From: an uncultured Methanomicrobiales archaeon
GTDB taxonomy: Archaea; Halobacteriota; Methanomicrobia; Methanomicrobiales; Methanospirillaceae
NCBI GenBank assembly: GCA_903832665.1
Contig: CAILCG010000014.1
Coordinates: forward strand, 248,001 to 312,000
Length of the DNA stretch: 64,000 bases
Direction: 5' to 3'
Shown: piece after piece, positions 1-64,000 of the stretch
Layout of the letters: every line of letters begins with the position of its first letter
Numbering within the stretch: the first letter of the stretch is position 1
Position numbers and translations under genes: made by a program
The notes under the pieces: model-generated
The model's input: the letters and a program-made list of their open reading frames with translations, nothing else
Databases searched by the model: none
Told to the model about the DNA's origin: nothing

Positions 1-1
1 G

Positions 2-736
2 GTACATGATATGCCCCTCACCCGGAAGAACAACTTTGTACCCGTGCTGGCGGATATCCCAAAAGCGGTAGCCAAAGCTGCGAAGACCCTCTACATCAAT
101 TACCCCAATAACCCGACGGCCGCAATAGCACCGGACGGATTCTACCGCGAAGTCGTGGACTTTGCCAGCGATAACAATATCGTCGTAGTCTCGGACAATG
201 CGTACTCCGAGATCGCGTTCGACGGGTACCGGGCTCCCTCGTTTTTGGAGACAAAGGGTGCCATGGACGTGGGCATTGAGATGCACTCGCTCTCGAAGAC
301 CTACAATATGACCGGATGGCGGATCGGCATGGCGGTCGGAAATGCCGAGATCCTTGCCGGGCTCGGCCGGGTCAAGACCAACGTGGATTCCGGGGTCTTC
401 AATGCGGTGCAGCACGCGGCCATCACCGCACTCCGCGGATCGCAGGACTGCGTCAAGGAAGCCTGCACCATCTACCAGGAACGCCGCGATGTGCTCATCA
501 CGGGCCTGCGGAGTCTCGGGTTCGATGTGCCCACTCCCAAGGCAACCTTCTATGTCTGGGTGCCGGTCAATGACTGCATGGCCTTCTCGGCAAAATTGCT
601 CAACGAAGCCGGTATTGTTGCAACCCCCGGCGTGGGCTTTGGTTCCAGTGGCGAAGGCTATGTGCGGTTCGCCATCACCCGCCCGGTGGCCCGGATCAAC
701 GAGGCAATCGAACGCATGCGGAAGCTGGACCTGTGA
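2..736 (+). CDS. Class I/II aminotransferase, C-terminal part (LL-diaminopimelate aminotransferase-like)
   Basis: The 5' end lies outside the window; the reading frame is open from base 2. It encodes a fold-type I PLP aminotransferase. The PLP-lysine motif SLSKTYNMTGWRIG is present, preceded by YINYPNNPT and the DNAYSEIAF strand that contacts the cofactor. The C-terminal substrate-binding Arg segment (GYVRFAITRP) is intact. The sequence most resembles archaeal LL-diaminopimelate aminotransferase (lysine biosynthesis), but close relatives use other amino acids, so substrate is inferred. The gene ends 137 bp before the next coding start. Confidence 0.8.
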   Translation, partial: VHDMPLTRKNNFVPVLADIPKAVAKAAKTLYINYPNNPTAAIAPDGFYREVVDFASDNNIVVVSDNAYSEIAFDGYRAPSFLETKGAMDVGIEMHSLSKTYNMTGWRIGMAVGNAEILAGLGRVKTNVDSGVFNAVQHAAITALRGSQDCVKEACTIYQERRDVLITGLRSLGFDVPTPKATFYVWVPVNDCMAFSAKLLNEAGIVATPGVGFGSSGEGYVRFAITRPVARINEAIERMRKLDL

Positions 737-873
737 AATCCGCTGACCATCTTCTCTGTGCCGAACGGACAGCTGAAGATCAACCGGCAGGACTCATGCG
801 AAGGAGCGTGACAGTGGCAGATATCACCGCCACCATAGAATGCCCTGCCTGGCAAAGGTAATCGGAGTACCCC

Positions 874-2175
874 GTGACCCTCTTTCACTACGCTCTGGTC
901 GATGACCTGATCACGACCGAGGAGTTCCAGCGCCGCGTAGATGAAAAGATTGAGGAGTGCGGCGACCTGGTCGATGAGCCGACTGCCGCCATGATGGTAA
1001 TCGGAGAACTCGGACGGCAGCACGTGAAGATCAAGGGGCTAAGCGGAAAGTCCAGCCTTTTTTCTTTTTTCGGAAAGATTGTTGACAAGACCGAGCCCAA
1101 GGAGTTTGACCGGGCAGATGGCGAGAAGGGCTGGGTTGCCACGCTGCTTTTAGGAGACGAGACCGGAACCACCCGGGTGGTGCTCTGGGACGAGAAGGCA
1201 GGTGCGGCAATCGATGTGGCTATTGGAGACGTACTGGAGATCATAGGCCGGCACCCGGGTAAGAGCACCAAGGAGATCTATGCTCTTGCCATCCGCCAGG
1301 CCAGCTGCGAAATTAACTGCACATTTCCGGCACCGGGTGCCGGTCCTGGCAGCCTTTCCGATGAACCGGTCGATCTCGATGCAATCGTTATCAGCGTAAA
1401 CGAACCCCGCTCCTTCACCCGCAGGGACGGGACCGCCCACGAGATGGTGGAGGCCGTGATCGGGGATGACAAGGGTTCAGCACGACTCATCGCATGGGCA
1501 CCGGAACTGCTCTGCGATATTGCCCCCGGTACCACCGTGTATATCACCGGTGCAAAACCCAACCATAAGAGTGAGGGCCGGGATTATAGTCTGGATGAGA
1601 AGAGCACCGTCACCATAACGGACAAGGTTGTTTCCATACCATTCACTCCGCTGGGTTCTGTGAGCGACCAGGGAACGTTCTCGGTAAAGGGCCTGGTGAA
1701 ACAGATGCAGCAGCCCCGCGCCTTCACCACAAAGAACGGAGCTGCATCCTGGGTACGAAATATTCTCATCAGTGATGAAGGCGAGGAACTCAAACTGGTC
1801 ATTTGGGGGGATTTTGCCCTCATTCCCCTCAAAACAGGAGACCGGGTGGAGGCGTATCATGCTTCCGCCAAACCCGGCCGGTTCGGGGGCATCGAACTGG
1901 GTGTAGGACGGGGCAGTGCATTCCGGGTACCGGATGAATCCACTCAGCCCATCGTATTCTCCGGAACCATTATCCATGGACCAGGCTGTACTTTCATAGA
2001 TAATGGTACTGACCGTTACCTGATTGAGGGTAGTTTTCCGCACGGTACCGGGCTCAAGGTATCCGGATTTCTGAAAGGGAGCCGGATTATTCCGGAACTG
2101 GCAGAGCCGGTCATTCTCACTCCGGATATAGTGCTCTCGCATCTCCAGAGGTTTAACGAGAGTCTCAACAGGTAA
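874..2175 (+). CDS. RPA-like single-stranded DNA-binding protein with OB folds
   Basis: A 433-residue protein starting at GTG, with GGAGT six bases upstream. Three repeated OB-fold strands are visible: [19 protein letters not shown] (about residue 90), [19 protein letters not shown] (about 190) and [19 protein letters not shown] (about 300). This matches archaeal replication protein A homologues, which coat single-stranded DNA during replication, repair and recombination. No C4 zinc finger is seen near the C terminus, unlike some euryarchaeal RPAs. It directly precedes radA, a common functional pairing: RPA prepares the DNA on which RadA forms filaments. Confidence 0.85.
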
Positions 2176-2255
2176 AAGTCACTTTCACACCACGCACTCC
2201 GCGGGGTTATATGCGAGTGTATAACATCTTGTTGTGCCATAGGAGTTGGAAAGAA

Positions 2256-3233
2256 ATGGCTGAAGGACCATTAAGCATTGAAGATTTACCGGGCGTCGGC
2301 CCGAGCACCGCAGACAAGCTCCGCGAAGCTGGTTACCTCTCGGTGGAAAGTATCGCTACCGCATCGCCGGCTGAACTCTCTGAAGTCTCTGAGATATCCG
2401 AATCCACTGCAAAAAAGATCATCAAGGCAGCAAGAGAAGCTGCAGATATCGGCGGATTCAAGACGGGAAGAGACATCTTTGAACAACGAAAGGATATCAA
2501 GAAACTGTCCTTCCGGGTTCCTGAACTCGATGCCCTGCTGGGCGGCGGCATGGAGACCCAGGCCATTACCGAAATGTACGGTGAGTTCGGTTCCGGTAAG
2601 AGTCAGATCGTTCACCAGATGGCAGTCAATGTGCAGCTGCCCACCGAACTGGGCGGGCTGGACGGGAGTGCCATCTACATCGATACGGAGAATACCTTCC
2701 GCCCTGAGCGTATCGAGCAGATGGTAAACGGGCTGGGACTGGATAATATGCCGGATGTGGATGAATTTTTACAAAATATCCATATTGCCCGGGCTCATAC
2801 CTCCGACCACCAGATGCTGCTCGTGGAGAACTCACGCGATCTTGCCGACGAACTCAAAAACAGCGACAAACCGGTAAAACTCTTCATCATCGACTCACTC
2901 ACTGCCCATTTCCGGGCAGAATATGCCGGCAGGGGCACGCTTGCCACCCGGCAGCAGAAACTGAACCGGCACATGCACGAGCTCTTCAAGCTCATCGATC
3001 AACACAACGGAGTAGGGCTCGTGACCAACCAGGTCATGTCCAACCCGGCAGTCTTCTTCGGTGACCCGACAAAACCAATCGGTGGCAACATTGTCGGGCA
3101 TACCGCCACATTCCGTCTCTACCTGCGCAAGAGCAAAGGCGGAAAACGTATTGCGCGTCTCGTGGACAGTCCAAACCTTCCCGAGGGAGAAGCGCCGTTC
3201 ATAGTAGAAGAGGCAGGTCTCAAGTCGTGCTAA
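2256..3233 (+). CDS. radA: DNA repair and recombination protein RadA
   Basis: A 325-residue archaeal recombinase. Residues 1-65 form the helix-hairpin-helix DNA-binding domain ([13 protein letters not shown]). The RecA core follows, with Walker A GEFGSGKS at 109-116 and Walker B LFIIDS. The L2-side sequence [20 protein letters not shown] and the [14 protein letters not shown] oligomerisation region are typical. An upstream in-frame ATG at 2211 exists, but the start at 2256 has AGGAG at 2241-2245 and gives the standard [16 protein letters not shown] terminus. It catalyses strand exchange in homologous recombination. Confidence 0.97.
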
Positions 3234-3943
3234 AAGCGATCCTGACAGATATTGACGGGACGATCACAGATTCGTCCCGCCGGATAAATACCGGTGCCAT
3301 CGATACTATCAGGTCTCTTGTTGACAACAGAATTGAAGTAGTGCTTGCGAGCGGGAATACTTCCTGCTTTATGGATGCCCTCTGTAAAATGATCGGTACC
3401 CACGGTACGTTCATTGCGGAGAATGGAGGGGTGTTCCGGATCGGATTTACCGGCACCCCCCATATCCAGGGCGATCAGGCAGTATGCCGCGAAGCCCTGG
3501 AATTACTCCAGGCACATTACCGCAAGCAGGGAACGGAACTGGTGCTCTTCAGTCCCACCTACCGCTACGCGGATCTGGCGTTCGGTCGTACTGTTCCGGC
3601 AGAAGAAGTAAAAACACTCTTAAAGGACTTCCCGGTACAGGTGCTCGACACCGGGTATGCCATCCACCTGCAGGCGCCCGGCGTGGATAAGGGAACTGCC
3701 CTTATTGCCCTGGCACGGGAGATGCAGTTATCCCCATCAGATTTTCTTGCCGTGGGTGATTCACTCAACGACATCCAGATGCTGACAACGGCCGGTATCG
3801 GTGCCACTGTTGCAAATGGCCATCCGGAAACCAAAGCAGTCGCGCAGTACGTTGCAGAAAAGGAATATGGGGATGGATTTATGGAAATAATGAAAAAATA
3901 TGAATCCTATCTTCGCGCTGCAAAGCGATCTACGACGATATAA
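3227..3943 (+). CDS. HAD-family phosphoglycolate phosphatase (archaeal type)
   Basis: A 238-residue HAD hydrolase beginning with GTG that overlaps the radA stop by 7 bp, so probably co-transcribed. Motif I is [10 protein letters not shown], motif II is LASGN, motif III contains the PGVDKGTAL lysine, and motif IV is [13 protein letters not shown]2-type cap occupies the middle. This matches the archaeal phosphoglycolate phosphatase family (TA0175 type), which removes 2-phosphoglycolate arising from DNA end damage. Some members act on other sugar phosphates, so the substrate is inferred. The last 37 bp overlap the convergent PRC-barrel gene. Confidence 0.85.
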
Positions 3944-4161
3944 TCCTTGATGTCTTTTACTGCTTCAAAGGAAATTTTTAAGATCTTGTCATCTTCCATG
4001 TCATAATTTGACGTGTCAAAGGTCTGGTCAGGGTGGACCAGCATTTCGAGCACCTGCCCTGAATCAAAGTCGACCCTAATGTTCTTTAAGGTGCCAATCA
4101 GCTTACCATCGTTGCTCATAATCTTCTTGCGCGAAAGGGTGCGGGCAAATACACGAGTCAT
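3907..4161 (-). CDS. PRC-barrel domain protein
   Basis: An 84-residue protein, MTRVFARTLSRKKIMSNDGKLIGTLKNIRVDFDSGQVLEMLV, with the beta-barrel pattern of the PRC-barrel family. Archaeal single-domain members are common, but their role is not settled. The ATG at 4161 is chosen because the longer open frame upstream (to 4311) has no family similarity and runs through an AT-rich promoter-like stretch (ATATAAATATTTAA, about 4177-4190). Its 3' end overlaps the convergent phosphatase gene by 37 bp. Confidence 0.8.
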   Translation of the reverse strand: MTRVFARTLSRKKIMSNDGKLIGTLKNIRVDFDSGQVLEMLVHPDQTFDTSNYDMEDDKILKISFEAVKDIKDYIVVDRFAARR

Positions 4162-4249
4162 GAAAAAAATGACGTCATATAAATATTTAAACTGTTCTAA
4201 AAGAACGAAGAGAAAAGAGGTATTTGTAAGATTAGTTACCCGATTCGGG

Positions 4250-4459
4250 TCATTTAAACATATCAGCAGCCATTCTGATGTCAGATCCACGCATGGTTTT
4301 TCTTCCCGCATGATCCGACATTTTCTTGGCCTCTTTTGCCAGGAAGATTCCGTACTCTTCCATCAGCTCTGCAAGAGTCTCGCAGGCGTCAGCACTGACA
4401 CGCTCGGCACCGGTCTTTTTGATAATTCGTTCAACTGCAGCCTGGGATAATTCTGTCAT
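4250..4459 (-). CDS. Archaeal histone
   Basis: A 69-residue histone-fold protein: ELSQAAVERIIKKTGAERVS forms helix 1, the long helix 2 is ACETLAELMEEYGIFLAKEAKKMSDHAG, and the RKTMRGSDIRMAADMF tail includes the conserved DNA-contacting Arg/Thr. The start at 4459 is preferred over the in-frame ATG at 4477 because GGAG lies seven bases upstream and the length matches the usual 66-70 residues. It wraps DNA as dimers that stack into longer particles. It is transcribed in the same direction as the PRC-barrel gene. Confidence 0.95.
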   Translation of the reverse strand: MTELSQAAVERIIKKTGAERVSADACETLAELMEEYGIFLAKEAKKMSDHAGRKTMRGSDIRMAADMFK

Positions 4460-4510
4460 GGAAACTTCTCCATCCATACAATTTCATTTAAAATATCTAA
4501 AGATGTTGTT

Positions 4511-5392
4511 TTAGAGCGCGGTAAATACCCTGATGATGTCAGACTGGGTGATGATTCCTACCGGAATCCCCTTATCAACGACAATCAGCCGCCCGATCTC
4601 CCGCTCCTTGAACCTGCTGATCACATCCAAGAGCCGGGTTTCAGCCGGCGCTTCAACAACATCATTGGTCATCACCTCGGTCACTTTGGTGGTAAGGGGC
4701 AGATCCTTTTCTATGGATTTGGCAATGTCACTCATCGTGATAATCCCGGCCAGTTTCCCATTGTCAAGGATCGGGGCACCATGAATATGTTCGCGGTTAA
4801 AGAGGACCAGTGCATCGTGAAGCGTGTTGCTGCAGGTCAGGCTTTTTAACGGACTGCTCATGTAGGTGCTGATCGGTTTTTTCGGGAGCGAGATGATCTC
4901 TGATGTGGCAATGAGAAGAGATTGTTTGGATTCGTCCTTTCCGAACACCTCGCCCCGGATCAGGAGCTTGTTGACCGGCGTAGGACCAACCGTGATCTGG
5001 TCGCCGATCTCAAAGAGTTTGGCGCTCCCGACAAGTTTGATCTCCGCATGGCAGATGTCAGGATGGCAGAGGGTGGTAAACGCGACCGCCTGGACATTGG
5101 CACCGTTGACCACAACCCCGTTCCTGCTGATGGCAACATCATAATCCCCGTCTTCTGCAAGATCCAGATTAAGGGCCGTATAGGCAAGGCCGGTCGGGAT
5201 ATAACCACCTTTTGGTCCGGGAACGCCATCCACAAGCCCGATCGTTTTTAATGCCTGCATCTGGTTCCGTACGGTCCCCGGATTGCGCTGGATCAGGTCG
5301 GCTATCTCCTCGCCTTTTACTGAGTGGGACTGTCGTTGGTAGAGGGTTACCAGGGTGATAAGAATATCTTTTTGGATCAGGGACAGGTCCAT
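4511..5392 (-). CDS. Winged-helix transcriptional regulator with paired CBS domains
   Basis: A 293-residue protein. The N-terminal 70 residues are a winged helix (IQKDILITLVTLYQ, then EEIADLIQRNPGTVRNQMQALKTIGLVDGVPGPKGGY). A middle domain of about 90 residues follows, and two CBS motifs occupy roughly 175-293 (MSSPLKSLTCSNTLHDALVLF and VMTNDVVEAPAETRLLDVISRF). CBS pairs usually bind adenosyl ligands, so this is probably a ligand-responsive regulator; the ligand is unknown. The start at 5392 gives the natural MDLSLIQKDIL terminus. It is divergent from the GTPase gene, with 46 bp between the starts. Confidence 0.85.
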   Translation of the reverse strand: MDLSLIQKDILITLVTLYQRQSHSVKGEEIADLIQRNPGTVRNQMQALKTIGLVDGVPGPKGGYIPTGLAYTALNLDLAEDGDYDVAISRNGVVVNGANVQAVAFTTLCHPDICHAEIKLVGSAKLFEIGDQITVGPTPVNKLLIRGEVFGKDESKQSLLIATSEIISLPKKPISTYMSSPLKSLTCSNTLHDALVLFNREHIHGAPILDNGKLAGIITMSDIAKSIEKDLPLTTKVTEVMTNDVVEAPAETRLLDVISRFKEREIGRLIVVDKGIPVGIITQSDIIRVFTAL

Positions 5393-5438
5393 AACGATAT
5401 ACCGTATGACGGTCCATAAATATATAGGTAGGCGATTT

Positions 5439-6539
5439 ATGGAATTCGAAACAATGCCGACGGTGCCAACTGCGGATGAGATCCTCGACCGGAGTTTCCG
5501 CCGTGCAGCTAAAAAAATGAAAGAGAAGACCAATAAGGAACGCGCGAACGAAGAGTTCGTCCGGGCCGTTGGTGCAGCGGTCCACGATCGTCTTGTCTAT
5601 ATCATACGGGGATTTCCCGAATTTGATAAACTTCCCCCGTTTTACCGGGAACTGGCCGATATCCTCTATGGTATCGAAAAGATAAAGATGGCCCTTGGGG
5701 CGGTGGGCTGGGCAGCCAAGCATACGAAGATGATCGGAAACCAGCTGGCAGGGCAGTCCCGCAAAGCGGCCGATACCCTGATTGTCCGTAAACGCGCAGT
5801 AGCCCGCCTCGCGTCCATGGTGCACCAGATCGATAAGGACCTGCTCTTCTTGAACGAAGTGAGAAATGTACTGCGGCATCTCCCCCACGTAGAAGAAGCC
5901 TATACCATCGTGATCGCAGGGTACCCCAATGTGGGAAAATCCTCGTTCATAAAAAGAGTATCTTCGGCAGCCCCTGAAGTGGCAGCGTACCCGTTCACCA
6001 CCAAAGGAATCATCATAGGTCACCGGGACCTGCCCCGCGAGCGGATCCAGTTCGTGGATACACCCGGTATTCTTGATCGCCCTGCTGAAGAGCGGAACCA
6101 GATCGAACGCCAGGCTCTCTCGGCAATGATGAATGTTGCCGACCTGGTGGTCTTCATCCTCGATCCCTCGGAACACTGCGGCTATCCCATGGAAGTCCAG
6201 CTCCACCTGCGCGATGAAGTGAAGGGCATGGTGGACGTGCCCATGATCGTTGTTGCCAACAAGTCGGATATTGTCGGGGCCGAGGGGTACATGACGATGT
6301 CAACCAAGACCGGGGAAGGTGTCGATGCGGTGCTCGCAGAGATCCTGTTGCACAAGCCGGAACCGGTGGATAAGAAGAAAGTAGTTGATATCCGGTCTCC
6401 CATCAGGCATGATCCCGAAGAGATGGAGATGAATGATGATGAAGACGACGATTCCGAGAAAGTCAAAAAACCCAAACGGAAGCGGACCGTCAGGAAGCCC
6501 CGCACAACCCGTGCGGGTATGACTCCCGAATCAGTCTGA
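5439..6539 (+). CDS. NOG1-family GTP-binding protein
   Basis: A 366-residue GTPase. An N-terminal helical domain (MEFETMPTVPTADEILDRSFRRA) characteristic of NOG1 precedes the G domain. G1 is AGYPNVGKSSF, G3 is FVDTPGIL, and G4 is VANKSDI. The last 50 residues are acidic then Lys/Arg-rich (DDEDDDSEKVKKPKRKRTVRK). NOG1 proteins act in large ribosomal subunit assembly, so binding to precursor rRNA is inferred. A T-rich stretch immediately follows the stop (6540-6575) and could terminate transcription. Confidence 0.9.
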   Translation: MEFETMPTVPTADEILDRSFRRAAKKMKEKTNKERANEEFVRAVGAAVHDRLVYIIRGFPEFDKLPPFYRELADILYGIEKIKMALGAVGWAAKHTKMIGNQLAGQSRKAADTLIVRKRAVARLASMVHQIDKDLLFLNEVRNVLRHLPHVEEAYTIVIAGYPNVGKSSFIKRVSSAAPEVAAYPFTTKGIIIGHRDLPRERIQFVDTPGILDRPAEERNQIERQALSAMMNVADLVVFILDPSEHCGYPMEVQLHLRDEVKGMVDVPMIVVANKSDIVGAEGYMTMSTKTGEGVDAVLAEILLHKPEPVDKKKVVDIRSPIRHDPEEMEMNDDEDDDSEKVKKPKRKRTVRKPRTTRAGMTPESV

Positions 6540-6830
6540 TTTTTCTTTCTTTATTTTAGTTCAATTTTTTTTGCTCTGTAGAAAAGCACATGAACAGAGT
6601 TCGCACCTGAAGCATGAAAATTAAATTCTCAAACTTGGTTTTGATTTCTTAAACCAGTTTAGTTAATTTTCAGGGGAAATTTTCCAAGAGAGGACAACTA
6701 CTCTTGAAGGCTCCAGCACTTATTGATTTCTCCCCGCACTGGTCGGGCAAGGGTTCACCATCATATCTGCCGCAGAGCTTTTTCGGATATATTTGGAAAC
6801 GATCATTTCTCCAGAGCGTAATTTTCAAAT

Positions 6831-7180
6831 CGAAAACCGGACAATTTTTTTTAATCAGGTTCGATCGAAATTTTTTTGAGCAGGGTGTGGTTGAAAAATT
6901 ACATTCAAAGCCTGGCTAAAATTTTTTAATCAAAGTCTGATTTATTTTTTTCAAGCAAGGTCCGGTTAAAAAATTACATTCAAAGTCTGATTGAAATTTT
7001 TTCAGCAAGATCCGATTTGAAAATTTTTGGCAGAGTCTGGTTGAAAAAACAAAATCAAAGTCTGATTGAAATTTTTTCAGCAAGATCCGATTTGAAAATT
7101 TTTGGCAGAGTCCGGTTGAAAAAACAAAATCAAAGTCTGGTTGAAATTTTTTCATCAAGGTCTGGTTGATCCGGAAATGA
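6831..7180. repeat. Tandem array of a 25-bp unit (about 14 copies)
   Basis: Starting at 6831 the sequence repeats every 25 bp, with unit starts at 6856, 6881, 6906, 6931, 6956, 6981, 7006, 7031, 7056 and onward to 7156. Units look like CAAAGTCTGATTGAAA followed by a T-run and CAG. A higher-order 75-bp period (three units) is nearly perfect between 6981 and 7155. A further unit is recognisable at 7221 after a 15-bp offset. The array lies in a gene-free interval of about 1.1 kb (6540-7685) and has no protein-coding character. The 6600-6830 part contains nothing I recognise. Confidence 0.85.
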
Positions 7181-7294
7181 TTTTCAATCGCGATCGCATG
7201 CCTGATTGAAAAATTTTTTGCAGGGTCTGATGTATCTGGATGAGCGCCCGGGTGTCCTGATGGGGTTTGCGGCTGGTTATATCCCAACGAAAAG

Positions 7295-7358
7295 ATGGGG
7301 GTCAAGGGGGTTCGCCCCCTTGGGCTGCCTCCCCCTTTGGGGGAGTGAGGGGGTCACC
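7295..7358 (-). repeat. Dispersed GC-rich repeat, partial copy 1
   Basis: Only the GC-rich core is present: GGGGGTCAAGGGGG, then TGCCTCCCCC, then GGGGGTCACC. The same core occurs near 15240, 34070, 48320 and 50140. The element-end signature TTTTTTTTGCTCTGTAGAAA also occurs alone at about 6566-6585. The remaining 7360-7685 segment contains short open frames with no recognisable product. Confidence 0.7.
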
Positions 7359-7685
7359 ATCGTAATTATTTTTTTATTTTCCCTGCGGTGCAATGCGTAT
7401 CGTACGGCCAGGGGTCTGTGGACCCCGGGACGGGTGCAACCTTAAACTCACCAGGGAATCCGGGTGGGAAAACAAAGTACACCGCCCGACCCCCCTCATC
7501 CCAGTAAGCCCTCCTCCCGGAAGAGCGTGTCCCGTGTGCCGAAACAATCGCGGACCGGTTCCTCTGAACGGTTGCCATACCACAGGACCAGAAAGAGCGC
7601 TATTCATCAAAAAGTTGAGAGGGATTCTGAAAAACCCCATTGCATGCACCCAAAGCACGCAGGATAGCGTCGGGATACCCGGCTC

Positions 7686-8582
7686 TTACCCCATCCATGT
7701 CATCGCTGCCAGCCCCACAAAGAATCCCAGGATCGTGCCGCCATTCAGGGGAGGCAGTCCGGCCTGGGGTTTTCCCGACAGGACAAAATACTGCAGCAAT
7801 AAGAGACCGGCCAGCGAACCGATGATCGCGCCCAGTGCAGGGAGATTGATGATCCCTCCCAGTCTCGTACCCTGAAGGAAGACATTGGCCGAGACGACCA
7901 GTATGGAGGGTATGATCAGGTCGCCCATGCCGATGATGAACGCTGACCGTTCCCCGCCATCATCCAGTTTCCCGATCCCTTCCTTGATGAACGAGTAGTC
8001 CCGGCTCTTGGGGATGACAAAGAGCATCGGGGTCTTGAGATCGATGATTCCTTCCGCAAGGGTGATCATGTGTTTGGTCTTGTACACCGAGATGGCATCA
8101 TACACTGCAAGCAGGACGAGCAGGACAACGACCAGCCAGACATCCAGTGAGACGCCGAAGATCGAAGCGACACCGATGCTCATCACGACACCGAGCACAT
8201 CGATCACGTACCATTCCGGGTATTTGTACAGGAGCACGGTAGCGAGGATCGCGAGCACCAATACGCCGATGTTGGCAATATCCGACACTCCCAGGGTGGC
8301 GTAGAGAAGGGCTGCAAAGACGTACGCAAACGTAAAAAACATCGAGAGCGCGATGATGGCCGCCATCACTTTTTTCATATCGTATTTGATCAAAACGAGC
8401 AAGATACCGGTGAAGACCAGCAGGATCCCAATAAAGATGAACACATTGTCAAGAGAGGTGGGGTCTTCAAATGCGACAATCCCGGAAGCCTGGACCGGCA
8501 GGGAGAACAGGATGGCCCCAATCTCCACGGCAAGGAACAGGAACGGCATTGCAAGAAGGGGGATGAGATTTTTTTTGTCCAT
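7686..8582 (-). CDS. Presenilin/signal-peptide-peptidase-like intramembrane aspartyl protease (PSH)
   Basis: A 298-residue polytopic membrane protein with about nine hydrophobic segments. The two catalytic aspartates fit the family motifs: YD at residues 161-162 and GMGD at 218-221. The third motif, related to PAL, appears as GLPPLNGG around 275-282. Archaeal homologues cleave transmembrane segments inside the bilayer; natural substrates are unknown. The gene stands alone, transcribed away from the neighbouring FEN1 gene. Confidence 0.9.
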   Translation of the reverse strand: MDKKNLIPLLAMPFLFLAVEIGAILFSLPVQASGIVAFEDPTSLDNVFIFIGILLVFTGILLVLIKYDMKKVMAAIIALSMFFTFAYVFAALLYATLGVSDIANIGVLVLAILATVLLYKYPEWYVIDVLGVVMSIGVASIFGVSLDVWLVVVLLVLLAVYDAISVYKTKHMITLAEGIIDLKTPMLFVIPKSRDYSFIKEGIGKLDDGGERSAFIIGMGDLIIPSILVVSANVFLQGTRLGGIINLPALGAIIGSLAGLLLLQYFVLSGKPQAGLPPLNGGTILGFFVGLAAMTWMG

Positions 8583-8793
8583 GCGGATGCTCCGTTAACC
8601 TAAACGTTAGTAATTACTGTACTCTCATCACCTAAAAGCATGGATATACTCCAATACGCGATTGGGGAGACGGTGTCTCAGCCATGTTGGGAAATGCAGA
8701 ATTCCGGAAGATCCCGGGCGCCAGCTGAAGGATCAAACTGCCGAAAGGCTAAACGTGCGTACAAATAACGTATGTACCAGAAGGTGAAGATGG

Positions 8794-9795
8794 ATGGGCG
8801 TTGCACTTCGGAATATCCTGGCAGAGTATAAGACACCGGTCACGTTGGAGACGATTCCCGGCATCGCGGCTATCGATGCGAACAATACCCTCTACCAGTT
8901 CTTAACCATCATCCGGCAACCCGACGGCACTCCCCTGATGGATGGGCGCGGGCGGGTCACCTCCCACCTCTCCGGCATCCTGTTCCGGATTGCAAATTTC
9001 ATGGACAAAGGGATCAAGCCGGTCTTTGTCTTTGACGGGAAGCCCGGCGAACTCAAGCAGGGGACGGTCGATCAGCGCAGGAAGATCCGCGATGCTGCGG
9101 GCGAACGCTGGAAAGAGGCAGTGGAACGCGGGGATGAGGCAGAGGCCTACAAGCAGGCGAGGTCCGCGACCCGGGTGGATGCTGCGATTATTGCATCCTC
9201 AAAGGAGCTGCTCGGGCTGCTCGGCATTCCGTATGTGCAGGCACCCGGCGAGGGGGAGGCACAGGCATCCTACATGGTGGCAAAAGGCGAGGCCCGGTAC
9301 GTGGTGTCGCAGGATTACGACACCCTGCTCTTCGGGGCTCCGACCCTTGTCCGCAACCTTACGGTAAGCGGCAAGCGGAAGATCCGGGGCCGGCAGATCA
9401 CGGTCAGCCCGGAGCGGCTGATCCTTTCCGAAGTACTGGCGGGATTGCATCTCACCCGCGAGCAATTGATAGAGATCAGCATCCTGATCGGGACCGATTT
9501 CAACCCGGGCGTTGACGGTGTCGGCGCAAAGACCGGCCTCAAGATCGTGCAGAAAGGAGAGTTTGCGCAAAAACTCAAAGAGAAGCAGCCGGACTTTGAT
9601 CCAGCCCCCGTAATGGATCTCTTTTTGCACCCACCGGTGACGGACGATTATACGCTCTCTTGGGGGCACCCGGATACCGCAGGCATCAAAAAGATGCTCT
9701 GCGATGGCTATGAATTCTCTGAAGAACGGGTGAACAAGGCACTCGAAAATTTCTCTGTCAAGGCGGGGCAGAAGACGCTGGAGAGTTGGTTTTAG
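8794..9795 (+). CDS. fen: Flap endonuclease 1
   Basis: A 333-residue structure-specific nuclease that removes 5' flaps during Okazaki-fragment processing and base excision repair. Metal-binding acids are at D28 (AIDANN), D81 (FVFDGKPG), E153/E155 (PGEGEA), D174/D176 (SQDYD) and D235 ([13 protein letters not shown]). The C terminus QKTLESWF is a PCNA-interacting (PIP) box. Length and N terminus (MGVALRNIL) match archaeal FEN1. It is a single gene, not obviously in an operon. Confidence 0.97.
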
Positions 9796-9861
9796 GGTAC
9801 CCCACGATTTTGAATTATCAATGAAAAGGATGAGAATATGGATCGCGGTAACCGGGCTGCA

Positions 9862-12003
9862 TTATCCTTTTTTCATCGTGAACCGGATAGCCGCACCCTG
9901 CTCCGGGTGCCCCGATACCCGGTCATCTGCCCAAATCCGCCCACCGTATGCACCGATGAGCATCTTGACAATATGCAGCCCCAGCCCGTAACTGCTCCGC
10001 TTATCTGAATCCTGCATGAACCGATCGAAGATGTTCGGCTTCATATCATCCGGAATACCTCTCCCGGTATCGATCACCGATACCAGCACCATTTCCTCGG
10101 GCTGGTCGACCACCGCCACCTCAATTTTACCGGCTTCCCCGCCAAATTTTATACTGTTGGAGATGAGATTCTGGAAGACAATCGGGAGTTTTTCATCTGC
10201 CAGGACCGATATATCGCAACCCCTGCACCGGAGGGTGCTTCCCGCATGTTCATTCATCACTTTTGTAACGATCGCCATGAGATTCACCGGCTTTTGTTCG
10301 GGAGGGTGTTTGTAGATCTGTGAGATGATCTGGATATTCCGGATTACCGCGTCGCTTCTTTTTATCGTATCAAGGATGCGCAGGGTATACTCTTTCTCAT
10401 CGTCACCGACACGATTTTTCAAAAGATCCGCATACCCGCTCAGGCTGAAAAATGCATTCATGATCTCATAGGTCAGGACATCGAGATAGATGTCAAGATA
10501 CAGGTTGGCCTTCCGGTTTGCTTCTGCAAGCTCCGCTCTCTGGGCAGCCAGCTGGATCTGGCTCTCCTCAAGTTCCTGAAGCATGGTATTGAGAGAAACT
10601 TTCAGCGAGGCGATCTCATCGTCTCCACTGGCGGGCAGTCTTTCGGACAGATCCCGTTTCTTCCCGATTGCGATCAATGCGGAGTCGAGGTCTTTGAGCG
10701 GGTTAACAATATACCTGAGCAGGAGCAGTTCCGCAATCACCACAAAACTGACCGCGATGATCACGAACACGACAAGCCTCAGGGGAACGGTTGCAAGTGC
10801 CTGCAGGTACGCACTTCGTTCCGTGGTGACATTCAGGAGCAGGGCGGGTTTACCATCCAGCCCCGGAAGAAGGGTTGAACTTCCCAGGATTGATGCATTT
10901 ATGATGATATTGATATGATCCGGTGCCCCGGGCGCCATCAGACGGAGTACTACAGGATCGTTTTTCATCTGCCCCGGATCCAGGGGGGTCAGTTTCAACG
11001 GGATATGTACCCGCTCCCGGAGCCGGGTGATCTCAATGTCACCATACCGGCGGATCATCACGAGTGTCCCCCGGGCGGGTCCGTTTCCACTGCCGGGCAT
11101 AATCGGATGCATCGCGACAAGGTACGATCCACCGGGCAGAAGAATAAAACCCGTGCTGGTTGTACCAGCAGCAGAACTATTCAGGAGAGTTGCATGACGG
11201 GCAAAGTATTCCCGCAGATTCGCCGGCACTTCCTCAGGAGAATTATTTCCCGGGGTGTACCACCTGCCATCAAAGTAATTCCCGGCTGTATCGTAGTACA
11301 GGACACCCTGGACTTGAATACTTTCAAAGGTTGATGTGCGGTCAAGGACGCTCTGCACATATGCAGGATTCCGATCCGCCATATAGCGATACGTATCATC
11401 CCACACCGCCCAGTCCTGTGTCAGTTCCCCGATATTTTCCTTCTCGAATTCGATCTGCCCGGTCATCCGTTCGAGCGCATTGTTCCATGCAATCACCCGG
11501 CCTTCATTGTCGATCGCCAGGACCGCATCGGGGAGGAAACTGAGAATATCTGCCAGGCGCTTCTGGGTATCCCGCACCGCATTTTCGGCCAGGACTCTCC
11601 TGTGAATGTTCTCCCAGTTCCTGAGCGCACGCCGGGCGATATGGGGCAGGTCTGCAAACGCGGTTGCGGATTTGACCACGTAATCGATGGCTCCGGATTT
11701 CATGATCTCCACGGCAAGGTTTTCATTCCCCAGGCTGGTCATGATGACCAGGGGAGTCGTTACCTTTCCATCATTCCGGGGCAGGATATCGAGACCCTTA
11801 CCGTCAGGGAGGTTCCAGTCCGCAATAATCAGGTCCGGGGTCTCCCGTATCATCAGATCCCGGGCCTCTCGGAGAGTTCCTGCAAGCGAGACCCGGAACT
11901 GCTCCGGCATCTTCAGAAATGCATGAAGAGCAAGATCCTGCTGATCGCAATCATCCTCAAGAATCAGAATATGGGAAACTTTTGTTCCCGTTACCGTATC
12001 CAT
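9862..12003 (-). CDS. Hybrid receiver-PAS-CHASE4-HAMP histidine kinase, apparently chimeric and lacking the phospho-acceptor His
   Basis: From the ATG at 12003 (713 residues) domains run: receiver (IADWNLPDGKG), start of a PAS domain, CHASE4-like sensor (LTQDWAVWDDTYRYM), one membrane helix (LVVFVIIAVSFVVIAELLLL), HAMP, dimerisation helix and HATPase (FQNLISNSIKFGG, DTGRGIPDD, YGLGLHIVKM). Two oddities are visible. The PAS domain stops after NNALERMTG and runs straight into the CHASE4 region without the usual preceding membrane helix. The dimerisation helix reads LTYEIMNAF where methanogen kinases have MTHDINN, so His is replaced by Tyr (codon 10468-10470). Upstream in-frame starts at 12057 and 12066 would overlap the preceding gene. 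Confidence 0.75.
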   Translation of the reverse strand: MDTVTGTKVSHILILEDDCDQQDLALHAFLKMPEQFRVSLAGTLREARDLMIRETPDLIIADWNLPDGKGLDILPRNDGKVTTPLVIMTSLGNENLAVEIMKSGAIDYVVKSATAFADLPHIARRALRNWENIHRRVLAENAVRDTQKRLADILSFLPDAVLAIDNEGRVIAWNNALERMTGQIEFEKENIGELTQDWAVWDDTYRYMADRNPAYVQSVLDRTSTFESIQVQGVLYYDTAGNYFDGRWYTPGNNSPEEVPANLREYFARHATLLNSSAAGTTSTGFILLPGGSYLVAMHPIMPGSGNGPARGTLVMIRRYGDIEITRLRERVHIPLKLTPLDPGQMKNDPVVLRLMAPGAPDHINIIINASILGSSTLLPGLDGKPALLLNVTTERSAYLQALATVPLRLVVFVIIAVSFVVIAELLLLRYIVNPLKDLDSALIAIGKKRDLSERLPASGDDEIASLKVSLNTMLQELEESQIQLAAQRAELAEANRKANLYLDIYLDVLTYEIMNAFFSLSGYADLLKNRVGDDEKEYTLRILDTIKRSDAVIRNIQIISQIYKHPPEQKPVNLMAIVTKVMNEHAGSTLRCRGCDISVLADEKLPIVFQNLISNSIKFGGEAGKIEVAVVDQPEEMVLVSVIDTGRGIPDDMKPNIFDRFMQDSDKRSSYGLGLHIVKMLIGAYGGRIWADDRVSGHPEQGAAIRFTMKKG

Positions 12004-12034
12004 TGCCGTCCCGGTCCCAAGCGCCCGCAGGCTG

Positions 12035-12498
12035 TTAGTCCGCCAGCGGTTTTGCATTCCAGCCAAGCCAGTAAAACCCGAGATCTTGCATCAGTTTTGT
12101 AAAGGACTTGAAATCGAGGGGTTTTACCACGTAACTGTTGGCATGGTACTCAAAGGATTTTGCAATATCGTTCTCAGCATCCGAGCTCGTCAGGACGACA
12201 ATGGGGATCCGGAGGAGGTGGGGGGTACTTTTTACAATCCGGAGAACTTCGAGGCCATCGACCCGGGGGAGGCGGAGATCGAGAAGGACAAGATTCGGGC
12301 GGGGATTTTGTATCGGATCCGCGTATGCCCCCGGCCAAAGAGATAATCAAGAGCCTTCTCCCCATCAGTCACGTGGTGGATCGTGTTTGCCACCTGCTGG
12401 TCACGCATGCCGCGGATAACAAGCTCGGCGTGGGCTTCGTTATCTTCCATGAGGAGGATATGCAATGGTTCGCCGGTAAGTTCAACCATAAGAACCAT
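12035..12498 (-). pseudogene. Frameshifted Rcp1-type response regulator
   Basis: The first part (HILLMEDNEAHAELVIRGMRDQQVANTIHHVTDGEKALDYLFGRG) is a receiver N terminus. At the five-C run 12328-12332 (five G on the coding strand) the frame is lost. In the other frame the domain continues perfectly: ADPIQNPRPNLVLLDLRLP with the phospho-acceptor Asp, IPIVVLTSS, ANSYVVKPLDF, ending at a TAA at 12035-12037. One missing G restores a normal receiver of about 153 residues. It could be a true mutation or a sequencing error. It lies just upstream of the chimeric kinase on the same strand and is probably its former partner. Confidence 0.8.
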
Positions 12499-12620
12499 AC
12501 TATTATCTGCCGGGTATTATCTTTTTGGGTATGTGAATCTCCGTCATACTGGCAGCGCGAACCGGAAGGTGCGGCCTCTTCACTCGCGAAAATACAGAGA
12601 ACCGGATCAAATCCATCCCA

Positions 12621-14336
12621 TCAGTGACCAAGTACCCGGTGGAACGAGAAGAATCGGCCCCCGTGGAACCGGGAGTAGACAACACTCACTTCCACATCAA
12701 TAACCGTACCATCCCTGCACCGGTACCGGGAGACAAACCGGTCATGGCCCGTCCGGGTGATAGTCTGGATATGCCGGGCGGTCTCTTCCTGGCTCTCCTG
12801 CATCTCGATGTCTGCAAGGGAGAACTTGAGCATCTCCTGCTTTGTATAGCCGAGCACCCGGCAGAAGGCATCGTTGACATCGAAAAACGCCCCGTTCATA
12901 TCCACGATACAGAATCCATCCATCGCGGTCCGGAGGATCGTGCGGTATTCAGCCAGGTTTTCCCTCAGGGCAGTTTCAGCCCGCTGGCGATCGGAAATAT
13001 CCGTAAAAAAGCCGACCACTGCATCCCGGCCGTCAAGGGACATCCGCGACGTGGCGATGTCGGCAAAGAACACGGTCCCGTCCTTGCGCAGGCAGGGGAT
13101 ATCCCGTGCACATTTCTTCTGCTCTCTCGACAGGGCCAAAAATTCACCCAGCACATATTTCCGGTCCTCAGGGGGATGAAGGTTGTCGAGAATCAGGAAC
13201 GTGAGTTCATCGCCGGTGTAGCCGAGCAGTGTACAGATCGCAGTATTTCCCAGGAGTACCTTCCGGGTACTCGGATCGATAACCAGTATGCCTTCTGCTG
13301 CTCCCTGGAAGAGGGTACGGTACCGTTCCTCACCCTCCCGGAGCAGGTGTTCTGCTTTTTTCCGCTGGACCTCAAACTCAATGGTGCCAAGGGCAAAGGT
13401 GACATCCTGCAACATCTCGTCAAGGAGGGCGATCACCGGATCATCAAAAAAACCGGTCTTGTCGGAATATATGGTGATGACACCGGCATTGGCAGTCCCG
13501 GCAGCAAACGGGAATGCGGCAAGTGACCGGAAGCCCCGTCTCAGTGCGGGTTCCCGGACACATTTCATCCGTTCATCCGTCCCGATATCATTGCAGATAT
13601 TGAATTTTTTGTCCCGGAAGGCAGAACTCGTTGGCCCGAATCCGCGTGGGCCGGCATCGGCGGATATGGCAATCCGGTCCAGGTATCCTTCGACCGGGCC
13701 ATACGAGACGGTGAGTTCGATGAGCCGGTTTTTCGGGTTCAGGACCCCTGCCCATGCCATCGAGAAACCGCCGATGTCGATAATAATCCTGCAGATCTCG
13801 GCGAGCAGCTGGTCCTTGTCCTGGATATAGACGATTGCCCGGTTGGTTGCACTGAGCATGGAATACAACCGGTTCAGCGCGACGATATGGGCCTCTGCCC
13901 GTTTTTTCGCTACCAGGACCTCGATCTTGCGGGAGAGTTCGGCAAACAGCGATGGGGTATCCCCGCCTTTCTGGAGGTACAAATCCGCACCTTTCTCGAA
14001 GGCCTTGATCACCACCTCCTCCCGGCCTCTCCCGGTGAAGAGAATAAAGGGGAGTGCCGGACAGGTAGCCCGCAGGCACTCAAGGAACGCGATCCCATCC
14101 ATCTCCGGCATCTGGTAATCGGATACGATGGCATCGTAGTTCTTCTGCCGGATCAACCTGAGGGCCGGGATGGCCGATGTGATAGTATCGACGTGCATCG
14201 TGCCTGACTGCTCGAGAAAGAGCTTTCCTATCTCAAGCAATGCTTCCTCATCATCAACATAGAGCACAGACAGCAACAGGGCACCTGGGGGCAATGGGAT
14301 TGGACTTCTTATATGAGATAAGAATAACGTGATCAT
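12621..14336 (-). CDS. Receiver-GAF-PAS-PAS signalling protein without a kinase domain
   Basis: A 571-residue cytosolic protein. A receiver occupies about 22-140 (LYVDDEEALLEI, IVSDYQMPEMDG, ILFTGRGREEVVIKAFEKGA), a GAF domain about 165-330 (NRLYSMLSATNRAI; IIIDIGGFSMAWAGV), and two PAS domains about 350-460 and 470-565. The second PAS ends in YSRFHGGRFFSFHRVLGH and the protein stops, so no histidine kinase region follows; the next 120 bp encode none in any frame I checked. The start is uncertain: the ATG at 14336 adds an unusual 20-residue leader before the receiver. It may be a truncated kinase or a genuine sensor-only regulator. Confidence 0.7.
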   Translation of the reverse strand: MITLFLSHIRSPIPLPPGALLLSVLYVDDEEALLEIGKLFLEQSGTMHVDTITSAIPALRLIRQKNYDAIVSDYQMPEMDGIAFLECLRATCPALPFILFTGRGREEVVIKAFEKGADLYLQKGGDTPSLFAELSRKIEVLVAKKRAEAHIVALNRLYSMLSATNRAIVYIQDKDQLLAEICRIIIDIGGFSMAWAGVLNPKNRLIELTVSYGPVEGYLDRIAISADAGPRGFGPTSSAFRDKKFNICNDIGTDERMKCVREPALRRGFRSLAAFPFAAGTANAGVITIYSDKTGFFDDPVIALLDEMLQDVTFALGTIEFEVQRKKAEHLLREGEERYRTLFQGAAEGILVIDPSTRKVLLGNTAICTLLGYTGDELTFLILDNLHPPEDRKYVLGEFLALSREQKKCARDIPCLRKDGTVFFADIATSRMSLDGRDAVVGFFTDISDRQRAETALRENLAEYRTILRTAMDGFCIVDMNGAFFDVNDAFCRVLGYTKQEMLKFSLADIEMQESQEETARHIQTITRTGHDRFVSRYRCRDGTVIDVEVSVVYSRFHGGRFFSFHRVLGH

Positions 14337-14555
14337 TTATAATTGTCGGGTAATGCTGACATCAGAGAGTAAAAACGGTACATCAGAGAAGCGAAAATAC
14401 ATTTATTCAGCCGCTGAACGGCAAGTACCGCCAATAAGAAATATGGCCCGGTGTACGAATCTGCTGGAGATACGGCGGGATCTGGGGAACTTTTCGCCGG
14501 CCCATAAAGCGGAGGGCAATTTCAGTCAATGTAACAAAGGAGCCCGCAAAAATGT

Positions 14556-14722
14556 TCATTTCTGTTCCGGCATCGTTTTCCCGGTCACACGATATGCCCC
14601 CCTGGGTACCTTCATCTCAAACCGTGCCCCGGTACCGGGTGGCCCGGTCTCTGTGAGGTTGATGCCCGTGATGGCGAGTATCTCCCGGGAGAGGAACAAC
14701 CCCATCCCGGTTCGCGGGCGCG
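14556..14722 (-). pseudogene. Remnant of a histidine kinase: C-terminal end of HATPase domain
   Basis: On the minus strand the frame reads TGMGLFLSREILAITGI, then TETGPPGTGARFEMKVPRGAYR and a stop at 14556-14558. This is the G2 box and last strand of a HATPase domain found at the C terminus of methanogen PAS kinases. Everything upstream is missing: at about 14722 the sequence changes to an unrelated gene fragment on the opposite strand. It is a dead remnant. The 14337-14555 stretch beside it contains nothing I recognise. Confidence 0.75.
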
Positions 14723-15067
14723 ATCATGAACCCGGGGATATTCTCCCTGGATATCCTGTTGAAAGACGGCGACCGGGTTGATGGGCTCCTGTGTGTCGCC
14801 CTTCCCGGGCATACCCCCGGGAGCATCGGGCTGTATGATGACCGCACAAAGACACTCTTTTCCGGCGATATTCTCCGGTATGACGGGCGATCCCTTGTTG
14901 AAGGACCGGCCCCGTTCACCATGGACCTCAGCGAATCGCGAAGATCGATCCGGAAGCTCGCCGCCCTTGATATCGATCTCCTGCTCCCCGGCCACGGCTT
15001 CCCGCTCCGGGACAGGGCGTCAGAGAAAGTGCGGGAATTTGCCGCAACGCTTCCGGCTGATGCATGA
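14723..15067 (+). pseudogene. Remnant of a metallo-beta-lactamase-fold hydrolase (C-terminal half)
   Basis: The frame reads FSLDILLKDGDRVDGLLCVALPGHTPGSIGLYDD, FSGDILRYD and LLLPGHGFPL, which are the later metal-binding motifs (PGHTPGS, the bridging Asp, and the last His). The N-terminal HxHxDH motif is absent because homology begins only at about 14735, where a truncated kinase fragment on the other strand ends. An ATG at 14726 exists, but the product could not be a complete enzyme. Confidence 0.75.
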
Positions 15068-15164
15068 GAGTGAGGCCATACCTGACAAATAAACCAAACA
15101 AGAGCCTTCCCTTGGCTTAATCGATTCTGGGAGAAAGCAGATCGCGCACACAGGTGAAACGTTC

Positions 15165-15434
15165 AAAAAAAATGTGCTTTGTAAAAATCATCGTTTTCCC
15201 GTTACTTGCTAATCCTTTTCGGGATAGAAATAGGAGAGTGACCCCCTCTCTCCCCAAAAGGGGGAGGCATCCCAAGGGAAGCACCCCTTGACCCCCATTT
15301 CAGAAGTTTTCCTCAACCGTCTGAAGTTATCGCTATAGGGGGGATGCCCGAGCGGCGGGGGCGGAAGCACGAAGTGCGTGAGCCCACAAGAGCGACTCTC
15401 AATTCCCCGCAAGTATTTCTACAGAGCAAAAAAT
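15165..15434 (+). repeat. Dispersed repeat, copy 2 (near full length)
   Basis: The copy contains, in order, TTGCTAATC, a GC-rich core (GAGTGACCCCCTCTC then GGGGGAGGCAT), CTTGACCCCCATTT, a middle part with GAAGTTTTCCTCAACC, GGCGGGGGCGGAAGCACG and AGAGCGACTCTCAAT, and the end ATTTCTACAGAGCAAAAAA. A partial inverted match of that end, TGCTTTGTAAAAATC, lies at about 15175-15189, suggesting terminal inverted repeats. It fills most of the 15068-15472 gap; I see no gene there. Confidence 0.75.
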
Positions 15435-15472
15435 TGGCACCAGTCATTACCGGAAGAAAAAATGTCTGCAAC

Positions 15473-15883
15473 TCATAACAGGTGACGTGCTCCGACTCCA
15501 TTTCGCGATCTACTTCTCGAATATCTCCGGGTGCTCCCGGATTCTATCGATTCCAGCCTTTTCTCAATCCTTGCAAGGGATTTTTGGAAGAGAAACAGGA
15601 ACATGAAAACTACCGCCCACGCAAGCCACGGGGCGATTGCCGTTGCAAGAAACGCGACAACAACACCGGACAGGATTGTCACTGCTTCGTCCCGGGGATC
15701 CAGATCGCTCGCACGTAACCGGACTCCGTAAATGACAAAAGTGATCGCAGCGATCAATGCAATGAGGACAACACCAAAAAGCCACTGGGATGTTACCATG
15801 CCAAAAATTCCGATCAGGAGAACGATAATTCCCAGAAGGATCAGGTACACATTCTTATGAATATTTTCTAAAATAGTTCCCAC
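15473..15883 (-). CDS. Small membrane protein of unknown function
   Basis: A 136-residue protein with GTG start. Four hydrophobic segments are visible: VYLILLGIIVLLIGIFGMV, WLFGVVLIALIAAITFVIYGV, AVTILSGVVVAFLATAIAPWL and WAVVFMFLFLFQ. A charged, Arg/Ser-rich tail (RRYSRSRSRNGVGARHLL) follows. I do not recognise the family. It sits between a dispersed repeat and an insertion sequence, so its surroundings are probably recent. Coding status rests on the clean hydrophobic periodicity. Confidence 0.6.
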   Translation of the reverse strand: MGTILENIHKNVYLILLGIIVLLIGIFGMVTSQWLFGVVLIALIAAITFVIYGVRLRASDLDPRDEAVTILSGVVVAFLATAIAPWLAWAVVFMFLFLFQKSLARIEKRLESIESGSTRRYSRSRSRNGVGARHLL

Positions 15884-15940
15884 AGAGTATTCCGATAAAC
15901 CCCGGACAATTCAGATCGTTTCACCGGTTGACCAAAAATA

Positions 15941-17021
15941 GTGGATGAGAGTACATAATTGGCTCTTATTTTCTTGTCATTGTCCCTGATTTCTTTTGTT
16001 TTTCGAAAGCGTACGCTAGATGACACCCTGTTTTTTCAGAGGCCCGAGTTGGTACAGGTTAAAGCTGAACGCAGCAAACACCATTTTCACCTGAGCTCGA
16101 ATGACCGTTGTCACGTGAGTGTGAGCGTCGTGAAAAACATTCTTGATGACGGCGTAAGGTCTCTCACCGGGAGATCGTTTTCTTGAAATTCGTTTATTTC
16201 TGAGGATATTCCGGATACCGATCGGATGCCCCCGGACACCTCGTTGCATGGTTGCATCAAAACCCTTCGGTTCAGCACCGAAATAACCACGGTCTCGGTA
16301 GACCACTTCACTTTCTTCAGACAGATCAACCTGGCTATCATGAACAGATGCAGTCGTTGTCTGAAGTGACCGGATCAACCCGAAGTCACAGTCTTCTTTC
16401 GTGTGAAGTTTAAATCCAAAATAGGATTTTTTCCCCTTTTTTGTCCACGTGCCTTCTTTGTTTCTCCGTGTTTTTGCATCGTCTCCCCGGGGAGTATCGG
16501 CAGTTGCATGCCCCGGATCTGCCGTGATGAAAGTCGCATCCTGGATCACACCTTTCCGGATCTTCAATCCTTTTTCGTCCAGTTGTCTTTGGAGTTTGTT
16601 CCAGATCGCCACATCTTTATTCGTTTTGGACAGACGTTGCCGGAAATACCAGACCGTCGTTTGATCGGGAAGTTTCTCGGGAAACCCAAGAAATCTTAAA
16701 AAAAGAAATCTTGTCATTTGCCTGACGTTCAAGTTCCGGATCGGATACTCCGTACATTGATTGAAGGACCAGCAACTTGATCATGAGGACTACATCGATT
16801 TTCGGGCGCCCTCCCTGCTCGGTTGTATTCGTGTAAAGGTCTCCAACTATTTCCCGAAATGGTTCCCATTCTATGAGGGTTGCAAGTTCTCCCAGTCGAT
16901 CTCCGAGATCTTTTACCTGCTTGTACCGCTCCTGCAACGCAAAGTCAACAAGAGATTCCATACCATTTGTTCGGAGTTCTAAGATAAAGTACTTCCGGTG
17001 CGGTTATTCGAAATTCTCCAC
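15941..17021 (-). mobile_element. IS5-type insertion sequence (about 1.08 kb)
   Basis: The element contains one transposase gene in two frames. Its proposed ends are GTGGATGAGAG on the left and, read from the other strand, GTGGAGAATTT on the right; only the first five bases match well. The bases immediately outside are AATA on both sides (15937-15940 and 17022-17025), consistent with a 4-bp target duplication. The boundaries are therefore a proposal. The interval 17022-17227 beyond it holds no recognisable gene. Confidence 0.5.
16016..16961 (-). pseudogene. IS5-family DDE transposase split by a frameshift
   Basis: The N-terminal part (from 16961) reads GGRPKIDVVLMIKLLVLQSMYGVSDPELERQ, the IS5 DUF772-type domain. 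At the seven-T run on the coding strand (about 16694-16700) the frame changes, and the rest continues as RFLGFPEKLPDQTTVWYFRQRL. Catalytic residues are visible in VIQDATFITADPGH (first D), VVYRDRGYFGAEP (second D) and RSPGERPYAVIKNVF (E). Removing one T joins the frames. It may be inactivated, or use slippage at the T7 run; some IS5 relatives do use frameshifting. Confidence 0.8.
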
Positions 17022-17227
17022 AATATATTCTCCCGTTATTCATGGTCAACGCCAGACGGGATAAAACCGGTTGTTTGGGAGCTGCGAACCTTCGTGTTTC
17101 CTTTGCAGGTACATGAACATGTATAAACCCCTGCACGGTCTATTTTTTTAATAACTGAAGTATTCAGCCCGGTTCTTTTAAAAACTTCAGGTCCCGGGCT
17201 CAATACCCACACAGTGCTGGTGAACCC

Positions 17228-18439
17228 ATGCAGCTCCACTCCTGCAAAAAGACCTACAACAATGAGACGCAGCGGGCCTCCCCCCTGTCAGAGACTCTCG
17301 CACGCATAGAGCCAAAAGTTCCCGCTGCCGGCATCACCCGGGTTGCCGATATCACGAGCCTGGACCGGATCGGGATCCCGGTCTTCTCCTGTATCCGTCC
17401 CACCGCAGAAGACGGGGCCATCACCGTGTACAACGGGAAAGGAGCTACCGTTGAGGAATCGAGAATCTCGGCGATCATGGAAGGGATCGAGCGGTATTCC
17501 GCTGAGGCCCATGACCGGGAGATCAGGACCGCCCTGTTCCAGGAACTCGAGGGGCGCGAGCCCGTTGTCAATCCCGTGGACCTGATCCTGCCCGAAGGCG
17601 CAATGACGGACCGGTTCATGTCCTGGTACCAGGGGTACGATATTGTCAACAACGAGACCGTCTGGGTCCCGGCGTTTGCAATCTTCCACCCGGTCCCCCC
17701 CCGCCACCGGGGAGTATTCCGCACAAATACCAATGGCCTTGCCTCAGGTAACACGATCGAAGAGGCAGTCTTCCATGCCCTCTCCGAGATCATCGAGCGG
17801 GACGCCTGGTCCCTGGTGGAATCGACCCGGAACACCGGTCCGGCGGTTGTGGGGATCGATGACCCGGTCATCAACGATATGCAGAAGAAGTTTGCCGATG
17901 CCCAGGTCGAAGTTACGATACGGGATATCACCAGCGATATCGGCATCCCGACCATTGCCGCTGTAGCCGATGACGTGCTCTTGAAAGATCCCAGCCTCCT
18001 GACCATCGGGATCGGGACCCACACCAGCGCCCGGATTGCCGTTATGCGGGCGCTGACCGAAGTAGCCCAGAGCCGGCTCACCCAGATCCACGGGGCCCGG
18101 GAGGATACCACGCATGCCGATCTCCGCAAGAAGATGGGTTATGAACGGGCAAAACGGATCAACGGGTACTGGTACCGGGATAACGGGACCGTGGAGTACT
18201 CAACGATCATCTCCTCAGACAGCGACGATTTCCTGACAGACATCAACAACATCATCGCAGCCCTGGAGAAGAAGGGACTCGACCGGGTTATTGTGGTTGA
18301 CCTGACCCGGGAAGAGATCGGGATTCCGGTCGTGCGGGTGATTGTACCGGGCCTGGAAGTCTTTGCAATGGACCCCGAACGAAGGGGCGAACGGGTGAAA
18401 CATGCCAAAGATCATCGTCTTTCTCGGCCCAAGTCTTGA
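17228..18439 (+). CDS. ycaO: YcaO-family McrA-glycine thioamidation protein
   Basis: A 403-residue YcaO protein. ATP-binding family residues are visible in ESRISAIMEGIERYSAEAHD and in NGLASGNTIEEAVFHALSEIIERDAW, with the later AVMRALTEVAQSRLTQIHGAREDT helix. In methanogens this YcaO activates the peptide backbone of methyl-coenzyme M reductase alpha subunit to install thioglycine, working with TfuA. The next gene is tfuA and overlaps it by 38 bp, which supports this assignment over other YcaO roles. It starts at ATG 17228 with GGTG upstream. Confidence 0.93.
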   Translation: MQLHSCKKTYNNETQRASPLSETLARIEPKVPAAGITRVADITSLDRIGIPVFSCIRPTAEDGAITVYNGKGATVEESRISAIMEGIERYSAEAHDREIRTALFQELEGREPVVNPVDLILPEGAMTDRFMSWYQGYDIVNNETVWVPAFAIFHPVPPRHRGVFRTNTNGLASGNTIEEAVFHALSEIIERDAWSLVESTRNTGPAVVGIDDPVINDMQKKFADAQVEVTIRDITSDIGIPTIAAVADDVLLKDPSLLTIGIGTHTSARIAVMRALTEVAQSRLTQIHGAREDTTHADLRKKMGYERAKRINGYWYRDNGTVEYSTIISSDSDDFLTDINNIIAALEKKGLDRVIVVDLTREEIGIPVVRVIVPGLEVFAMDPERRGERVKHAKDHRLSRPKS

Positions 18440-19061
18440 TGGCGACTCGGCAGAAAAAATTCTCGCAGCCGAGTACCGGCCCCCGGCAAAACGGGGCGAC
18501 CTCATCACTGCAGCCCGTGAGGGTGCGGCAATCATTGGCCTGATCGATGGTGTCTTTCACCAGGAATCGGCAGTTGCCCACCGGGAAATTCTTGCCGCAC
18601 TCAAAGCCGGTATCCGGGTGATCGGTTCATCGAGCATGGGTGCCCTCCGGGCAGCGGAGATGGATACGCTCGGGATGGTGGGTATCGGGGAGGTGTACCG
18701 GATGTACAAGAGCGGCGAACTCATTGCCGATGATGAAGTCGCCCTTGTCTTTGACCCGGTCTCCGGTATGTCGCTCTCAGAACCCCTGATCAATATCCGG
18801 TTCACCCTGAGGCAGGCTTTGCATGACGGGATTATTGATGCAGCAGCCCACGATGCGCTCCTCGCGTCGGCAAAGTCCCTGTTCTATCCAAAACGCACGT
18901 ACCGGGCGATCGTGTCCGGCTCTGGAGTAAAGGTTGATGCTGCGACCCGCGGGAGATTCCTCGCGTGGGTTGAGACTCATGCCTGCGACCAGAAACGTAC
19001 CGATGCGATCGCGGCACTGGAATATATCCACCGGTTTGCCGGGGAGTCGGGCGAGGGGTAA
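18402..19061 (+). CDS. tfuA: TfuA-related McrA-glycine thioamidation protein
   Basis: A 219-residue TfuA-core protein: KIIVFLGPSLDGDSAEKIL, then AAIIGLIDGVFHQESAVAHREILAALKAGIRVIGSSSMGALRAAE and GMVGIGEVYRMYKSGELIADDEVA. TfuA is the partner that supplies or delivers sulfur for YcaO-dependent thioglycine formation in McrA. It starts inside the end of ycaO, preceded by GGTGAAAC, which indicates translational coupling. Nothing recognisable follows for almost 1 kb. Confidence 0.93.
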   Translation: MPKIIVFLGPSLDGDSAEKILAAEYRPPAKRGDLITAAREGAAIIGLIDGVFHQESAVAHREILAALKAGIRVIGSSSMGALRAAEMDTLGMVGIGEVYRMYKSGELIADDEVALVFDPVSGMSLSEPLINIRFTLRQALHDGIIDAAAHDALLASAKSLFYPKRTYRAIVSGSGVKVDAATRGRFLAWVETHACDQKRTDAIAALEYIHRFAGESGEG

Positions 19062-19162
19062 CCTCCCGCACGCAACGGTCCCGCATGAATGATGAGTTGG
19101 GAAATGTACCCGATCACCTGTTTTTTTTAATATCCGCCTTTTCCCCCGCAACACTCTGATAT

Positions 19163-19370
19163 GCCCTGTACGGGCTCCGTTTTTAAAAACCGGTACCGGA
19201 AAAGACCGCAAAATCCTCCATTTTTGCGGGTATAAAAAATAAGTCCTCTATTCGCCCGGATTGCCGTCAAAGCCCCTGCAAGCGAGGCATTTTTCGCCAC
19301 ATATTTTGGTCCATGCGGACCCGGAAAACCCTGCCGGAATGCCAATATGAGGCTCTTTTTTCCGGGAGGG
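19163..19370. repeat. Imperfect direct duplication, copy A
   Basis: This segment shares ordered blocks with 19500-19740: TACGGGCTCCGTTT, AAAAACCGGTACCGGAAAA, GGCATTTTTCGCCAC, CCCGGAAAACCC and CCGGAATGCCAATATGAGG. The copies are diverged and differ by small indels. No protein-coding pattern is seen in the 19062-20017 interval; the short open frames are not convincing. Confidence 0.75.
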
Positions 19371-19499
19371 ATCAAAAATCGGGTTTTGGTCAGTTGAAGG
19401 AACTTAGTATGTCGTGGAGAATCTATGTGACAGTGGGCGATGCGAGTGGCGATCCGCAGGTCAGACAAATCAGGGTGTCCGGACCCATAGGTCAAATAA

Positions 19500-19740
19500 G
19501 CCCCATACGGGCTCCGTTTCACAAAAACCAGTCCCGGAAAACCCCGTAAAACGGCCCGTTTCCATCACTGGGAAAATAAGCCACGGAATAGCCCTGATTG
19601 CCAGAATGCGACTGGAAACGCCCTCTCCGGATAGCCGCCAAAGGCCCTTAAACCGGGGCATTTTTCACCACCTCTTTTAGCCCATCTTGACCCAAAAACC
19701 CTTCCGGAATGCGAATATGAAGGTCATTTTCCGGAAAGCA
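19500..19740. repeat. Imperfect direct duplication, copy B
   Basis: Counterpart of 19163-19370, with TACGGGCTCCGTTT, AAAAACCAGTCCCGGAAAA, GGCATTTTTCACCAC and CCGGAATGCGAATATGAAGG in the same order. The copies are about 337 bp apart, and the intervening 130 bp (19371-19499) are unlike either. The start of a candidate structured RNA lies 35 bp downstream. Confidence 0.75.
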
Positions 19741-19774
19741 CCTGAAATACCAGGGGATTTACCCTAAAAAAAGA

Positions 19775-19917
19775 GGGGAGCCATTCTCAGCGAAGGGTAA
19801 AGCCCGGTTCAATTTTGCTATCGGCAATCTCGAAGGGGCGAATGCCTGTCCTATGCGACGGCTCCCGGCGGAAAAAGATCCTGAGGCAGGTTGCGAACCG
19901 GGCTGCCTGATTTTTTT
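19775..19917 (+). ncRNA. Candidate structured RNA upstream of the crcB genes
   Basis: Two long complementary pairs interleave: GGGAGCC (19776-19782) with GGCTCCC (19860-19866), and AGCCCGGTTC (19801-19810) with GAACCGGGCT (19895-19904). The order A-B-A'-B' would be a pseudoknot. A competing hairpin, AGGCAG (19884-19889) with CTGCCT (19903-19908), is followed directly by seven T, like a terminator. It lies 100 bp before the first crcB ATG. It does not match the known fluoride riboswitch consensus, and I do not recognise it as RNase P or SRP RNA. This is an inference from base pairing only. Confidence 0.45.
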
Positions 19918-20017
19918 ACCTTCCCCTCAAAGGTTATTGGCGCAAGAGCTGGTCCCTGAAGCACTTACCAGAAACATCCGGGATCCTTAAAAAATCTGCG
20001 CTACGGTGATCACCAGG

Positions 20018-20383
20018 ATGAAATTCGATGCTTATACGTATGCCCTCATCGCGGCAGGAGGATTTATCGGCGCAGTCCTGCGCTGGTGCATCGACCTGCA
20101 GATCCCGTCGCTCATGGGAACGCTCGCGGTCAATTTTCTCGGCTGCATCCTCATGGGCATCTTCATGTACGAATCGATCTATATCGGGGCGTTCAGCCGG
20201 GAGACCCGGATCTTTTTTGGGGTCGGGGTCATCGGGGCCTTCACCACGTTCTCAGCCCTTGCGGTGCAGAGTTTTGAGATATCTCCCGGTCTCGCCATCC
20301 TGAATATCGGGGCAAATCTTGCGCTCGGGCTCCTTGGGATCTTTGTCGGGCGGTACTTCATCAGTTACCAGCGGGGGATCTGA
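20018..20383 (+). CDS. crcB: Fluoride ion channel CrcB/Fluc, first subunit
   Basis: A 121-residue protein with four membrane helices. Family motifs are [26 protein letters not shown] and [20 protein letters not shown], the last containing the phenylalanine/threonine segment that lines the fluoride pore. Fluc channels export toxic fluoride as dual-topology dimers. The ATG at 20018 is chosen because GGTGAT lies seven bases upstream. It is followed one base after its stop by a second crcB. Confidence 0.95.
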
Positions 20384-20384
20384 C

Positions 20385-20738
20385 ATGGAGCCGTTTATCC
20401 TGGTGGGAATCGGAGGAGCGATAGGATCGATCTTCCGGTTCGAACTTTCAAAACTCCAGCCGTTCCAAGGACTCCCTGTAGGAACAGCGCTCGTGAACAT
20501 CCTCGGCAGCTTCGCTTTCTCGCTGGTCGTCTTTACTGCACTGCCCGGTGACCTCTATTGCCTGGTCGGCATCGGGGCACTGGGCGGGTTCACCACGTTC
20601 TCAACCTTCTGTTTCGAGACATTCCGTATGCTTGAAGACCATGATCATCCTACGATGATCAAGAATATGCTCATCAATATTGCTGGCAGTCTCGCGGGGG
20701 TGTACACGGGGTACCTCCTGGTCCTGTGGCTCGTGTGA
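20385..20738 (+). CDS. crcB: Fluoride ion channel CrcB/Fluc, second subunit
   Basis: A 117-residue paralogue of the preceding gene: [35 protein letters not shown] and [21 protein letters not shown], with four membrane helices. Adjacent paired crcB genes usually encode the two oppositely oriented subunits of a heterodimeric Fluc channel. Start at ATG 20385 follows GGGGGATC at the end of the first crcB. The pair is followed by a DUF190 gene, a frequent companion. Confidence 0.95.
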
Positions 20739-20748
20739 GGAAGAAATT

Positions 20749-21123
20749 ATGTTGACGGACGGAATGCTGTTACGAATCTATATCGCGGAATCGGTACGTA
20801 TCAAGGAAAAATCTGCATACAAATATCTCGTGGATTACTTCATGGCAAAGGGATTTCCCGGCTGCACGGTCTTCCGGGGGATGGTCGGGTACGGCCACGA
20901 GTACAAGATCCGCACGGTCGACGTGCTTCAGCTCTCACTGGATCTGCCGGTCGTGATCGATGTGGTGGACACGGAAGAGAAGATCATGGCGATCGTTCCG
21001 GAGGTAGAGGCAATGGTGGAGCACGGGCTCGTTACGGTCCAGAAAGTGCAGATGGGGCGCAAGGAAACGAACCAGGTGCCGCGAGCAACCGGTCAATGTG
21101 TTCCGGAAAATATCCCGGATTGA
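20749..21123 (+). CDS. DUF190 (PII-like) protein
   Basis: A 124-residue protein with the DUF190 pattern: MLLRIYIAESVRIKEKSAYKYLVDYFMAKGFPGCTVFRGMVGYG, then LSLDLPVVIDVVDTEEKIMAIVPEVEAMVEHGLVTVQKVQM. DUF190 proteins have a PII-like ferredoxin fold and are often coded beside CrcB, so a regulatory role for fluoride export is plausible but unproven. The ATG at 20749 has GAGGAAG upstream and sits 10 bp after the second crcB, so the three genes form one operon. Confidence 0.88.
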   Translation: MLTDGMLLRIYIAESVRIKEKSAYKYLVDYFMAKGFPGCTVFRGMVGYGHEYKIRTVDVLQLSLDLPVVIDVVDTEEKIMAIVPEVEAMVEHGLVTVQKVQMGRKETNQVPRATGQCVPENIPD

Positions 21124-21236
21124 GAGGACAACCGCGCTTATAACTCCGGCACTGCGTCATTTTTGCCCGGGCAAACACCACAGTTTACCCGTAAGTGGGA
21201 TCGATTAAAAAAAAGAATTAAAAAAATTCCTGCATC

Positions 21237-21953
21237 CTAATTCTGCACAATCACGGCATTATCCCCATCCCAGGCCAGGACCAACTTCGAGCTTCCCTGC
21301 ATCCGGCCGGTGACCGCATCGGTTGCCGTGACGGTAATTACTACCGGTTCAAGCGTTGATGCCGGTTTCTGGGTAAATGTCCAGTAGAGTTTCCCGCCAT
21401 CATTGGTGTACGGGTTTTCCACCTCATTGACCGTGTAATTTACCGCACCCCAGGAGAAGAAATCCCCGTAGGTCGAGCTCCACGCGAACCGGGAACTCGC
21501 TTTATCAAAGCCATTGGCATCAACGGTAATACCGATGCCGGGGGTTGAAGACATGATAGGAGAGTACCGCTGGGGGCTTGCCGTCAGGGTTAACGAGGTC
21601 TTCGTGACAACCGAAGGGGTTGTGGTCAGGGCCGGCACTACCGAGCAGCGCCCGTTCGTGCACCCGCAGCTGCCCGCGCCGCAGTCAAGGGGACCTTCGC
21701 AACTCTGGGTGCACATGGCATTACAGACCCGGGAAGTCTGCCTGACACAACTGCTGGGGTGGCAGCACTGTGCGGGAATGCAGTCCGCATCGCTCGTGCA
21801 GGCCTGTGCATCCACCGGGGCAACCGTCAGGGTTGCCGTTGGGGGGACCGTAGTTGTTACCGGCACCACTGCCGGGGGGGTCTGCGTTGTGCAACCTGAA
21901 AGGAAGACTGCTGCTATGCAGATAATCAGAAGCATGATCGCTCTCTTGTCCAT
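21237..21953 (-). CDS. Cysteine-rich surface lipoprotein of unknown function
   Basis: A 238-residue exported protein. The N terminus MDKRAIMLLIICIAAVFLSGC is a signal peptide with a lipobox-like LSGC. A Thr/Pro-rich linker follows, then a compact Cys-rich segment (about residues 52-105, a dozen cysteines, likely disulfides) and a C-terminal beta-rich domain of about 110 residues (WTFTQKPASTLEPVVITVTATDAVTG). I do not recognise a named family. It is monocistronic, with a poly-A/T stretch after its stop near 21210-21230. Confidence 0.75.
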   Translation of the reverse strand: MDKRAIMLLIICIAAVFLSGCTTQTPPAVVPVTTTVPPTATLTVAPVDAQACTSDADCIPAQCCHPSSCVRQTSRVCNAMCTQSCEGPLDCGAGSCGCTNGRCSVVPALTTTPSVVTKTSLTLTASPQRYSPIMSSTPGIGITVDANGFDKASSRFAWSSTYGDFFSWGAVNYTVNEVENPYTNDGGKLYWTFTQKPASTLEPVVITVTATDAVTGRMQGSSKLVLAWDGDNAVIVQN

Positions 21954-22049
21954 ACATAAAATACGCCGTACTCCTGATAAACCAGACGGGTATGGGGAAA
22001 AAATAAAATTGAAAATAATTCCCGGATTTTAAAAAATGCAGAGAAAAAT

Positions 22050-22646
22050 TTACTCTACCTTTGCCCATACGTAGGCGAACCGCTGGAACGCCGTGATATG
22101 GCCAAAGATACCAAAGAGGAGCAACAACCAGCCGAACCAGTAGAGGCCATAGAAACTCATGGGGGCAATCAGGTCGATGATCCCGACTGCCATGATCAGG
22201 ACCAGCCGGTCGGCCCTGCCCAAAATGCCGCCATAGACCCGCCCGACGCCTACTGCCTGGGCCTGCGTGCCAAGATAGGACGACATCAGTACCCCCGTCA
22301 GCGCCAGCACGCCGATCTGCCACGGCACCATGCCCCCGGCAAAGATACCCGTGATGATGAAGATATCCGCGTACCGGTCCACGGCATGGTCCAGGAAGTC
22401 CCCGCGTTTGCTCTGGCATTTCATCTCGCGGGCAACTGCCCCGTCCATAGAGTCGCAGAACGCGTTGAGGGCAACGGCCAGCACCCCCCATAATTCGAGG
22501 CGCAGGTAAAAGAGAATCCCCGCAGCAGCGGAAGCAATGAGGGCCGCGATTGTAAAGAAGTTCGGCGTGAGCCGGCACCGGATCGCAATGGCAACGAGCG
22601 GATCGAAATACACTTTTACATGGGAGCGGTACTGGTCGAGCGTCAT
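22050..22646 (-). CDS. CDP-alcohol phosphatidyltransferase (archaetidylinositol-phosphate synthase-like)
   Basis: A 198-residue membrane enzyme. The family signature DSMDGAVAREMKCQSKRGDFLDHAVDRYAD contains the two DxxDG and GxxxDxxxD acid clusters that bind metal and the CDP-lipid. Several membrane helices follow. Archaeal proteins of this size attach inositol phosphate or similar headgroups to CDP-archaeol; the exact headgroup is inferred. It starts one base after the stop of the adenylate kinase gene, so it is in the same operon. Confidence 0.85.
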   Translation of the reverse strand: MTLDQYRSHVKVYFDPLVAIAIRCRLTPNFFTIAALIASAAAGILFYLRLELWGVLAVALNAFCDSMDGAVAREMKCQSKRGDFLDHAVDRYADIFIITGIFAGGMVPWQIGVLALTGVLMSSYLGTQAQAVGVGRVYGGILGRADRLVLIMAVGIIDLIAPMSFYGLYWFGWLLLLFGIFGHITAFQRFAYVWAKVE

Positions 22647-22647
22647 A

Positions 22648-23157
22648 TTAGTGCACCTCTAAGAAGCCGGACCAGTCGAGGGCGCCGAACTGTGCCGGAA
22701 TGGTTCCTGCAACAAATCCTTCGATCTGGTCTGCGCACCAGGCCGGGTCACGACCCGTGGTATCGAGTTCAAAGATATTTTCAGCATCGTGCAGGTCCAC
22801 GGTCTCGATCAGGCAGTCATCGAGGGCCTCGGCATCCGCATTCTCCTGGATCTTGGTGGCCGGATAGTTGCGCTGCTCCAGGCGTTTTTTGAGTTCATCC
22901 GGACGACAGCGGAGCACGATGATGCGGTCGCAGGGGAGCAGGTGGGCAAAATGCCCCTCCACAAACCCGTCCACCGGAACAAATTCCGCAGCCCAGCGCT
23001 CGTCATCGAAGATCTCGGTATCACGCTCCGGGTCATTGCCCGTGATGTAGGGGCGTATCGTTTCGGTGAGGTGGACAACCCTGTGCCCCCGCCGGGCAAG
23101 CTCATCGCTTATCTGCGATTTTCCGGTGCCCGGGGTGCCGGTGATGCCCCACATCAT
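22648..23157 (-). CDS. Adenylate kinase AK6/Fap7 family
   Basis: A 169-residue P-loop kinase: MMWGITGTPGTGKSQISDELARRGH with Walker A GTPGTGKS, then PCDRIIVLRCRPDELKKRLEQRNYPATKIQENADAEALD, the AK6 LID and helical pattern. AK6 enzymes phosphorylate AMP and also assist maturation of the small ribosomal subunit in eukaryotes and archaea. The start at 23157 overlaps the hisC stop as ATGA, with GGAGATC upstream; longer upstream frames overlap hisC and are not used. Confidence 0.9.
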   Translation of the reverse strand: MMWGITGTPGTGKSQISDELARRGHRVVHLTETIRPYITGNDPERDTEIFDDERWAAEFVPVDGFVEGHFAHLLPCDRIIVLRCRPDELKKRLEQRNYPATKIQENADAEALDDCLIETVDLHDAENIFELDTTGRDPAWCADQIEGFVAGTIPAQFGALDWSGFLEVH

Positions 23158-24212
23158 AGCTTGTTGATCTCCTGCACGAACAACTCGTTCTCCCAGTCCT
23201 CGCCAACACTCACCCGGATATAGTGGTCGGCAAGCCCGGCAAAACTCCTGCACGAGCGGACCACAATACCCTTGCGGGCCAGGCTCTCGACTATGGCATC
23301 GCCCTTATGCGGGGCGACATCGATCATGACAAAGTTCGCATCGGAAGGAAGAACCGGGTACTTTACCTCATCGGCAAACCGGGTGCGCCATTGCTTCACC
23401 TGGGCAATATAGCGCTCTGCCCGCTCCTTGTCGGGCAATGCTGCCGCAGCTGCCGCAGCCGAGACCGAGTTCACGGTAAAGGGCGTACCAGCCCGGGCGT
23501 ACCACGGGGGAAGCCAACGCGGGGTGAAGGCATACCCGATGCGGAGACCCGCGAGCGAGTAGACCTTGGAAAACGTCCTGCCCAGCACCAGGTTCTCGTG
23601 CTTCTTCATGAGGGGGCGATAGTCGATGCCCGAGAACTCGACATAGGCATTGTCTAAGAAGAGGAGACCTTCGATTCCCTCAAGGATCTCGGCTACCACC
23701 TCAACGGGGGTTGCATTCCCGGTCGGATTATTAGGAGAGCAGAGAATGGTGATCTTTGCCTCTTTGGCCGCCTCGATCAGTTTTCCGCAGTCCACCGAGA
23801 AATCCGCTTCCCGCGGTACGGTGATAACGTTTGCACCCTGGCCCATGGCCGCGAGTGCATAGAAGGAGAACGTGGGAGTCGAGATGGCGACCGTCTCACC
23901 GGGCTCAACGAGCGTGCGGATGATCGTCTCGATCGCGCCATCCATCCCTACCCCTGTGACAAAATGATAATCGCCGTAATATGCCCGCAGGGCATGCATG
24001 AGAACATTGACCCGCTCATCCGGATACCGGTTTACGGTCCGCAATGCTTCTTCGGCTGCCGCTAACGCTGCAGGAGAGAGCGGTTCGGGGTTCTCATTGC
24101 TGGCGAGCCGGGCAATCTTACTAATCCCGTACTCGCGGGCGATATCCTCCGCTTTTTTGGCAAAGACATAGCCGCTCTTTTTTTTATAGCAGGATCTAAC
24201 CAAGTGCTCCAT
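23154..24212 (-). CDS. hisC: Histidinol-phosphate aminotransferase
   Basis: A 352-residue class I/II aminotransferase. The N-terminal ARLASNENPEPLSP and TVNRYPD motifs are typical of HisC. SPNNPTGN binds the cofactor ring region, FLDNAYVEFSG holds the Asp/Tyr contacts, and GRTFSKVYSLAGLRIGY carries the PLP lysine K216. The C-terminal RSCRSFAG-DHYIRVSVG matches substrate binding. It converts imidazole-acetol phosphate to histidinol phosphate. It overlaps argD upstream by 17 bp and the adenylate kinase downstream by 4 bp. Confidence 0.93.
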   Translation of the reverse strand: MEHLVRSCYKKKSGYVFAKKAEDIAREYGISKIARLASNENPEPLSPAALAAAEEALRTVNRYPDERVNVLMHALRAYYGDYHFVTGVGMDGAIETIIRTLVEPGETVAISTPTFSFYALAAMGQGANVITVPREADFSVDCGKLIEAAKEAKITILCSPNNPTGNATPVEVVAEILEGIEGLLFLDNAYVEFSGIDYRPLMKKHENLVLGRTFSKVYSLAGLRIGYAFTPRWLPPWYARAGTPFTVNSVSAAAAAAALPDKERAERYIAQVKQWRTRFADEVKYPVLPSDANFVMIDVAPHKGDAIVESLARKGIVVRSCRSFAGLADHYIRVSVGEDWENELFVQEINKL

Positions 24213-25326
24213 TAATCACTCCGACCACGCGGTCGATCTCGGCATCGGTAATCACCAGGGGCGGAACCAGGCGAAGGTTTCCGTCCGCTGCACAGTTGAC
24301 CAACACACCCTGTGCGGCGCATTTCTTCTGGACTTCGGGGCATTTGTCCCCAATCGTCATCCCGATCATAAGTCCGCGGACACGGGGGTTTAACGCGGCG
24401 AGACCCTTCCCGAACCGCTCGCCCTTCCGGGCCACATCGGGAAGAATCTTCTCAATGACACCGATAGTGGCAAGCGCAGCGGCACAGGCCAGGGGGCCAC
24501 CGGCAAAGGTGCTCCCGTGCTCACTCTTCTTGAACTCCAGGTCTTCCCGGGCAACAAGGGCCCCCATGGGAAACCCGCTGGCAATCCCTTTTGCCAGGGT
24601 GGCAATGTCCGGCATCACTTTCGTGTGCTGCATGGCGAGCCATTTGCCGGTGCGTCCCATGCCGGTCTGGACTTCATCAGCGATCATAAGAGCGCCGGTC
24701 TCATCGCAAATTTCCCGGATGCCTTCAATGAAACTGTCGGGAGGCGTTATGACCCCGGCTTCCCCCTGGATCGGTTCGAAGATGACCCCGGCGGTCTCCT
24801 TGTCCACGACCTTTTTCAGGGCATCGAGATCGCCATATTCAACAAAGGTCTTGATGACGCCCAGGGGCTCGAACGGTTCGCGGATCGCCGGCTTGTGCGT
24901 AACCGCGAGCGAACCTACTGTGCGGCCATGGAACCCGTGGGTGAAGGCAACGAATTTTTTCCGGCCGGTCCGGACCCGGGCAAGCTTGAGTGCCCCGTCG
25001 GTTGCTTCTGCACCTGAGTTCGAGAAGAAGGCCTTGTGCATCCCGGTAATCTCGACAAGTTTCTTGGCCAGGTCACCCTGGTGGGGAACATAATAGAGAT
25101 TTGAGCAGTGGATCAGCTGGTGTGCCTGGTCGCAGATCGCTTTCACCACGGCCGGGTGGCAGTGCCCGGTGCTGCAGACGGCGATTCCCGCAACACAGTC
25201 AATATACTGCTTTCCCTCTGCATCCCAGACGGTTGATCCCTCGCCCTTTACGATCGCCATATCCCGCGAGAAGGCCGGCATCAGGTACCGGTCATCGAGG
25301 GCTTTGAGCTGGCTGGTTGTTTCCAT
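24196..25326 (-). CDS. argD: Acetylornithine aminotransferase
   Basis: A 376-residue class III aminotransferase. Visible motifs are YIDCVAGIAVCSTGHCHP, FFSNSGAEATDGALKLAR, IFEPIQGEAGV, MIADEVQTGMGRTG and LAKGIASGFP with PLP lysine K246. It catalyses the aminotransfer step of arginine synthesis, and in many archaea also succinyl-diaminopimelate transamination. Its overlap with hisC indicates co-translation. It starts with ATG at 25326. Confidence 0.9.
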   Translation of the reverse strand: METTSQLKALDDRYLMPAFSRDMAIVKGEGSTVWDAEGKQYIDCVAGIAVCSTGHCHPAVVKAICDQAHQLIHCSNLYYVPHQGDLAKKLVEITGMHKAFFSNSGAEATDGALKLARVRTGRKKFVAFTHGFHGRTVGSLAVTHKPAIREPFEPLGVIKTFVEYGDLDALKKVVDKETAGVIFEPIQGEAGVITPPDSFIEGIREICDETGALMIADEVQTGMGRTGKWLAMQHTKVMPDIATLAKGIASGFPMGALVAREDLEFKKSEHGSTFAGGPLACAAALATIGVIEKILPDVARKGERFGKGLAALNPRVRGLMIGMTIGDKCPEVQKKCAAQGVLVNCAADGNLRLVPPLVITDAEIDRVVGVINGALG

Positions 25327-25386
25327 TTTTTATCACACTTTGGTTGGTTGGATTTGTTTTTTTAAATCGATATGATGTTCACAACG

Positions 25387-26304
25387 TTATTCGTATTCAA
25401 TGGTTGCCGGCGGTTTTGCCGTGATATCGTACACCACTCTCGCAACCCGGGGAATATCGGCAGTAATTCTTGAACCGATTCTCACCAGGTGCTCAAACGG
25501 GATCTCGAGGGGATCTGCCGTCATGCCGTCCCGGGAATTCACCGCCCGCACCGCAACAATCCACCCGTGGATCCGGTTGTCACCTTTGACGCCGGTGCCG
25601 AGCCCGACAAGTGCGGCAAAGCACTGCCAGGGCCGGTACTTCTCCACCAGCTCGTCTTCCACGATCCAGTTTGCCTCGCGGATGACCTCGACTTTCTCCC
25701 GGGTGATCTCGCCGATGATACGAACCGCAAGCCCGGGGCCGGGGAACGGCATCCGGTGCTGGATCTCTTTTGGCATGCCCAGGGCGCCGGCAACTTCCCG
25801 CACTTCATCCTTGTACAGGTCGCGGATAGGCTCGATCACTTTCGTGAACTCCATATGGAGCGGCATGCCGCCCACGTTATGGTGGCTCTTGATCCCGCCC
25901 TCGCTCTCGATACGGTCCGGGTAGATGGTTCCCTGCAGCAGGCATTTTGCTCCCTGCTTCTTCGCCTCGCGCTCGAAGACCCGGATGAACCGCTCGCCAA
26001 TCGCCTTGCGCTTCTCCTCGGGATCGGTGATCCCCTTGAGCGAGGCGAGGAACTCGTCCCCGGCATCGACAATCTGGAGCTGGATATCACTAAAGAGCGT
26101 GCGGATCCGCTCGGTCTCGCCTTTGCGCATCAGGCCAGTATCGATGTAGATCGGGATGAGATTGTCGCCAATCGCACGGGCTGCCAGCACCGCACAGACC
26201 GAGCTGTCAACGCCTCCCGAGAGAGCCATGACCACCTTGTCATTGCCCGCAGCAGTTTTGATCTCTGCAATGGATTTTGTGATAAATTTCTCGGTATTGA
26301 CCAT
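25387..26304 (-). CDS. guaAB: GMP synthase subunit B (ATP pyrophosphatase)
   Basis: A 305-residue protein containing the N-type ATP-PPase P-loop [10 protein letters not shown] and the GMP-synthase dimerisation domain ([29 protein letters not shown]; DWs replaced by [17 protein letters not shown], ending IEYE). Archaea commonly encode the glutaminase and synthetase parts as separate genes; here only the synthetase half is present. It adenylates XMP and aminates it to GMP. It sits 9 bp downstream of pyrG on the same strand, forming a nucleotide-synthesis pair. Confidence 0.95.
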
Positions 26305-26313
26305 TTTTATCTC

Positions 26314-27894
26314 CTAGATTGTCCTCTTGTTTGCCCTGCAGACCTCAACAAACCCGAGATACGGGGGAGAGGGATGGGTTGGCCGGGACCGAAACTCCGG
26401 GTGGAACTGCGTGGCGAAGTAGAACGGGTGATCGGGAAGTTCGAGGCACTCCATCCGGTTCTTGTTGGTGGCCGAAAAGACCAGACCTGCCTTCTCGAGA
26501 TCCCCGATATACTGGGGATTGACTTCATACCGGTGCCGGTGCCGTTCAATGATCTGCTTCTCCTTGTACAGTTTCATTGCCAGCGTCCCTTCCCGGATAT
26601 CCGCGGTGTAATTGCCCAGCCGCATGGTCCCGCCGAGCTCGTTGACTCCTTCCTGTTCGGGAAGCAGGCCGATCACGTGCGTACCTTCACCGAACTCTTC
26701 GCTCGTGGCATCGGCAAACCCTGCCTTGTGGCGGGCGTACTCGACCGTGGCCAGCTGGAACCCTAAGCAGAGGCCGAGGAAAGGCACATTGTTCTCGCGG
26801 GCAAATTTGATCGCTTCGATCTTGCCCTCAATGCCGCGTTTCCCGAACCCACCGGGGATCAGGATACCGTCATAGTCCTTGAGGGAGCACCGCTCATAGC
26901 GCTCTGCGTCCAGCCAGGCGATCTTCACTTCCGTGGAGAGGGCCCGCCCTGCATGCTTAAGGGACTCCTTGATACTGATGTACACATCCTCGATACCGTA
27001 CTTGCTGACAATGGCCACCGTCACCCGGTTGGTGTACTCCTTGTTCACCACCCGGTACCACGCGGTATCGGGCTCCTTCTTGTCCAGGCCCAGGTGGGCG
27101 GAGAGCACATCGGCAATGCCCTCTTTCTCCATCTCCATCGGGACGGCATAGGTATCGGGGGCGGTGGCGGCAGATATGACCGCACTCTGGGGGAGATCGC
27201 AGAACGCGGAGATCTTGCGCTTTGTGCCGGCACTGATCGGGTTCTCACTCCGGCCGACAATGATGTCTGCATGGAGACCGAGTTCCCGCAGGGCCTTGAC
27301 CGAGTGCTGGGTGGGCTTGGTCTTCATGTCGCCCATCGTGTCTTCGGGGATAAGGGTGACATGGATGAGCACGATATCGTGCTCGGGCAGTTCACCGTGC
27401 ATCTGGCGGACTGCTTCTAAGAACGGCATGCTCTCGATGTCGCCTACCGTGCCGCCGACTTCAACCAGGCATATGTCGGCCTTTGTCCCGTCAGGGAACT
27501 CCTCTTCGGCCGCCTGCCGGATACAGGTCTTGATCTGGTCGGTGATGTGGGGGATGATCTGGACGGTCTCTCCGAGGAAATCGCCACGGCGTTCCTTGTC
27601 AATGACCGTCCGGTACACCTTGCCGGTGGTGATATTGTGGGCTGCAGTCAGCTCGATACCCAGGAACCGTTCGTAGTTCCCGAGATCGAGATCCACCTCG
27701 CTGCCATCCTTAAGCACGAACACTTCGCCATGCTGGGCCGGGTTCATCGTGCCTGCATCGATATTGAGGTACGGATCGATCTTGACTGCCGTGACCCGGT
27801 AGCCACGGTTCTGTAAGATTCGCCCCACGGACGCAGCAGTGATCCCCTTGCCCAGACCGCTCATTACACCGCCGGTAATTATGATGTACTTCAA
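26314..27894 (-). CDS. pyrG: CTP synthase
   Basis: A 526-residue full-length enzyme. The N-terminal synthetase starts [26 protein letters not shown] and includes [34 protein letters not shown]. The C-terminal glutaminase has [18 protein letters not shown] with the nucleophilic Cys, and [10 protein letters not shown] written here as [11 protein letters not shown] with the catalytic His. It converts UTP to CTP. It precedes guaAB in the same operon. Confidence 0.97.
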
Positions 27895-28075
27895 AAGAAT
27901 CTCCCCGATTGCATTATATTTGGCTCATAATCCCTAATAGTGTTATCTTCCCTTAAAAAAGGGATAAAAGGAGAGGCGGCCCCAGTCCAGCCCGGCCGGA
28001 ATCCGGGCAAGGAGAGACGGATAAAGACCGGAGAGGTAAACCCAAGCAAGATTCATGTAGAAAAAAACCCAATGA

Positions 28076-28801
28076 ATGAGTATGAAATTCCGGCAGTTTA
28101 TTCACATCCTGGCAATTGTCGCATTGGTTGCCTGCTCTGTCGCACCGGTACTGGCCGCAGAGGCAGTACCGGCAGATGAAGCCACCACCTTTTATAACGC
28201 GGGCGAACTGCTCCTGAGCAACGGCGATTTCGAGCGGGCGATCACCTCTTTTGACCAGGCGCTTGCCTCCAACACGACCGCGATGCAACGGTCCGACGCC
28301 CTGTTGTACGTGTACCGGGACAAGGGCTACGCACAGATCCAGCTCAAGCAATACAATGAAGCGATCAAGACCTTCGATCTGGGGCTCTCACTCTATCCCA
28401 AGGATAACATGCTCTGGAACAACAAGGGCTATGCAAACTACAACCTGGGAAGATATCCGGACGCCATCGCCTCCTATGATAACGCACTCAAATTTGAGAA
28501 GAATTACACGATTGCCCTGATCAACAAGGGAGACACCTTCGCCAAGATGGGGCAGTACCAGTCAGCCGTTGATAGCTACAAGCTGGCCCTGGCAACAGAC
28601 CCGGGCAACCGTGACGCAACCGCCGGCCTTGCTGCGGCAGAACAGGGCGCTGCACCGGCGATCCCGACCACGACCATCATCATTGTAGTGCTCGTCATCA
28701 TTATTGCAGCGGGTGCGGTCTGGTACCTTAAGTTCAGGAAACCCGTAACCAACCCCGAAGTCAAACCCAATGAGAAGAGCTCCAAAGGAAAGAAAAAATA
28801 A
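28076..28801 (+). CDS. Exported, membrane-anchored TPR protein
   Basis: A 241-residue protein. A signal peptide (FIHILAIVALVACSVAPVLAA) precedes about four TPR units (ATTFYNAGELLLSNGDFERAITSFDQAL; GYAQIQLKQYNEAIKTFDLGLSLYP; GYANYNLGRYPDAIASYDNALKF; GDTFAKMGQYQSAVDSYKLALATDP). A C-terminal membrane helix (TTTIIIVVLVIIIAAGAVWYL) ends in a Lys-rich tail. It probably scaffolds protein contacts outside the membrane. An in-frame second ATG at 28082 may be the true start. Confidence 0.85.
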   Translation: MSMKFRQFIHILAIVALVACSVAPVLAAEAVPADEATTFYNAGELLLSNGDFERAITSFDQALASNTTAMQRSDALLYVYRDKGYAQIQLKQYNEAIKTFDLGLSLYPKDNMLWNNKGYANYNLGRYPDAIASYDNALKFEKNYTIALINKGDTFAKMGQYQSAVDSYKLALATDPGNRDATAGLAAAEQGAAPAIPTTTIIIVVLVIIIAAGAVWYLKFRKPVTNPEVKPNEKSSKGKKK

Positions 28802-28813
28802 TCTTTTTTTAAT

Positions 28814-29227
28814 TTACTCAGCCGTCACAGCAAACGCAGCCGAAGTCCGGGAGAGCAGAGGTTTTTCACCCGCATCGGAAAAGACCTCCGCCTCGGCAAA
28901 TGCAACCCGCCGTCCCTTCTTGATCACTTTTGCTTTTGCAACAATCACACCCTCCCGGACACCCTTGACAAAACTGGTGGATTCGGATATGGTCGCAATT
29001 CCCTCCTGTTCTTTGAGTACCGTGTAGAGAGCGAGTGCAATCGCTTCATCTGCCAGCGCCACGAGCATCCCTCCCTGGAGCCAGCCGACACCGTTGTGCA
29101 TATCGGGCCGTACCTGCATTTTTAAAACCGAGGTTCCTGCATCGTAACTGACGATCTCGATCCCCATCTGGCAGAAGAACGGGTTTGCATTCCTGCCATG
29201 CTGCCGGATATTTTCAAGATAGGACAT
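28814..29227 (-). CDS. PaaI/4HBT-type hotdog thioesterase
   Basis: A 137-residue hotdog-fold protein. The family core HNGVGWLQGGMLVALADEAIALAL is followed by TISESTSFVKGVREGVIVAKAKVIKKGRRVAFAEAEVFSD. Members hydrolyse acyl-CoA or related thioesters; the substrate here is unknown. It is convergent with the TPR gene. The 295 bp upstream, to the transglutaminase-like gene, show no recognisable feature. Confidence 0.85.
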   Translation of the reverse strand: MSYLENIRQHGRNANPFFCQMGIEIVSYDAGTSVLKMQVRPDMHNGVGWLQGGMLVALADEAIALALYTVLKEQEGIATISESTSFVKGVREGVIVAKAKVIKKGRRVAFAEAEVFSDAGEKPLLSRTSAAFAVTAE

Positions 29228-29522
29228 AGTTCTCTTTAGGATTATCAGCAGATTGAACGATTAAACTGATCCATTTCGGTGAGCAGCGTGATTTAGTAAG
29301 AGGTTGTCCCAGCGATGATGAACCTGGATTTTTTATTCAGAATCCCGGAGAACCGGTGAGGGGAGCCGGGCAAGTAACCGGAAGGACACCCGAATGAACA
29401 GGATCAGAGCCTTGTCTCACGACTCGTCGTAGCCATTCACTAGCCGGGTCCGGCCAAAACACAAAAGCCCAAAACATTTTCCCCGTGATCCGCAATTATC
29501 TGATAATACTCCGGCAGGAAAA

Positions 29523-30977
29523 ATGAGTCCACGTTTCGAGGCAGCAACTACCCTGCGAAAAAAACCCGGTGAATGCTTCCCGGTCGGCTTCCCCACGGAA
29601 CGGCCTCGTGGCCACGCATTGAACGGGTTCTCCGGCCGACACTCCTCCAGAGGGGTATTTCTCATTCTTGTTGCGGCAATACTACTCTTCTCGCCAGCTT
29701 CCGCAAGCATTGCGAATAACAACGGCCATCAGGAAACGGGAGGAACACCTTACCCCGGCCCCTCTCACCCGGAGTCTGGCACTGTTCCGGGAGCTCCGGC
29801 TCTTCCATCAGAATCAGCAGAGATCATCGTCCATGGACAAAAAACCGGAACAACGGATCCGGAACCTGTCGGAGGAACCGGCAACCTTACCTTGCCATTC
29901 ATTGCAGGTAACGCTACACCAGGAAGTATCAGCCGCCATTACACCTTCCCTTTCCAGAAATCCAATATCACCGTCACGACAATGGTGAGCAATGCTGCTT
30001 ATTACGGGGCAAAAAACGGCGATAAATTCGCAATAATCTCACAGGAGACCGCACCCGAAACCCTTGCCGCCGATTACTACCGGGCGTTTGTTAATGATCC
30101 ACATCAGGACCAGTTCTATACCAGCCTCATCCAGAGTTTCCGCAGCATCCGTACGGATCACAACTATTCCGATGACGAATATCTTGAACTGTTGACGGTC
30201 TTTGTGCAGAGCCTTCCTTACGACAATGAATCGGCTGTACACCCCGGTAATCCCTCGCGTTTCCCGGTCGAAACTATTGTTGAGGGCACCGGTGATTGCG
30301 ATGACAAGAGCGTCTTACTTGCCGGTTTCCTCTCCCGGGAGGGATTCAACGTATCCCTCCTCCTCTTTATCCCGGAACACCACATGGCAGTCGGGATCGC
30401 AGGAGATCGCATGCAGTACCGGAATAGCGGGTACATGTATGTCGAGACCACGGGCGTTTCGTTCATGGGGGATGTCCCACCTGCACTGAACCAGTCAGTA
30501 AAATACGTTCCTTTCGGCCAGCTCCCGCGAACTACCCCAATAACCAGTATACCGGTGGTGATCCGGGTGGGTTCAGGTTCCAAACGGTTCACCCGTGCGG
30601 ATGAAGCAGAATATATCTTACTCCAGAAAAAAGAGGTTGATGCACGGATCGCGTTACTCAGGGTACATCTCAACACTACCTCACGGGACAGTCCCCCGTA
30701 CAGGACACTCATGGAGAACTATTACACCTACACGGGTATCCACAACTATATTGTGAAGCACGAGCAGGACCGGGCCGGTACCTACCGGTACCTCACCACC
30801 CAGCTGCCACCTGCATTCTCATCTGTCAGCCCCGCGGACAACCCGCCCTGTCCGAATTCCCTGGCAGGTGATGAAAACGGGCAGGTATGGTATCTGCCAT
30901 GTCCCCGAGGGATCTGGGTACCGCAACGGTGCGTGTGGCAGAGTGAGCGGCAGGAATTCATCACCCCGTGTTCGTAA
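29523..30977 (+). CDS. Secreted transglutaminase-like protein
   Basis: A 484-residue protein. A charged N-terminal segment of about 43 residues precedes a hydrophobic helix (GVFLILVAAILLFSPASAS), then a low-complexity Pro/Gly/Thr stretch. The catalytic-type core lies at 180-320: FVQSLPYDNESA, then VEGTGDCDDKSVLLAGFLSREGFNVSLLLF with Cys 259, and IPEHHMAVG with His 286 or 287; the third member may be the Glu/Asp in VETTGVSFMGD. It may cut or cross-link surface proteins; activity is inferred. The C terminus has four cysteines near its end. Confidence 0.8.
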   Translation: MSPRFEAATTLRKKPGECFPVGFPTERPRGHALNGFSGRHSSRGVFLILVAAILLFSPASASIANNNGHQETGGTPYPGPSHPESGTVPGAPALPSESAEIIVHGQKTGTTDPEPVGGTGNLTLPFIAGNATPGSISRHYTFPFQKSNITVTTMVSNAAYYGAKNGDKFAIISQETAPETLAADYYRAFVNDPHQDQFYTSLIQSFRSIRTDHNYSDDEYLELLTVFVQSLPYDNESAVHPGNPSRFPVETIVEGTGDCDDKSVLLAGFLSREGFNVSLLLFIPEHHMAVGIAGDRMQYRNSGYMYVETTGVSFMGDVPPALNQSVKYVPFGQLPRTTPITSIPVVIRVGSGSKRFTRADEAEYILLQKKEVDARIALLRVHLNTTSRDSPPYRTLMENYYTYTGIHNYIVKHEQDRAGTYRYLTTQLPPAFSSVSPADNPPCPNSLAGDENGQVWYLPCPRGIWVPQRCVWQSERQEFITPCS

Positions 30978-31113
30978 CTGTTCCTCAACAGCAATTGACG
31001 TAACAATTGGGGACGGGAAATACGATGCGTAAAAATCATCCGGACTCCCAGAAAAGTCCGGTGAAGCAGAATTACAGAAATAATCCGTTTAGTAAAATGC
31101 CAGAAAAAATCCG

Positions 31114-31938
31114 TCAGAGGTCAGCAGTTCCGGCCATGGCAGGATAGCACACCGTGCTGACTGCACCCGACGACTGTCCCGGCAAACCGGAACTATCCTC
31201 ACAACATTTCATCAGGTAGGATAATGTTGTTTCAGACAGGATAAACCGGGAAAAACGCCCGTCCTTTCGTGCGTGCAAGATCCCGTCATCGATAAGCCGT
31301 TTCATATGCCAGGAAACTGTTGGGCCGGATACCCCGAGCATCTTTTCAAAATCCGTGCGGGCCATCAGGGGGTTCCTGGCAAGAGCGAGCAGGATCATTT
31401 TATCGGTATCCTGACGCAGGTACTTCATCACTTTCAATTCGCACTCACCATATTTGCCGGAATTCTCAAAAAAACTGATAATGCCGTGATCCTTGAGGAG
31501 AATAATTTTCCCGGAAATTCTCATCCGGGCGAGATGGTAGGTGAGCGCCCCGCGGGATATCCCCGTTTCCTGGGATAACTCAATAAAGCTGATCCCCGGA
31601 CGGGTTCGGATGAGGCCATAGAGAGTATTTCGTACCGTGCTGGCGAGGATATTACTCCTCGCAATCCTCTTAAACCCGAAAATGGAAAGGAGTTTTAACG
31701 TGAAAAAAATCTCGACCGGAAAGAGACAGGCCGGTGAGATGGCGAGTGCCCCGATAATAACCATTTCACGGAACGTGAGATCCCAAAAGGAGATAGGGAC
31801 AACACCTGTTGTGGCTATCCCGGCAGACCCGAATGCCGGTTCAACGGTGTATACCAGGGGGAGAGCGACTGCCGGGGCTGCAAGTGCCGCGACAAGAGCA
31901 GCAAGCAGTACAACAGAAAACATCTCCCTCCATTTCAT
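31114..31938 (-). CDS. Membrane-anchored regulator with two winged-helix domains
   Basis: A 274-residue protein from the ATG at 31938 (an upstream in-frame ATG at 32004 overlaps the neighbouring gene). Two hydrophobic segments (MFSVVLLAALVAALAAPAVAL and FREMVIIGALAISPACLFPVEIFF) flank a short extracellular loop. Two winged-helix domains follow: TVRNTLYGLIRTRPGISFIELSQETGISRGALTYHLARM and MILLALARNPLMARTDFEKMLGVSGPTVSWHMKRLIDDGIL. It is probably a one-component regulator that senses the envelope. The gene adjoins three exported-protein genes sharing a palindromic promoter element, so it is the natural candidate to bind it. Confidence 0.8.
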   Translation of the reverse strand: MKWREMFSVVLLAALVAALAAPAVALPLVYTVEPAFGSAGIATTGVVPISFWDLTFREMVIIGALAISPACLFPVEIFFTLKLLSIFGFKRIARSNILASTVRNTLYGLIRTRPGISFIELSQETGISRGALTYHLARMRISGKIILLKDHGIISFFENSGKYGECELKVMKYLRQDTDKMILLALARNPLMARTDFEKMLGVSGPTVSWHMKRLIDDGILHARKDGRFSRFILSETTLSYLMKCCEDSSGLPGQSSGAVSTVCYPAMAGTADL

Positions 31939-31979
31939 GACAATATAATTATTTTTGTATACAGGTATCAGCCTTGTGG

Positions 31980-32462
31980 TCAGGTTGTGCCGGTCCTGAT
32001 CCATGAAAGATTTTCGAGGCTGCCTGAAGAGATATTTTTGTAACTGTGGACCTGGAATTTCCAGACACCCGGGGTCATATCACCGGGATTATTAATCCTC
32101 AGGTCAATCCTCCCGTCAATCCTGCCGTCCGATCCATCGTAAAAAGGGCCAAGGGTCTTGTCGGGGTTGATAATCGTTAATGAGAGCGGATCAGCCGTAT
32201 CCCCGCTGTAGAGCGAGACAATAATATACGGAGTTTCGGCAGACACGTATTTTGAGAACAGGGCGGTGTGTTCCGGTCGACCGGCCCTGTCCGGCGCAGG
32301 CAGAAGTCCGTTCATCCCGGGTTCTATTGATAGGTTGAGAGGATTGTCCATGATCGCAGGTGCGTCGTATCACTCAGGGGCCGGCACATGACCCGGGAAA
32401 GCGATCGCCAGGGCAAGTATTGCACCGGCACCGAGCAGCACCGCAATCCACAGGATTTTCAT
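31980..32462 (-). pseudogene. Exported protein gene interrupted by an in-frame TGA
   Basis: From ATG 32462 the frame encodes a signal peptide, MKILWIAVLLGAGAILALAIAF, then GHVPAPE and TGA at 32370-32372. The same frame continues without shift for 129 codons (DNPLNLSIEPGMNGLLP, then YIIVSLYSGDTADPLSLTIINPD, INNPGDMTPGVWKFQVHSYK) to a stop at 31980. This looks like one secreted beta-sandwich protein of about 160 residues split by a nonsense mutation. Selenocysteine or read-through is possible in principle but unsupported. It is divergent from the DUF4349 gene across the palindromic element and lies upstream of the regulator gene. Confidence 0.65.
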
Positions 32463-32535
32463 ACTAAGAGATTCTCCCGGGAACGATATAGGATTGCCTT
32501 CTGGTTTCACTCTTGCCGGTACTCCTTGACATGTA

Positions 32536-32547
32536 GAGCATTTGCTC
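32536..32547. promoter_or_regulatory. Palindromic promoter element, copy 1
   Basis: GAGCATTTGCTC is a perfect inverted repeat (GAGCA, TT, TGCTC), preceded by GACATGTA and followed by ATAAATCGTTTA. It lies between the divergent exported-protein pseudogene and the DUF4349 gene, 82 bp before that gene's ATG. The same 30-bp context occurs at 34780 and 37200. Confidence 0.75.
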
Positions 32548-32628
32548 ATAAATCGTTTACATAACCATAGCTTTTTTCTGATCATACAAATCCCGGCCGC
32601 GATTATTGTGCGACCGGGGGGATTATGT

Positions 32629-33996
32629 ATGACACAGAAAAACCCTCAATGCCTGATAATATCAGGTATCATAACGAGTCTGGTCATCGCATGGCTGGTG
32701 ATGGTACTTATCACTCCGGCTTTTGCCGGGAACAGTAGTACAGAACCCGCATTCACGTCATCCTACCAGCGAGACGTTACACTACAGAGTGCAGCCCAGT
32801 CCATGGTCCCGGATAATGATACGGGCGAAGAACAGACAGAAGTAGCCGACGTCCTTTCCCCATTGGGGACCGGAGACCGTGCGTGGCAGTTTTATGTCGA
32901 TACCACGACATTCAAACCTGACGAGTATATCGTAACTGCCGAAGCGGTTGTGGAGAAAGCGACCGGTACTGCACTCTTCAATGTCCTTGACCATTCATCA
33001 TCCGGCCAGGGCGGGGCTCCGCAGAAGACGCAGGTTACTTCACCCCGCCCGGCTCTCGGGGAATATTACATCACGATCGACCCCATCAGCGACCGGGTTG
33101 TCGGGGAGAAGTTTTCGATAACCGGCAGGACGAACCTGCCCGAATCTTCCGAGATGCTCGTACAGGTCTATTCGTCTTCTTTCAAGCCCACGCAGAAGAG
33201 CCAGAGCGGGGAGTTCTCCGGCGCCACCGGAACCGTCCGGGCATCTGATTCATCCCTGCCGGTGCCGGCCCTGGCGCCTCTGCAGAAGGATCCGGGGGTA
33301 AAAGGCTCCGATGCAAAAATTATCAAGACCGCAACGATCACGCTCGAAGTACCGGATGTTGCCAGCTCGGTTGAAGCCTTCCAGGCACTGGCAATCGCAC
33401 AGGGAGGGTACCTCTCTTCAACAACGCTCCAGGCAAATGGCAAACGGCATACCGGGACCATTGTGCTCCGCATCCCGCAATCAAAGTTCGAGACCACCAT
33501 TGCCGGGGTGAAATCAGCGGGAACGGTCAATGCCTTCACCTCACAGGGTGAGGATGTGACCGAGGAGTATATCGATCTCAAGGCCCAGAAAAAATCGTAC
33601 CAGGTCCAGCTCGCCCAGTATTATGTGCTGATGAAGAAGGCAGTAAAAATAACCGACATCATCGCGATCCAGCAGCAGATCGACCGGGTGCAGACCGAAC
33701 TGAACCGGCTCGAAGGCCGGCTGAAGTATCTCGAGAGCCGGGTTGACCTGTCGACCATCACGATCACCCTCCAGGAACCCGAACCGGTCCTGGTCCCCAC
33801 GGAACCCGGGCATAACTTTGTATCTGCCATCAACAAGGGGATCGAGGGGTTGTTCGGTCTGATTGATGCCATAATCATCGCCGCGATCACTTTCCTGCCG
33901 GCCATTGTCGTTGCGTGCGCCGTGTATGGGATTTACCGGTGGAGAAAGGGGAAGCGGTCGGTGATGGCTGCTACCGAAATACCCGGTGAGAAATAA
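32629..33996 (+). CDS. DUF4349 membrane protein with methanogen surface domain
   Basis: A 455-residue protein from ATG 32629. An N-terminal signal anchor (CLIISGIITSLVIAWLVMVLITPAFA) is followed by the surface module TFKPDEYIVTAEAVVEKATGTALFNVLD and YYITIDPISDRVVGEKFSITGRTNL, VQVYSSSFKPTQKSQSGEFSG. Then comes DUF4349: KTATITLEVPDVASSVEAFQALAIAQGGYLSS, a coiled coil (DIIAIQQQIDRVQTELNRLEGRLKYLESRVDLSTITITLQ) and a C-terminal membrane helix. The surface module is almost identical to that of the next gene, suggesting duplication. Function is unknown; DUF4349 proteins are envelope proteins. Confidence 0.85.
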   Translation: MTQKNPQCLIISGIITSLVIAWLVMVLITPAFAGNSSTEPAFTSSYQRDVTLQSAAQSMVPDNDTGEEQTEVADVLSPLGTGDRAWQFYVDTTTFKPDEYIVTAEAVVEKATGTALFNVLDHSSSGQGGAPQKTQVTSPRPALGEYYITIDPISDRVVGEKFSITGRTNLPESSEMLVQVYSSSFKPTQKSQSGEFSGATGTVRASDSSLPVPALAPLQKDPGVKGSDAKIIKTATITLEVPDVASSVEAFQALAIAQGGYLSSTTLQANGKRHTGTIVLRIPQSKFETTIAGVKSAGTVNAFTSQGEDVTEEYIDLKAQKKSYQVQLAQYYVLMKKAVKITDIIAIQQQIDRVQTELNRLEGRLKYLESRVDLSTITITLQEPEPVLVPTEPGHNFVSAINKGIEGLFGLIDAIIIAAITFLPAIVVACAVYGIYRWRKGKRSVMAATEIPGEK

Positions 33997-34022
33997 TTAC
34001 TGGACTGATGGGGAGGATCGAA

Positions 34023-34200
34023 TTTTTTTTTTTGCTCTGTAGAAATCCTTACAGGGAAATAAGAGGACCTCTGGGGGTCAAGGGGGGCGCTCCCCTTGGG
34101 ATGCCTCCCCCTCTGGGGGAGAGAGGGGGTCACCCTCACATATCACAATAAGGAACTGGTAAGTACCGGGAAAATGAGGATTTCTACAGAGTCCTTTTTT
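34023..34200 (-). repeat. Dispersed repeat, copy 3 (internally deleted, with inverted ends)
   Basis: The left end TTTTTGCTCTGTAGAAATCC (about 34030-34049) is matched in inverted form on the right by GGATTTCTACAGAG (34178-34191). Between them lies the GC-rich core (GGGGGTCAAGGGGGGCGC, TGCCTCCCCCTCTGG, GAGGGGGTCACC), but the middle section found in copies 2, 4 and 5 is missing. The rest of the 33997-34885 gap carries the second promoter element and no recognisable gene. Confidence 0.75.
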
Positions 34201-34788
34201 TCAATCACTGCATCCCGGAGAAGGCGAGAACCGGAGGAATTTTCGCACACCCATTCGCTGCTGTAGGATCCACCTGTAGAGGGAGCGGGTTGCGGGGAGC
34301 CGGGAGTGCTGAGAGATTGATTGATCAACCCTGATAAGATCCTCTTATCCGTGCCCATTTAAGCCCCGGATTCCCCCTCCCAAAACCATTTTTGTCTCTC
34401 ATTTGCGAAATTACATCCCTGTTGTTTTTTAATAACTCTAAAATAAACCCTGATTGCTATAAAACCTGAGAATAATGCCCGGAAAAGAAGTCTCCCCAGG
34501 CCCTTTTGGAAGTCCGATCTCCCCAAATTCAGATTCTCCTTTTCTCATACAATTCCGTGAAAAATCACCCTGCAAAAAACCGCACGTATTCGCGTTCGGA
34601 TAGCCGATCCCGTGTGCCCGCGATAGACTGGACGGTCAGGAAAATTAAGAGCAGATTCCAGGATTCCCAACTCTCACCTCTGATAATCACATTAACCGGG
34701 AATGTCAGACAAGAGGGATTTCAGGTTCTCCGACGGAAACATAAAGATTCGGTGGGATGGTCTCTCCCCCACTCACCCGGGATGTGTA

Positions 34789-34800
34789 GAGGATTTGCTC
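34789..34800. promoter_or_regulatory. Palindromic promoter element, copy 2
   Basis: GAGGATTTGCTC differs from the other two copies by one base in the left arm. The flanks GATGTGTA and ATAAATCGTTTATTTAC match the shared context. It lies 86 bp before the ATG of the beta-propeller gene. Confidence 0.7.
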
Positions 34801-34885
34801 ATAAATCGTTTATTTACCTGAACCTTTTTTTCTCCACAGAAGCGAAAATTCCCATCGCTCCGTTCCCCACAGGGGGTGATCACGT

Positions 34886-37132
34886 ATGACAACAAAAAAC
34901 GTACCGCTCCTGATCCTTTCAGGACTCATAACGGGCATCATCATCGCTTACGTGGTGATGACCGCGTTTCCGCTGCACCCGACGGAAACCACCAGTACCG
35001 CACTACTGAACCAGCCGATTCTCCAACAGAAAGTCACTCCCGGCGCTGAAGAGCCCCAACAGTTTTCATCGATAGAAGAGGCCCGGGCATTCCTCATCAC
35101 CCATACCGAGGGAAATGATAAACCGCAGCTCCTTACAGGTGGATCAACCCCAGTGGATACCCGCGAATGGTCCACGGTAAACAGTACCCGGACCTGGAGG
35201 TTCGATGTTGATACCTCTACTTTCAAACCCGACGAGTATATCGTGACCGCTGATGCAATCCTGCAGCACGCAACCGGCACGGCCCTCTTCAATGTCCTCG
35301 ATTCACCCCAGGCCAGGACATCGCAGCCGGCACAGGGACCCCGTCCAACATCGTCCACGGATGGATATTTCATCAGCATCAATCCGATTGGCGACCGGTA
35401 CGTGGGTGAGAAATTCACCATCACCGGGCGGACCAACCTTGCAGCAGATGACGAGATGCTCATCCAGGTCTACTCCTCCTCCTTCAAGCCAACGCAAAAG
35501 AGCCAGAGCGGGGAGTTCTCCGGATCGACCGGGACAGTACGGGCATCTTCATCATCCCAACCGGTACCGGCATCAACCTCTGCTCCGGCGCCGGATTGCG
35601 ACCGGAAATATTCCACCACAAACGTCCAGGTTCGCGATGTGGACGAGGCTGATATCGTCAAGACTGACGGGACATATGTCTATGTTGTCACGGGCAGCCA
35701 CCTCAATATCCTGCATGCGTATCCTGCCGATACCGCAGGAATTATCGCGACCCTGCAGTTTTCCGGATCACCCCAGTCGCTGTACCCCCATGGAGACCAG
35801 CTTGTGCTGATCAGTTCTGAGTATAAGTCTCGGACCGTCATGAACTGCCAGCCGGGCGCCTGCGGCACCACCATGCCAACCGACCAGAAGACCCGGGTAT
35901 TTATATATTCGGTAAAGGACCCGGCTCATCCGGCCCTCCAGCGCGAGATGGAATTAGACGGCGTGTATAAGGACACCCGCATGATCGGCTCCCTGCTCTA
36001 TTTTGTCACTAATGACTACATCGACCGGTATGACGGGGATGTGACATTTCCGGCAATGTATGACAGCCGTAGGGGAACGACAGTCCCCCCGGTCTATTAT
36101 TTCAACAAAAAAGACCGGAAGTTCTCCTTGACAACGGTCGGGGCAGTTGACATCCGGGCGGACGAACCGATACGGGCAAGAGCATTCCTCATGGGCTCTG
36201 CGGGCACAGTCTACGTCTCTCCGGAGAACATGTATATTGCGATAACCTCCAATGGCGATTCCCGTACGTCGCAAAGTACCGACCTGTATTCCTTTGCCCT
36301 TAACAATGGCCGGATATCCTTTACCGCACACGGAACCATAGACGGGACACTGCTCAACCAGTTCTCAATGGACGAGTACGGGGGCAACCTGCGGGTTGCG
36401 ACAACGATTCAGGACTGGAGCGGCCGATGGAACACCAGGTTCAGCAAGGTGTCGGTCCTGGACAACCAGATGCAGATCATGGGATCGGTGGATAATCTCG
36501 CACCCGGAGAGAAGATTTATGCAGCACGTTTCATGGGAGAACGGTTGTCTCTCGTGACCTTCCGTGAAACCGACCCGCTCTTTGTCATTGACCTTGCAGT
36601 ACCAAAGAGCCCGAAGGTACTTGGCGAACTGCATATCCCCGGGTTCTCCCGGTACCTGCACCCGTACGACGCCACCCACCTCATCGGGGTTGGGAAGCAA
36701 TCCACTCGGGGCGGCCTGAAAATTGCTCTCTTCAATGTAACCGATGTGCACAACCCGCAACTGGTCGGTGAGAAGAGACTGGGCGGATACGGCAGCGATT
36801 CCGAGGTACTTACGGATCACAAGGCCTTCCTGTTTGACCGCGAAAAGGACCTGCTGGTCCTGCCGGTCCATATTGTAGAGGATGCTACGTCGTCCGAAGG
36901 CATTCACCCGATCTGGGGCGGGGCGTACGTATTTGGCGTGAACCCGCTGAAAGGATTTAACGAAAAAGGCATCGTAATCCATTACCGGGACGACAACTCT
37001 GCATCCTATGATGTGAAACGTTCATTCTACATCGAAAATATCCTCTATACCATGGCCCGGGACAAGATCGTCATGAGTGATCTGAAGAACGGCACGGCGC
37101 TTATCGGAGCAGTTGAACTGGGCCAGGGCTGA
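34886..37132 (+). CDS. Secreted protein with C-terminal beta-propeller domain
   Basis: A 748-residue exported protein. The signal anchor (LLILSGLITGIIIAYVVMTAF) is followed at about 105-230 by the same surface module as the preceding gene (STFKPDEYIVTADAILQHATGTALFNVLD; FISINPIGDRYVGEKFTITGRTNL; VYSSSFKPTQKSQSGEFSG). From about 245 the COG4880-type beta-propeller begins: TNVQVRDVDEADIVKTDGTYVYVVTGSHLNILHAYP, with later VFIYSVKDPAHPALQREMELDG and GFSRYLHPYDATHLIGVG. There is no C-terminal anchor. It starts at ATG 34886 with GGGGGTGAT upstream. Function is unknown; binding at the cell surface is likely. Confidence 0.88.
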   Translation: MTTKNVPLLILSGLITGIIIAYVVMTAFPLHPTETTSTALLNQPILQQKVTPGAEEPQQFSSIEEARAFLITHTEGNDKPQLLTGGSTPVDTREWSTVNSTRTWRFDVDTSTFKPDEYIVTADAILQHATGTALFNVLDSPQARTSQPAQGPRPTSSTDGYFISINPIGDRYVGEKFTITGRTNLAADDEMLIQVYSSSFKPTQKSQSGEFSGSTGTVRASSSSQPVPASTSAPAPDCDRKYSTTNVQVRDVDEADIVKTDGTYVYVVTGSHLNILHAYPADTAGIIATLQFSGSPQSLYPHGDQLVLISSEYKSRTVMNCQPGACGTTMPTDQKTRVFIYSVKDPAHPALQREMELDGVYKDTRMIGSLLYFVTNDYIDRYDGDVTFPAMYDSRRGTTVPPVYYFNKKDRKFSLTTVGAVDIRADEPIRARAFLMGSAGTVYVSPENMYIAITSNGDSRTSQSTDLYSFALNNGRISFTAHGTIDGTLLNQFSMDEYGGNLRVATTIQDWSGRWNTRFSKVSVLDNQMQIMGSVDNLAPGEKIYAARFMGERLSLVTFRETDPLFVIDLAVPKSPKVLGELHIPGFSRYLHPYDATHLIGVGKQSTRGGLKIALFNVTDVHNPQLVGEKRLGGYGSDSEVLTDHKAFLFDREKDLLVLPVHIVEDATSSEGIHPIWGGAYVFGVNPLKGFNEKGIVIHYRDDNSASYDVKRSFYIENILYTMARDKIVMSDLKNGTALIGAVELGQG

Positions 37133-37208
37133 CCCGGATCCCAATCTTTTTCTTTAGGTTCTGCTGCCATAATTTCGCAAAATACAACCCGCAGCAGCGC
37201 GACATGTA

Positions 37209-37220
37209 GAGCATTTGCTC
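37209..37220. promoter_or_regulatory. Palindromic promoter element, copy 3
   Basis: GAGCATTTGCTC again forms a perfect inverted repeat, with GACATGTA before and ATAAATCGTTTAAATATC after. The A/T-rich 3' part probably includes the TATA box. It is 86 bp before the ATG at 37306 and identical to copy 1 through 27 consecutive positions. Confidence 0.75.
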
Positions 37221-37305
37221 ATAAATCGTTTAAATATCCAAAGGATAGTTTTCAGGCAGAAGCACCTGGCTAAAGTTGCAGGTGTGTTTTTAGGAATGTG
37301 AAAAA

Positions 37306-37854
37306 ATGGTAAATGGAAACAGAAGAAGAGATGGATTTCTGGATATACCGTGGGTAGCGATTGCTGCTGCTGCGGGAGTAATTGTCGTAGTAATATGTGC
37401 AGCATTATTTTTCATGGGAGGCAATGGGGATCCCACTGGCATAACTACTCCTGTGTCAACAGGAACGCCGTCGTCTCCCGGTCCGTCAGTCACTCACCAT
37501 GTCGTCACCCCCTCATCGGGACAACCCGGTAAGCTGACCTACAATGTTGCACTGACCGGTTATGAACCCGATAGCATACCTGTACCGGATAAAGGGACAT
37601 TTATCAAAGTCATTTACCGCGGGGGGTACGACGGGACATACACGTCAGGATCCGGACCACAGGAACTGCGCAATTCCGGTGAGCGGGTAATTGAAATAGA
37701 AAATCCGGGCACAACGGTCACGGCAACGGTAAAAAAACAGGAAAGTTCCACAAAGCAGGCACTGACCGTTGAAATCTGGAAAAACGGGGCCCGGCTCGGC
37801 AGCAAGACCACGTCCCTTCCGTATGGGGAGGTGACAGTCAGCAGCGCTCTCTGA
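37306..37854 (+). CDS. Membrane-anchored exported protein of unknown function
   Basis: A 182-residue protein. A basic N terminus (MVNGNRRRDG) precedes one membrane helix (IPWVAIAAAAGVIVVVICAALFFMGG), then a Thr/Pro/Ser linker of about 35 residues and a beta-rich domain of about 105 residues (VIEIENPGTTVTATVKKQESSTKQALTVEIWKNGARLGSKTTSLPYGEVTVS). That domain resembles a small extracellular beta-sandwich, but I do not recognise the family. It is the third gene behind the shared palindromic element. Confidence 0.75.
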   Translation: MVNGNRRRDGFLDIPWVAIAAAAGVIVVVICAALFFMGGNGDPTGITTPVSTGTPSSPGPSVTHHVVTPSSGQPGKLTYNVALTGYEPDSIPVPDKGTFIKVIYRGGYDGTYTSGSGPQELRNSGERVIEIENPGTTVTATVKKQESSTKQALTVEIWKNGARLGSKTTSLPYGEVTVSSAL

Positions 37855-38060
37855 GCACGCAATGAGCAATCCGTCAGGTTCAATGCCAATACCAGCCAAT
37901 CGCATAATCATCTGCTCCGTACCCGGACAAGGAACCGGGACGAGAAAAAACACAGAACCCCCCGGGCCAGTCTCCTGACGATCCCGGGTCCTGGCTCCCG
38001 GAAAAACCAGCCGGCACGTTCCGGCAACCAGCCTCCAGAGGGCCCAGGTGAATTGCGAGT

Positions 38061-39062
38061 GTGTCCATGACAGAACCAGATGAAGAAATTTCCCAACTGA
38101 CCCGGCAGGCGAAACTATTTTCCGCGGATCTTTCGGCGCTCCGGGACGAGATGAAGAATGTCATTGTTGGTCAGGAAGCGGTGATCGACCGGCTCATCAT
38201 TGCCTTATGTGCAGACGGCCATGTGCTGCTGGAAGGAGTGCCGGGAATTGCAAAGACACTGATGATCCGCACCCTCTCCCAATGCATTGACTGCAGTTTT
38301 GTCCGGCTCCAGTTCACACCGGATCTTCTTCCCGCAGATATCATGGGAACCAAGATCTACAACCAGAAAGATGCAAGTTTCTCAACGATCAAGGGTCCGG
38401 TCTTTGCCCATTTTGTCCTTGCCGATGAGATCAACCGTGCACCGCCCAAAGTGCAGTCCGCCCTGCTTGAAGCCATGCAGGAGAAACAGGTGACCATCCA
38501 GGGCGAGACCCACCAGCTGGCCCGCCCGTTCTTTGTGCTGGCCACCCAGAACCCGATCGAATCGGAGGGTACCTATCCCCTCCCGGAGGCGCAGGTTGAC
38601 CGCTTCATGTTCAAGGTACTGATCACGTACCCGGCCAAAGAAGACGAGGTCCTGATTCTCGACCGGTTCACGGAAGGCACCACCGTCATCCCGAAAAAGG
38701 TGATGAGTACCGAAAAGATCCTCGACATCCAGTCATTCACCCGAAGCCTGTACGCCGATGCCTCCATCAAGCGCTATGTCACGGAGCTCGTGGATGCCAC
38801 CCGCCGGCCGGCAGCCTATGCAATAGACACGGCCAGGTACGTTGGCTACGGTGCCTCCCCGCGTGCATCGATCAGCCTGATCCTTGGTGCCAAGGCCCGG
38901 GCTCTGATGGCATGCCGGGGGTTCGTGCTGCCCGAGGATGTCAAGGCAGTGGCACATGATGTGCTCAGGCACCGGATTATCCTGACGTACGAAGGCGAAG
39001 CTGAAGGCGTAACTCCCGATGCGATTATCGACAGTATTCTTCGGAATGTCAAGGTACCATGA
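38061..39062 (+). CDS. MoxR-type AAA+ ATPase
   Basis: A 333-residue MoxR ATPase. VIVGQEAVIDRLIIALCADGHVLLEGVPGIAKT contains Walker A (EGVPGIAKT), VLADEINRAPPKVQSALLEAMQEKQVTI contains Walker B and sensor residues, and FVLATQNPIESEGTYPLPEAQVDRFMF is sensor 1. It is a chaperone-like ATPase thought to act with VWA proteins. The GTG at 38061 has AGGTGA nine bases upstream; ATG 38067 is an alternative. It opens a four-gene run with DUF58, VWA and BatD-like proteins. Confidence 0.95.
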   Translation: MSMTEPDEEISQLTRQAKLFSADLSALRDEMKNVIVGQEAVIDRLIIALCADGHVLLEGVPGIAKTLMIRTLSQCIDCSFVRLQFTPDLLPADIMGTKIYNQKDASFSTIKGPVFAHFVLADEINRAPPKVQSALLEAMQEKQVTIQGETHQLARPFFVLATQNPIESEGTYPLPEAQVDRFMFKVLITYPAKEDEVLILDRFTEGTTVIPKKVMSTEKILDIQSFTRSLYADASIKRYVTELVDATRRPAAYAIDTARYVGYGASPRASISLILGAKARALMACRGFVLPEDVKAVAHDVLRHRIILTYEGEAEGVTPDAIIDSILRNVKVP

Positions 39063-39098
39063 ACGAAAACACGGCCATACCATTGAGGGGCTGAAGAC

Positions 39099-39992
39099 AT
39101 GGAAGACAGGACCGACTTGATACGACAGCTCAGGAAGATCGAGATCACGACCAATGCGCTGGTAGAGGGACTCCAGTCGGGACTCCACCACTCGCTCTTC
39201 AAAGGCCACGGGGTCGAGTTTGCCGAGATCCGGGAGTACGTGCCCGGGGACGATGTCCGCTCCATTGACTGGAAAGTTACCGCCCGGTACAACCGCCCGT
39301 TCATCAAGGAATATACCGAGGAGCGCGATCAGACATTTTATTTTGTCGTGGATATCTCCGGGTCCGGCACGTTTGGTTCAGCAACATCCAAACAGAAGAA
39401 GATTATCGAAGTGACTGCGAGCCTCGCATTTGCAGCGCTGAAAAACAACGACCGGATTGGTCTCTGCCTCATATCGGACCGGGTGGAAAAATTCCTGCCG
39501 GCAAAACGGGGGAAGAAACACCTGATCTCGATCCTCAACACCCTGATCGATCACCGGGCCGTATCTGCAAAAACTGATCTTGCCGTGGCTGCACGGTTTC
39601 TCGGGACCATCCTTGCGCGGAGGAGTTCATTGATCATCCTGTCGGATTTCATATCGCTGGATTTCCTGGGAACACTTAAAACCCTCCGTAAGCGTCACGA
39701 AGTCATTGCAATCCGGGTATCGGATCTGCGGGAACATGAGCTGCCCGATATCGGAACCATCGCGCTTGAAGACTCCGAGACTGGGGAACAGGTACTTGTT
39801 GACACGTCCGATGCCGGCGTTCGCATGAGGTACGCTGCACTGGTTGAGGAAGCGGAAAAAACACTTACCGTCGGCCTCTCCCGGGCAGGAATCGGGAATG
39901 TGTCAATCCTGACAACCGATCCCTACGAGATCCCCCTGCAAAAGTTCTTCCGGGGCATGAAGAGGAGGAGAACTCATGGCAGGATTCTATAA
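39099..39992 (+). CDS. DUF58 domain protein
   Basis: A 297-residue protein with the DUF58 signature GHGVEFAEIREYVPGDDVRSIDWKVTARYNRPFIKEYTEERDQTFYFVVDISGS. The metal-ion adhesion site is altered to DISGSGTF. It lacks membrane segments and ends in Arg-rich KRRRTHGRIL. DUF58 proteins are standard partners of MoxR ATPases and VWA proteins. Its end overlaps the next gene by 17 bp, showing translational coupling. Confidence 0.92.
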   Translation: MEDRTDLIRQLRKIEITTNALVEGLQSGLHHSLFKGHGVEFAEIREYVPGDDVRSIDWKVTARYNRPFIKEYTEERDQTFYFVVDISGSGTFGSATSKQKKIIEVTASLAFAALKNNDRIGLCLISDRVEKFLPAKRGKKHLISILNTLIDHRAVSAKTDLAVAARFLGTILARRSSLIILSDFISLDFLGTLKTLRKRHEVIAIRVSDLREHELPDIGTIALEDSETGEQVLVDTSDAGVRMRYAALVEEAEKTLTVGLSRAGIGNVSILTTDPYEIPLQKFFRGMKRRRTHGRIL

Positions 39993-40926
39993 CCCCGCGT
40001 GGCTCTGGGGCCTCCTCCTCCTGCCGGTGCTTGTTGCTGCCTATTACCTTGTGATCAGGAAAAAGAAACAGGAAGCGCTCCTCTTTTCCCAGATTGCATT
40101 TGTAAAATCTGCCCTTGGGGACAAGCAGAAATCCCGGCGCGTTCACCTGCTCTTTATCATCGCACTCGCTGCCATTGCCCTGATGTTCATCGGTCTGGCT
40201 GATCCCCATATCTCGCTTGACCAGGAAAAAATCGGGGTGAATGTCATCATTGTTATTGATGATTCCGGGAGCATGCAGGCCAGCGATTATCCACCTACCC
40301 GGCTCGAAGCGGCCAAGAGTTCTGCCGATTCGCTCATCAGGAATCTCGAGCCGGCCGATAATGCGGGGGTGGTGATCTTTGAATCCTCTGCAACTACCGC
40401 GGCATACCTGAGTCCCGACAAGGACCGGGTCCGGCAGAAACTTGCAGCCATAACCCCGAAACCCGGGCAGACCGCCATCGGGGATGGCCTTGCGCTGGCA
40501 GTGGACATGGCCCGGTCGATACCAAACAAAAAGAACGTAGTGATCCTGCTGTCAGATGGCGTGAATAACACCGGTATGGTTACCGTAGATGAGGCGGTCG
40601 CAGTGGCGCAGCAAGCCAATATCCAGGTCTTCACCATTGGCCTGGGTACGGCACAACCTCAGGTGATCGGGTATGACTGGATGACCAACCCGCAGTACGC
40701 GGACCTTGATGAGGCAACCCTCCGGTCCATTGCGGAAAAGACCGGTGGCAGGTATTTCAAATCCGTGGATGGGCAGACCCTGGCTGAGATCTACCGCGGA
40801 CTGAACAAGGAGATCGTCCGGGAACCTGAGGAAACAAGCGTTAAGGACTTCTTCATTGCAGCATCCCTTATCCTCATCCTCATTGAGATCTTCCTGCGGT
40901 ACGGGCGGGGGCGAATCATCCCATGA
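39976..40926 (+). CDS. BatA-like VWA-domain membrane protein
   Basis: A 316-residue protein. It has two N-terminal membrane helices (WLWGLLLLPVLVAAYYLVI and LLFIIALAAIALMFIGLA), a VWA domain with intact MIDAS (IVIDDSGSMQASD, GQTAIGDGLALAVDMA, LLSDGVNNTG), and a C-terminal helix (FFIAASLILILIEIFLRYG). This is the Aerotolerance BatA architecture. It binds a metal ion and presumably partner proteins at the membrane. The stop overlaps the next start as ATGA. Confidence 0.93.
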   Translation: MAGFYNPAWLWGLLLLPVLVAAYYLVIRKKKQEALLFSQIAFVKSALGDKQKSRRVHLLFIIALAAIALMFIGLADPHISLDQEKIGVNVIIVIDDSGSMQASDYPPTRLEAAKSSADSLIRNLEPADNAGVVIFESSATTAAYLSPDKDRVRQKLAAITPKPGQTAIGDGLALAVDMARSIPNKKNVVILLSDGVNNTGMVTVDEAVAVAQQANIQVFTIGLGTAQPQVIGYDWMTNPQYADLDEATLRSIAEKTGGRYFKSVDGQTLAEIYRGLNKEIVREPEETSVKDFFIAASLILILIEIFLRYGRGRIIP

Positions 40927-42527
40927 GATGGCAGGCATCCTGTATCCTCCTGCTGCTCTGCCTCCTTATCCCGTTAGTCATGGCAGGAGATATTTCCCTT
41001 GCCGCAGACCAGCAGGACTACTATTTCTTAACCGGGCAACCCGTGGAGATCCCGCTTGTGGTGACCAGCACATTTTCGGGGGAGACGCCCGGAACCGTCC
41101 GGTTCTCAACCGATGCCCGGCTCCAGAAGACCGGAGTGGTGATGATCAGCACGCAGAACCGGATCCTGAGCCAGAAAGTCCCGGCGGGCCGGTCCTTCTT
41201 AAACCTCACGCTGGCCCCCTCACAGGTTTCCCGGGACTACAAAGTGCATGTCTCATTCTACTATACAGCCCCGGTCAATGCCAGCCTGCCGGAGTTTTAC
41301 ATCCACATTGTCACCAATCCAGGTCTCCTTAAGGATTCTGCGGTACCTCTGGTAAGCACCAGCCGGCCCGAGACAGGGGGGATCCCCACGAACAGTTCGG
41401 TAAGTATCGCTGAAAAGACCGTGAGCACCCGGCAGCAGATGGGATCCGACAGCACGGGACAACAGGCAATCGCCAGTATCCATCCGCAGCCGGATACCCA
41501 GGCCGAACGACAGCAGCAACAGCGCGACAAGGAGAAGCGGGAGCGGGAACAGATGGAATTTGACGGAAGGCTTGAAACATCACCACTGTTTATCGCCGTT
41601 AACGAAAGCCTTGTTGCCGAAGGCTTCACCCGCCAGACGTTCGATACCCAGCCTGCGGGTAATGATACCGGCACATTCTCGATGGTGTACCGGAAAGGTG
41701 CAGAGGATCGGGTCGTTGTGCAGGGTTCAATGCAGAGCGGAGTAGTTCCATCGTTACATGAGGCTTCCAATGCTGCTATCACCGCAGATCCTGCACTGGG
41801 TGTAAACAGAACATTCCTGTCATTCAACCGGACATTACAGGAACAGGGGTTCGGGCACGCAGAAACACTGATCAACCGCACGCTCACCGGTACTATGGCA
41901 AATATTACGTACTCCGCAATGGATGGAAAAAAAGCGTACGTGAATGCCACGACAGAAGCAGGTCATGTTGTAAAAGTGACCATGGAACAGGAGACAGGGC
42001 CGGCCGGTTTTGTGGATGTCGCACTCTTTTCCCTGGCAACGGTACTCCTCCTGGTTTTCGGAGGGTTCGCGTACCGGAAATACATAAAGCGCAAGCAGCC
42101 AATCCCCGATGCCCGGACCGGTTCATTGCCACAGGACTTTGACCACCGTAAGGAAGCCGAACGGCTTCTTAACGAAGCCGGGCTGGCTTCAGACCAGCAC
42201 CGCTACACGGATGCATGCGGGCAGGCAGGCCGGGCACTCAGGGTATTCCTGTCGTACGAGTACGGAAACCAGGGCGAGGTCACGACAGCGGAAATTGTAT
42301 CGCTGTTGAGCAAGTCTGGCCGGGATACAGGACAGATTGAGGCTCTGCTCGAACGGTGTGATGAGGGGGCATTTGCCCGGCAGGAGCCTGCTGATGCGGA
42401 AATATCATCCATGATCAGCCGGATCCGGGAAATTATTGCCACAGCGGGACCGAAAAAAACACAGGAAGGAAATCTTTCATTGCAACACTATCTGATTCCC
42501 GGTAATTTTTTGTCGGGACCCGGGTAA
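40923..42527 (+). CDS. BatD-like exported membrane protein
   Basis: A 534-residue protein with a signal peptide (CILLLLCLLIPLVMAG), an N-terminal beta-sandwich (YYFLTGQPVEIPLVVTSTFSGETPGTVRFS), a Gln/Arg-rich coiled stretch (AERQQQQRDKEKREREQMEFD), a second extracellular domain of about 120 residues, one membrane helix (VDVALFSLATVLLLVFGGFAYRKYI) and a cytosolic helical tail with TPR-like character (RLLNEAGLASDQHRYTDACGQAGRALRVFL). This matches the place and topology of BatD-type proteins in MoxR-VWA operons, but sequence similarity is only partial. Confidence 0.75.
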   Translation: MRWQASCILLLLCLLIPLVMAGDISLAADQQDYYFLTGQPVEIPLVVTSTFSGETPGTVRFSTDARLQKTGVVMISTQNRILSQKVPAGRSFLNLTLAPSQVSRDYKVHVSFYYTAPVNASLPEFYIHIVTNPGLLKDSAVPLVSTSRPETGGIPTNSSVSIAEKTVSTRQQMGSDSTGQQAIASIHPQPDTQAERQQQQRDKEKREREQMEFDGRLETSPLFIAVNESLVAEGFTRQTFDTQPAGNDTGTFSMVYRKGAEDRVVVQGSMQSGVVPSLHEASNAAITADPALGVNRTFLSFNRTLQEQGFGHAETLINRTLTGTMANITYSAMDGKKAYVNATTEAGHVVKVTMEQETGPAGFVDVALFSLATVLLLVFGGFAYRKYIKRKQPIPDARTGSLPQDFDHRKEAERLLNEAGLASDQHRYTDACGQAGRALRVFLSYEYGNQGEVTTAEIVSLLSKSGRDTGQIEALLERCDEGAFARQEPADAEISSMISRIREIIATAGPKKTQEGNLSLQHYLIPGNFLSGPG

Positions 42528-42589
42528 AAGACACATTCTGTTTTTTTTAACCCCATGCTTAATATTCCAAAAAACGTCACCTGTTCACC

Positions 42590-42832
42590 ATGCAGGACCC
42601 TGAAACCAAGGAGATGCTCGCCGACCTCATCTGGCTCAATGCCGTTATCGCGACCGAACTCATCCAGATCACCGAGAACACATCTGCGATCCTTCGCAAA
42701 TCCCCGCCTCCGGAAAGTTGCCTTGCCCAGCACCAGGACCTCCGGAAAACCGCGCTCGAAATGGCAGAAAAGTACCGCCCGTCTGGAGCAACCCCGACAG
42801 CGCTTGCCCGGCACCTGCTCAAACACCAGTAA
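42590..42832 (+). CDS. Small helical protein of unknown function
   Basis: An 80-residue protein predicted all-helical, MQDPETKEMLADLIWLNAVIATELIQITENTSAILRK, then LAQHQDLRKTALEMAEKYRP. I do not recognise the family. It is soluble, slightly acidic, and lies 63 bp after the BatD-like gene, before the glycosyltransferase. Codon use looks like that of its neighbours, which supports it being real. Confidence 0.55.
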   Translation: MQDPETKEMLADLIWLNAVIATELIQITENTSAILRKSPPPESCLAQHQDLRKTALEMAEKYRPSGATPTALARHLLKHQ

Positions 42833-42985
42833 TGTTATTGGCACACTCTGCCCACGGGTATAGTACAATTCGTAAATGCAGGTACGATGAGGAATGCAGG
42901 TACGGATACAATTCCGTTCATGCAGCTCCTTTGCAGTGCGGGATATTTTTCCCCCTCATCTCCGCCCCCCAGGAGCAGACCCGTC

Positions 42986-43690
42986 ATGACCACCCCCGGC
43001 GCAAAGTTCAGTCTTGTCATCCCCGCGTATAACGAAGAGAAACGGATCCGGGTGCTCTTCGATGAGATACCGGCTTTTGACGGCGAACTGATTGTTGTCT
43101 GCGACGGAACCGACCGGACAGCCGAATGTGTCAGCAGGATCGCAGAGAAACGCAGGGATCTCTCGATCCGCTGCCTGGTCTTCGATCACCGGCTGGGCAA
43201 GGGTGGCGGGGTTATCGAAGGACTCAAAGCCGCCCAGACGCCATTCGTGGGATACTTCGATGCGGATGGTTCTACGGGCATCGGCGAGATGCAGCGGCTC
43301 TTTACCTACCTCCCCGGTTCCGATGGTGCCATAGGTTCGCGCTGGGTGGTAGGCTCGGAACTCCGGGTACGGCAGGGCATTATGCGTAGGCTCGAGAGCC
43401 GGGCATTCAATCTCCTGATCCGCCTACTCTTCGGCCTCACCTACAACGATACCCAGTGCGGGGCCAAAGTCTTTACCAAAGCGGCAGTCGATGCGGTCCT
43501 GCCCCGTATGACCTCACGGGGATTTGAGTTTGATGTCGAGCTGCTCTGGCGGATGAGAATGGCCGGTTATTCCATAACGGAAGTGCCTATCGTCTGGCAG
43601 AACACAGGCGATTCCCGGGTGCAGAAGCGGGACATGATCCGGATGCTCACCGGTCTCTTTGCCATCCGGTTCGGACCAGGAAAGGTATGA
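42986..43690 (+). CDS. Family 2 glycosyltransferase (dolichyl-phosphate sugar synthase-like)
   Basis: A 234-residue GT-A enzyme. SLVIPAYNEEKRIRVLFDEI begins the nucleotide-binding half, GYFDADGSTGIGEM contains the metal-binding DAD, and FNLLIRLLFGLTYNDTQCGAKVF and GFEFDVELLWRMRMAGYSITEVPIVW are typical of dolichyl-phosphate glucose or mannose synthases. No C-terminal membrane helices are present. ATG 42986 has AGGAG upstream; the longer frame from 42887 is unlikely. It overlaps the next gene as ATGA. Confidence 0.88.
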   Translation: MTTPGAKFSLVIPAYNEEKRIRVLFDEIPAFDGELIVVCDGTDRTAECVSRIAEKRRDLSIRCLVFDHRLGKGGGVIEGLKAAQTPFVGYFDADGSTGIGEMQRLFTYLPGSDGAIGSRWVVGSELRVRQGIMRRLESRAFNLLIRLLFGLTYNDTQCGAKVFTKAAVDAVLPRMTSRGFEFDVELLWRMRMAGYSITEVPIVWQNTGDSRVQKRDMIRMLTGLFAIRFGPGKV

Positions 43691-45513
43691 TCCCGTTATC
43701 AAGAGAAGAACAGAAGAAAGAAGCATTCCGCCTCTTTGAAGACGGGCGGTATATCGAGTCTGGCCAGCTCTGCACGATCCTGTTGGAATCCGGGAAGGAT
43801 TCCGCGATCGATGTGCTCGCCGCAACCAACCTCTACTACATGGGCAAACTCGATGAAGCGGAGGTTTTTTTTAAGGATCTTGCCCAGAAGATGCCGGACT
43901 CATCCTATGTCCACAGTTACCTGGCAAAAATATTCGAAGCCCGGGGGGATGAAGGAGCAATTGCGGAATACGCGACTGCCGTCCACCTGGATCCCTCCAA
44001 CCAGGATGCCCTGCGGAGTTATGCAGAATATCTTCTCGTTCACAAGGATTACCGGGCTGCACTGCCCGTATTCAAGCGGCTTGTGCAGCTGGGCCGGAAA
44101 AACGCTGATGTCAGGCACCTGATGCAGGTGCTCTTAGGAATTGGCGAGGCCCAAGAAGCGCTCGCAACCCATGAGGTGCTCAGTGGCGGGACTGCGTCGG
44201 GCCATGAATATGTCGATGCACTGGTCACCACCGGCAATTTCCCCGCAGCTGCGGAACTGGCGTACCGGATCTACAAGGAGACCCGGGATCCCGCAGTACT
44301 GAGGAAATACCTGTCTGCCCTCTCCTGCTACGATGTGCAGGCGTCCCTGGATGCCTACGCCGGACAGATCGACTCCGGTACTGATAGCGGGATTCTCTTT
44401 GATTATGTGGTGCTCCTGCAGGCTGAAGGGAGATCAGATGAAGCACTTGCTACTGCTCGGGCACTGGCCGGGCGCTCTCACCTTCCGGTGTATCGTCTTC
44501 TTGTCTGCGATCTGTATGCTGCCGGGGCGGACGCAGGGGAAGGAAGGACCGAAGCCCTTGTCGCATACGAGCACCTGATCCGGGACGAGCTTGTGACAAA
44601 AAACGATCTGGACCTCCTGAGAACGATCATCGGCCGGTACCGCGAGCACCTCACCGCGTGGGTACCGCGGGATGGTGCGATCCAGAGGTTCCTGGGCATT
44701 GTTTCTTCAGATGTGAATGTCGCAAGCCTGCTCGAGACTGCCCTTCTCTACGAAAATGCGGGTGACGCTGCCGAAGCCCGGTCCTGGTATTACCGGGCAT
44801 ACCGTTCAGATTTTCTTAACGGGGGACTATCTTATGCGCATTTCCTCGATGCCCATGGCGAAGGGCGCGAGTGCGAGAAGGTGATGCTCTACATTCTCTC
44901 GAATGTAAAAAAGAGCACCGATCTCAACCGGGTTGCTGCCGTTATCGTGGACCGGCATGGCACCATGCACCAGCTCAGGCGGCTGATGGAGCAGCTGCTT
45001 GCCAAACTCGAAACCCGCAGCGCAACGCTGAACTCCGAAGGTCTGGAGTTGCTTTCAACAACCTATTTCATTGCCGGCACCAATGCTCACGAAGAGCAGA
45101 ACTATGCCAGCTGCAAGTACTACTGCCTGAGCGGGATGGACGTAATGCCCGCCCACACCCGGGCCATCCGCCTGGAAGATTTCCTTGCCCTTATCCGGGC
45201 CTGCAAGGAGAAGTCAGTAGCCGATCGCCCGATCATGAACATGCCGGTGGCAAAAAAACGGGCACCCGCTGCCCAGCCGGCCCAGGTGATCACCGACAAG
45301 CTCGGCCTGACGGAACAGGAGGCCAGGATCCTTGAGTTCATCCGGCTGCACCGTACGGCAAACGAGATGGAACTGCGCAAGGTGCTCGGGACCCGCAGGG
45401 TGGTCGGGATTGTCAACCGCCTGATCCAGAAAGCAACCGCACAGGGATGGCTGCTGATCGCAAAGAAAGGAGTGGGGGAGGAGGGAGAAGCCTATGAATA
45501 TACCGGAACCTGA
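43687..45513 (+). CDS. TPR-repeat protein with C-terminal winged helix
   Basis: A 608-residue cytosolic protein built almost wholly of TPR-like helix pairs: EEQKKEAFRLFEDGRYIESGQLCTILLES, YYMGKLDEAEVFFKDLAQKMPDSSYVHSYLAKIFEARGDEGAIAEYATAVHLDP and SYAEYLLVHKDYRAALPVFKRLVQ are clearest. The last 70 residues form a winged helix (LGLTEQEARILEFIRLHRTANEMELRKVLGTRRVVGIVNRLIQKATAQGWLLIAKKG). Its end overlaps the downstream BrxD-like ATPase gene by 20 bp, so the two proteins are probably made together and may interact. I do not know a named family with this combination. Confidence 0.8.
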   Translation: MIPLSREEQKKEAFRLFEDGRYIESGQLCTILLESGKDSAIDVLAATNLYYMGKLDEAEVFFKDLAQKMPDSSYVHSYLAKIFEARGDEGAIAEYATAVHLDPSNQDALRSYAEYLLVHKDYRAALPVFKRLVQLGRKNADVRHLMQVLLGIGEAQEALATHEVLSGGTASGHEYVDALVTTGNFPAAAELAYRIYKETRDPAVLRKYLSALSCYDVQASLDAYAGQIDSGTDSGILFDYVVLLQAEGRSDEALATARALAGRSHLPVYRLLVCDLYAAGADAGEGRTEALVAYEHLIRDELVTKNDLDLLRTIIGRYREHLTAWVPRDGAIQRFLGIVSSDVNVASLLETALLYENAGDAAEARSWYYRAYRSDFLNGGLSYAHFLDAHGEGRECEKVMLYILSNVKKSTDLNRVAAVIVDRHGTMHQLRRLMEQLLAKLETRSATLNSEGLELLSTTYFIAGTNAHEEQNYASCKYYCLSGMDVMPAHTRAIRLEDFLALIRACKEKSVADRPIMNMPVAKKRAPAAQPAQVITDKLGLTEQEARILEFIRLHRTANEMELRKVLGTRRVVGIVNRLIQKATAQGWLLIAKKGVGEEGEAYEYTGT

Positions 45514-46798
45514 ACGGATGGACCAGCGCAGGCTCGAGAGCATCAACATCATCAACGCGTTGCGCAGGGGCACGGTGCCCGCGAGCGGGCTGGAGCGGAT
45601 CGCAGTCGGGTTGGATGTCGAAGAGGGTGTGATCAGCCGGCAGCTGGATTATGTTGCCCAGAGCGGCGGGGATCTCAAATTTATCCGGGGCGATTACGGG
45701 AGCGGCAAGACGTTTCTCGTTGCCCGGGCACTCGAGATCGCCCGTACCAAGGGGTTTGTCACCTCGCATGTGATCATCTCTGCTGCCACCCCGCTCTACA
45801 AGATCAAAGGCATCTACCAGCAGGTCTGTGCCAACCTCAGAACGAGTGGCGAAGAGCATGCGATCAAGACAATTCTCGACAACTGGCTCTTTGCGATCGA
45901 AGAGCGGCTGCTCTCAGTGAGCGGAACCGGCCTTGAAGACGCCGCACTTGAAGACGCCACTGAGCGGGAGATCGAGACTGCGCTCAGCGGGATCAGCGAG
46001 GTGAATACCGCCCTTGCAGCGGCATTGCGCACGTACTACCGGGCGAATAATACCGGCGACTTCCCGCTGGCACAGGCGGCACTGGGCTGGATTGCCGGGG
46101 AACCCAATATCGGACGGGACTTCAAGCAGAAGGCGGGGATCAAGGGCGAGCTCGACGACACGATCGCGTTTATTTTCCTGCGGGGGCTTGTCTCCATCAT
46201 TCACGGGGCCGGTTACAGCGGCATTGCGATCGCGGTCGATGAGATGGAAACTACCCAGGGACTCCAGCGCAACCAGCGGGAGAAGGGGTACCACACGCTC
46301 GTCCGGATCATCGATGCCCTTGACCGGGGGGAGATGCCCCGCTGCTTCTTCCTCTTCACCGGCACCCCCGCCATGTATGACGGTTCCCGCGGTATCCGTT
46401 CGGTCCCGCCGCTCTATGATCGCATCAGCGTGGTGGTGCAGAACGATGCCTACCGCAACCCCCGCCAGCCACAGATTATGCTGGAGAAGTTCGATACCTC
46501 GAAACTTGAACTCGTAGCGCTGAAAGTCGTGGATGTCTATGCCCAGGCCTACACGGAGCCGGACCGGGAGCGGGTCTCGCACCGCTTCATCCGGGCGATG
46601 ATCAAGAAGATTACCACCCGTTTCGGGGGCAGGATTGACGTGATCCCCCGGATTTTCTTAAAAGAGTTTGTCGATGTGCTGGACAAGTGCGAGCTGTATG
46701 AGGATTATACTCCCGGGGATGCCTACGACTTCGATGCCGAACACCTGATCGGGGACCTGAAAAAAGAAGAGGAGGCGGTCATGGTGGTCAGGTACTGA
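45494..46798 (+). CDS. BrxD-like (DUF2791) P-loop ATPase
   Basis: A 434-residue ATPase. The N-terminal helical part RRLESINIINALRRGTVPASGLERIAVGLDVEEGVISRQLDYV precedes Walker A IRGDYGSGKTFLVARAL (residues 65-80). Typical DUF2791 segments follow: SHVIISAATPLYKIKGIYQQV, IAIAVDEMETTQGLQR as Walker B, and CFFLFTGTPAMYDGSRGIRSVPPLYDRI. Homologues include BrxD of type 2 BREX phage-defence systems, usually beside a helicase; no helicase, methylase or PglZ is present in this window. It starts at ATG 45494 with GGAGG-like sequence upstream, inside the TPR gene. Confidence 0.82.
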   Translation: MNIPEPERMDQRRLESINIINALRRGTVPASGLERIAVGLDVEEGVISRQLDYVAQSGGDLKFIRGDYGSGKTFLVARALEIARTKGFVTSHVIISAATPLYKIKGIYQQVCANLRTSGEEHAIKTILDNWLFAIEERLLSVSGTGLEDAALEDATEREIETALSGISEVNTALAAALRTYYRANNTGDFPLAQAALGWIAGEPNIGRDFKQKAGIKGELDDTIAFIFLRGLVSIIHGAGYSGIAIAVDEMETTQGLQRNQREKGYHTLVRIIDALDRGEMPRCFFLFTGTPAMYDGSRGIRSVPPLYDRISVVVQNDAYRNPRQPQIMLEKFDTSKLELVALKVVDVYAQAYTEPDRERVSHRFIRAMIKKITTRFGGRIDVIPRIFLKEFVDVLDKCELYEDYTPGDAYDFDAEHLIGDLKKEEEAVMVVRY

Positions 46799-46851
46799 TC
46801 ATCCCGCCGGAAAAGACAAGGTTTTACGCTTCAAGAGCTTAACATACCAGC

Positions 46852-47385
46852 ATGCGCCGGGCTCTGCTTCTCTTCCTCCTTGCGGCGGTTTTTTTGTGCG
46901 CCCTGGCTTCCGGAGCAGGAACTGCAGCCCTCACCCTCAATGCCTCAGAGAACCGGGCTCACATCGGGGATGCGATCACGCTCAGCGGCACCGTGTCCGG
47001 CATCAAGACGATTGCAGTGTACCTCTTTGTGACGGGCCCCGACCTTGACAACCGGGGCGTCACTCTCGATAATCTCGATATTCCTGCGGGACGTGGATTG
47101 TTCACCACAGCACCGGTACACCTGGAGAACGGCACCTGGTCCTATACCTGGGACACTGCCGTCATCCTGGGCAATCTCAAGCCGGGCAATTATACAATAT
47201 ATGTAGTCGATTCCCCGGTCGACCGGCTGCGCTTTATCAAAGGCGATTACACATCAACAGAAATTATTTTTCTTCCCTCGGAACAACCAACCAGTGAGGC
47301 TCCGCTGGGGCCCTGTGTCCCGGTAGTGGCTCTGGTTATCACGGGAGTTATTTTTCTTGGATATACGCGGATGCGTCGGAAGTAG
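46852..47385 (+). CDS. Exported protein with C-terminal membrane anchor
   Basis: A 177-residue protein with a signal peptide (RALLLFLLAAVFLCALASGAG), an Ig-like beta-sandwich (LNASENRAHIGDAITLSGTVSGIKTIAVYLFVTGPDLDNRG, ENGTWSYTWDTAVILGNLKPGNYTIYVVDSPVDR) and a terminal membrane helix (VPVVALVITGVIFLGYTRMRRK). The domain resembles that of methanogen surface proteins (DUF3821 related). It lies 53 bp after the ATPase gene; whether it belongs to that operon is unclear. Confidence 0.75.
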   Translation: MRRALLLFLLAAVFLCALASGAGTAALTLNASENRAHIGDAITLSGTVSGIKTIAVYLFVTGPDLDNRGVTLDNLDIPAGRGLFTTAPVHLENGTWSYTWDTAVILGNLKPGNYTIYVVDSPVDRLRFIKGDYTSTEIIFLPSEQPTSEAPLGPCVPVVALVITGVIFLGYTRMRRK

Positions 47386-47397
47386 GATTAAAAAAAA

Positions 47398-48189
47398 TCA
47401 GACCAGAAGTTTTCCTGAGAAGATATGAACCGCGTGCCCTTCGAGACTGACGCGGTCTCCGTTCAGTTTCACGCGGACCGACCCACCCCGGGCCGAGCAC
47501 TGGAACCCGACCATCTCCGTCTTTTTTAATTTTCCTCCCCAATACGGCGCAAGACAGCAGTGGGCCGAACCCGTTACCGGGTCTTCCGGCACACCCGCCG
47601 AAGGTGCAAAAAACCGGGAGACGAAGTCGATCTGCGGTTGATCGGAAACAGCCGTGACGATGATGCCCCGGGTCTGGATGGCGGCAAGAGCGTTCAGGTC
47701 GGGTTCGAGACTACAGACATCATCCGCGAGTGGCAGCTCCACTAAAATATCAAACCGGTTCCGGCCGGTATACAACGGCTCGACTCCAAGTGCCTGGCCA
47801 AGACCAGGGACCGGCATGGAAGTGGCAGCCGGCTCTGCCGGGAAGTCCATGCTGATCCAGTCCTCGTCTTCCCGTACGACCAGTGTCCCTGAAAGGGTCT
47901 CAAAGGTGATCGGCTTTTTCCGGGAAACACGACCGGTCTCCCAGAGCACTGAAGCGGCAGCAAGTGTGGCATGGCCGCACAATTCAACTTCCTTCGTGGG
48001 GGTGAACCATCGCAGGTTCCATTTCGTTTCCTCAGGAAAGAGGAACGCAGTCTCAGAATGTTTCAGCTCAGCTGCTACCTGCTGCATCCATGCCACATCG
48101 GCCGGGCCATCCGGGATACAAACGCCAGCCGGGCTACCGCGGAACGCGGAGCTGGTGAAAGCATCAACGAGATGAAGTTCTGCATGCAT
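47398..48189 (-). CDS. PhzF-family isomerase/epimerase
   Basis: A 263-residue PhzF-fold protein from ATG 48189. Family motifs are LHLVDAFTSSAFRGSPAGVC, ELKHSETAFLFPEE with the catalytic-type Glu, LRWFTPTKEVELCGHATLAAA and RFFAPSAGVPEDPVTGSAHCCLAPYW. PhzF relatives are diaminopimelate-epimerase-like enzymes whose substrates are mostly unknown. An upstream ATG at 48243 would add 18 residues without family similarity. It is convergent with the exported protein gene. Confidence 0.88.
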   Translation of the reverse strand: MHAELHLVDAFTSSAFRGSPAGVCIPDGPADVAWMQQVAAELKHSETAFLFPEETKWNLRWFTPTKEVELCGHATLAAASVLWETGRVSRKKPITFETLSGTLVVREDEDWISMDFPAEPAATSMPVPGLGQALGVEPLYTGRNRFDILVELPLADDVCSLEPDLNALAAIQTRGIIVTAVSDQPQIDFVSRFFAPSAGVPEDPVTGSAHCCLAPYWGGKLKKTEMVGFQCSARGGSVRVKLNGDRVSLEGHAVHIFSGKLLV

Positions 48190-48286
48190 GGAGAAGAGAT
48201 TGCGTGCCGGGGTGTATAAAAATTCGTGCGGGCAGCTGATCATCGCGTCAGCGATGGGGTCTGGAGGAATTATCGATTTCGCGTGG

Positions 48287-48516
48287 CTTGCTAATCGTCA
48301 TCTGTAATTAGGAGTGTGACCCCCTCTCTCCCCCAGAGGGGGAAGCACCCCAAGGGGAGCACCCCCTTGACCCCCATTTCGGAAGTTTTCTTCAACCTTC
48401 TGAAATTATCGCTCTATTGGGGGATGCCTGGGCGGCGGGGGCGGAAGCACGAAGTGTGTGAGCCCCCAAGAGCGACGCCTCAATCCCTGCAAGGATTTCT
48501 CCAAGAGCAAAAAATT
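48287..48516 (+). repeat. Dispersed repeat, copy 4 (full length) and adjacent hairpins
   Basis: It contains all blocks in order: CTTGCTAATCGTCATC, TAATTAGGAGTGTGACCCCC, GAGGGGGAAGCACCCC, CTTGACCCCCATTTCGG, GGCGGGGGCGGAAGCACG, AGAGCGACGCCTCAAT and GGATTTCTCCAAGAGCAAAA. Between it and hisD, two further stems are visible: CCCCGATG (48576-48583) with CATCAGGGG (48601-48609), and GCAACAA (48621-48627) with TTGTTGC (48635-48641). Runs of A at 48655-48676 would be U-rich on the hisD transcript and may terminate it. Confidence 0.8.
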
Positions 48517-48693
48517 CAGACAAAAGAAAAACATTTTTCCCGAAGAGTTACAAAAAACCACCATGCCCAGCGAGGCCCCGATGAGGCGGCCGAGCGACCC
48601 CATCAGGGGTGGGAAACATCGCAACAAAGATTTCTTGTTGCAATCCGGTGATTAAAAAAGAATTATCGAAAAAAAGGGAATTCTCCCTATAAT

Positions 48694-49947
48694 TTACTTC
48701 CGGCCAATCTGCCGGCGGACCCGCACGGATTCCGCATGGGCGTGAAGCCCTTCAGCGTCTGCAATCGTCTCAACTATGTCGCCAATCGTCTCGAGCCCGT
48801 CGCGGTCAATGATCTCGACCGATGCGGTCTTGCAGAAATGATTCACATCAAGACCCGAGTAGGTCTTGGCGTACCCTGCGGTCGGAAGCACGTGGTTGGT
48901 TCCCACGGCATAGTCCCCGCAGGCAACCGCCGAGTAGCGCCCGACAAAGATTGCACCGGCGTTCTTCACTTTCGTAACAACGGACAGTGGATCGGCAACC
49001 TGGATCGAGAGGTGTTCCGGTGCAACAGCATCCGATGCCAGAATGGCTTCCTCCATGGTGCTGACAACACAATACCCGGAGTTCTTCAGCGACTGCTCGA
49101 TGATCTCCCTGCGGGGGGCAACCTTTGTCATCGCTTCTACTTCGCGATCGACTTTTGCCGGCAGGGACTTGTCGGTCGTGATGAGGATACAGGCGGCATT
49201 GGGATCATGCTCTGACTGGGCAAGGATGTCAGCGGCAACAATGCGGGGGTCCGCAGTCTCATCGGCAATGATGCCAATCTCGCTGGGCCCGGCCGGGAAG
49301 TCGATCTCCACTTTTTCGCGGAGCATCATCTTTGCAAGCGTGACGTACACATTACCGGGCCCGACAATCTTCTGCACCGGGCGGACCGTCTCAGTACCGA
49401 GCGCCATTGCTGCTATTGCCTGGGCACCACCGACATTGTAGATCTCGGTCACACCGGCAATATCCAGCGCGACAAGGGTCAGCGGTTTGATCGGGGGCGG
49501 TGAACAGGCACAGATCTCCCTGACGCCCGCGACCCGGGCGGGTACCGCACACATGAGAGCGGAGGATGGGTACGCGGCCCGGCCGCCGGGGATATAGAGC
49601 CCGACACGGTTCAGGGGGGTGGTCTTGACGCCGAGCACAATGCCCGGTTCCATCTCCTGGAACCAGAGATCGCGAGGCTTCTGGAGTTCGTGGAAGCGCT
49701 CGATACGGGCATGCGCCTCGATGAGGCTCTCGATGATCTTCGCGTCGACCTTCTCATAGGCATCCTCGCGTTCGTCATCCGACACGGCAACATCGGTGAG
49801 CTCGCAGTGCTTCTTTGCCAGGTCAATAAGTGCAGCATCGCCCTCCGTCTGCACACGGCCGATGATCTCCGTTACGGTGGCCCGGACGTCTTCGAGGCTT
49901 GACTGCCTTCCCGCGATCCACGCATCGATCTCCACTGCCTTCCACAT
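48694..49947 (-). CDS. hisD: Histidinol dehydrogenase
   Basis: A 417-residue enzyme from ATG 49947. Typical segments are VGLYIPGGRAAYPSSALMCAVPARVAGV, EIYNVGGAQAIAAMALGTETV, IVGPGNVYVTLAKMML, DFPAGPSEIGIIAD with AQSEHDPNAACILIT (zinc and catalytic residues), and NHVLPTAGYAKTYSGLDVNHFCKTASVE. It oxidises histidinol to histidine in two NAD-dependent steps. The frame is open upstream to 50100, but that part is dispersed-repeat sequence, so it is excluded. It is far from hisC (23 kb). Confidence 0.96.
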   Translation of the reverse strand: MWKAVEIDAWIAGRQSSLEDVRATVTEIIGRVQTEGDAALIDLAKKHCELTDVAVSDDEREDAYEKVDAKIIESLIEAHARIERFHELQKPRDLWFQEMEPGIVLGVKTTPLNRVGLYIPGGRAAYPSSALMCAVPARVAGVREICACSPPPIKPLTLVALDIAGVTEIYNVGGAQAIAAMALGTETVRPVQKIVGPGNVYVTLAKMMLREKVEIDFPAGPSEIGIIADETADPRIVAADILAQSEHDPNAACILITTDKSLPAKVDREVEAMTKVAPRREIIEQSLKNSGYCVVSTMEEAILASDAVAPEHLSIQVADPLSVVTKVKNAGAIFVGRYSAVACGDYAVGTNHVLPTAGYAKTYSGLDVNHFCKTASVEIIDRDGLETIGDIVETIADAEGLHAHAESVRVRRQIGRK

Positions 49948-50000
49948 AGTGCCAATATTTTCGGCAGGAAAGGTTGTTAAGGTTTCGACAGGATTTTTGT

Positions 50001-50227
50001 AATTTTTTTTCGTTCTTGAGAAATCCCTGCAGGAATTGAGGAGTCGCTCTTGGAGGCTCACGCACTTCATGCTTCCTTCCGGTGCTCGGGCGTACCCCAT
50101 TGGCGATAACTGCGGAAAGTCGATGAGGACTTCCGGGAGTCAAGGGGGTGCACCCCTTGGGACGCCTCCCCCTCTGGCGAGAGAGGGGGGTCACACTCCT
50201 AATTACAGATGAGGATTAGCAAGTAAC
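50001..50227 (-). repeat. Dispersed repeat, copy 5 (near full length)
   Basis: Opposite orientation to copy 4 and starting 54 bp upstream of hisD. Blocks are TTTTTTTTCGTTCTTGAG, AAATCCCTGCAGGAATTGAG, AGTCGCTCTTGGAGGCTCACG, CCGGGAGTCAAGGGGGTG, CGCCTCCCCC, GGGGGGTCACACTCCTAATT and GATTAGCAAG. The middle is more diverged than in copies 2 and 4. The remaining gap 50228-50424 shows nothing I recognise. Confidence 0.8.
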
Positions 50228-50424
50228 AGGAAAAACGGAGGGAAAAATATCAATTTCAGCATGGTAATCCACAAAAGTGATCGCCGACTTATGATCGATG
50301 GCTCACTCGAAAGATCCATCATTAAAACATATTCCGTGAAGGATACAAATGCCGGTCCCGCGGGATCCCGATCCCGTAAGATTCCGGGTAAAAATTTTAA
50401 AAAGGGAAGGTACGGTAGTAAAAA

Positions 50425-52038
50425 TCATCCCATGCCGGGGGGCATGCCGCCGGCAGGTCCGCCGGACTTTGAAGAGGTGATGACGTCATCGATGCGGATG
50501 ATCATGACTGCTGCCTCGGCAGCGCTGGAAATTGCCTGGGTCTTGACTCGCAGCGGTTCGACAACGCCTGCCTTGAGCATGTCGGCAGGTTTGCCGGCCA
50601 CAACATCAAGACCATAGGTCTTCTTCCCCGATTCGTGGGCTGCCCGGAGGTCGACGAGCATATTGATGGGGTCAAGGCCTGCATTCTCTGCAAGCACGCG
50701 GGGGATGATCTCCATGGCACTGGCGAACGATTCGATGGCAAGCTGGTTCCGGCCGCCAACTGATGAGGCGTACTCGCGGAGCCTGAGGGAAAGTTCTGTC
50801 TCAGGTGCTCCTCCGCCGGGAACAATCTTCTTTCCTGCCACCACAACGCTCACAACCATGAGGGCATCGTGAATTGCCCGTTCGAGTTCGTCTACCACGT
50901 GTTCCGTTCCGCCACGGACGATGATGGAGACCGACTTGGGGTTCTTGCACTTCGAGACGTAGATCATCTCATCGTTTGAGACCATCTTTTCCTCGACCTG
51001 TCCGGCCGAGCCGAGATCTTTTGCCGAGATAGTGTCTAAGCTGTTGACGATCGTTGCACCCGTTGCACGGGCAAGGTTCTCGATATCGCTCTTCTTAATC
51101 CTGCGGACGGCAAGGATCCCGGCTTTGGTCAGGTAGTGAAGGGCAACATCATCGATGCCTTTCTGGCAGAAGACAACGTTTGCCTTGCTCTTGACTACCT
51201 TGTTGATCATATCGTGAACCATCTGTTCCTCGCCATCAAGGAATGCCTGTGCCTGGCCGGGCGAAGAAATATTGATCTTTGCATTCACGTCGGTCTTCTT
51301 GAATTCAAGCGCAACATTGAGGAGGAGGATCTTTGCATCCTTGACCAGCTTGGGCATGTTGGGGTGACCGCGTTCCTTGTCAAGGACCATACCTTCAACA
51401 AGGCTCGAGTCATCCACGGCGCCACCGACCTTCTTCTCCACGTTGATGTGGGCGAGATCTGCAGTACCGTCAGCATCGATCACGGACGTGACTGCCTTGA
51501 CAATGATATCGGTGAGGTGGCCTTTTGCAACTTCCGAATTCTTGCCGGTGAGGGCGGTCTCTGCAATCTTCTTGAGCATCGCGGTATCGGTTGGCTTGAC
51601 TGTTATTGCGTACTTGTCAAGCAGCACGAGCGCCTTCTGGGCTGCCATGCGGTAACCCTCGGCAATGCTGGTCGGGTGGACTTTCTGTTTGAGGAGTACT
51701 TCGGCATTCTTTAAGAGCTCGCCGGCAAGGATGACCGCAGTTGTCGTGCCATCACCGACTTCAGCATCCTGGGTCTTTGCGATCTCGACCATCATCTTTG
51801 CAGCCGGGTGATCGATATCCATCTCCTTAAGGATCGTGACGCCGTCGTTGGTGATGGTGATATCTCCCATGCCGTCGATGAGCATCTTGTCCATGCCTTT
51901 CGGGCCGAGGGTAGACTGGACTGCCGTGGCAACTGCACGTGCAGCGGCAAAATTATTGCTCTGGGCCTCTTCTCCCCGGTTTCTCGTTGCTCCTTCCCTC
52001 ATGATAATTATGGGTTGTCCCCCGAGTTGTTGTGACAT
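50425..52038 (-). CDS. Thermosome subunit (group II chaperonin)
   Basis: A 537-residue chaperonin. The N-terminal [45 protein letters not shown], the ATP-binding [47 protein letters not shown], and the C-terminal [14 protein letters not shown] and Gly/Met-rich tail [12 protein letters not shown] are typical. It forms double rings that fold proteins in the cytosol. The start at 52038 has GAGGT nine bases upstream, with an AT-rich TATATTTAA next to it. Only one subunit is present here. Confidence 0.97.
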
Positions 52039-52602
52039 TTAAATATACCTCGTTTAGCTATGTTCCATCCATCGTCATGTTACCGGTGCCTTTATTATTC
52101 CTGCACAACCGGTTCACCCTTGCGGGGTACCGCAGTTTTTTCCCGGACACATTGGCACGCTTTTGATGGGTTCAAAAACGGCCGGTGCAGATACCGGTGC
52201 CGGTAAAGCCGGTGTCATCTCCCTGTTCGGGTGACTGATGGCAGACTTCATCACCAGATGATAAAACAGATTGACGTGCATCCGTTTTATGTGTATCCAT
52301 CCCGATCACGTCCCATGCGCCACCCCCGGGAGATTCAACGATAGTAAAAAGAGGGGGGCACCCGGGTATTTTACCGAAATGTTGCAGAGTTCCCCATCCT
52401 GTCAAGGTCACCCGGGAACTGAGAGTATTGGAATTTCTCATCATAATTTCCTCGGGCATTGTACATCCAGAATCAGCTTTTTCCAATGGATGGATCCGTT
52501 ATGCATTTCCCGGAAAGAGGGGCTGGGAGGGTTTGTTGCATAAACGGCGGGTCCATGTCAACACCTCACCATTAATAACAGGATTTTACCAATGAGTGAT
52601 CA
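52039..52602. other. Intergenic region between thermosome and reductase genes
   Basis: The thermosome promoter should lie in the first 100 bp. A terminator-like hairpin, TGCGG with CCGCA (52122-52135) followed by GTTTTTT, points along the plus strand although no plus-strand gene ends there. Short open frames exist on both strands but none has a recognisable product. No conserved signal was seen directly before the reductase start beyond an AT-rich stretch. Confidence 0.4.
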
Positions 52603-53496
52603 ATGCGCACGGATTTTGGTATTCACATGAGAGGCGGCGTCATCACCGAACGCGACGCTGACTTCTGTACTATCCGCATCAGGGCACCTGCGGGAGTTTA
52701 TTCGGTAGAACAGTTGCGGGGGATTGCAACCATCGCGAAAAAATACAGTACGGGTGCGGTTCACTGCACTACCCGCCAGACCCTCGAGATCCCCCATGTC
52801 AATCCGGCCCAGTTAAAAAAAATTGAGAAGGCACTTGCGAAGAACGAGACTCCTGTTGGCTCGGAGAAAGATGAGATCGTAAATATCATAGCATGTCCCG
52901 GCATCGAACGCTGTAAATTTGCAAATATCGACACCATCGGTCTCGCGAAAAAAATTGATCATCAGTTGTTCGGCAAAGAGATGCCGGTAAAGATGCGCAT
53001 CGCGTTATCGGGATGCCCGAACGCCTGTACCAGCCCCATGCTCAATGAGATAGGCGTTATTGGCAGGGTTCGCCCCCTCAGGACACCCGGCCTCTGTACC
53101 GGGTGTGGGTCCTGTGTCCAGTTCTGCAAGGAGAAAGCGATTGTGATCAGGAACGGCATATCCGAGCTCAAAGATGAGAAGTGCGTGGAGTGCGGGGTCT
53201 GTGTCCAGTCCTGCCATTTCGATCTCCTCAAAGCAGAACACCGGCATTATCTTATAACGGTTGGCGGCCGGAGAGGCAGGCACCCCAAAATTGGCAGGCA
53301 GCTGCTCACCGTTGAGACCGAAGAGCAGGTCCTTTTTGCGATACAGAAAATTGTTGACTGGGTGTACCGCCGTGCATGGAGTGGAAGGCTCCTCTCGGAG
53401 CAGCTGGATGAGATCAATTTCGAAAAATTCCGGCAGGATATCGAGAAACAGATTGCGGCTGGCGTTACCAATCCGGTAAAAAAATCATCCCCGTAA
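52603..53496 (+). CDS. Siroheme-type nitrite/sulfite reductase-like protein with ferredoxin domain
   Basis: A 297-residue protein like the small Dsr-LP proteins of methanogens. The half-repeat SVEQLRGIATIAKKYSTGAVHCTTRQTLEIPHV starts it. The siroheme/[4Fe-4S] motif is CPGIERC (C98, C104) with SGCPNAC (C138, C142). Two ferredoxin clusters follow at C165/168/171/175 and C194/197/200/204. It probably reduces an oxidised sulfur or nitrogen compound, or serves in biosynthesis; the substrate is unknown. It is monocistronic. Confidence 0.88.
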   Translation: MRTDFGIHMRGGVITERDADFCTIRIRAPAGVYSVEQLRGIATIAKKYSTGAVHCTTRQTLEIPHVNPAQLKKIEKALAKNETPVGSEKDEIVNIIACPGIERCKFANIDTIGLAKKIDHQLFGKEMPVKMRIALSGCPNACTSPMLNEIGVIGRVRPLRTPGLCTGCGSCVQFCKEKAIVIRNGISELKDEKCVECGVCVQSCHFDLLKAEHRHYLITVGGRRGRHPKIGRQLLTVETEEQVLFAIQKIVDWVYRRAWSGRLLSEQLDEINFEKFRQDIEKQIAAGVTNPVKKSSP

Positions 53497-53692
53497 ATCA
53501 ACCGTATCTTTTTTTCATAACCGATTCCGGAACGGAAGCATGTATTTTTCATGGGGCGTCATCCGGGAACCAGCAATAAGTAATTTCATTCTTCCAAAAA
53601 CGGAGGAATTTTTCTAAATCATAGCCTTGTTGAAACACTATAGAGAATCTCAACAGATTCCTGATACTTAAAAAAAGAGAATTCTACTGGAA

Positions 53693-54388
53693 TCAGGAGC
53701 GCTTGTTAAGAGCTAGGGGCCCTGCAATACCCAGCCCGGTCAGAATGAGAGGGAGGGGGAGGGGGGATTTTGTGGGCACCGGTGTCGGCATTGCAGTTGG
53801 CGCCGGGTTGAGGGTCGCGTAGAGTTGGACACTCTGTCCAGGGGCCGGGACGCTGGTTAAGGTTGCGGTGTAGGGAAGGTACCCGTTCATCGATACGGTA
53901 TAGGTCTGGTACGGAGTTCCGGTTGTATACACCGGGACGGTCAGGGTTCCCAGGGTAATCACGCCGACTACCTGGTTATCGAATGAAACGGTTGCCCCGT
54001 TCACATTGCAGTTGACAACGTACCATCCCTGGCTGCCGCCAATGACCGCAGCAGTGGTGGGAACGGCCGGATTCAGGGTGGCGTAGACATCAAAGGTCTC
54101 TCCCTTCCCCGGCATTGCCGGAATCGGACCGGAGTAGGTGGTGTACCCAGATTTACTTACGGTGAATGACTTCAGGGGGGTACCGGTGCTGTAGACCGGA
54201 ACGGTAAGTATGCCACCAGCGATCGCTCCTTCATAGGTACCATCGAAATAGACCTGTGCCTCATCAACATTGCAGTGAACAGCGATCCATCCCTGGTTCC
54301 CGCCAATAGGTTCAGCAGCAGACACCAGAGAGATACATGCAAGAGTCAGCACGATACATGCCAGGTAAATTCGGTTGATCTTCATCAC
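53693..54388 (-). CDS. Exported protein with two PEGA domains
   Basis: A 231-residue protein. A signal peptide (IYLACIVLTLACISLVSAA) is followed by two similar PEGA-type repeats: GGNQGWIAVHCNVDEAQVYFDGTYEGAIAGGILTVPVYSTGTP and GGSQGWYVVNCNVNGATVSFDNQVVGVITLGTLTVPVYTTGTP. A Pro/Thr linker leads to a C-terminal membrane helix (LPLPLILTGLGIAGPLAL) with KRS tail. PEGA repeats occur in surface proteins and bind partners or wall components. It probably decorates the cell surface. Confidence 0.85.
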   Translation of the reverse strand: MMKINRIYLACIVLTLACISLVSAAEPIGGNQGWIAVHCNVDEAQVYFDGTYEGAIAGGILTVPVYSTGTPLKSFTVSKSGYTTYSGPIPAMPGKGETFDVYATLNPAVPTTAAVIGGSQGWYVVNCNVNGATVSFDNQVVGVITLGTLTVPVYTTGTPYQTYTVSMNGYLPYTATLTSVPAPGQSVQLYATLNPAPTAMPTPVPTKSPLPLPLILTGLGIAGPLALNKRS

Positions 54389-54717
54389 AATTCCTCGTAT
54401 ATATTACACCATAAGAGGGAAAGGGTATAAAAAAGAATCTTTTCATAAGTCCGGAATAATGATCCGGGCTGCCTGGATTTTAAAAAACCGTGCCGGAACC
54501 AGGATAAAACAGGAGAGATAGCGCCCGGTAAAGACAATTGATGGAACGGTAAAACCTGTCATCTCCAGAAAGGATAATGCTGGTGAAAATCATTCAACTG
54601 TTAGAACGATCGGATGGGAAACGGGGACTTTTCCCACCCATCCCGGTAAAAGAACCAGCATCGCCACAGCCGTGATGAATTAGAGATCCTCCTCTCCGTT
54701 CGTAAAACCAGGAACCC
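54389..54717. other. Intergenic region upstream of the molybdate transporter
   Basis: This 329-bp interval separates the PEGA-protein gene and the transporter gene, which are divergent. I see no gene or strong repeat. The bases just before ATG 54718 (CGTAAAACCAGGAACCC) include a weak CAGGA ribosome-binding sequence. Confidence 0.4.
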
Positions 54718-55860
54718 ATGCCCGAATCTTCCCCTGCCCTTCCCGCCCTCCGGTTCAATCTTGCCGAGCTGGCGGGATCGCTGGGGGATTTCGGCACGAT
54801 CATCCCGCTCGTCCTTGCCGTGGCGCTGGTCTCGGATGTCAATGCCCGGTATATTCTCCTCTTCTTTGGGATCTGGTTCATCCTGACGGGCCTCTATTAC
54901 CGGTTGCCGATACCCCTCGAACCAATGAAAGCCGTAGCGGTGATCGTGATCGCGGGATCCATAGGGAGCGGGGAGATAGCGGCTGCCGGCTTCATCCTCG
55001 GGGTCATCTTTCTCGTGCTCGGGTACGGGAGGTTCTTTGCCGTCATTGAACGATGGGTACCCCAGAGTGTGGTGAGAGGCATCCAGCTGGGACTCGCTCT
55101 CCTCCTGTTCCGGTCATCTCTGGGATTTGTGGTAAAGGATCCCACGTTCTTCTTCATCGGTATCGCCATCATCGCGGGCTTTTATCTCCTGGCCCGGTAC
55201 TGCTCTATCCCGGACCTCTCCACGATCGTGGTCATCGGGGTTGGTCTCATTGCGGGGATTGCCCTTTATGGGGTTCCGCCCCTCAGCCTGATCCCGGCTC
55301 CCCAGTTCGTCATCCCCCTGCCAACGGATTTCTCCTCCGCCTTCTCAACTCTCGTGCTGCCCCAGGTTGTCCTCACCATCACCAACGCGATCCTCGCGAC
55401 ATCCCTCCTGACAAAAGATCTTTTTACGTACGATGTGCCGCCCAAGAAATTCTCGACAAGCATCGGCCTCATGAATATCTTTTCCGTCCCGTTCGGGGGG
55501 TTTCCCATGTGCCATGGTGCCGGGGGACTTGCCGGGCAGTACCGGTACGGTGCGCGAACCGGCGGGGCAAATGTTTTTGCCGGCATCATCTTTCTCGTCC
55601 TCGCCATCTTCTTTACCTCCCCGCAGGTCCTCTCCATCATCGCAGTCGGCGTTCTCGGAGCCCTCCTTGTTTTTGTCGGGATCGAGATGAGCCGGCATAG
55701 TTTTAAGACCGACTCGCTTCCGGTGACCGTGATCATTGGCGTTCTTGCGCTGGTGAGCTCGATGACGATCGCTTTCCTTGTGGGGATGGTACTGGCGTAC
55801 CTCCTGAAGAGAATAAAGAAGAAGTCCGGACCTGAACCCCGGCTGGATACAACCTGCTAA
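54718..55860 (+). CDS. MOT1-type molybdate (or sulfate) transporter
   Basis: A 380-residue polytopic membrane protein with about ten helices. It carries the two conserved MOT1 signatures: FNLAELAGSLGDFGTIIPLVLA near the N terminus and GLMNIFSVPFGGFPMCHGAGGLAGQYRYGARTGGANVFAG in the second half, with YRLPIPLEPMKAVAV between. MOT1 proteins are SulP-related molybdate importers. Its position 90 bp from a tungstate-type binding protein and near molybdoenzymes supports molybdate or tungstate as substrate, though sulfate remains possible. Confidence 0.87.
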   Translation: MPESSPALPALRFNLAELAGSLGDFGTIIPLVLAVALVSDVNARYILLFFGIWFILTGLYYRLPIPLEPMKAVAVIVIAGSIGSGEIAAAGFILGVIFLVLGYGRFFAVIERWVPQSVVRGIQLGLALLLFRSSLGFVVKDPTFFFIGIAIIAGFYLLARYCSIPDLSTIVVIGVGLIAGIALYGVPPLSLIPAPQFVIPLPTDFSSAFSTLVLPQVVLTITNAILATSLLTKDLFTYDVPPKKFSTSIGLMNIFSVPFGGFPMCHGAGGLAGQYRYGARTGGANVFAGIIFLVLAIFFTSPQVLSIIAVGVLGALLVFVGIEMSRHSFKTDSLPVTVIIGVLALVSSMTIAFLVGMVLAYLLKRIKKKSGPEPRLDTTC

Positions 55861-55948
55861 CGCTTACAGGATCACTTTTGCCTCCGGAAATTTTATCCGT
55901 GGCGAAACGAGCCGGTTTGTCCTGCCCGATTTTAGAAAAAAGGAGAGT

Positions 55949-56998
55949 TTAAGTTGTGACCGCTGCCGGTGAGGCGGTAGTTACCGGTGCAGTGGTTGTG
56001 GCAGGTGCCGGTGCAACCGCAGTTGCCGGTGTGCTGTAATCCCCAACCCAGCCGGCAGTTGCAGTGGGTACACTGACGCTCATCGGGATGAACAGTGATT
56101 TGCCATACTTGTCAACACCATAGTTCCCGATACCGGCTTGGGTTTCCGGAGCAATGAGGAAGTTGATGAAGTTGTTGGCCATCTGGATCTTTTCCACCGG
56201 CTGCTTGTCGTTGTACACTGCCATCACGCTGTAGATATTGAGAAGGCTTGGGCCCTTGGTGATGATCGGTACGAGATCGAGCTTGGTCTTGTAGGCAAGG
56301 TAGGTACCTTCATCGGTGACGGCATAGGCTCCCTTCTCGCTTGCCATCTGGAGTGTCTCTCCCATTCCCTTACCGGCCTCTACATACCAGGTGCCAAATT
56401 TCTCGACATTCTGGGTGTAATTGTACTTGGCATTTGACCAGATCTTCTGCTCTGCCGTGTGGGTTCCTGAACCGTCACCACGGGAGATGAAGGAGACATT
56501 GGCGGTTTTGTTGGTCCCCTTGATGAGGATGGTAGTGAATGCCTGCTCGGGGGTCATGTTGGCGATGCCGGCGGGATCATTTGCCGGCCCTACGATGATG
56601 AACGAGTTTGACGCGAACGAGCGCCGGTTCAGGCCGTAACCATCTTTCATGAATGCCAGTTCCTGGCTTGGTGAGTGGACGAGAAGGACATCGGCGTCCC
56701 CGCGTTTTGCCAGTTCGATCGCTTTGCCGGTTCCCTGGGAAGTGATCTTGAGGGTGACATTGTACTTCTTCTCGAATATAGGCTGAAGGTAATCGAGCAG
56801 CTTCGTGTCGTACAGGCTCGTGGTCGTGGCGATGACGAGTGTCTGGGCTGCCGCAGGAGTTGCGACCGCAGTCGGTGCTGCGGTTGGTGAAGTCGTTGGA
56901 GTGGTAGTCGTCTGGCTCGTACATCCTGCAAAACAGGTTGCAAGCATCAGCAGTACGAATATTGCCGCAATAAATGTTACATGCACATTTTTTGTCAT
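55949..56998 (-). CDS. tupA: Tungstate-type ABC transporter substrate-binding lipoprotein (TupA-like)
   Basis: A 349-residue exported protein. The signal sequence ends in a lipobox-like CFAGC. After a Thr/Pro linker, the binding domain reads LVIATTTSLYDTKLLDYLQPIFEKKYNVTLKITSQGTGKAIELAKRGDADVLLVHSPSQELAFMKDGYG, the TupA signature, and FISRGDGSGTHTAEQKIW. Tungstate binding is inferred from these motifs. No tupB or tupC permease or ATPase gene is nearby. A C-terminal Ala/Pro/Thr tail of about 30 residues is unusual for this family. Confidence 0.88.
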   Translation of the reverse strand: MTKNVHVTFIAAIFVLLMLATCFAGCTSQTTTTPTTSPTAAPTAVATPAAAQTLVIATTTSLYDTKLLDYLQPIFEKKYNVTLKITSQGTGKAIELAKRGDADVLLVHSPSQELAFMKDGYGLNRRSFASNSFIIVGPANDPAGIANMTPEQAFTTILIKGTNKTANVSFISRGDGSGTHTAEQKIWSNAKYNYTQNVEKFGTWYVEAGKGMGETLQMASEKGAYAVTDEGTYLAYKTKLDLVPIITKGPSLLNIYSVMAVYNDKQPVEKIQMANNFINFLIAPETQAGIGNYGVDKYGKSLFIPMSVSVPTATAGWVGDYSTPATAVAPAPATTTAPVTTASPAAVTT

Positions 56999-57067
56999 AA
57001 GTAAACCGTTTTACCGGTAGGTAAGAGCATTATTCAATGTTTCTTTTTTGTCCGGGGTAACAACATC

Positions 57068-57099
57068 TGGTTATCAGTTGGTTACCAAATGGTTGTAAG
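57068..57099. promoter_or_regulatory. Repeated TGGTT operator candidate upstream of tupA
   Basis: Three spaced half-sites occur: CTGGTTATCA (57068-57077), TTGGTTACCAA (57078-57088, a perfect palindrome) and ATGGTTGTAA (57089-57098). Their 10-11 bp spacing puts them on one face of the helix. They lie 70-100 bp before the tupA ATG, within an otherwise AT-rich promoter region. A metal-oxyanion-responsive repressor site is the likely meaning, by context only. Confidence 0.5.
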
Positions 57100-57160
57100 G
57101 TTTTGTTATTAATTTCCAGTATTTGTTAATAATAATCAAAAAATAGTTTCGATTCATTCA

Positions 57161-57499
57161 TCAGCATTTTTTGAGCAGTTCATCAAAAACTGATGCGCCA
57201 AGAATCTCATTGCATTCGGCCCGGTAGTTCTGCTGCATGAGATCGATCATCTTCCGGCTTCCCTTTGCCGTAGTGATAATTCCCACCCGCTCGGCACGGG
57301 TGACCAGTTCCTCCTGTTCCATCATGGCAAAATAGGGCAGAACATAGTAGTGCTGGACATCGAGAAACTCTGCAAGCCGCCGCGTAGTCGGGAACTTCAT
57401 CCTGATGGTTGTATCAGCAAATACGATCGTTATCGAACGCTCGAGGAGCTGGATGCGGACAGCGGCATCGAACAGGATATCAACAGAGAGAGCGGCCAT
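57161..57499 (-). CDS. Small possible winged-helix protein
   Basis: A 112-residue protein, with TTIRMKFPTTRRLAEFLDVQHYYVLPYFAMMEQEELVTRAERVGIITTAKGSRKMIDLM. The helix pattern and the beta-hairpin ERVGIITTAKGSRK suggest a winged helix, so it could regulate the adjoining tupA. I do not recognise a named family. It lies upstream of tupA on the same strand, with the TGGTT repeat between them. Confidence 0.6.
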   Translation of the reverse strand: MAALSVDILFDAAVRIQLLERSITIVFADTTIRMKFPTTRRLAEFLDVQHYYVLPYFAMMEQEELVTRAERVGIITTAKGSRKMIDLMQQNYRAECNEILGASVFDELLKKC

Positions 57500-57611
57500 G
57501 AAGGATCAGCATGAAATTATTATTCATGCTCCCATAAAGAGGCTTCACCGGACACATTTACTGGACAAAAGCCCGATCCAACCCTGTGAAAAACCGGAAA
57601 AAATGGAAAAA

Positions 57612-57818
57612 TTAGTGTTGTTTCTTCTTGTGCTCATCAGCCACCGGCTTCATGAACACGACTTCGGCGCCTACATCTTTGGCGATCTGTTCGACTTCAA
57701 ATTTCCTGAAATGGGTTGCCTCGACCTGGAGTTGTCCACCGGTAATAGCAACAATGCGGTACTTGGGCGACTCTACGCCTTCCCCGACCTTCTGGCGCTC
57801 ACGCACGTATATCTTCAT
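57612..57818 (-). CDS. Conserved-looking small protein of unknown function
   Basis: A 68-residue protein, MKIYVRERQKVGEGVESPKYRIVAITGGQLQVEATHFRKFEVEQIAKDVGAEVVFMKPV, ending in a His/Lys-rich tail (HKKKQH). The alternation suggests a small alpha/beta fold. ATG 57818 has GGAG nine bases upstream; ATG 57833 would add five residues but has its purine stretch only two bases away. Function is unknown. Confidence 0.65.
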   Translation of the reverse strand: MKIYVRERQKVGEGVESPKYRIVAITGGQLQVEATHFRKFEVEQIAKDVGAEVVFMKPVADEHKKKQH

Positions 57819-57926
57819 GGTATCTTTCTCCATGCCATTACTTCCTGCCCGAGCACATGAATCTTATGCCGGGTATGAGGTATGGCTCTGATATATCAAC
57901 TGGTTTACGCGGGCTTATAACTTTCC

Positions 57927-58763
57927 ATGATGATAGAGTGGTTGACTGATATCATGAAAACGCGGTTTGAACTCGAGAGCGGCCTCCAGGGTGAAACGCT
58001 CGTCCGGAAAGGCATGATGAAGATGCGCAAGGCGCCGGAACAGATTCGCATTGCGCCGCAGATCAACATCATCAAGCTCGGGGGACACGGGGCGATCGAT
58101 TACGGTCGCGAAGTGATGCACCCACTCTGCGAAGAGATTGGCGAAATTTCCAGAAAGCATAAACTGCTGGTCGTAACAGGCGGAGGCGGACGCGTTCGCC
58201 ACATCATGGACATAGGGATGGATCTCGGTATGCCCACCGGGGTGCTTGCGGAGCTCTCGGCAAAGATCTCCGAGCAGAACGCGATCATGGTCTCGATTCT
58301 TCTCTCAAAATACAATGGCCAGCGGATCCACACGGGGGATCTTCTTGAACTCCCGATGCTCCTGAAACTCGGCATCCTGCCGGTCATTCATGGCACACCC
58401 CCGTACGGGTTGTATGAACATCCTGCCGGTAATACGATGGTACCCCCCCACCGCACCGATACGGGAGCTTTCCTGATCGCAGAAGTGCTCGGAGCAAAGA
58501 GCTGCATCATCGGCAAAAACGTAGACGGGCTGTATGCCGAAGACCCCCGTAAAAATCCCGATGCAGAATTGATCCGGGACATCACTGCCAAAGAACTGAT
58601 AACAATGGATCTCGAGGATATGGTGCTCGAACCCATGGTTGTCCAGCTTCTCAAAGATGCCGTGCATATCCGGGAAGTACGGATCATCAACTGCCACAAG
58701 CGGGGAAATATTCAGAAAGCAATCAATGGTAAAAATATCGGGACAATCATCAGGGCAGAGTAA
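57927..58763 (+). CDS. Molybdenum storage protein homologue (amino acid kinase fold)
   Basis: A 278-residue protein of the UMP-kinase-like amino acid kinase fold. It matches MosA/MosB closely in character: NIIKLGGHGAIDYGREVMHPLCEEI, HKLLVVTGGGGRVRHIMDIGMDLGMPTGVLAELSAKISEQNAIM, GTPPYGLYEHPAGNTMVPPHRTDTGAFLIAEVLGAKS, VDGLYAEDP and HIREVRIINCHKRGNIQKAINGKNIGTII. In bacteria, MosA and MosB form a cage that stores Mo or W oxide clusters using ATP. Only one gene is present, so a homo-oligomer is inferred. Its neighbours handle Mo/W. A UMP kinase role is less likely because of length and motifs. Confidence 0.8.
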   Translation: MMIEWLTDIMKTRFELESGLQGETLVRKGMMKMRKAPEQIRIAPQINIIKLGGHGAIDYGREVMHPLCEEIGEISRKHKLLVVTGGGGRVRHIMDIGMDLGMPTGVLAELSAKISEQNAIMVSILLSKYNGQRIHTGDLLELPMLLKLGILPVIHGTPPYGLYEHPAGNTMVPPHRTDTGAFLIAEVLGAKSCIIGKNVDGLYAEDPRKNPDAELIRDITAKELITMDLEDMVLEPMVVQLLKDAVHIREVRIINCHKRGNIQKAINGKNIGTIIRAE

Positions 58764-58969
58764 CCTGCACCTTTTTTTTTAATTGCCGGCGCGGCCGCAA
58801 TAGGTGTGATACGCTGACGAGCGGCCGCATCCGGGAAATGAGGTAGAGATCAGAGATCTTTCACATCGTGGCATGATGTCGGCTACCGGGTATTGGTTGC
58901 CGATTGAAAAACCTGATCCGCCCATTCACCTGGGCATGATAATATTAATTTCTTATTAATAAAATGGTT

Positions 58970-58993
58970 TTGTTAAACAATTTATTTTAACAA
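58970..58993. promoter_or_regulatory. TTGTTAAA inverted repeat
   Basis: TTGTTAAA (58970-58977) and TTTAACAA (58986-58993) form a perfect 8-bp inverted repeat with 8-bp spacer. It stands in the AT-rich 58764-59166 gap upstream of the gene at 59167. Related half-sites lie at 59109-59124 and at about 60354. The first 150 bp of the gap hold nothing I recognise. Confidence 0.5.
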
Positions 58994-59108
58994 ATTCATT
59001 CACCGATACAATTTCAAAGAGATTTCAAAGATCGAAAAAAAGGATCATGGTGAAAATTTCACGGTCGGTTCCTACCTGAATTGCACGAATGATAAACATA
59101 TAGAGTTA

Positions 59109-59124
59109 GTTAAAAGTGTTTAAC
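59109..59124. promoter_or_regulatory. GTTAAA inverted repeat
   Basis: GTTAAA-AGTG-TTTAAC is a perfect 6-bp inverted repeat 43 bp before the ATG at 59167. It probably overlaps the transcription start region. Another half-site, TTTTTAACAAAG, follows at about 59137. Confidence 0.5.
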
Positions 59125-59166
59125 ATAGTGTTTTTATTTTTTAACAAAGTAAGTTAATTGATCACT

Positions 59167-59580
59167 ATGGGCATCTGCACTGACATCATGCACGATTTTG
59201 TATTGCAGGAGATAAAACACATCTACTCCGCTTTCGACGGTTGGAAGATCACCCTGAACAAGAAAGGTACCGGGTATGATACCGTTGTCCGGGCAAAAAG
59301 GATGAACAATGGGTACCAGGAGATCGTCCGGATCCTGGTCACATTCAAGAAAGAAGTTACGCTCGATATGATTGACGAGCTGATCCGCCCGGAGCCGGTG
59401 CTGGACGGGACCTGTCCGCGCTATGATTACGCGATCATTGTGCCGGCCAATGCCGACACCTCAAAGATGCCCAAGGACCTGAAAATATTTGTCATGAAAT
59501 CCTTTGCATTTGATGGCAAGGAACTGATCTGGGTAAAAAAGCCCGTCCGTAAAACTGAAACACCCCCCGTCAAGGCATAA
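59167..59580 (+). CDS. Small protein of unknown function
   Basis: A 137-residue soluble protein starting at ATG 59167, MGICTDIMHDFVLQEIKHIYSAFDGWKITLNKKGTGYDTVVRAKRMNNGYQEIVRILVTFKKEVTLDMIDELI. The pattern IYSAFDGWKITL followed by RVLVTFK-like strands suggests a small nuclease-like or Restriction-endonuclease-like alpha/beta fold, but no catalytic motif is convincing. I do not recognise the family. It sits behind two GTTAAA-type inverted repeats and near fmdE. Confidence 0.65.
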   Translation: MGICTDIMHDFVLQEIKHIYSAFDGWKITLNKKGTGYDTVVRAKRMNNGYQEIVRILVTFKKEVTLDMIDELIRPEPVLDGTCPRYDYAIIVPANADTSKMPKDLKIFVMKSFAFDGKELIWVKKPVRKTETPPVKA

Positions 59581-59692
59581 ATCATTTTTTTTGTTCAGGG
59601 AGACTGGCCCGGGTCCTGATCATCAGAGGCTAGGATTCAAGGTGCTTTTTAAAAAAATAAAGTGTGCTCAATCCAGCCGAATGTACCCCGGA

Positions 59693-60352
59693 TTATATCT
59701 TCTCATAATATTTCATCGAACCGCAGGCCCCGCAATGATCCCCTTCGATCAGATAATCGGGGACAGTCTCTCCACAGCAGGGACAGGTGACAGAGGCCCA
59801 TTTCTTTTTTCTCTTCACCGTGACCCGGACTTGTTCAAAGGAGAGGATCGTTCGTCCAGCACGGAAGATCTCATCCTGAAGTATTCCTTTCATGGTATGT
59901 TTGTCATAGGCCGGGCTATTGGCATACCAGGTATCGATCACGGGATATTGTTTGAGTTTCTCCAGGTTAACGTACACCCGCACGGCCTGCGTAGTCTCCT
60001 CTTCGGACGAAGCGTTGAGCGTAATGGCAAATTTTCCAATCGGTACTACGTTGAGCCGGTTGTTGCCGGTCGTACAGTGTGCGAGCACCTGCAGGGCATC
60101 CGGGAGGCACTTTGGTGTCTCGCAGACCCCGTAGAGTTTTTTATCCGGGGTCACCCCTAACAGCTCAAGGGCATAATCCACCATAAAAGCCCCGATGAGA
60201 ACTCCGGGTGCCGGGTACGTATGAAATTCAGATAACCGGAGAATCGCCGGCCTGAGTGCCGGTTTCACCCCACACCGGTCCATGCTGATCTCTAGTCCTT
60301 CAGACGTCTCTTCATGGGGGCCTGCTTGCATGAACTTAGATTTATCGATCAT
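59693..60352 (-). CDS. FmdE-family protein (formylmethanofuran dehydrogenase subunit E-like)
   Basis: A 219-residue protein. The FmdE core is FHTYPAPGVLIGAFMVDYALELLGVTPDKKLYGVCETPKCLPDALQVLAHCTTGNNRLNVVPIGKFAITL. A C-terminal zinc ribbon (CPCCGETVPDYLIEGDHCGACG) is also typical. FmdE proteins are linked to the molybdenum/tungsten formyl-methanofuran dehydrogenase, but no other subunit is nearby. The gene is convergent with 59167; a TGTTAAACA-like sequence lies directly upstream at about 60353-60363. Confidence 0.88.
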   Translation of the reverse strand: MIDKSKFMQAGPHEETSEGLEISMDRCGVKPALRPAILRLSEFHTYPAPGVLIGAFMVDYALELLGVTPDKKLYGVCETPKCLPDALQVLAHCTTGNNRLNVVPIGKFAITLNASSEEETTQAVRVYVNLEKLKQYPVIDTWYANSPAYDKHTMKGILQDEIFRAGRTILSFEQVRVTVKRKKKWASVTCPCCGETVPDYLIEGDHCGACGSMKYYEKI

Positions 60353-60465
60353 CTGTTAAACATTTTATGAAAAGTAAAAGATTGTAATAAACGAGGGTGC
60401 CAGAAAAGAATAAAGAAACATTCACCGGGCCAGCACGATATTCTGAAAAAATCTGTTCATATCAC

Positions 60466-61233
60466 TTAGTGCATCGATAGTTCTTCCATCTCCTGCCCGG
60501 CAAGATCGATACAGTCGTTGGGAAAATACGATGCAGCACCGGAAATCAGGCTTGCCAGAATCCAGAAGCAGGTGAAAAGAACGATCGGCGAAAGGGGAAA
60601 CCTGCTCAGGAAGTCCTTGATAATCTTCTGCCGGTTCTCAGGTTCTGGTTTTGCGACAATTTCTGGCGTTCCGTCTGGGTGCGGACTGAACAGGAGAGAC
60701 GGATAATTACATGCGGCGAGGATCTCCTCCATGCCGGGTGCTCCCGGCACCTCCAGAAATCCGCCGAGCATGGAGAGAGTGATAATCGAACCGGGGATCT
60801 GCATGCCAAATACTTCTGCTACCGGTTCCTCCGGCAGCGGCATGCGGGCATACTCCCTGACACTCCAGCGGTTGACCAGTACTCCCATCCTTCCCAGGTA
60901 CGTCGAGACCCGGGCGTACGGCATGGTCGCAGAGAGGGAACGGCAGAGATCTACAACCGGTGATCCGATCCGGGTGCCCGGGTAAAAAGGTTCCAGCGGG
61001 ATTGCGATCCTCCCGCAGTTCCGGCAGCAGGAGCGCTGGATGATTACATGAAGGGGACAGGGCGTCTCATCCTCCAGCAGGACAGCAAACCGCTTTTCCC
61101 GTTCATCATATCCCGAAAGGTGGTTGCCGCAGGAGGCGCAGACGGAACCGGGGTGAAACCGGACCCCGTCGCAAGTCCGGAGCGCGGTCCGGATAATTCC
61201 GGTAAGAATTGGATGGATCTTTCGGACTCGCAT
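60466..61233 (-). CDS. Zinc-ribbon protein with C-terminal membrane helix, unknown function
   Basis: A 255-residue protein. Two CxxC-type pairs (CASCG near 33 and CCRNCG near 70) form a zinc ribbon. The segment GTRIGSPVVDLCRSLSATMPYARVSTYLGRMGVLVNRWSVREYARM resembles the region after the zinc ribbon in IS66-type transposases, without a catalytic domain after it. A terminal membrane helix (LSPIVLFTCFWILASLISGAAS) follows. It may be a domesticated transposase fragment. It is divergent from fdhA. I do not know its function. Confidence 0.6.
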   Translation of the reverse strand: MRVRKIHPILTGIIRTALRTCDGVRFHPGSVCASCGNHLSGYDEREKRFAVLLEDETPCPLHVIIQRSCCRNCGRIAIPLEPFYPGTRIGSPVVDLCRSLSATMPYARVSTYLGRMGVLVNRWSVREYARMPLPEEPVAEVFGMQIPGSIITLSMLGGFLEVPGAPGMEEILAACNYPSLLFSPHPDGTPEIVAKPEPENRQKIIKDFLSRFPLSPIVLFTCFWILASLISGAASYFPNDCIDLAGQEMEELSMH

Positions 61234-61339
61234 GGTAATTTTCCTGCCTGTAATTTACCTTCACAGTCGAATTGTCCGCTTAAGGTAACCGGGTCTTAAT
61301 GATTCTGGCGGTCGCATACACCCCAAAGCGATCCCCATT

Positions 61340-61370
61340 TTTGGCCAAATATCAATATGCATATATAAGA
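61340..61370 (+). promoter_or_regulatory. fdhA promoter: TTTGGCCAAA palindrome and TATA box
   Basis: TTTGGCCAAA (61340-61349) is a perfect palindrome. A strong TATA-like sequence, ATATATAAGATAT, begins at 61361. Both precede the fdhA start by about 130-160 bp, leaving a leader of about 100 nt. They could also serve the divergent zinc-ribbon gene. Confidence 0.55.
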
Positions 61371-61454
61371 TATTTATCATCATCGTTAATAAAGCAAAAT
61401 GGATTAACAAATTTTGCTGGAATCAAATCTATAGGTGTGTGTGCACGGATGTTT

Positions 61455-61470
61455 TGGTCATTTTTGACCA
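61455..61470 (+). promoter_or_regulatory. TGGTCA-TTTT-TGACCA inverted repeat in the fdhA leader
   Basis: TGGTCA and TGACCA are perfectly complementary with a four-T spacer, in the predicted leader 32 bp before the fdhA ATG. It could be an operator or a small hairpin in the mRNA. No identical copy was seen elsewhere in the window. Confidence 0.5.
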
Positions 61471-61501
61471 GAGACTCCCCGTGAAGAAATGGTGTGATAG
61501 A

Positions 61502-63571
61502 ATGCAAGATAACTCGAGTACTCTTAAGTATGTACCGACGACTTGTCCGTACTGCGGTGTAGGCTGTGGCCTGAACCTCGTTGTTAGCGACGGAAAACTC
61601 GTCGGTGTCGAACCGTATAAGCGCAGTCCGGTCAACGAAGGCAAACTCTGCCCGAAAGGGGCAAGCTGCTGGGAATCTGTCCAGAAGCCGGACCGGCTTA
61701 CCCATCCCCTTATCAAAAAGAATGGGAAGTTCGAGAAGGCATCATGGGATGAAGCCTTGACACTGGTTGCAAAGAAGTTCAAGGAGACTTCCGACAAGCT
61801 CGGCCCTCGTGCGTTGGGTTTCCATACATCGTGCCGTACCGTCAACGAAGACTGCTATGCACTGCAGAAGTGGGCCCGTGTGGCCTTCCAGACTAACAAC
61901 GTTGACAACTGCGCCCGTATCTGCCACGGTCCTTCCGTTGCCGGGCTCTCGCTCTCATTCGGATCCGGTGCCGCGACCAACCCGTTTGAAGATGTCCTGA
62001 ACTCGGACCTCATCGTTATGTGGGGTTCCAATGCTGTCGAGGCCCACCCCCTTGCCGGTCGCCGCGTCATGCAGGCCAAGAAGAAGGGTATCCCGATCGT
62101 CGTCGTTGACCCGCGGTACAGCCCGACCGCACGGCTTGCTGACAAGTACATCCGGTTCACCCCGTCCACCCACATTGCCCTTGCCAACAACATGATGTAC
62201 TACATCATCAAGGAAGGCCTCGAGGACAAGGAGTACATCAAGGAACGGACGAAAGGCTTTGAAGACCTGAAAAAGACGGCCCAGAACTATGCTGACGCAA
62301 CAAACATCCACGGTGTCCCGCAGGAGACTGTCCTGGAGTTCGCCCGCCAGTATGCAAACGCAAAGAACGCAGTCATCATCTACTGCCTCGGCATCACCGA
62401 GTTAACCACCGGTACCGACAATGTCCGTTCGATGGGCAACCTCGCGCTGCTCACCGGCAATGTCGGACGTCCCGGTGTGGGGGTCAACCCACTCCGTGGC
62501 CAGAACAATGTGCAGGGCGCCTGCGACATGGGTGCATACCCGAACGTCTTCTCCGGCTACCAGGCAGTTGCCGTCCCCGAGAACCGCGCCAAGATGGAGA
62601 AGGCATGGTTCATGAAGGAAGGTTCCCTGCCCGACTGGTATGGTGTTACCCTGACCGAGCAGATCACCCAGTGCGGCGACCCGATCAAGGCAATGTACAT
62701 CCTCGGCCTGAACCCGGTGGTCTCCTACCCTGACTCAAACCATGTCAGGAGATCCCTTGACAAGCTCGACTTCCTCGTTATCCAGGATATCTACTGGAAC
62801 GAGAGCTGCGAGTACGCAGACGTTGTCCTTCCCGGCACCTGCTTTGCCGAGAAAGACGGCACCTTCACCAGCGGCGAGCGCCGTGTCAACCGTGTCCGGA
62901 AAGCGGTCGACGGTCCCGGCGAGTCGAAGTATGACTGGGAGATCTTCGGTATGCTCGGCAAGAAGATGGGTCTCAAGGGCTTTGACTGGAAGACTTCAAA
63001 GGATGTCTGGGACGACATGCGCTCAGTCACCCCCGGTCAGTTTGGGGTAACCTACGAGAAGATGGAGAAACCCGAGTCGGTCCACTGGCCCTGCCCGACC
63101 ATCGAGCACCCGGGAACTCCCATCCTGCACAAGGAGAAGTTTGCAGCAGCGGATGGCAAGGGCACCATGTTCGGCCTCGAGTACCGCCCGCCCGCAGAAG
63201 TTGCCGATGCAGAGTACCCGTACACGCTCATGACCGGTCGTATCATATTCCACTACCACACCCGGACCCAGACCGGCCGGAGCCCGACCCTGCACAACGA
63301 TGTGCCGGAAAACTACATGCAGATGAACACGCTGGATGCACAGGAACTCGGCATCAAACCGTACGAGAAGGTCAAGGTGACCAGCCGCCGTGGCGAATCG
63401 ATCGCCATTGCACGCGTAACCGATGATGTAGCCCCGAAAGTGCTTTTCATGCCCATGCACTTTGAACACAGTGCAAACGACCTCACCAACACCGCGCTCG
63501 ATCCGCTCTCCAAGATGCCGGAACTCAAGCACTGTGCGGTCAAGGTAGAGAAGATCCCGGAGGTGCAGTAA
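61502..63571 (+). CDS. fdhA: Formate dehydrogenase alpha subunit
   Basis: A 689-residue molybdopterin oxidoreductase from ATG 61502. An iron-sulfur cluster site sits at C15, C18, C22 and C50 (TTCPYCGVGCGLN and GKLCPKG). The metal ligand region TNNVDNCARICHGPSVAGLS has Cys 141 where bacterial FdhF has selenocysteine. Further motifs are NPLRGQNNVQGACDMGAYPNVFSGYQ and MTGRIIFHYHTRTQTGRSPTL. It oxidises formate with F420 through FdhB, feeding methanogenesis. An earlier in-frame ATG at 61439 falls in the leader and overlaps the inverted repeat. Confidence 0.96.
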   Translation: MQDNSSTLKYVPTTCPYCGVGCGLNLVVSDGKLVGVEPYKRSPVNEGKLCPKGASCWESVQKPDRLTHPLIKKNGKFEKASWDEALTLVAKKFKETSDKLGPRALGFHTSCRTVNEDCYALQKWARVAFQTNNVDNCARICHGPSVAGLSLSFGSGAATNPFEDVLNSDLIVMWGSNAVEAHPLAGRRVMQAKKKGIPIVVVDPRYSPTARLADKYIRFTPSTHIALANNMMYYIIKEGLEDKEYIKERTKGFEDLKKTAQNYADATNIHGVPQETVLEFARQYANAKNAVIIYCLGITELTTGTDNVRSMGNLALLTGNVGRPGVGVNPLRGQNNVQGACDMGAYPNVFSGYQAVAVPENRAKMEKAWFMKEGSLPDWYGVTLTEQITQCGDPIKAMYILGLNPVVSYPDSNHVRRSLDKLDFLVIQDIYWNESCEYADVVLPGTCFAEKDGTFTSGERRVNRVRKAVDGPGESKYDWEIFGMLGKKMGLKGFDWKTSKDVWDDMRSVTPGQFGVTYEKMEKPESVHWPCPTIEHPGTPILHKEKFAAADGKGTMFGLEYRPPAEVADAEYPYTLMTGRIIFHYHTRTQTGRSPTLHNDVPENYMQMNTLDAQELGIKPYEKVKVTSRRGESIAIARVTDDVAPKVLFMPMHFEHSANDLTNTALDPLSKMPELKHCAVKVEKIPEVQ

Positions 63572-63572
63572 C

Positions 63573-64000
63573 ATGACCAAAAAAGGCGAAATGCTCTACG
63601 CATGGACCAATGACGCAGAGATCCAGAAGAAGGCCGAGCTCGGGGGCGCAGTCACCGCCCTCTGGAAGTATGCCCTCGATTCCAAGATAGTTGACGCAGT
63701 GCTCGCGGTAACCAAGGGTGTGGATCTCTACGATGCAAAGCCGGTCATCATCACCGATTCCAAGGATCTTGCCAGGACCGCCGGCTCACTCCACTGCGGA
63801 ACCCTGCTTCTCCCCAAGCTCGTCAAGAAGTACCTTGACGGGGCACAGGACAAGAAGATCGGTGTCACGGTCAAGGGCTGTGACATGATGGGATTCTACG
63901 AACTTGCCAAGCGCAAGCAGATCAACCTTGACAATATCATCATGATCGGAGTCAACTGCGGAGGATCGGTCAGCCCGGTCATTGCCCGCAAGATGATCGC
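63573..64000 (+). CDS. fdhB: Formate dehydrogenase beta subunit, N-terminal part (F420-dependent)
   Basis: The gene starts one base after fdhA and runs off the window. The 142 visible residues (MTKKGEMLYAWTNDAEIQKKAELGGAVTALWKYALDSKIVDAVLAVTKG, KVLVTVKGCDMMG-like GVTVKGCDMMGFYELAKRKQINLDNIIMIGVNCGG) match the FrhB/FdhB flavoprotein family that transfers electrons to coenzyme F420. The operon is therefore fdhAB. Confidence 0.95.
   Translation, partial: MTKKGEMLYAWTNDAEIQKKAELGGAVTALWKYALDSKIVDAVLAVTKGVDLYDAKPVIITDSKDLARTAGSLHCGTLLLPKLVKKYLDGAQDKKIGVTVKGCDMMGFYELAKRKQINLDNIIMIGVNCGGSVSPVIARKMI

Follow-up and report, generated by a model that had tools for sequence, protein, structure and literature searches.

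A probable ToxRS-like membrane regulator circuit for surface-protein genes in Methanomicrobiales, linked to a two-block promoter element

What connects a membrane-anchored regulator to three neighboring genes for exported proteins that carry the same promoter sequence? The question arises from the window, a 64,000-nucleotide stretch of a 2.88-Mb archaeal genome, in which a sequence-only reading of the locus proposed that the regulator senses the envelope and controls a set of surface proteins through a shared palindromic site. The analysis presented here lends good support to a linked regulator-promoter system and extends it well beyond this locus, while replacing the palindrome with a two-block 27-mer. 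We consider it likely that the locus is an instance of a recurrent, two-part membrane regulator circuit for surface proteins in archaea that would operate along the lines of ToxRS. The features of the locus are collected in Table 1.

Table 1. Coordinates of the regulator cassette, promoter elements, target genes and conserved neighbor in the window
Feature	Position	Strand	Basis
Regulator, membrane-tethered	31114..32004	-	HTH_24 8.4e-16; HVO_0163_N 1.7e-07; predicted structure
Partner, putative PPC-domain, small, exported	31980..32462	-	Family alignment; 5' of regulator, same direction; TGA-broken
Composite promoter element copy 1 (GTAGAGCATTTGCTCATAAATCGTTTA)	32533..32559	+	Divergent region
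Target 1, exported: S-layer-type module then DUF4349	32629..33996	+	DUF4349 6.9e-57; S-layer module match
Composite promoter element copy 2 (GTAGAGGATTTGCTCATAAATCGTTTA)	34786..34812	+	
Target 2, exported: S-layer-type module then PF09826 beta-propeller	34886..37132	+	Beta_propel 1.5e-146
Composite promoter element copy 3 (GTAGAGCATTTGCTCATAAATCGTTTA)	37206..37232	+	
Target 3, small, N-terminal membrane anchor; unrelated to targets 1 and 2	37306..37854	+	
Neighbor, exported, transglutaminase-like by eye (GDCDDK motif)	29523..30977	+	

Re-reading the sequence bore out the placement of the shared site 82-86 bp ahead of the ATG of each target gene. The sequence GAGCATTTGCTCATAAATCGTTTA occurs exactly at 32536 and 37209 and in a one-mismatch form, GAGGATTTGCTC, at 34789, and the copies match each other over about 31 bp, at which point identity ends. 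The palindrome GAGCA-TT-TGCTC is perfect in copies 1 and 3 and broken in copy 2, and its symmetry is not conserved elsewhere, so that the promoter sequence is indeed shared but its palindromic character is not. A search of the whole genome for the 24-mer at up to 3 mismatches returned three copies, all in the window, versus none with the reversed-pattern control, in keeping with a motif that, within this genome, is specific to this regulon. The 12-bp palindrome alone was found 7 times at 2 mismatches versus 5.85 expected, which is not unusual, and the rarity of the repeats is thus due to the 24-27-mer rather than to the palindrome.

What is conserved among relatives is a 27-mer of fixed spacing, GTAGA[G/C]-N8-CA[G/T]AAATCGTTTA. 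Across 107 contexts, GTA, the A of GTAGA and most of CA[G/T]AAATCGTTTA are invariant, an invariance that is in part imposed by the search pattern, and the middle is variable. The spacing within the element is fixed and its distance to the start codon ranges from 31 to 236 nt, a combination to be expected of a promoter element but not of a leader or a ribosome-binding signal. We take the right block (AAATCGTTTATA) to resemble a BRE plus TATA box, a likeness that is uncalibrated because the signal of ordinary promoters in these genomes is too weak to place the core promoter. Identity with the general BRE/TATA of these genomes was rejected, since their other upstream regions show no enrichment of AAATCG, and reversed-pattern and reversed-sequence controls rule out a chance origin of the element.

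Among 149 genomes searched for the 24-mer at up to 3 mismatches, only G023 and G024 carry it besides the window genome, and none of the other 146 relatives does. In both, the element lies between the regulator cassette and the orthologue (68%) of the beta-propeller gene, target 2, which is the conserved target in these genomes. Relatives of the regulator are present in 111 of the 149 genomes, and G023 and G024 are exactly those that harbor its closest orthologues (63% and 54%, respectively; next best 40%). The expectation that the motif should precede orthologous genes and accompany the regulator is therefore borne out and, among genomes searched for both, no genome with a convincing site lacks a gene of the regulator family.

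Relaxing the palindrome in the search pattern yielded further sites in the genus, beside regulator paralogues, including six sites within 17 kb next to one paralogue in G033 and additional sites in G001, G022 and G032; the element also accompanies the propeller genes of G036 and G032. In a wider search of 395 genomes, the element was detected in 44, mostly Methanoculleus, with 1-5 copies each and about 115 sites in total, compared to 8 in the reversed control. An exact scan with GTAGASN8CAKAAATCGTTTA over a collection of approximately 85,000 species genomes, for which a rough uniform-base estimate gives about 7 chance matches in the whole collection, returned 51 stretches, 50 of them from Methanomicrobiales or unlabelled euryarchaeal MAGs and one from a contig labelled Bacillota. 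The element is hence almost confined to Methanomicrobiales, and further instances of the system, with diversified sites, occur in Methanoregula and Methanoculleus. The one contig labelled otherwise, 3.2 kb long and part of a Bacillota-labelled MAG (L226, JAAYAB010000313.1), bears a Methanoculleus-type element and is probably a misbinned archaeal contig. As a separate observation, the leaders 3' of the element at G033 and G030 sites (L168, L167 and L174) contain a conserved potential hairpin (GGACAGCCGGGGGCTGTCC) and a second inverted repeat, GGACGGGTTC...GAACCCGGTCC, ahead of paralogous secreted-protein genes.

The description of the regulator as a membrane-bound protein with two winged helices was upheld by matches to HTH_24 and HVO_0163_N and by the prediction of two membrane helices. 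The match to HTH_HVO_0163_N (PF24266), covering residues 123-189 of the ORF, is marginal at 31.6 bits versus a Pfam gathering cut-off of 31. Translation likely starts at the ATG at 31938. The structure model places transmembrane helices at residues 2-25 and 56-86 and winged helices at 94-158 and 165-234, with pLDDT about 95, and its fold is most like that of ArsR-family proteins; the predicted topology would leave a short outside loop of roughly 30 residues and locate the winged helices in the cytoplasm. With a DNA-binding domain and a transmembrane region in one protein, the regulator falls within the class of transmembrane transcription regulators (TTRs), in which Methanomicrobia are enriched according to the consulted passages of a published census, which give no PPC partner, element or regulon (PMC10269533).

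Of 67 distinct regulators, 51 have a small exported protein of a single family encoded directly 5' of them in the same direction; no partner was found beside the other 16. When loci were instead retrieved across the phylum with the partner as the only query, all 20 fetched loci carried an adjoining regulator, eight of these loci belonging to a family from outside the order, and the pairing is thus not a product of how loci were chosen. Nine of 21 members of the partner family match the PPC domain (PF04151) in Pfam, with a best E-value of 2e-08; the G024 partner, the nearest to the window copy, has no PPC match, and a fold search returned only weak beta-sandwich matches, none at E <= 0.001. The window gene contains an in-frame TGA at 32370-32372 on the minus strand, reading MKILWIAVLLGAGAILALAIAFPGHVPAPE-stop-YDAPAIMDNPL..., and its G023 and G024 relatives are intact; the search with the partner as query also registered a stop within its match here, and the TGA may be a true loss or a sequencing error. 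The sequence-only reading had located copy 1 in the divergent promoter of a secreted-protein gene, treated as an ordinary neighbor. The divergent position holds (start 32462, minus strand), but the gene is TGA-interrupted and is, instead of an ordinary neighbor, the cassette partner of the regulator.

The link between element and regulator was quantified in genomes where both sites and regulators had been listed. In these, a regulator is present within 15 kb of 39 of 56 sites, compared to 2.7 expected; counted by cluster, this holds for 18 of 31 versus 1.3 expected, and the simulated number never exceeded 8 in a million simulations. Some of the remaining 13 clusters are on short contigs, and others, including those of G118, G133, G103 and G113, represent genuinely distant sites. 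When the 1.5 kb upstream of each of 66 regulators was scanned with a weight matrix, for which the reversed-sequence control reached at most 0.9 bits, 46 regulators had a site above control, and 44 of these 46 sites read away from the regulator. Two regulators of G146 are flanked by different site types, the common Methanoculleus type and GTAGAGGATCGTGCCAGAGATCTTATT, the latter recurring beside the G123 regulator. Site variants track the regulator and not the genome. Among 22 representatives more than 30% apart, distances between DNA-binding domains correlate with distances between sites (r = 0.36, 2/5000 permutations) and DNA-binding-domain distance also correlates with the variable block of the site (r = 0.31, 0/5000 permutations); shared descent of linked DNA contributes to such co-divergence, and the correlation therefore supports recognition without proving it. 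The distant sites of Methanoculleus (G118:C1:2323223, G133:C15:275358, G103:C8:657966 and G113:C3:81006), which are of the GTAGACGCGTGAGAC type and far from listed regulators, precede a run of paralogous small lipoprotein genes, and they suggest that the system acts in trans as well.

A specialised TFB/TBP or other transcription factor might nonetheless read the element, leaving the regulator as a linked neighbor or co-regulated passenger. The nearly invariant, BRE-plus-TATA-like right half would suit such a reader, as would the sites that lack a linked regulator and the absence of a recognisable element from most regulator-bearing genomes, the regulator family being far wider than the element. 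We nevertheless judge this unlikely, given that the lack of AAATCG enrichment in other upstream regions speaks against a general core promoter, that in G146 two regulators go with two site types, one of them common to G123, and that the orientation bias of upstream sites is so pronounced. We infer instead that the regulator itself binds the element.

The genes downstream of the element form a coherent class. For 87 of 99 distinct sites, an ORF of at least 80 aa begins no more than 260 nt downstream, and 79 of these 87 ORFs (91%) have a strongly hydrophobic N-terminus, mostly an obvious signal peptide, lipoprotein signal or anchor, as opposed to 38% of other long ORFs at the same loci and 17% at random positions. 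In the window, targets 1 and 2 have in common a signal peptide and a module that had been described as nearly identical; the module is homologous, but near identity is limited to a core of about 30 residues, the whole showing 48% identity over 232 residues. This module is also present in S-layer-glycoprotein-like proteins of the genus and corresponds to the C-terminal part of the S-layer glycoprotein family NF041431 (MEMAR_RS02690), a partial match at 117.8 and 137.2 bits versus a curated cut-off of 600 that places neither target in the family; unlike its members, the targets end in DUF4349 or a beta-propeller. The occurrence of a module of about 120 residues, seen also at G000:C4:75144-75470, in fusion with both DUF4349 and a beta-propeller suggests a reusable surface-attachment module. 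Because other DUF4349 relatives in the genus align to target 1 only from about residue 180 onward, target 1 seems to have arisen by a local fusion, a DUF4349 gene having acquired at its front the promoter, the signal peptide and the module of the propeller gene. Target 3 has no match in a Pfam scan, and its relatives elsewhere in the genus lack the element. A Pfam scan of ten targets from other loci produced a single match, to a reprolysin-like metallopeptidase.

Two further genes adjoin the set. The transglutaminase-like neighbor has no match in a Pfam scan and no element upstream, and in G024 its counterpart (L037:9201-10598) adjoins the regulator. On the 3' side of target 3, at 38061-39062 of the window, lies a gene for a MoxR-type ATPase, which has a bpMoxR match, and the element is absent before it.

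The kinship of targets 1 and 2, together with the long leaders common to the six G033 sites, could be taken to mean that the three copies of the element are simply the product of a recently duplicated stretch of promoter or gene and serve no dedicated regulation. This is very improbable, as identity ends after approximately 31 bp, target 3 is unrelated to the other two, the element has been kept in G023, G024, G036 and G032 where its flanks have diverged, and in another family it is again found ahead of unrelated exported genes; duplication accounts for copy number but not for conservation. Least credible is that the regulator works through GAGCA-TT-TGCTC with the remainder incidental: inverted repeats are often bound by winged-helix dimers, which counts in its favor along with the perfect palindromes of copies 1 and 3 and the inverted repeats of some other variants (ACGATCGT, GAC-N4-GTC), but the palindrome is broken in copy 2 and in the G023 and G024 sites, the center of symmetry moves between variants, and pairing in 55 distinct sites is near the column-shuffled level (3.02 vs 2.88 +/- 0.08 paired positions), for which reason we rejected the palindrome as a conserved operator.

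The two-part circuit we favor would operate as follows. A two-gene cassette encodes the small exported PPC-type protein and the membrane-tethered regulator, and the latter would bind the 27-mer at, and probably overlapping, the core promoter (BRE/TATA). The bound promoters would be those of exported-protein genes that are nearby and sometimes distant, the three element-bearing targets of the window among them. The placement of the element would slightly favor activation over repression. By analogy with ToxS and ToxR, a type of system in which physical contact between the extracytoplasmic parts controls activity, the exported partner probably reads an extracellular condition and gates the regulator via its outside loop.

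The closest parallels to this arrangement are found in two known systems. ToxRS-type co-component regulators of Vibrio combine a tethered winged-helix regulator with an extracytoplasmic partner and control envelope and surface genes (PMC7265457, PMC8359183, PMC13042144). The archaeal system likewise pairs a membrane-tethered winged-helix regulator with an extracytoplasmic partner encoded alongside it, but it differs in its two N-terminal transmembrane helices, its tandem C-terminal winged helices of ArsR-like/HVO_0163-like type, its putative PPC-domain partner and an element that probably abuts an archaeal-type core promoter. The N-terminal OmpR/PhoB-type winged helix (Trans_reg_C) of ToxRS is absent, the only matches being to HTH_24, MarR_2, HTH_5 and HVO_0163_N, all C-terminal. 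In Sulfolobus acidocaldarius, ArnR and ArnR1 are membrane-bound one-component regulators of surface-structure promoters that recognize inverted repeats, TCGAC-N5-GTCGA, just upstream of BRE/TATA; in ArnR, a single HTH at the N-terminus is followed by a HAMP-like domain and then by transmembrane segments, and no exported partner has been reported (PMC6396743). The regulator described here is similarly archaeal, membrane-bound and tied to surface-gene promoters, its binding being predicted, but it has its transmembrane helices first and its two winged helices last, shows no HAMP match and is associated with one two-block element per promoter, of unconserved palindromy, instead of paired inverted-repeat boxes. 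The system thus resembles both ToxRS and ArnR/ArnR1 in its working but belongs to neither, and a search of the open-access literature, extending to few subscription papers, found no description of the cassette or the element.

With somewhat more doubt than confidence, we put forward that partner and membrane-bound winged-helix regulator may constitute an archaeal co-component signalling class reaching past Methanomicrobiales, in which paralogue-specific addresses between GTAGA and CAGAAATCG would set up parallel surface-protein regulons within a genome. Little is known of how archaea perceive conditions outside the membrane and adjust their surface coat, and sites or targets have been assigned to few of their membrane-bound regulators. 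The present system offers all the pieces side by side in dozens of genomes: regulator, likely sensor partner, promoter element and target genes. By means of the element, such regulons can be predicted from sequence and the regulator-site code can be tested directly, which opens a first functional route to many methanogen surface proteins whose role is obscure.
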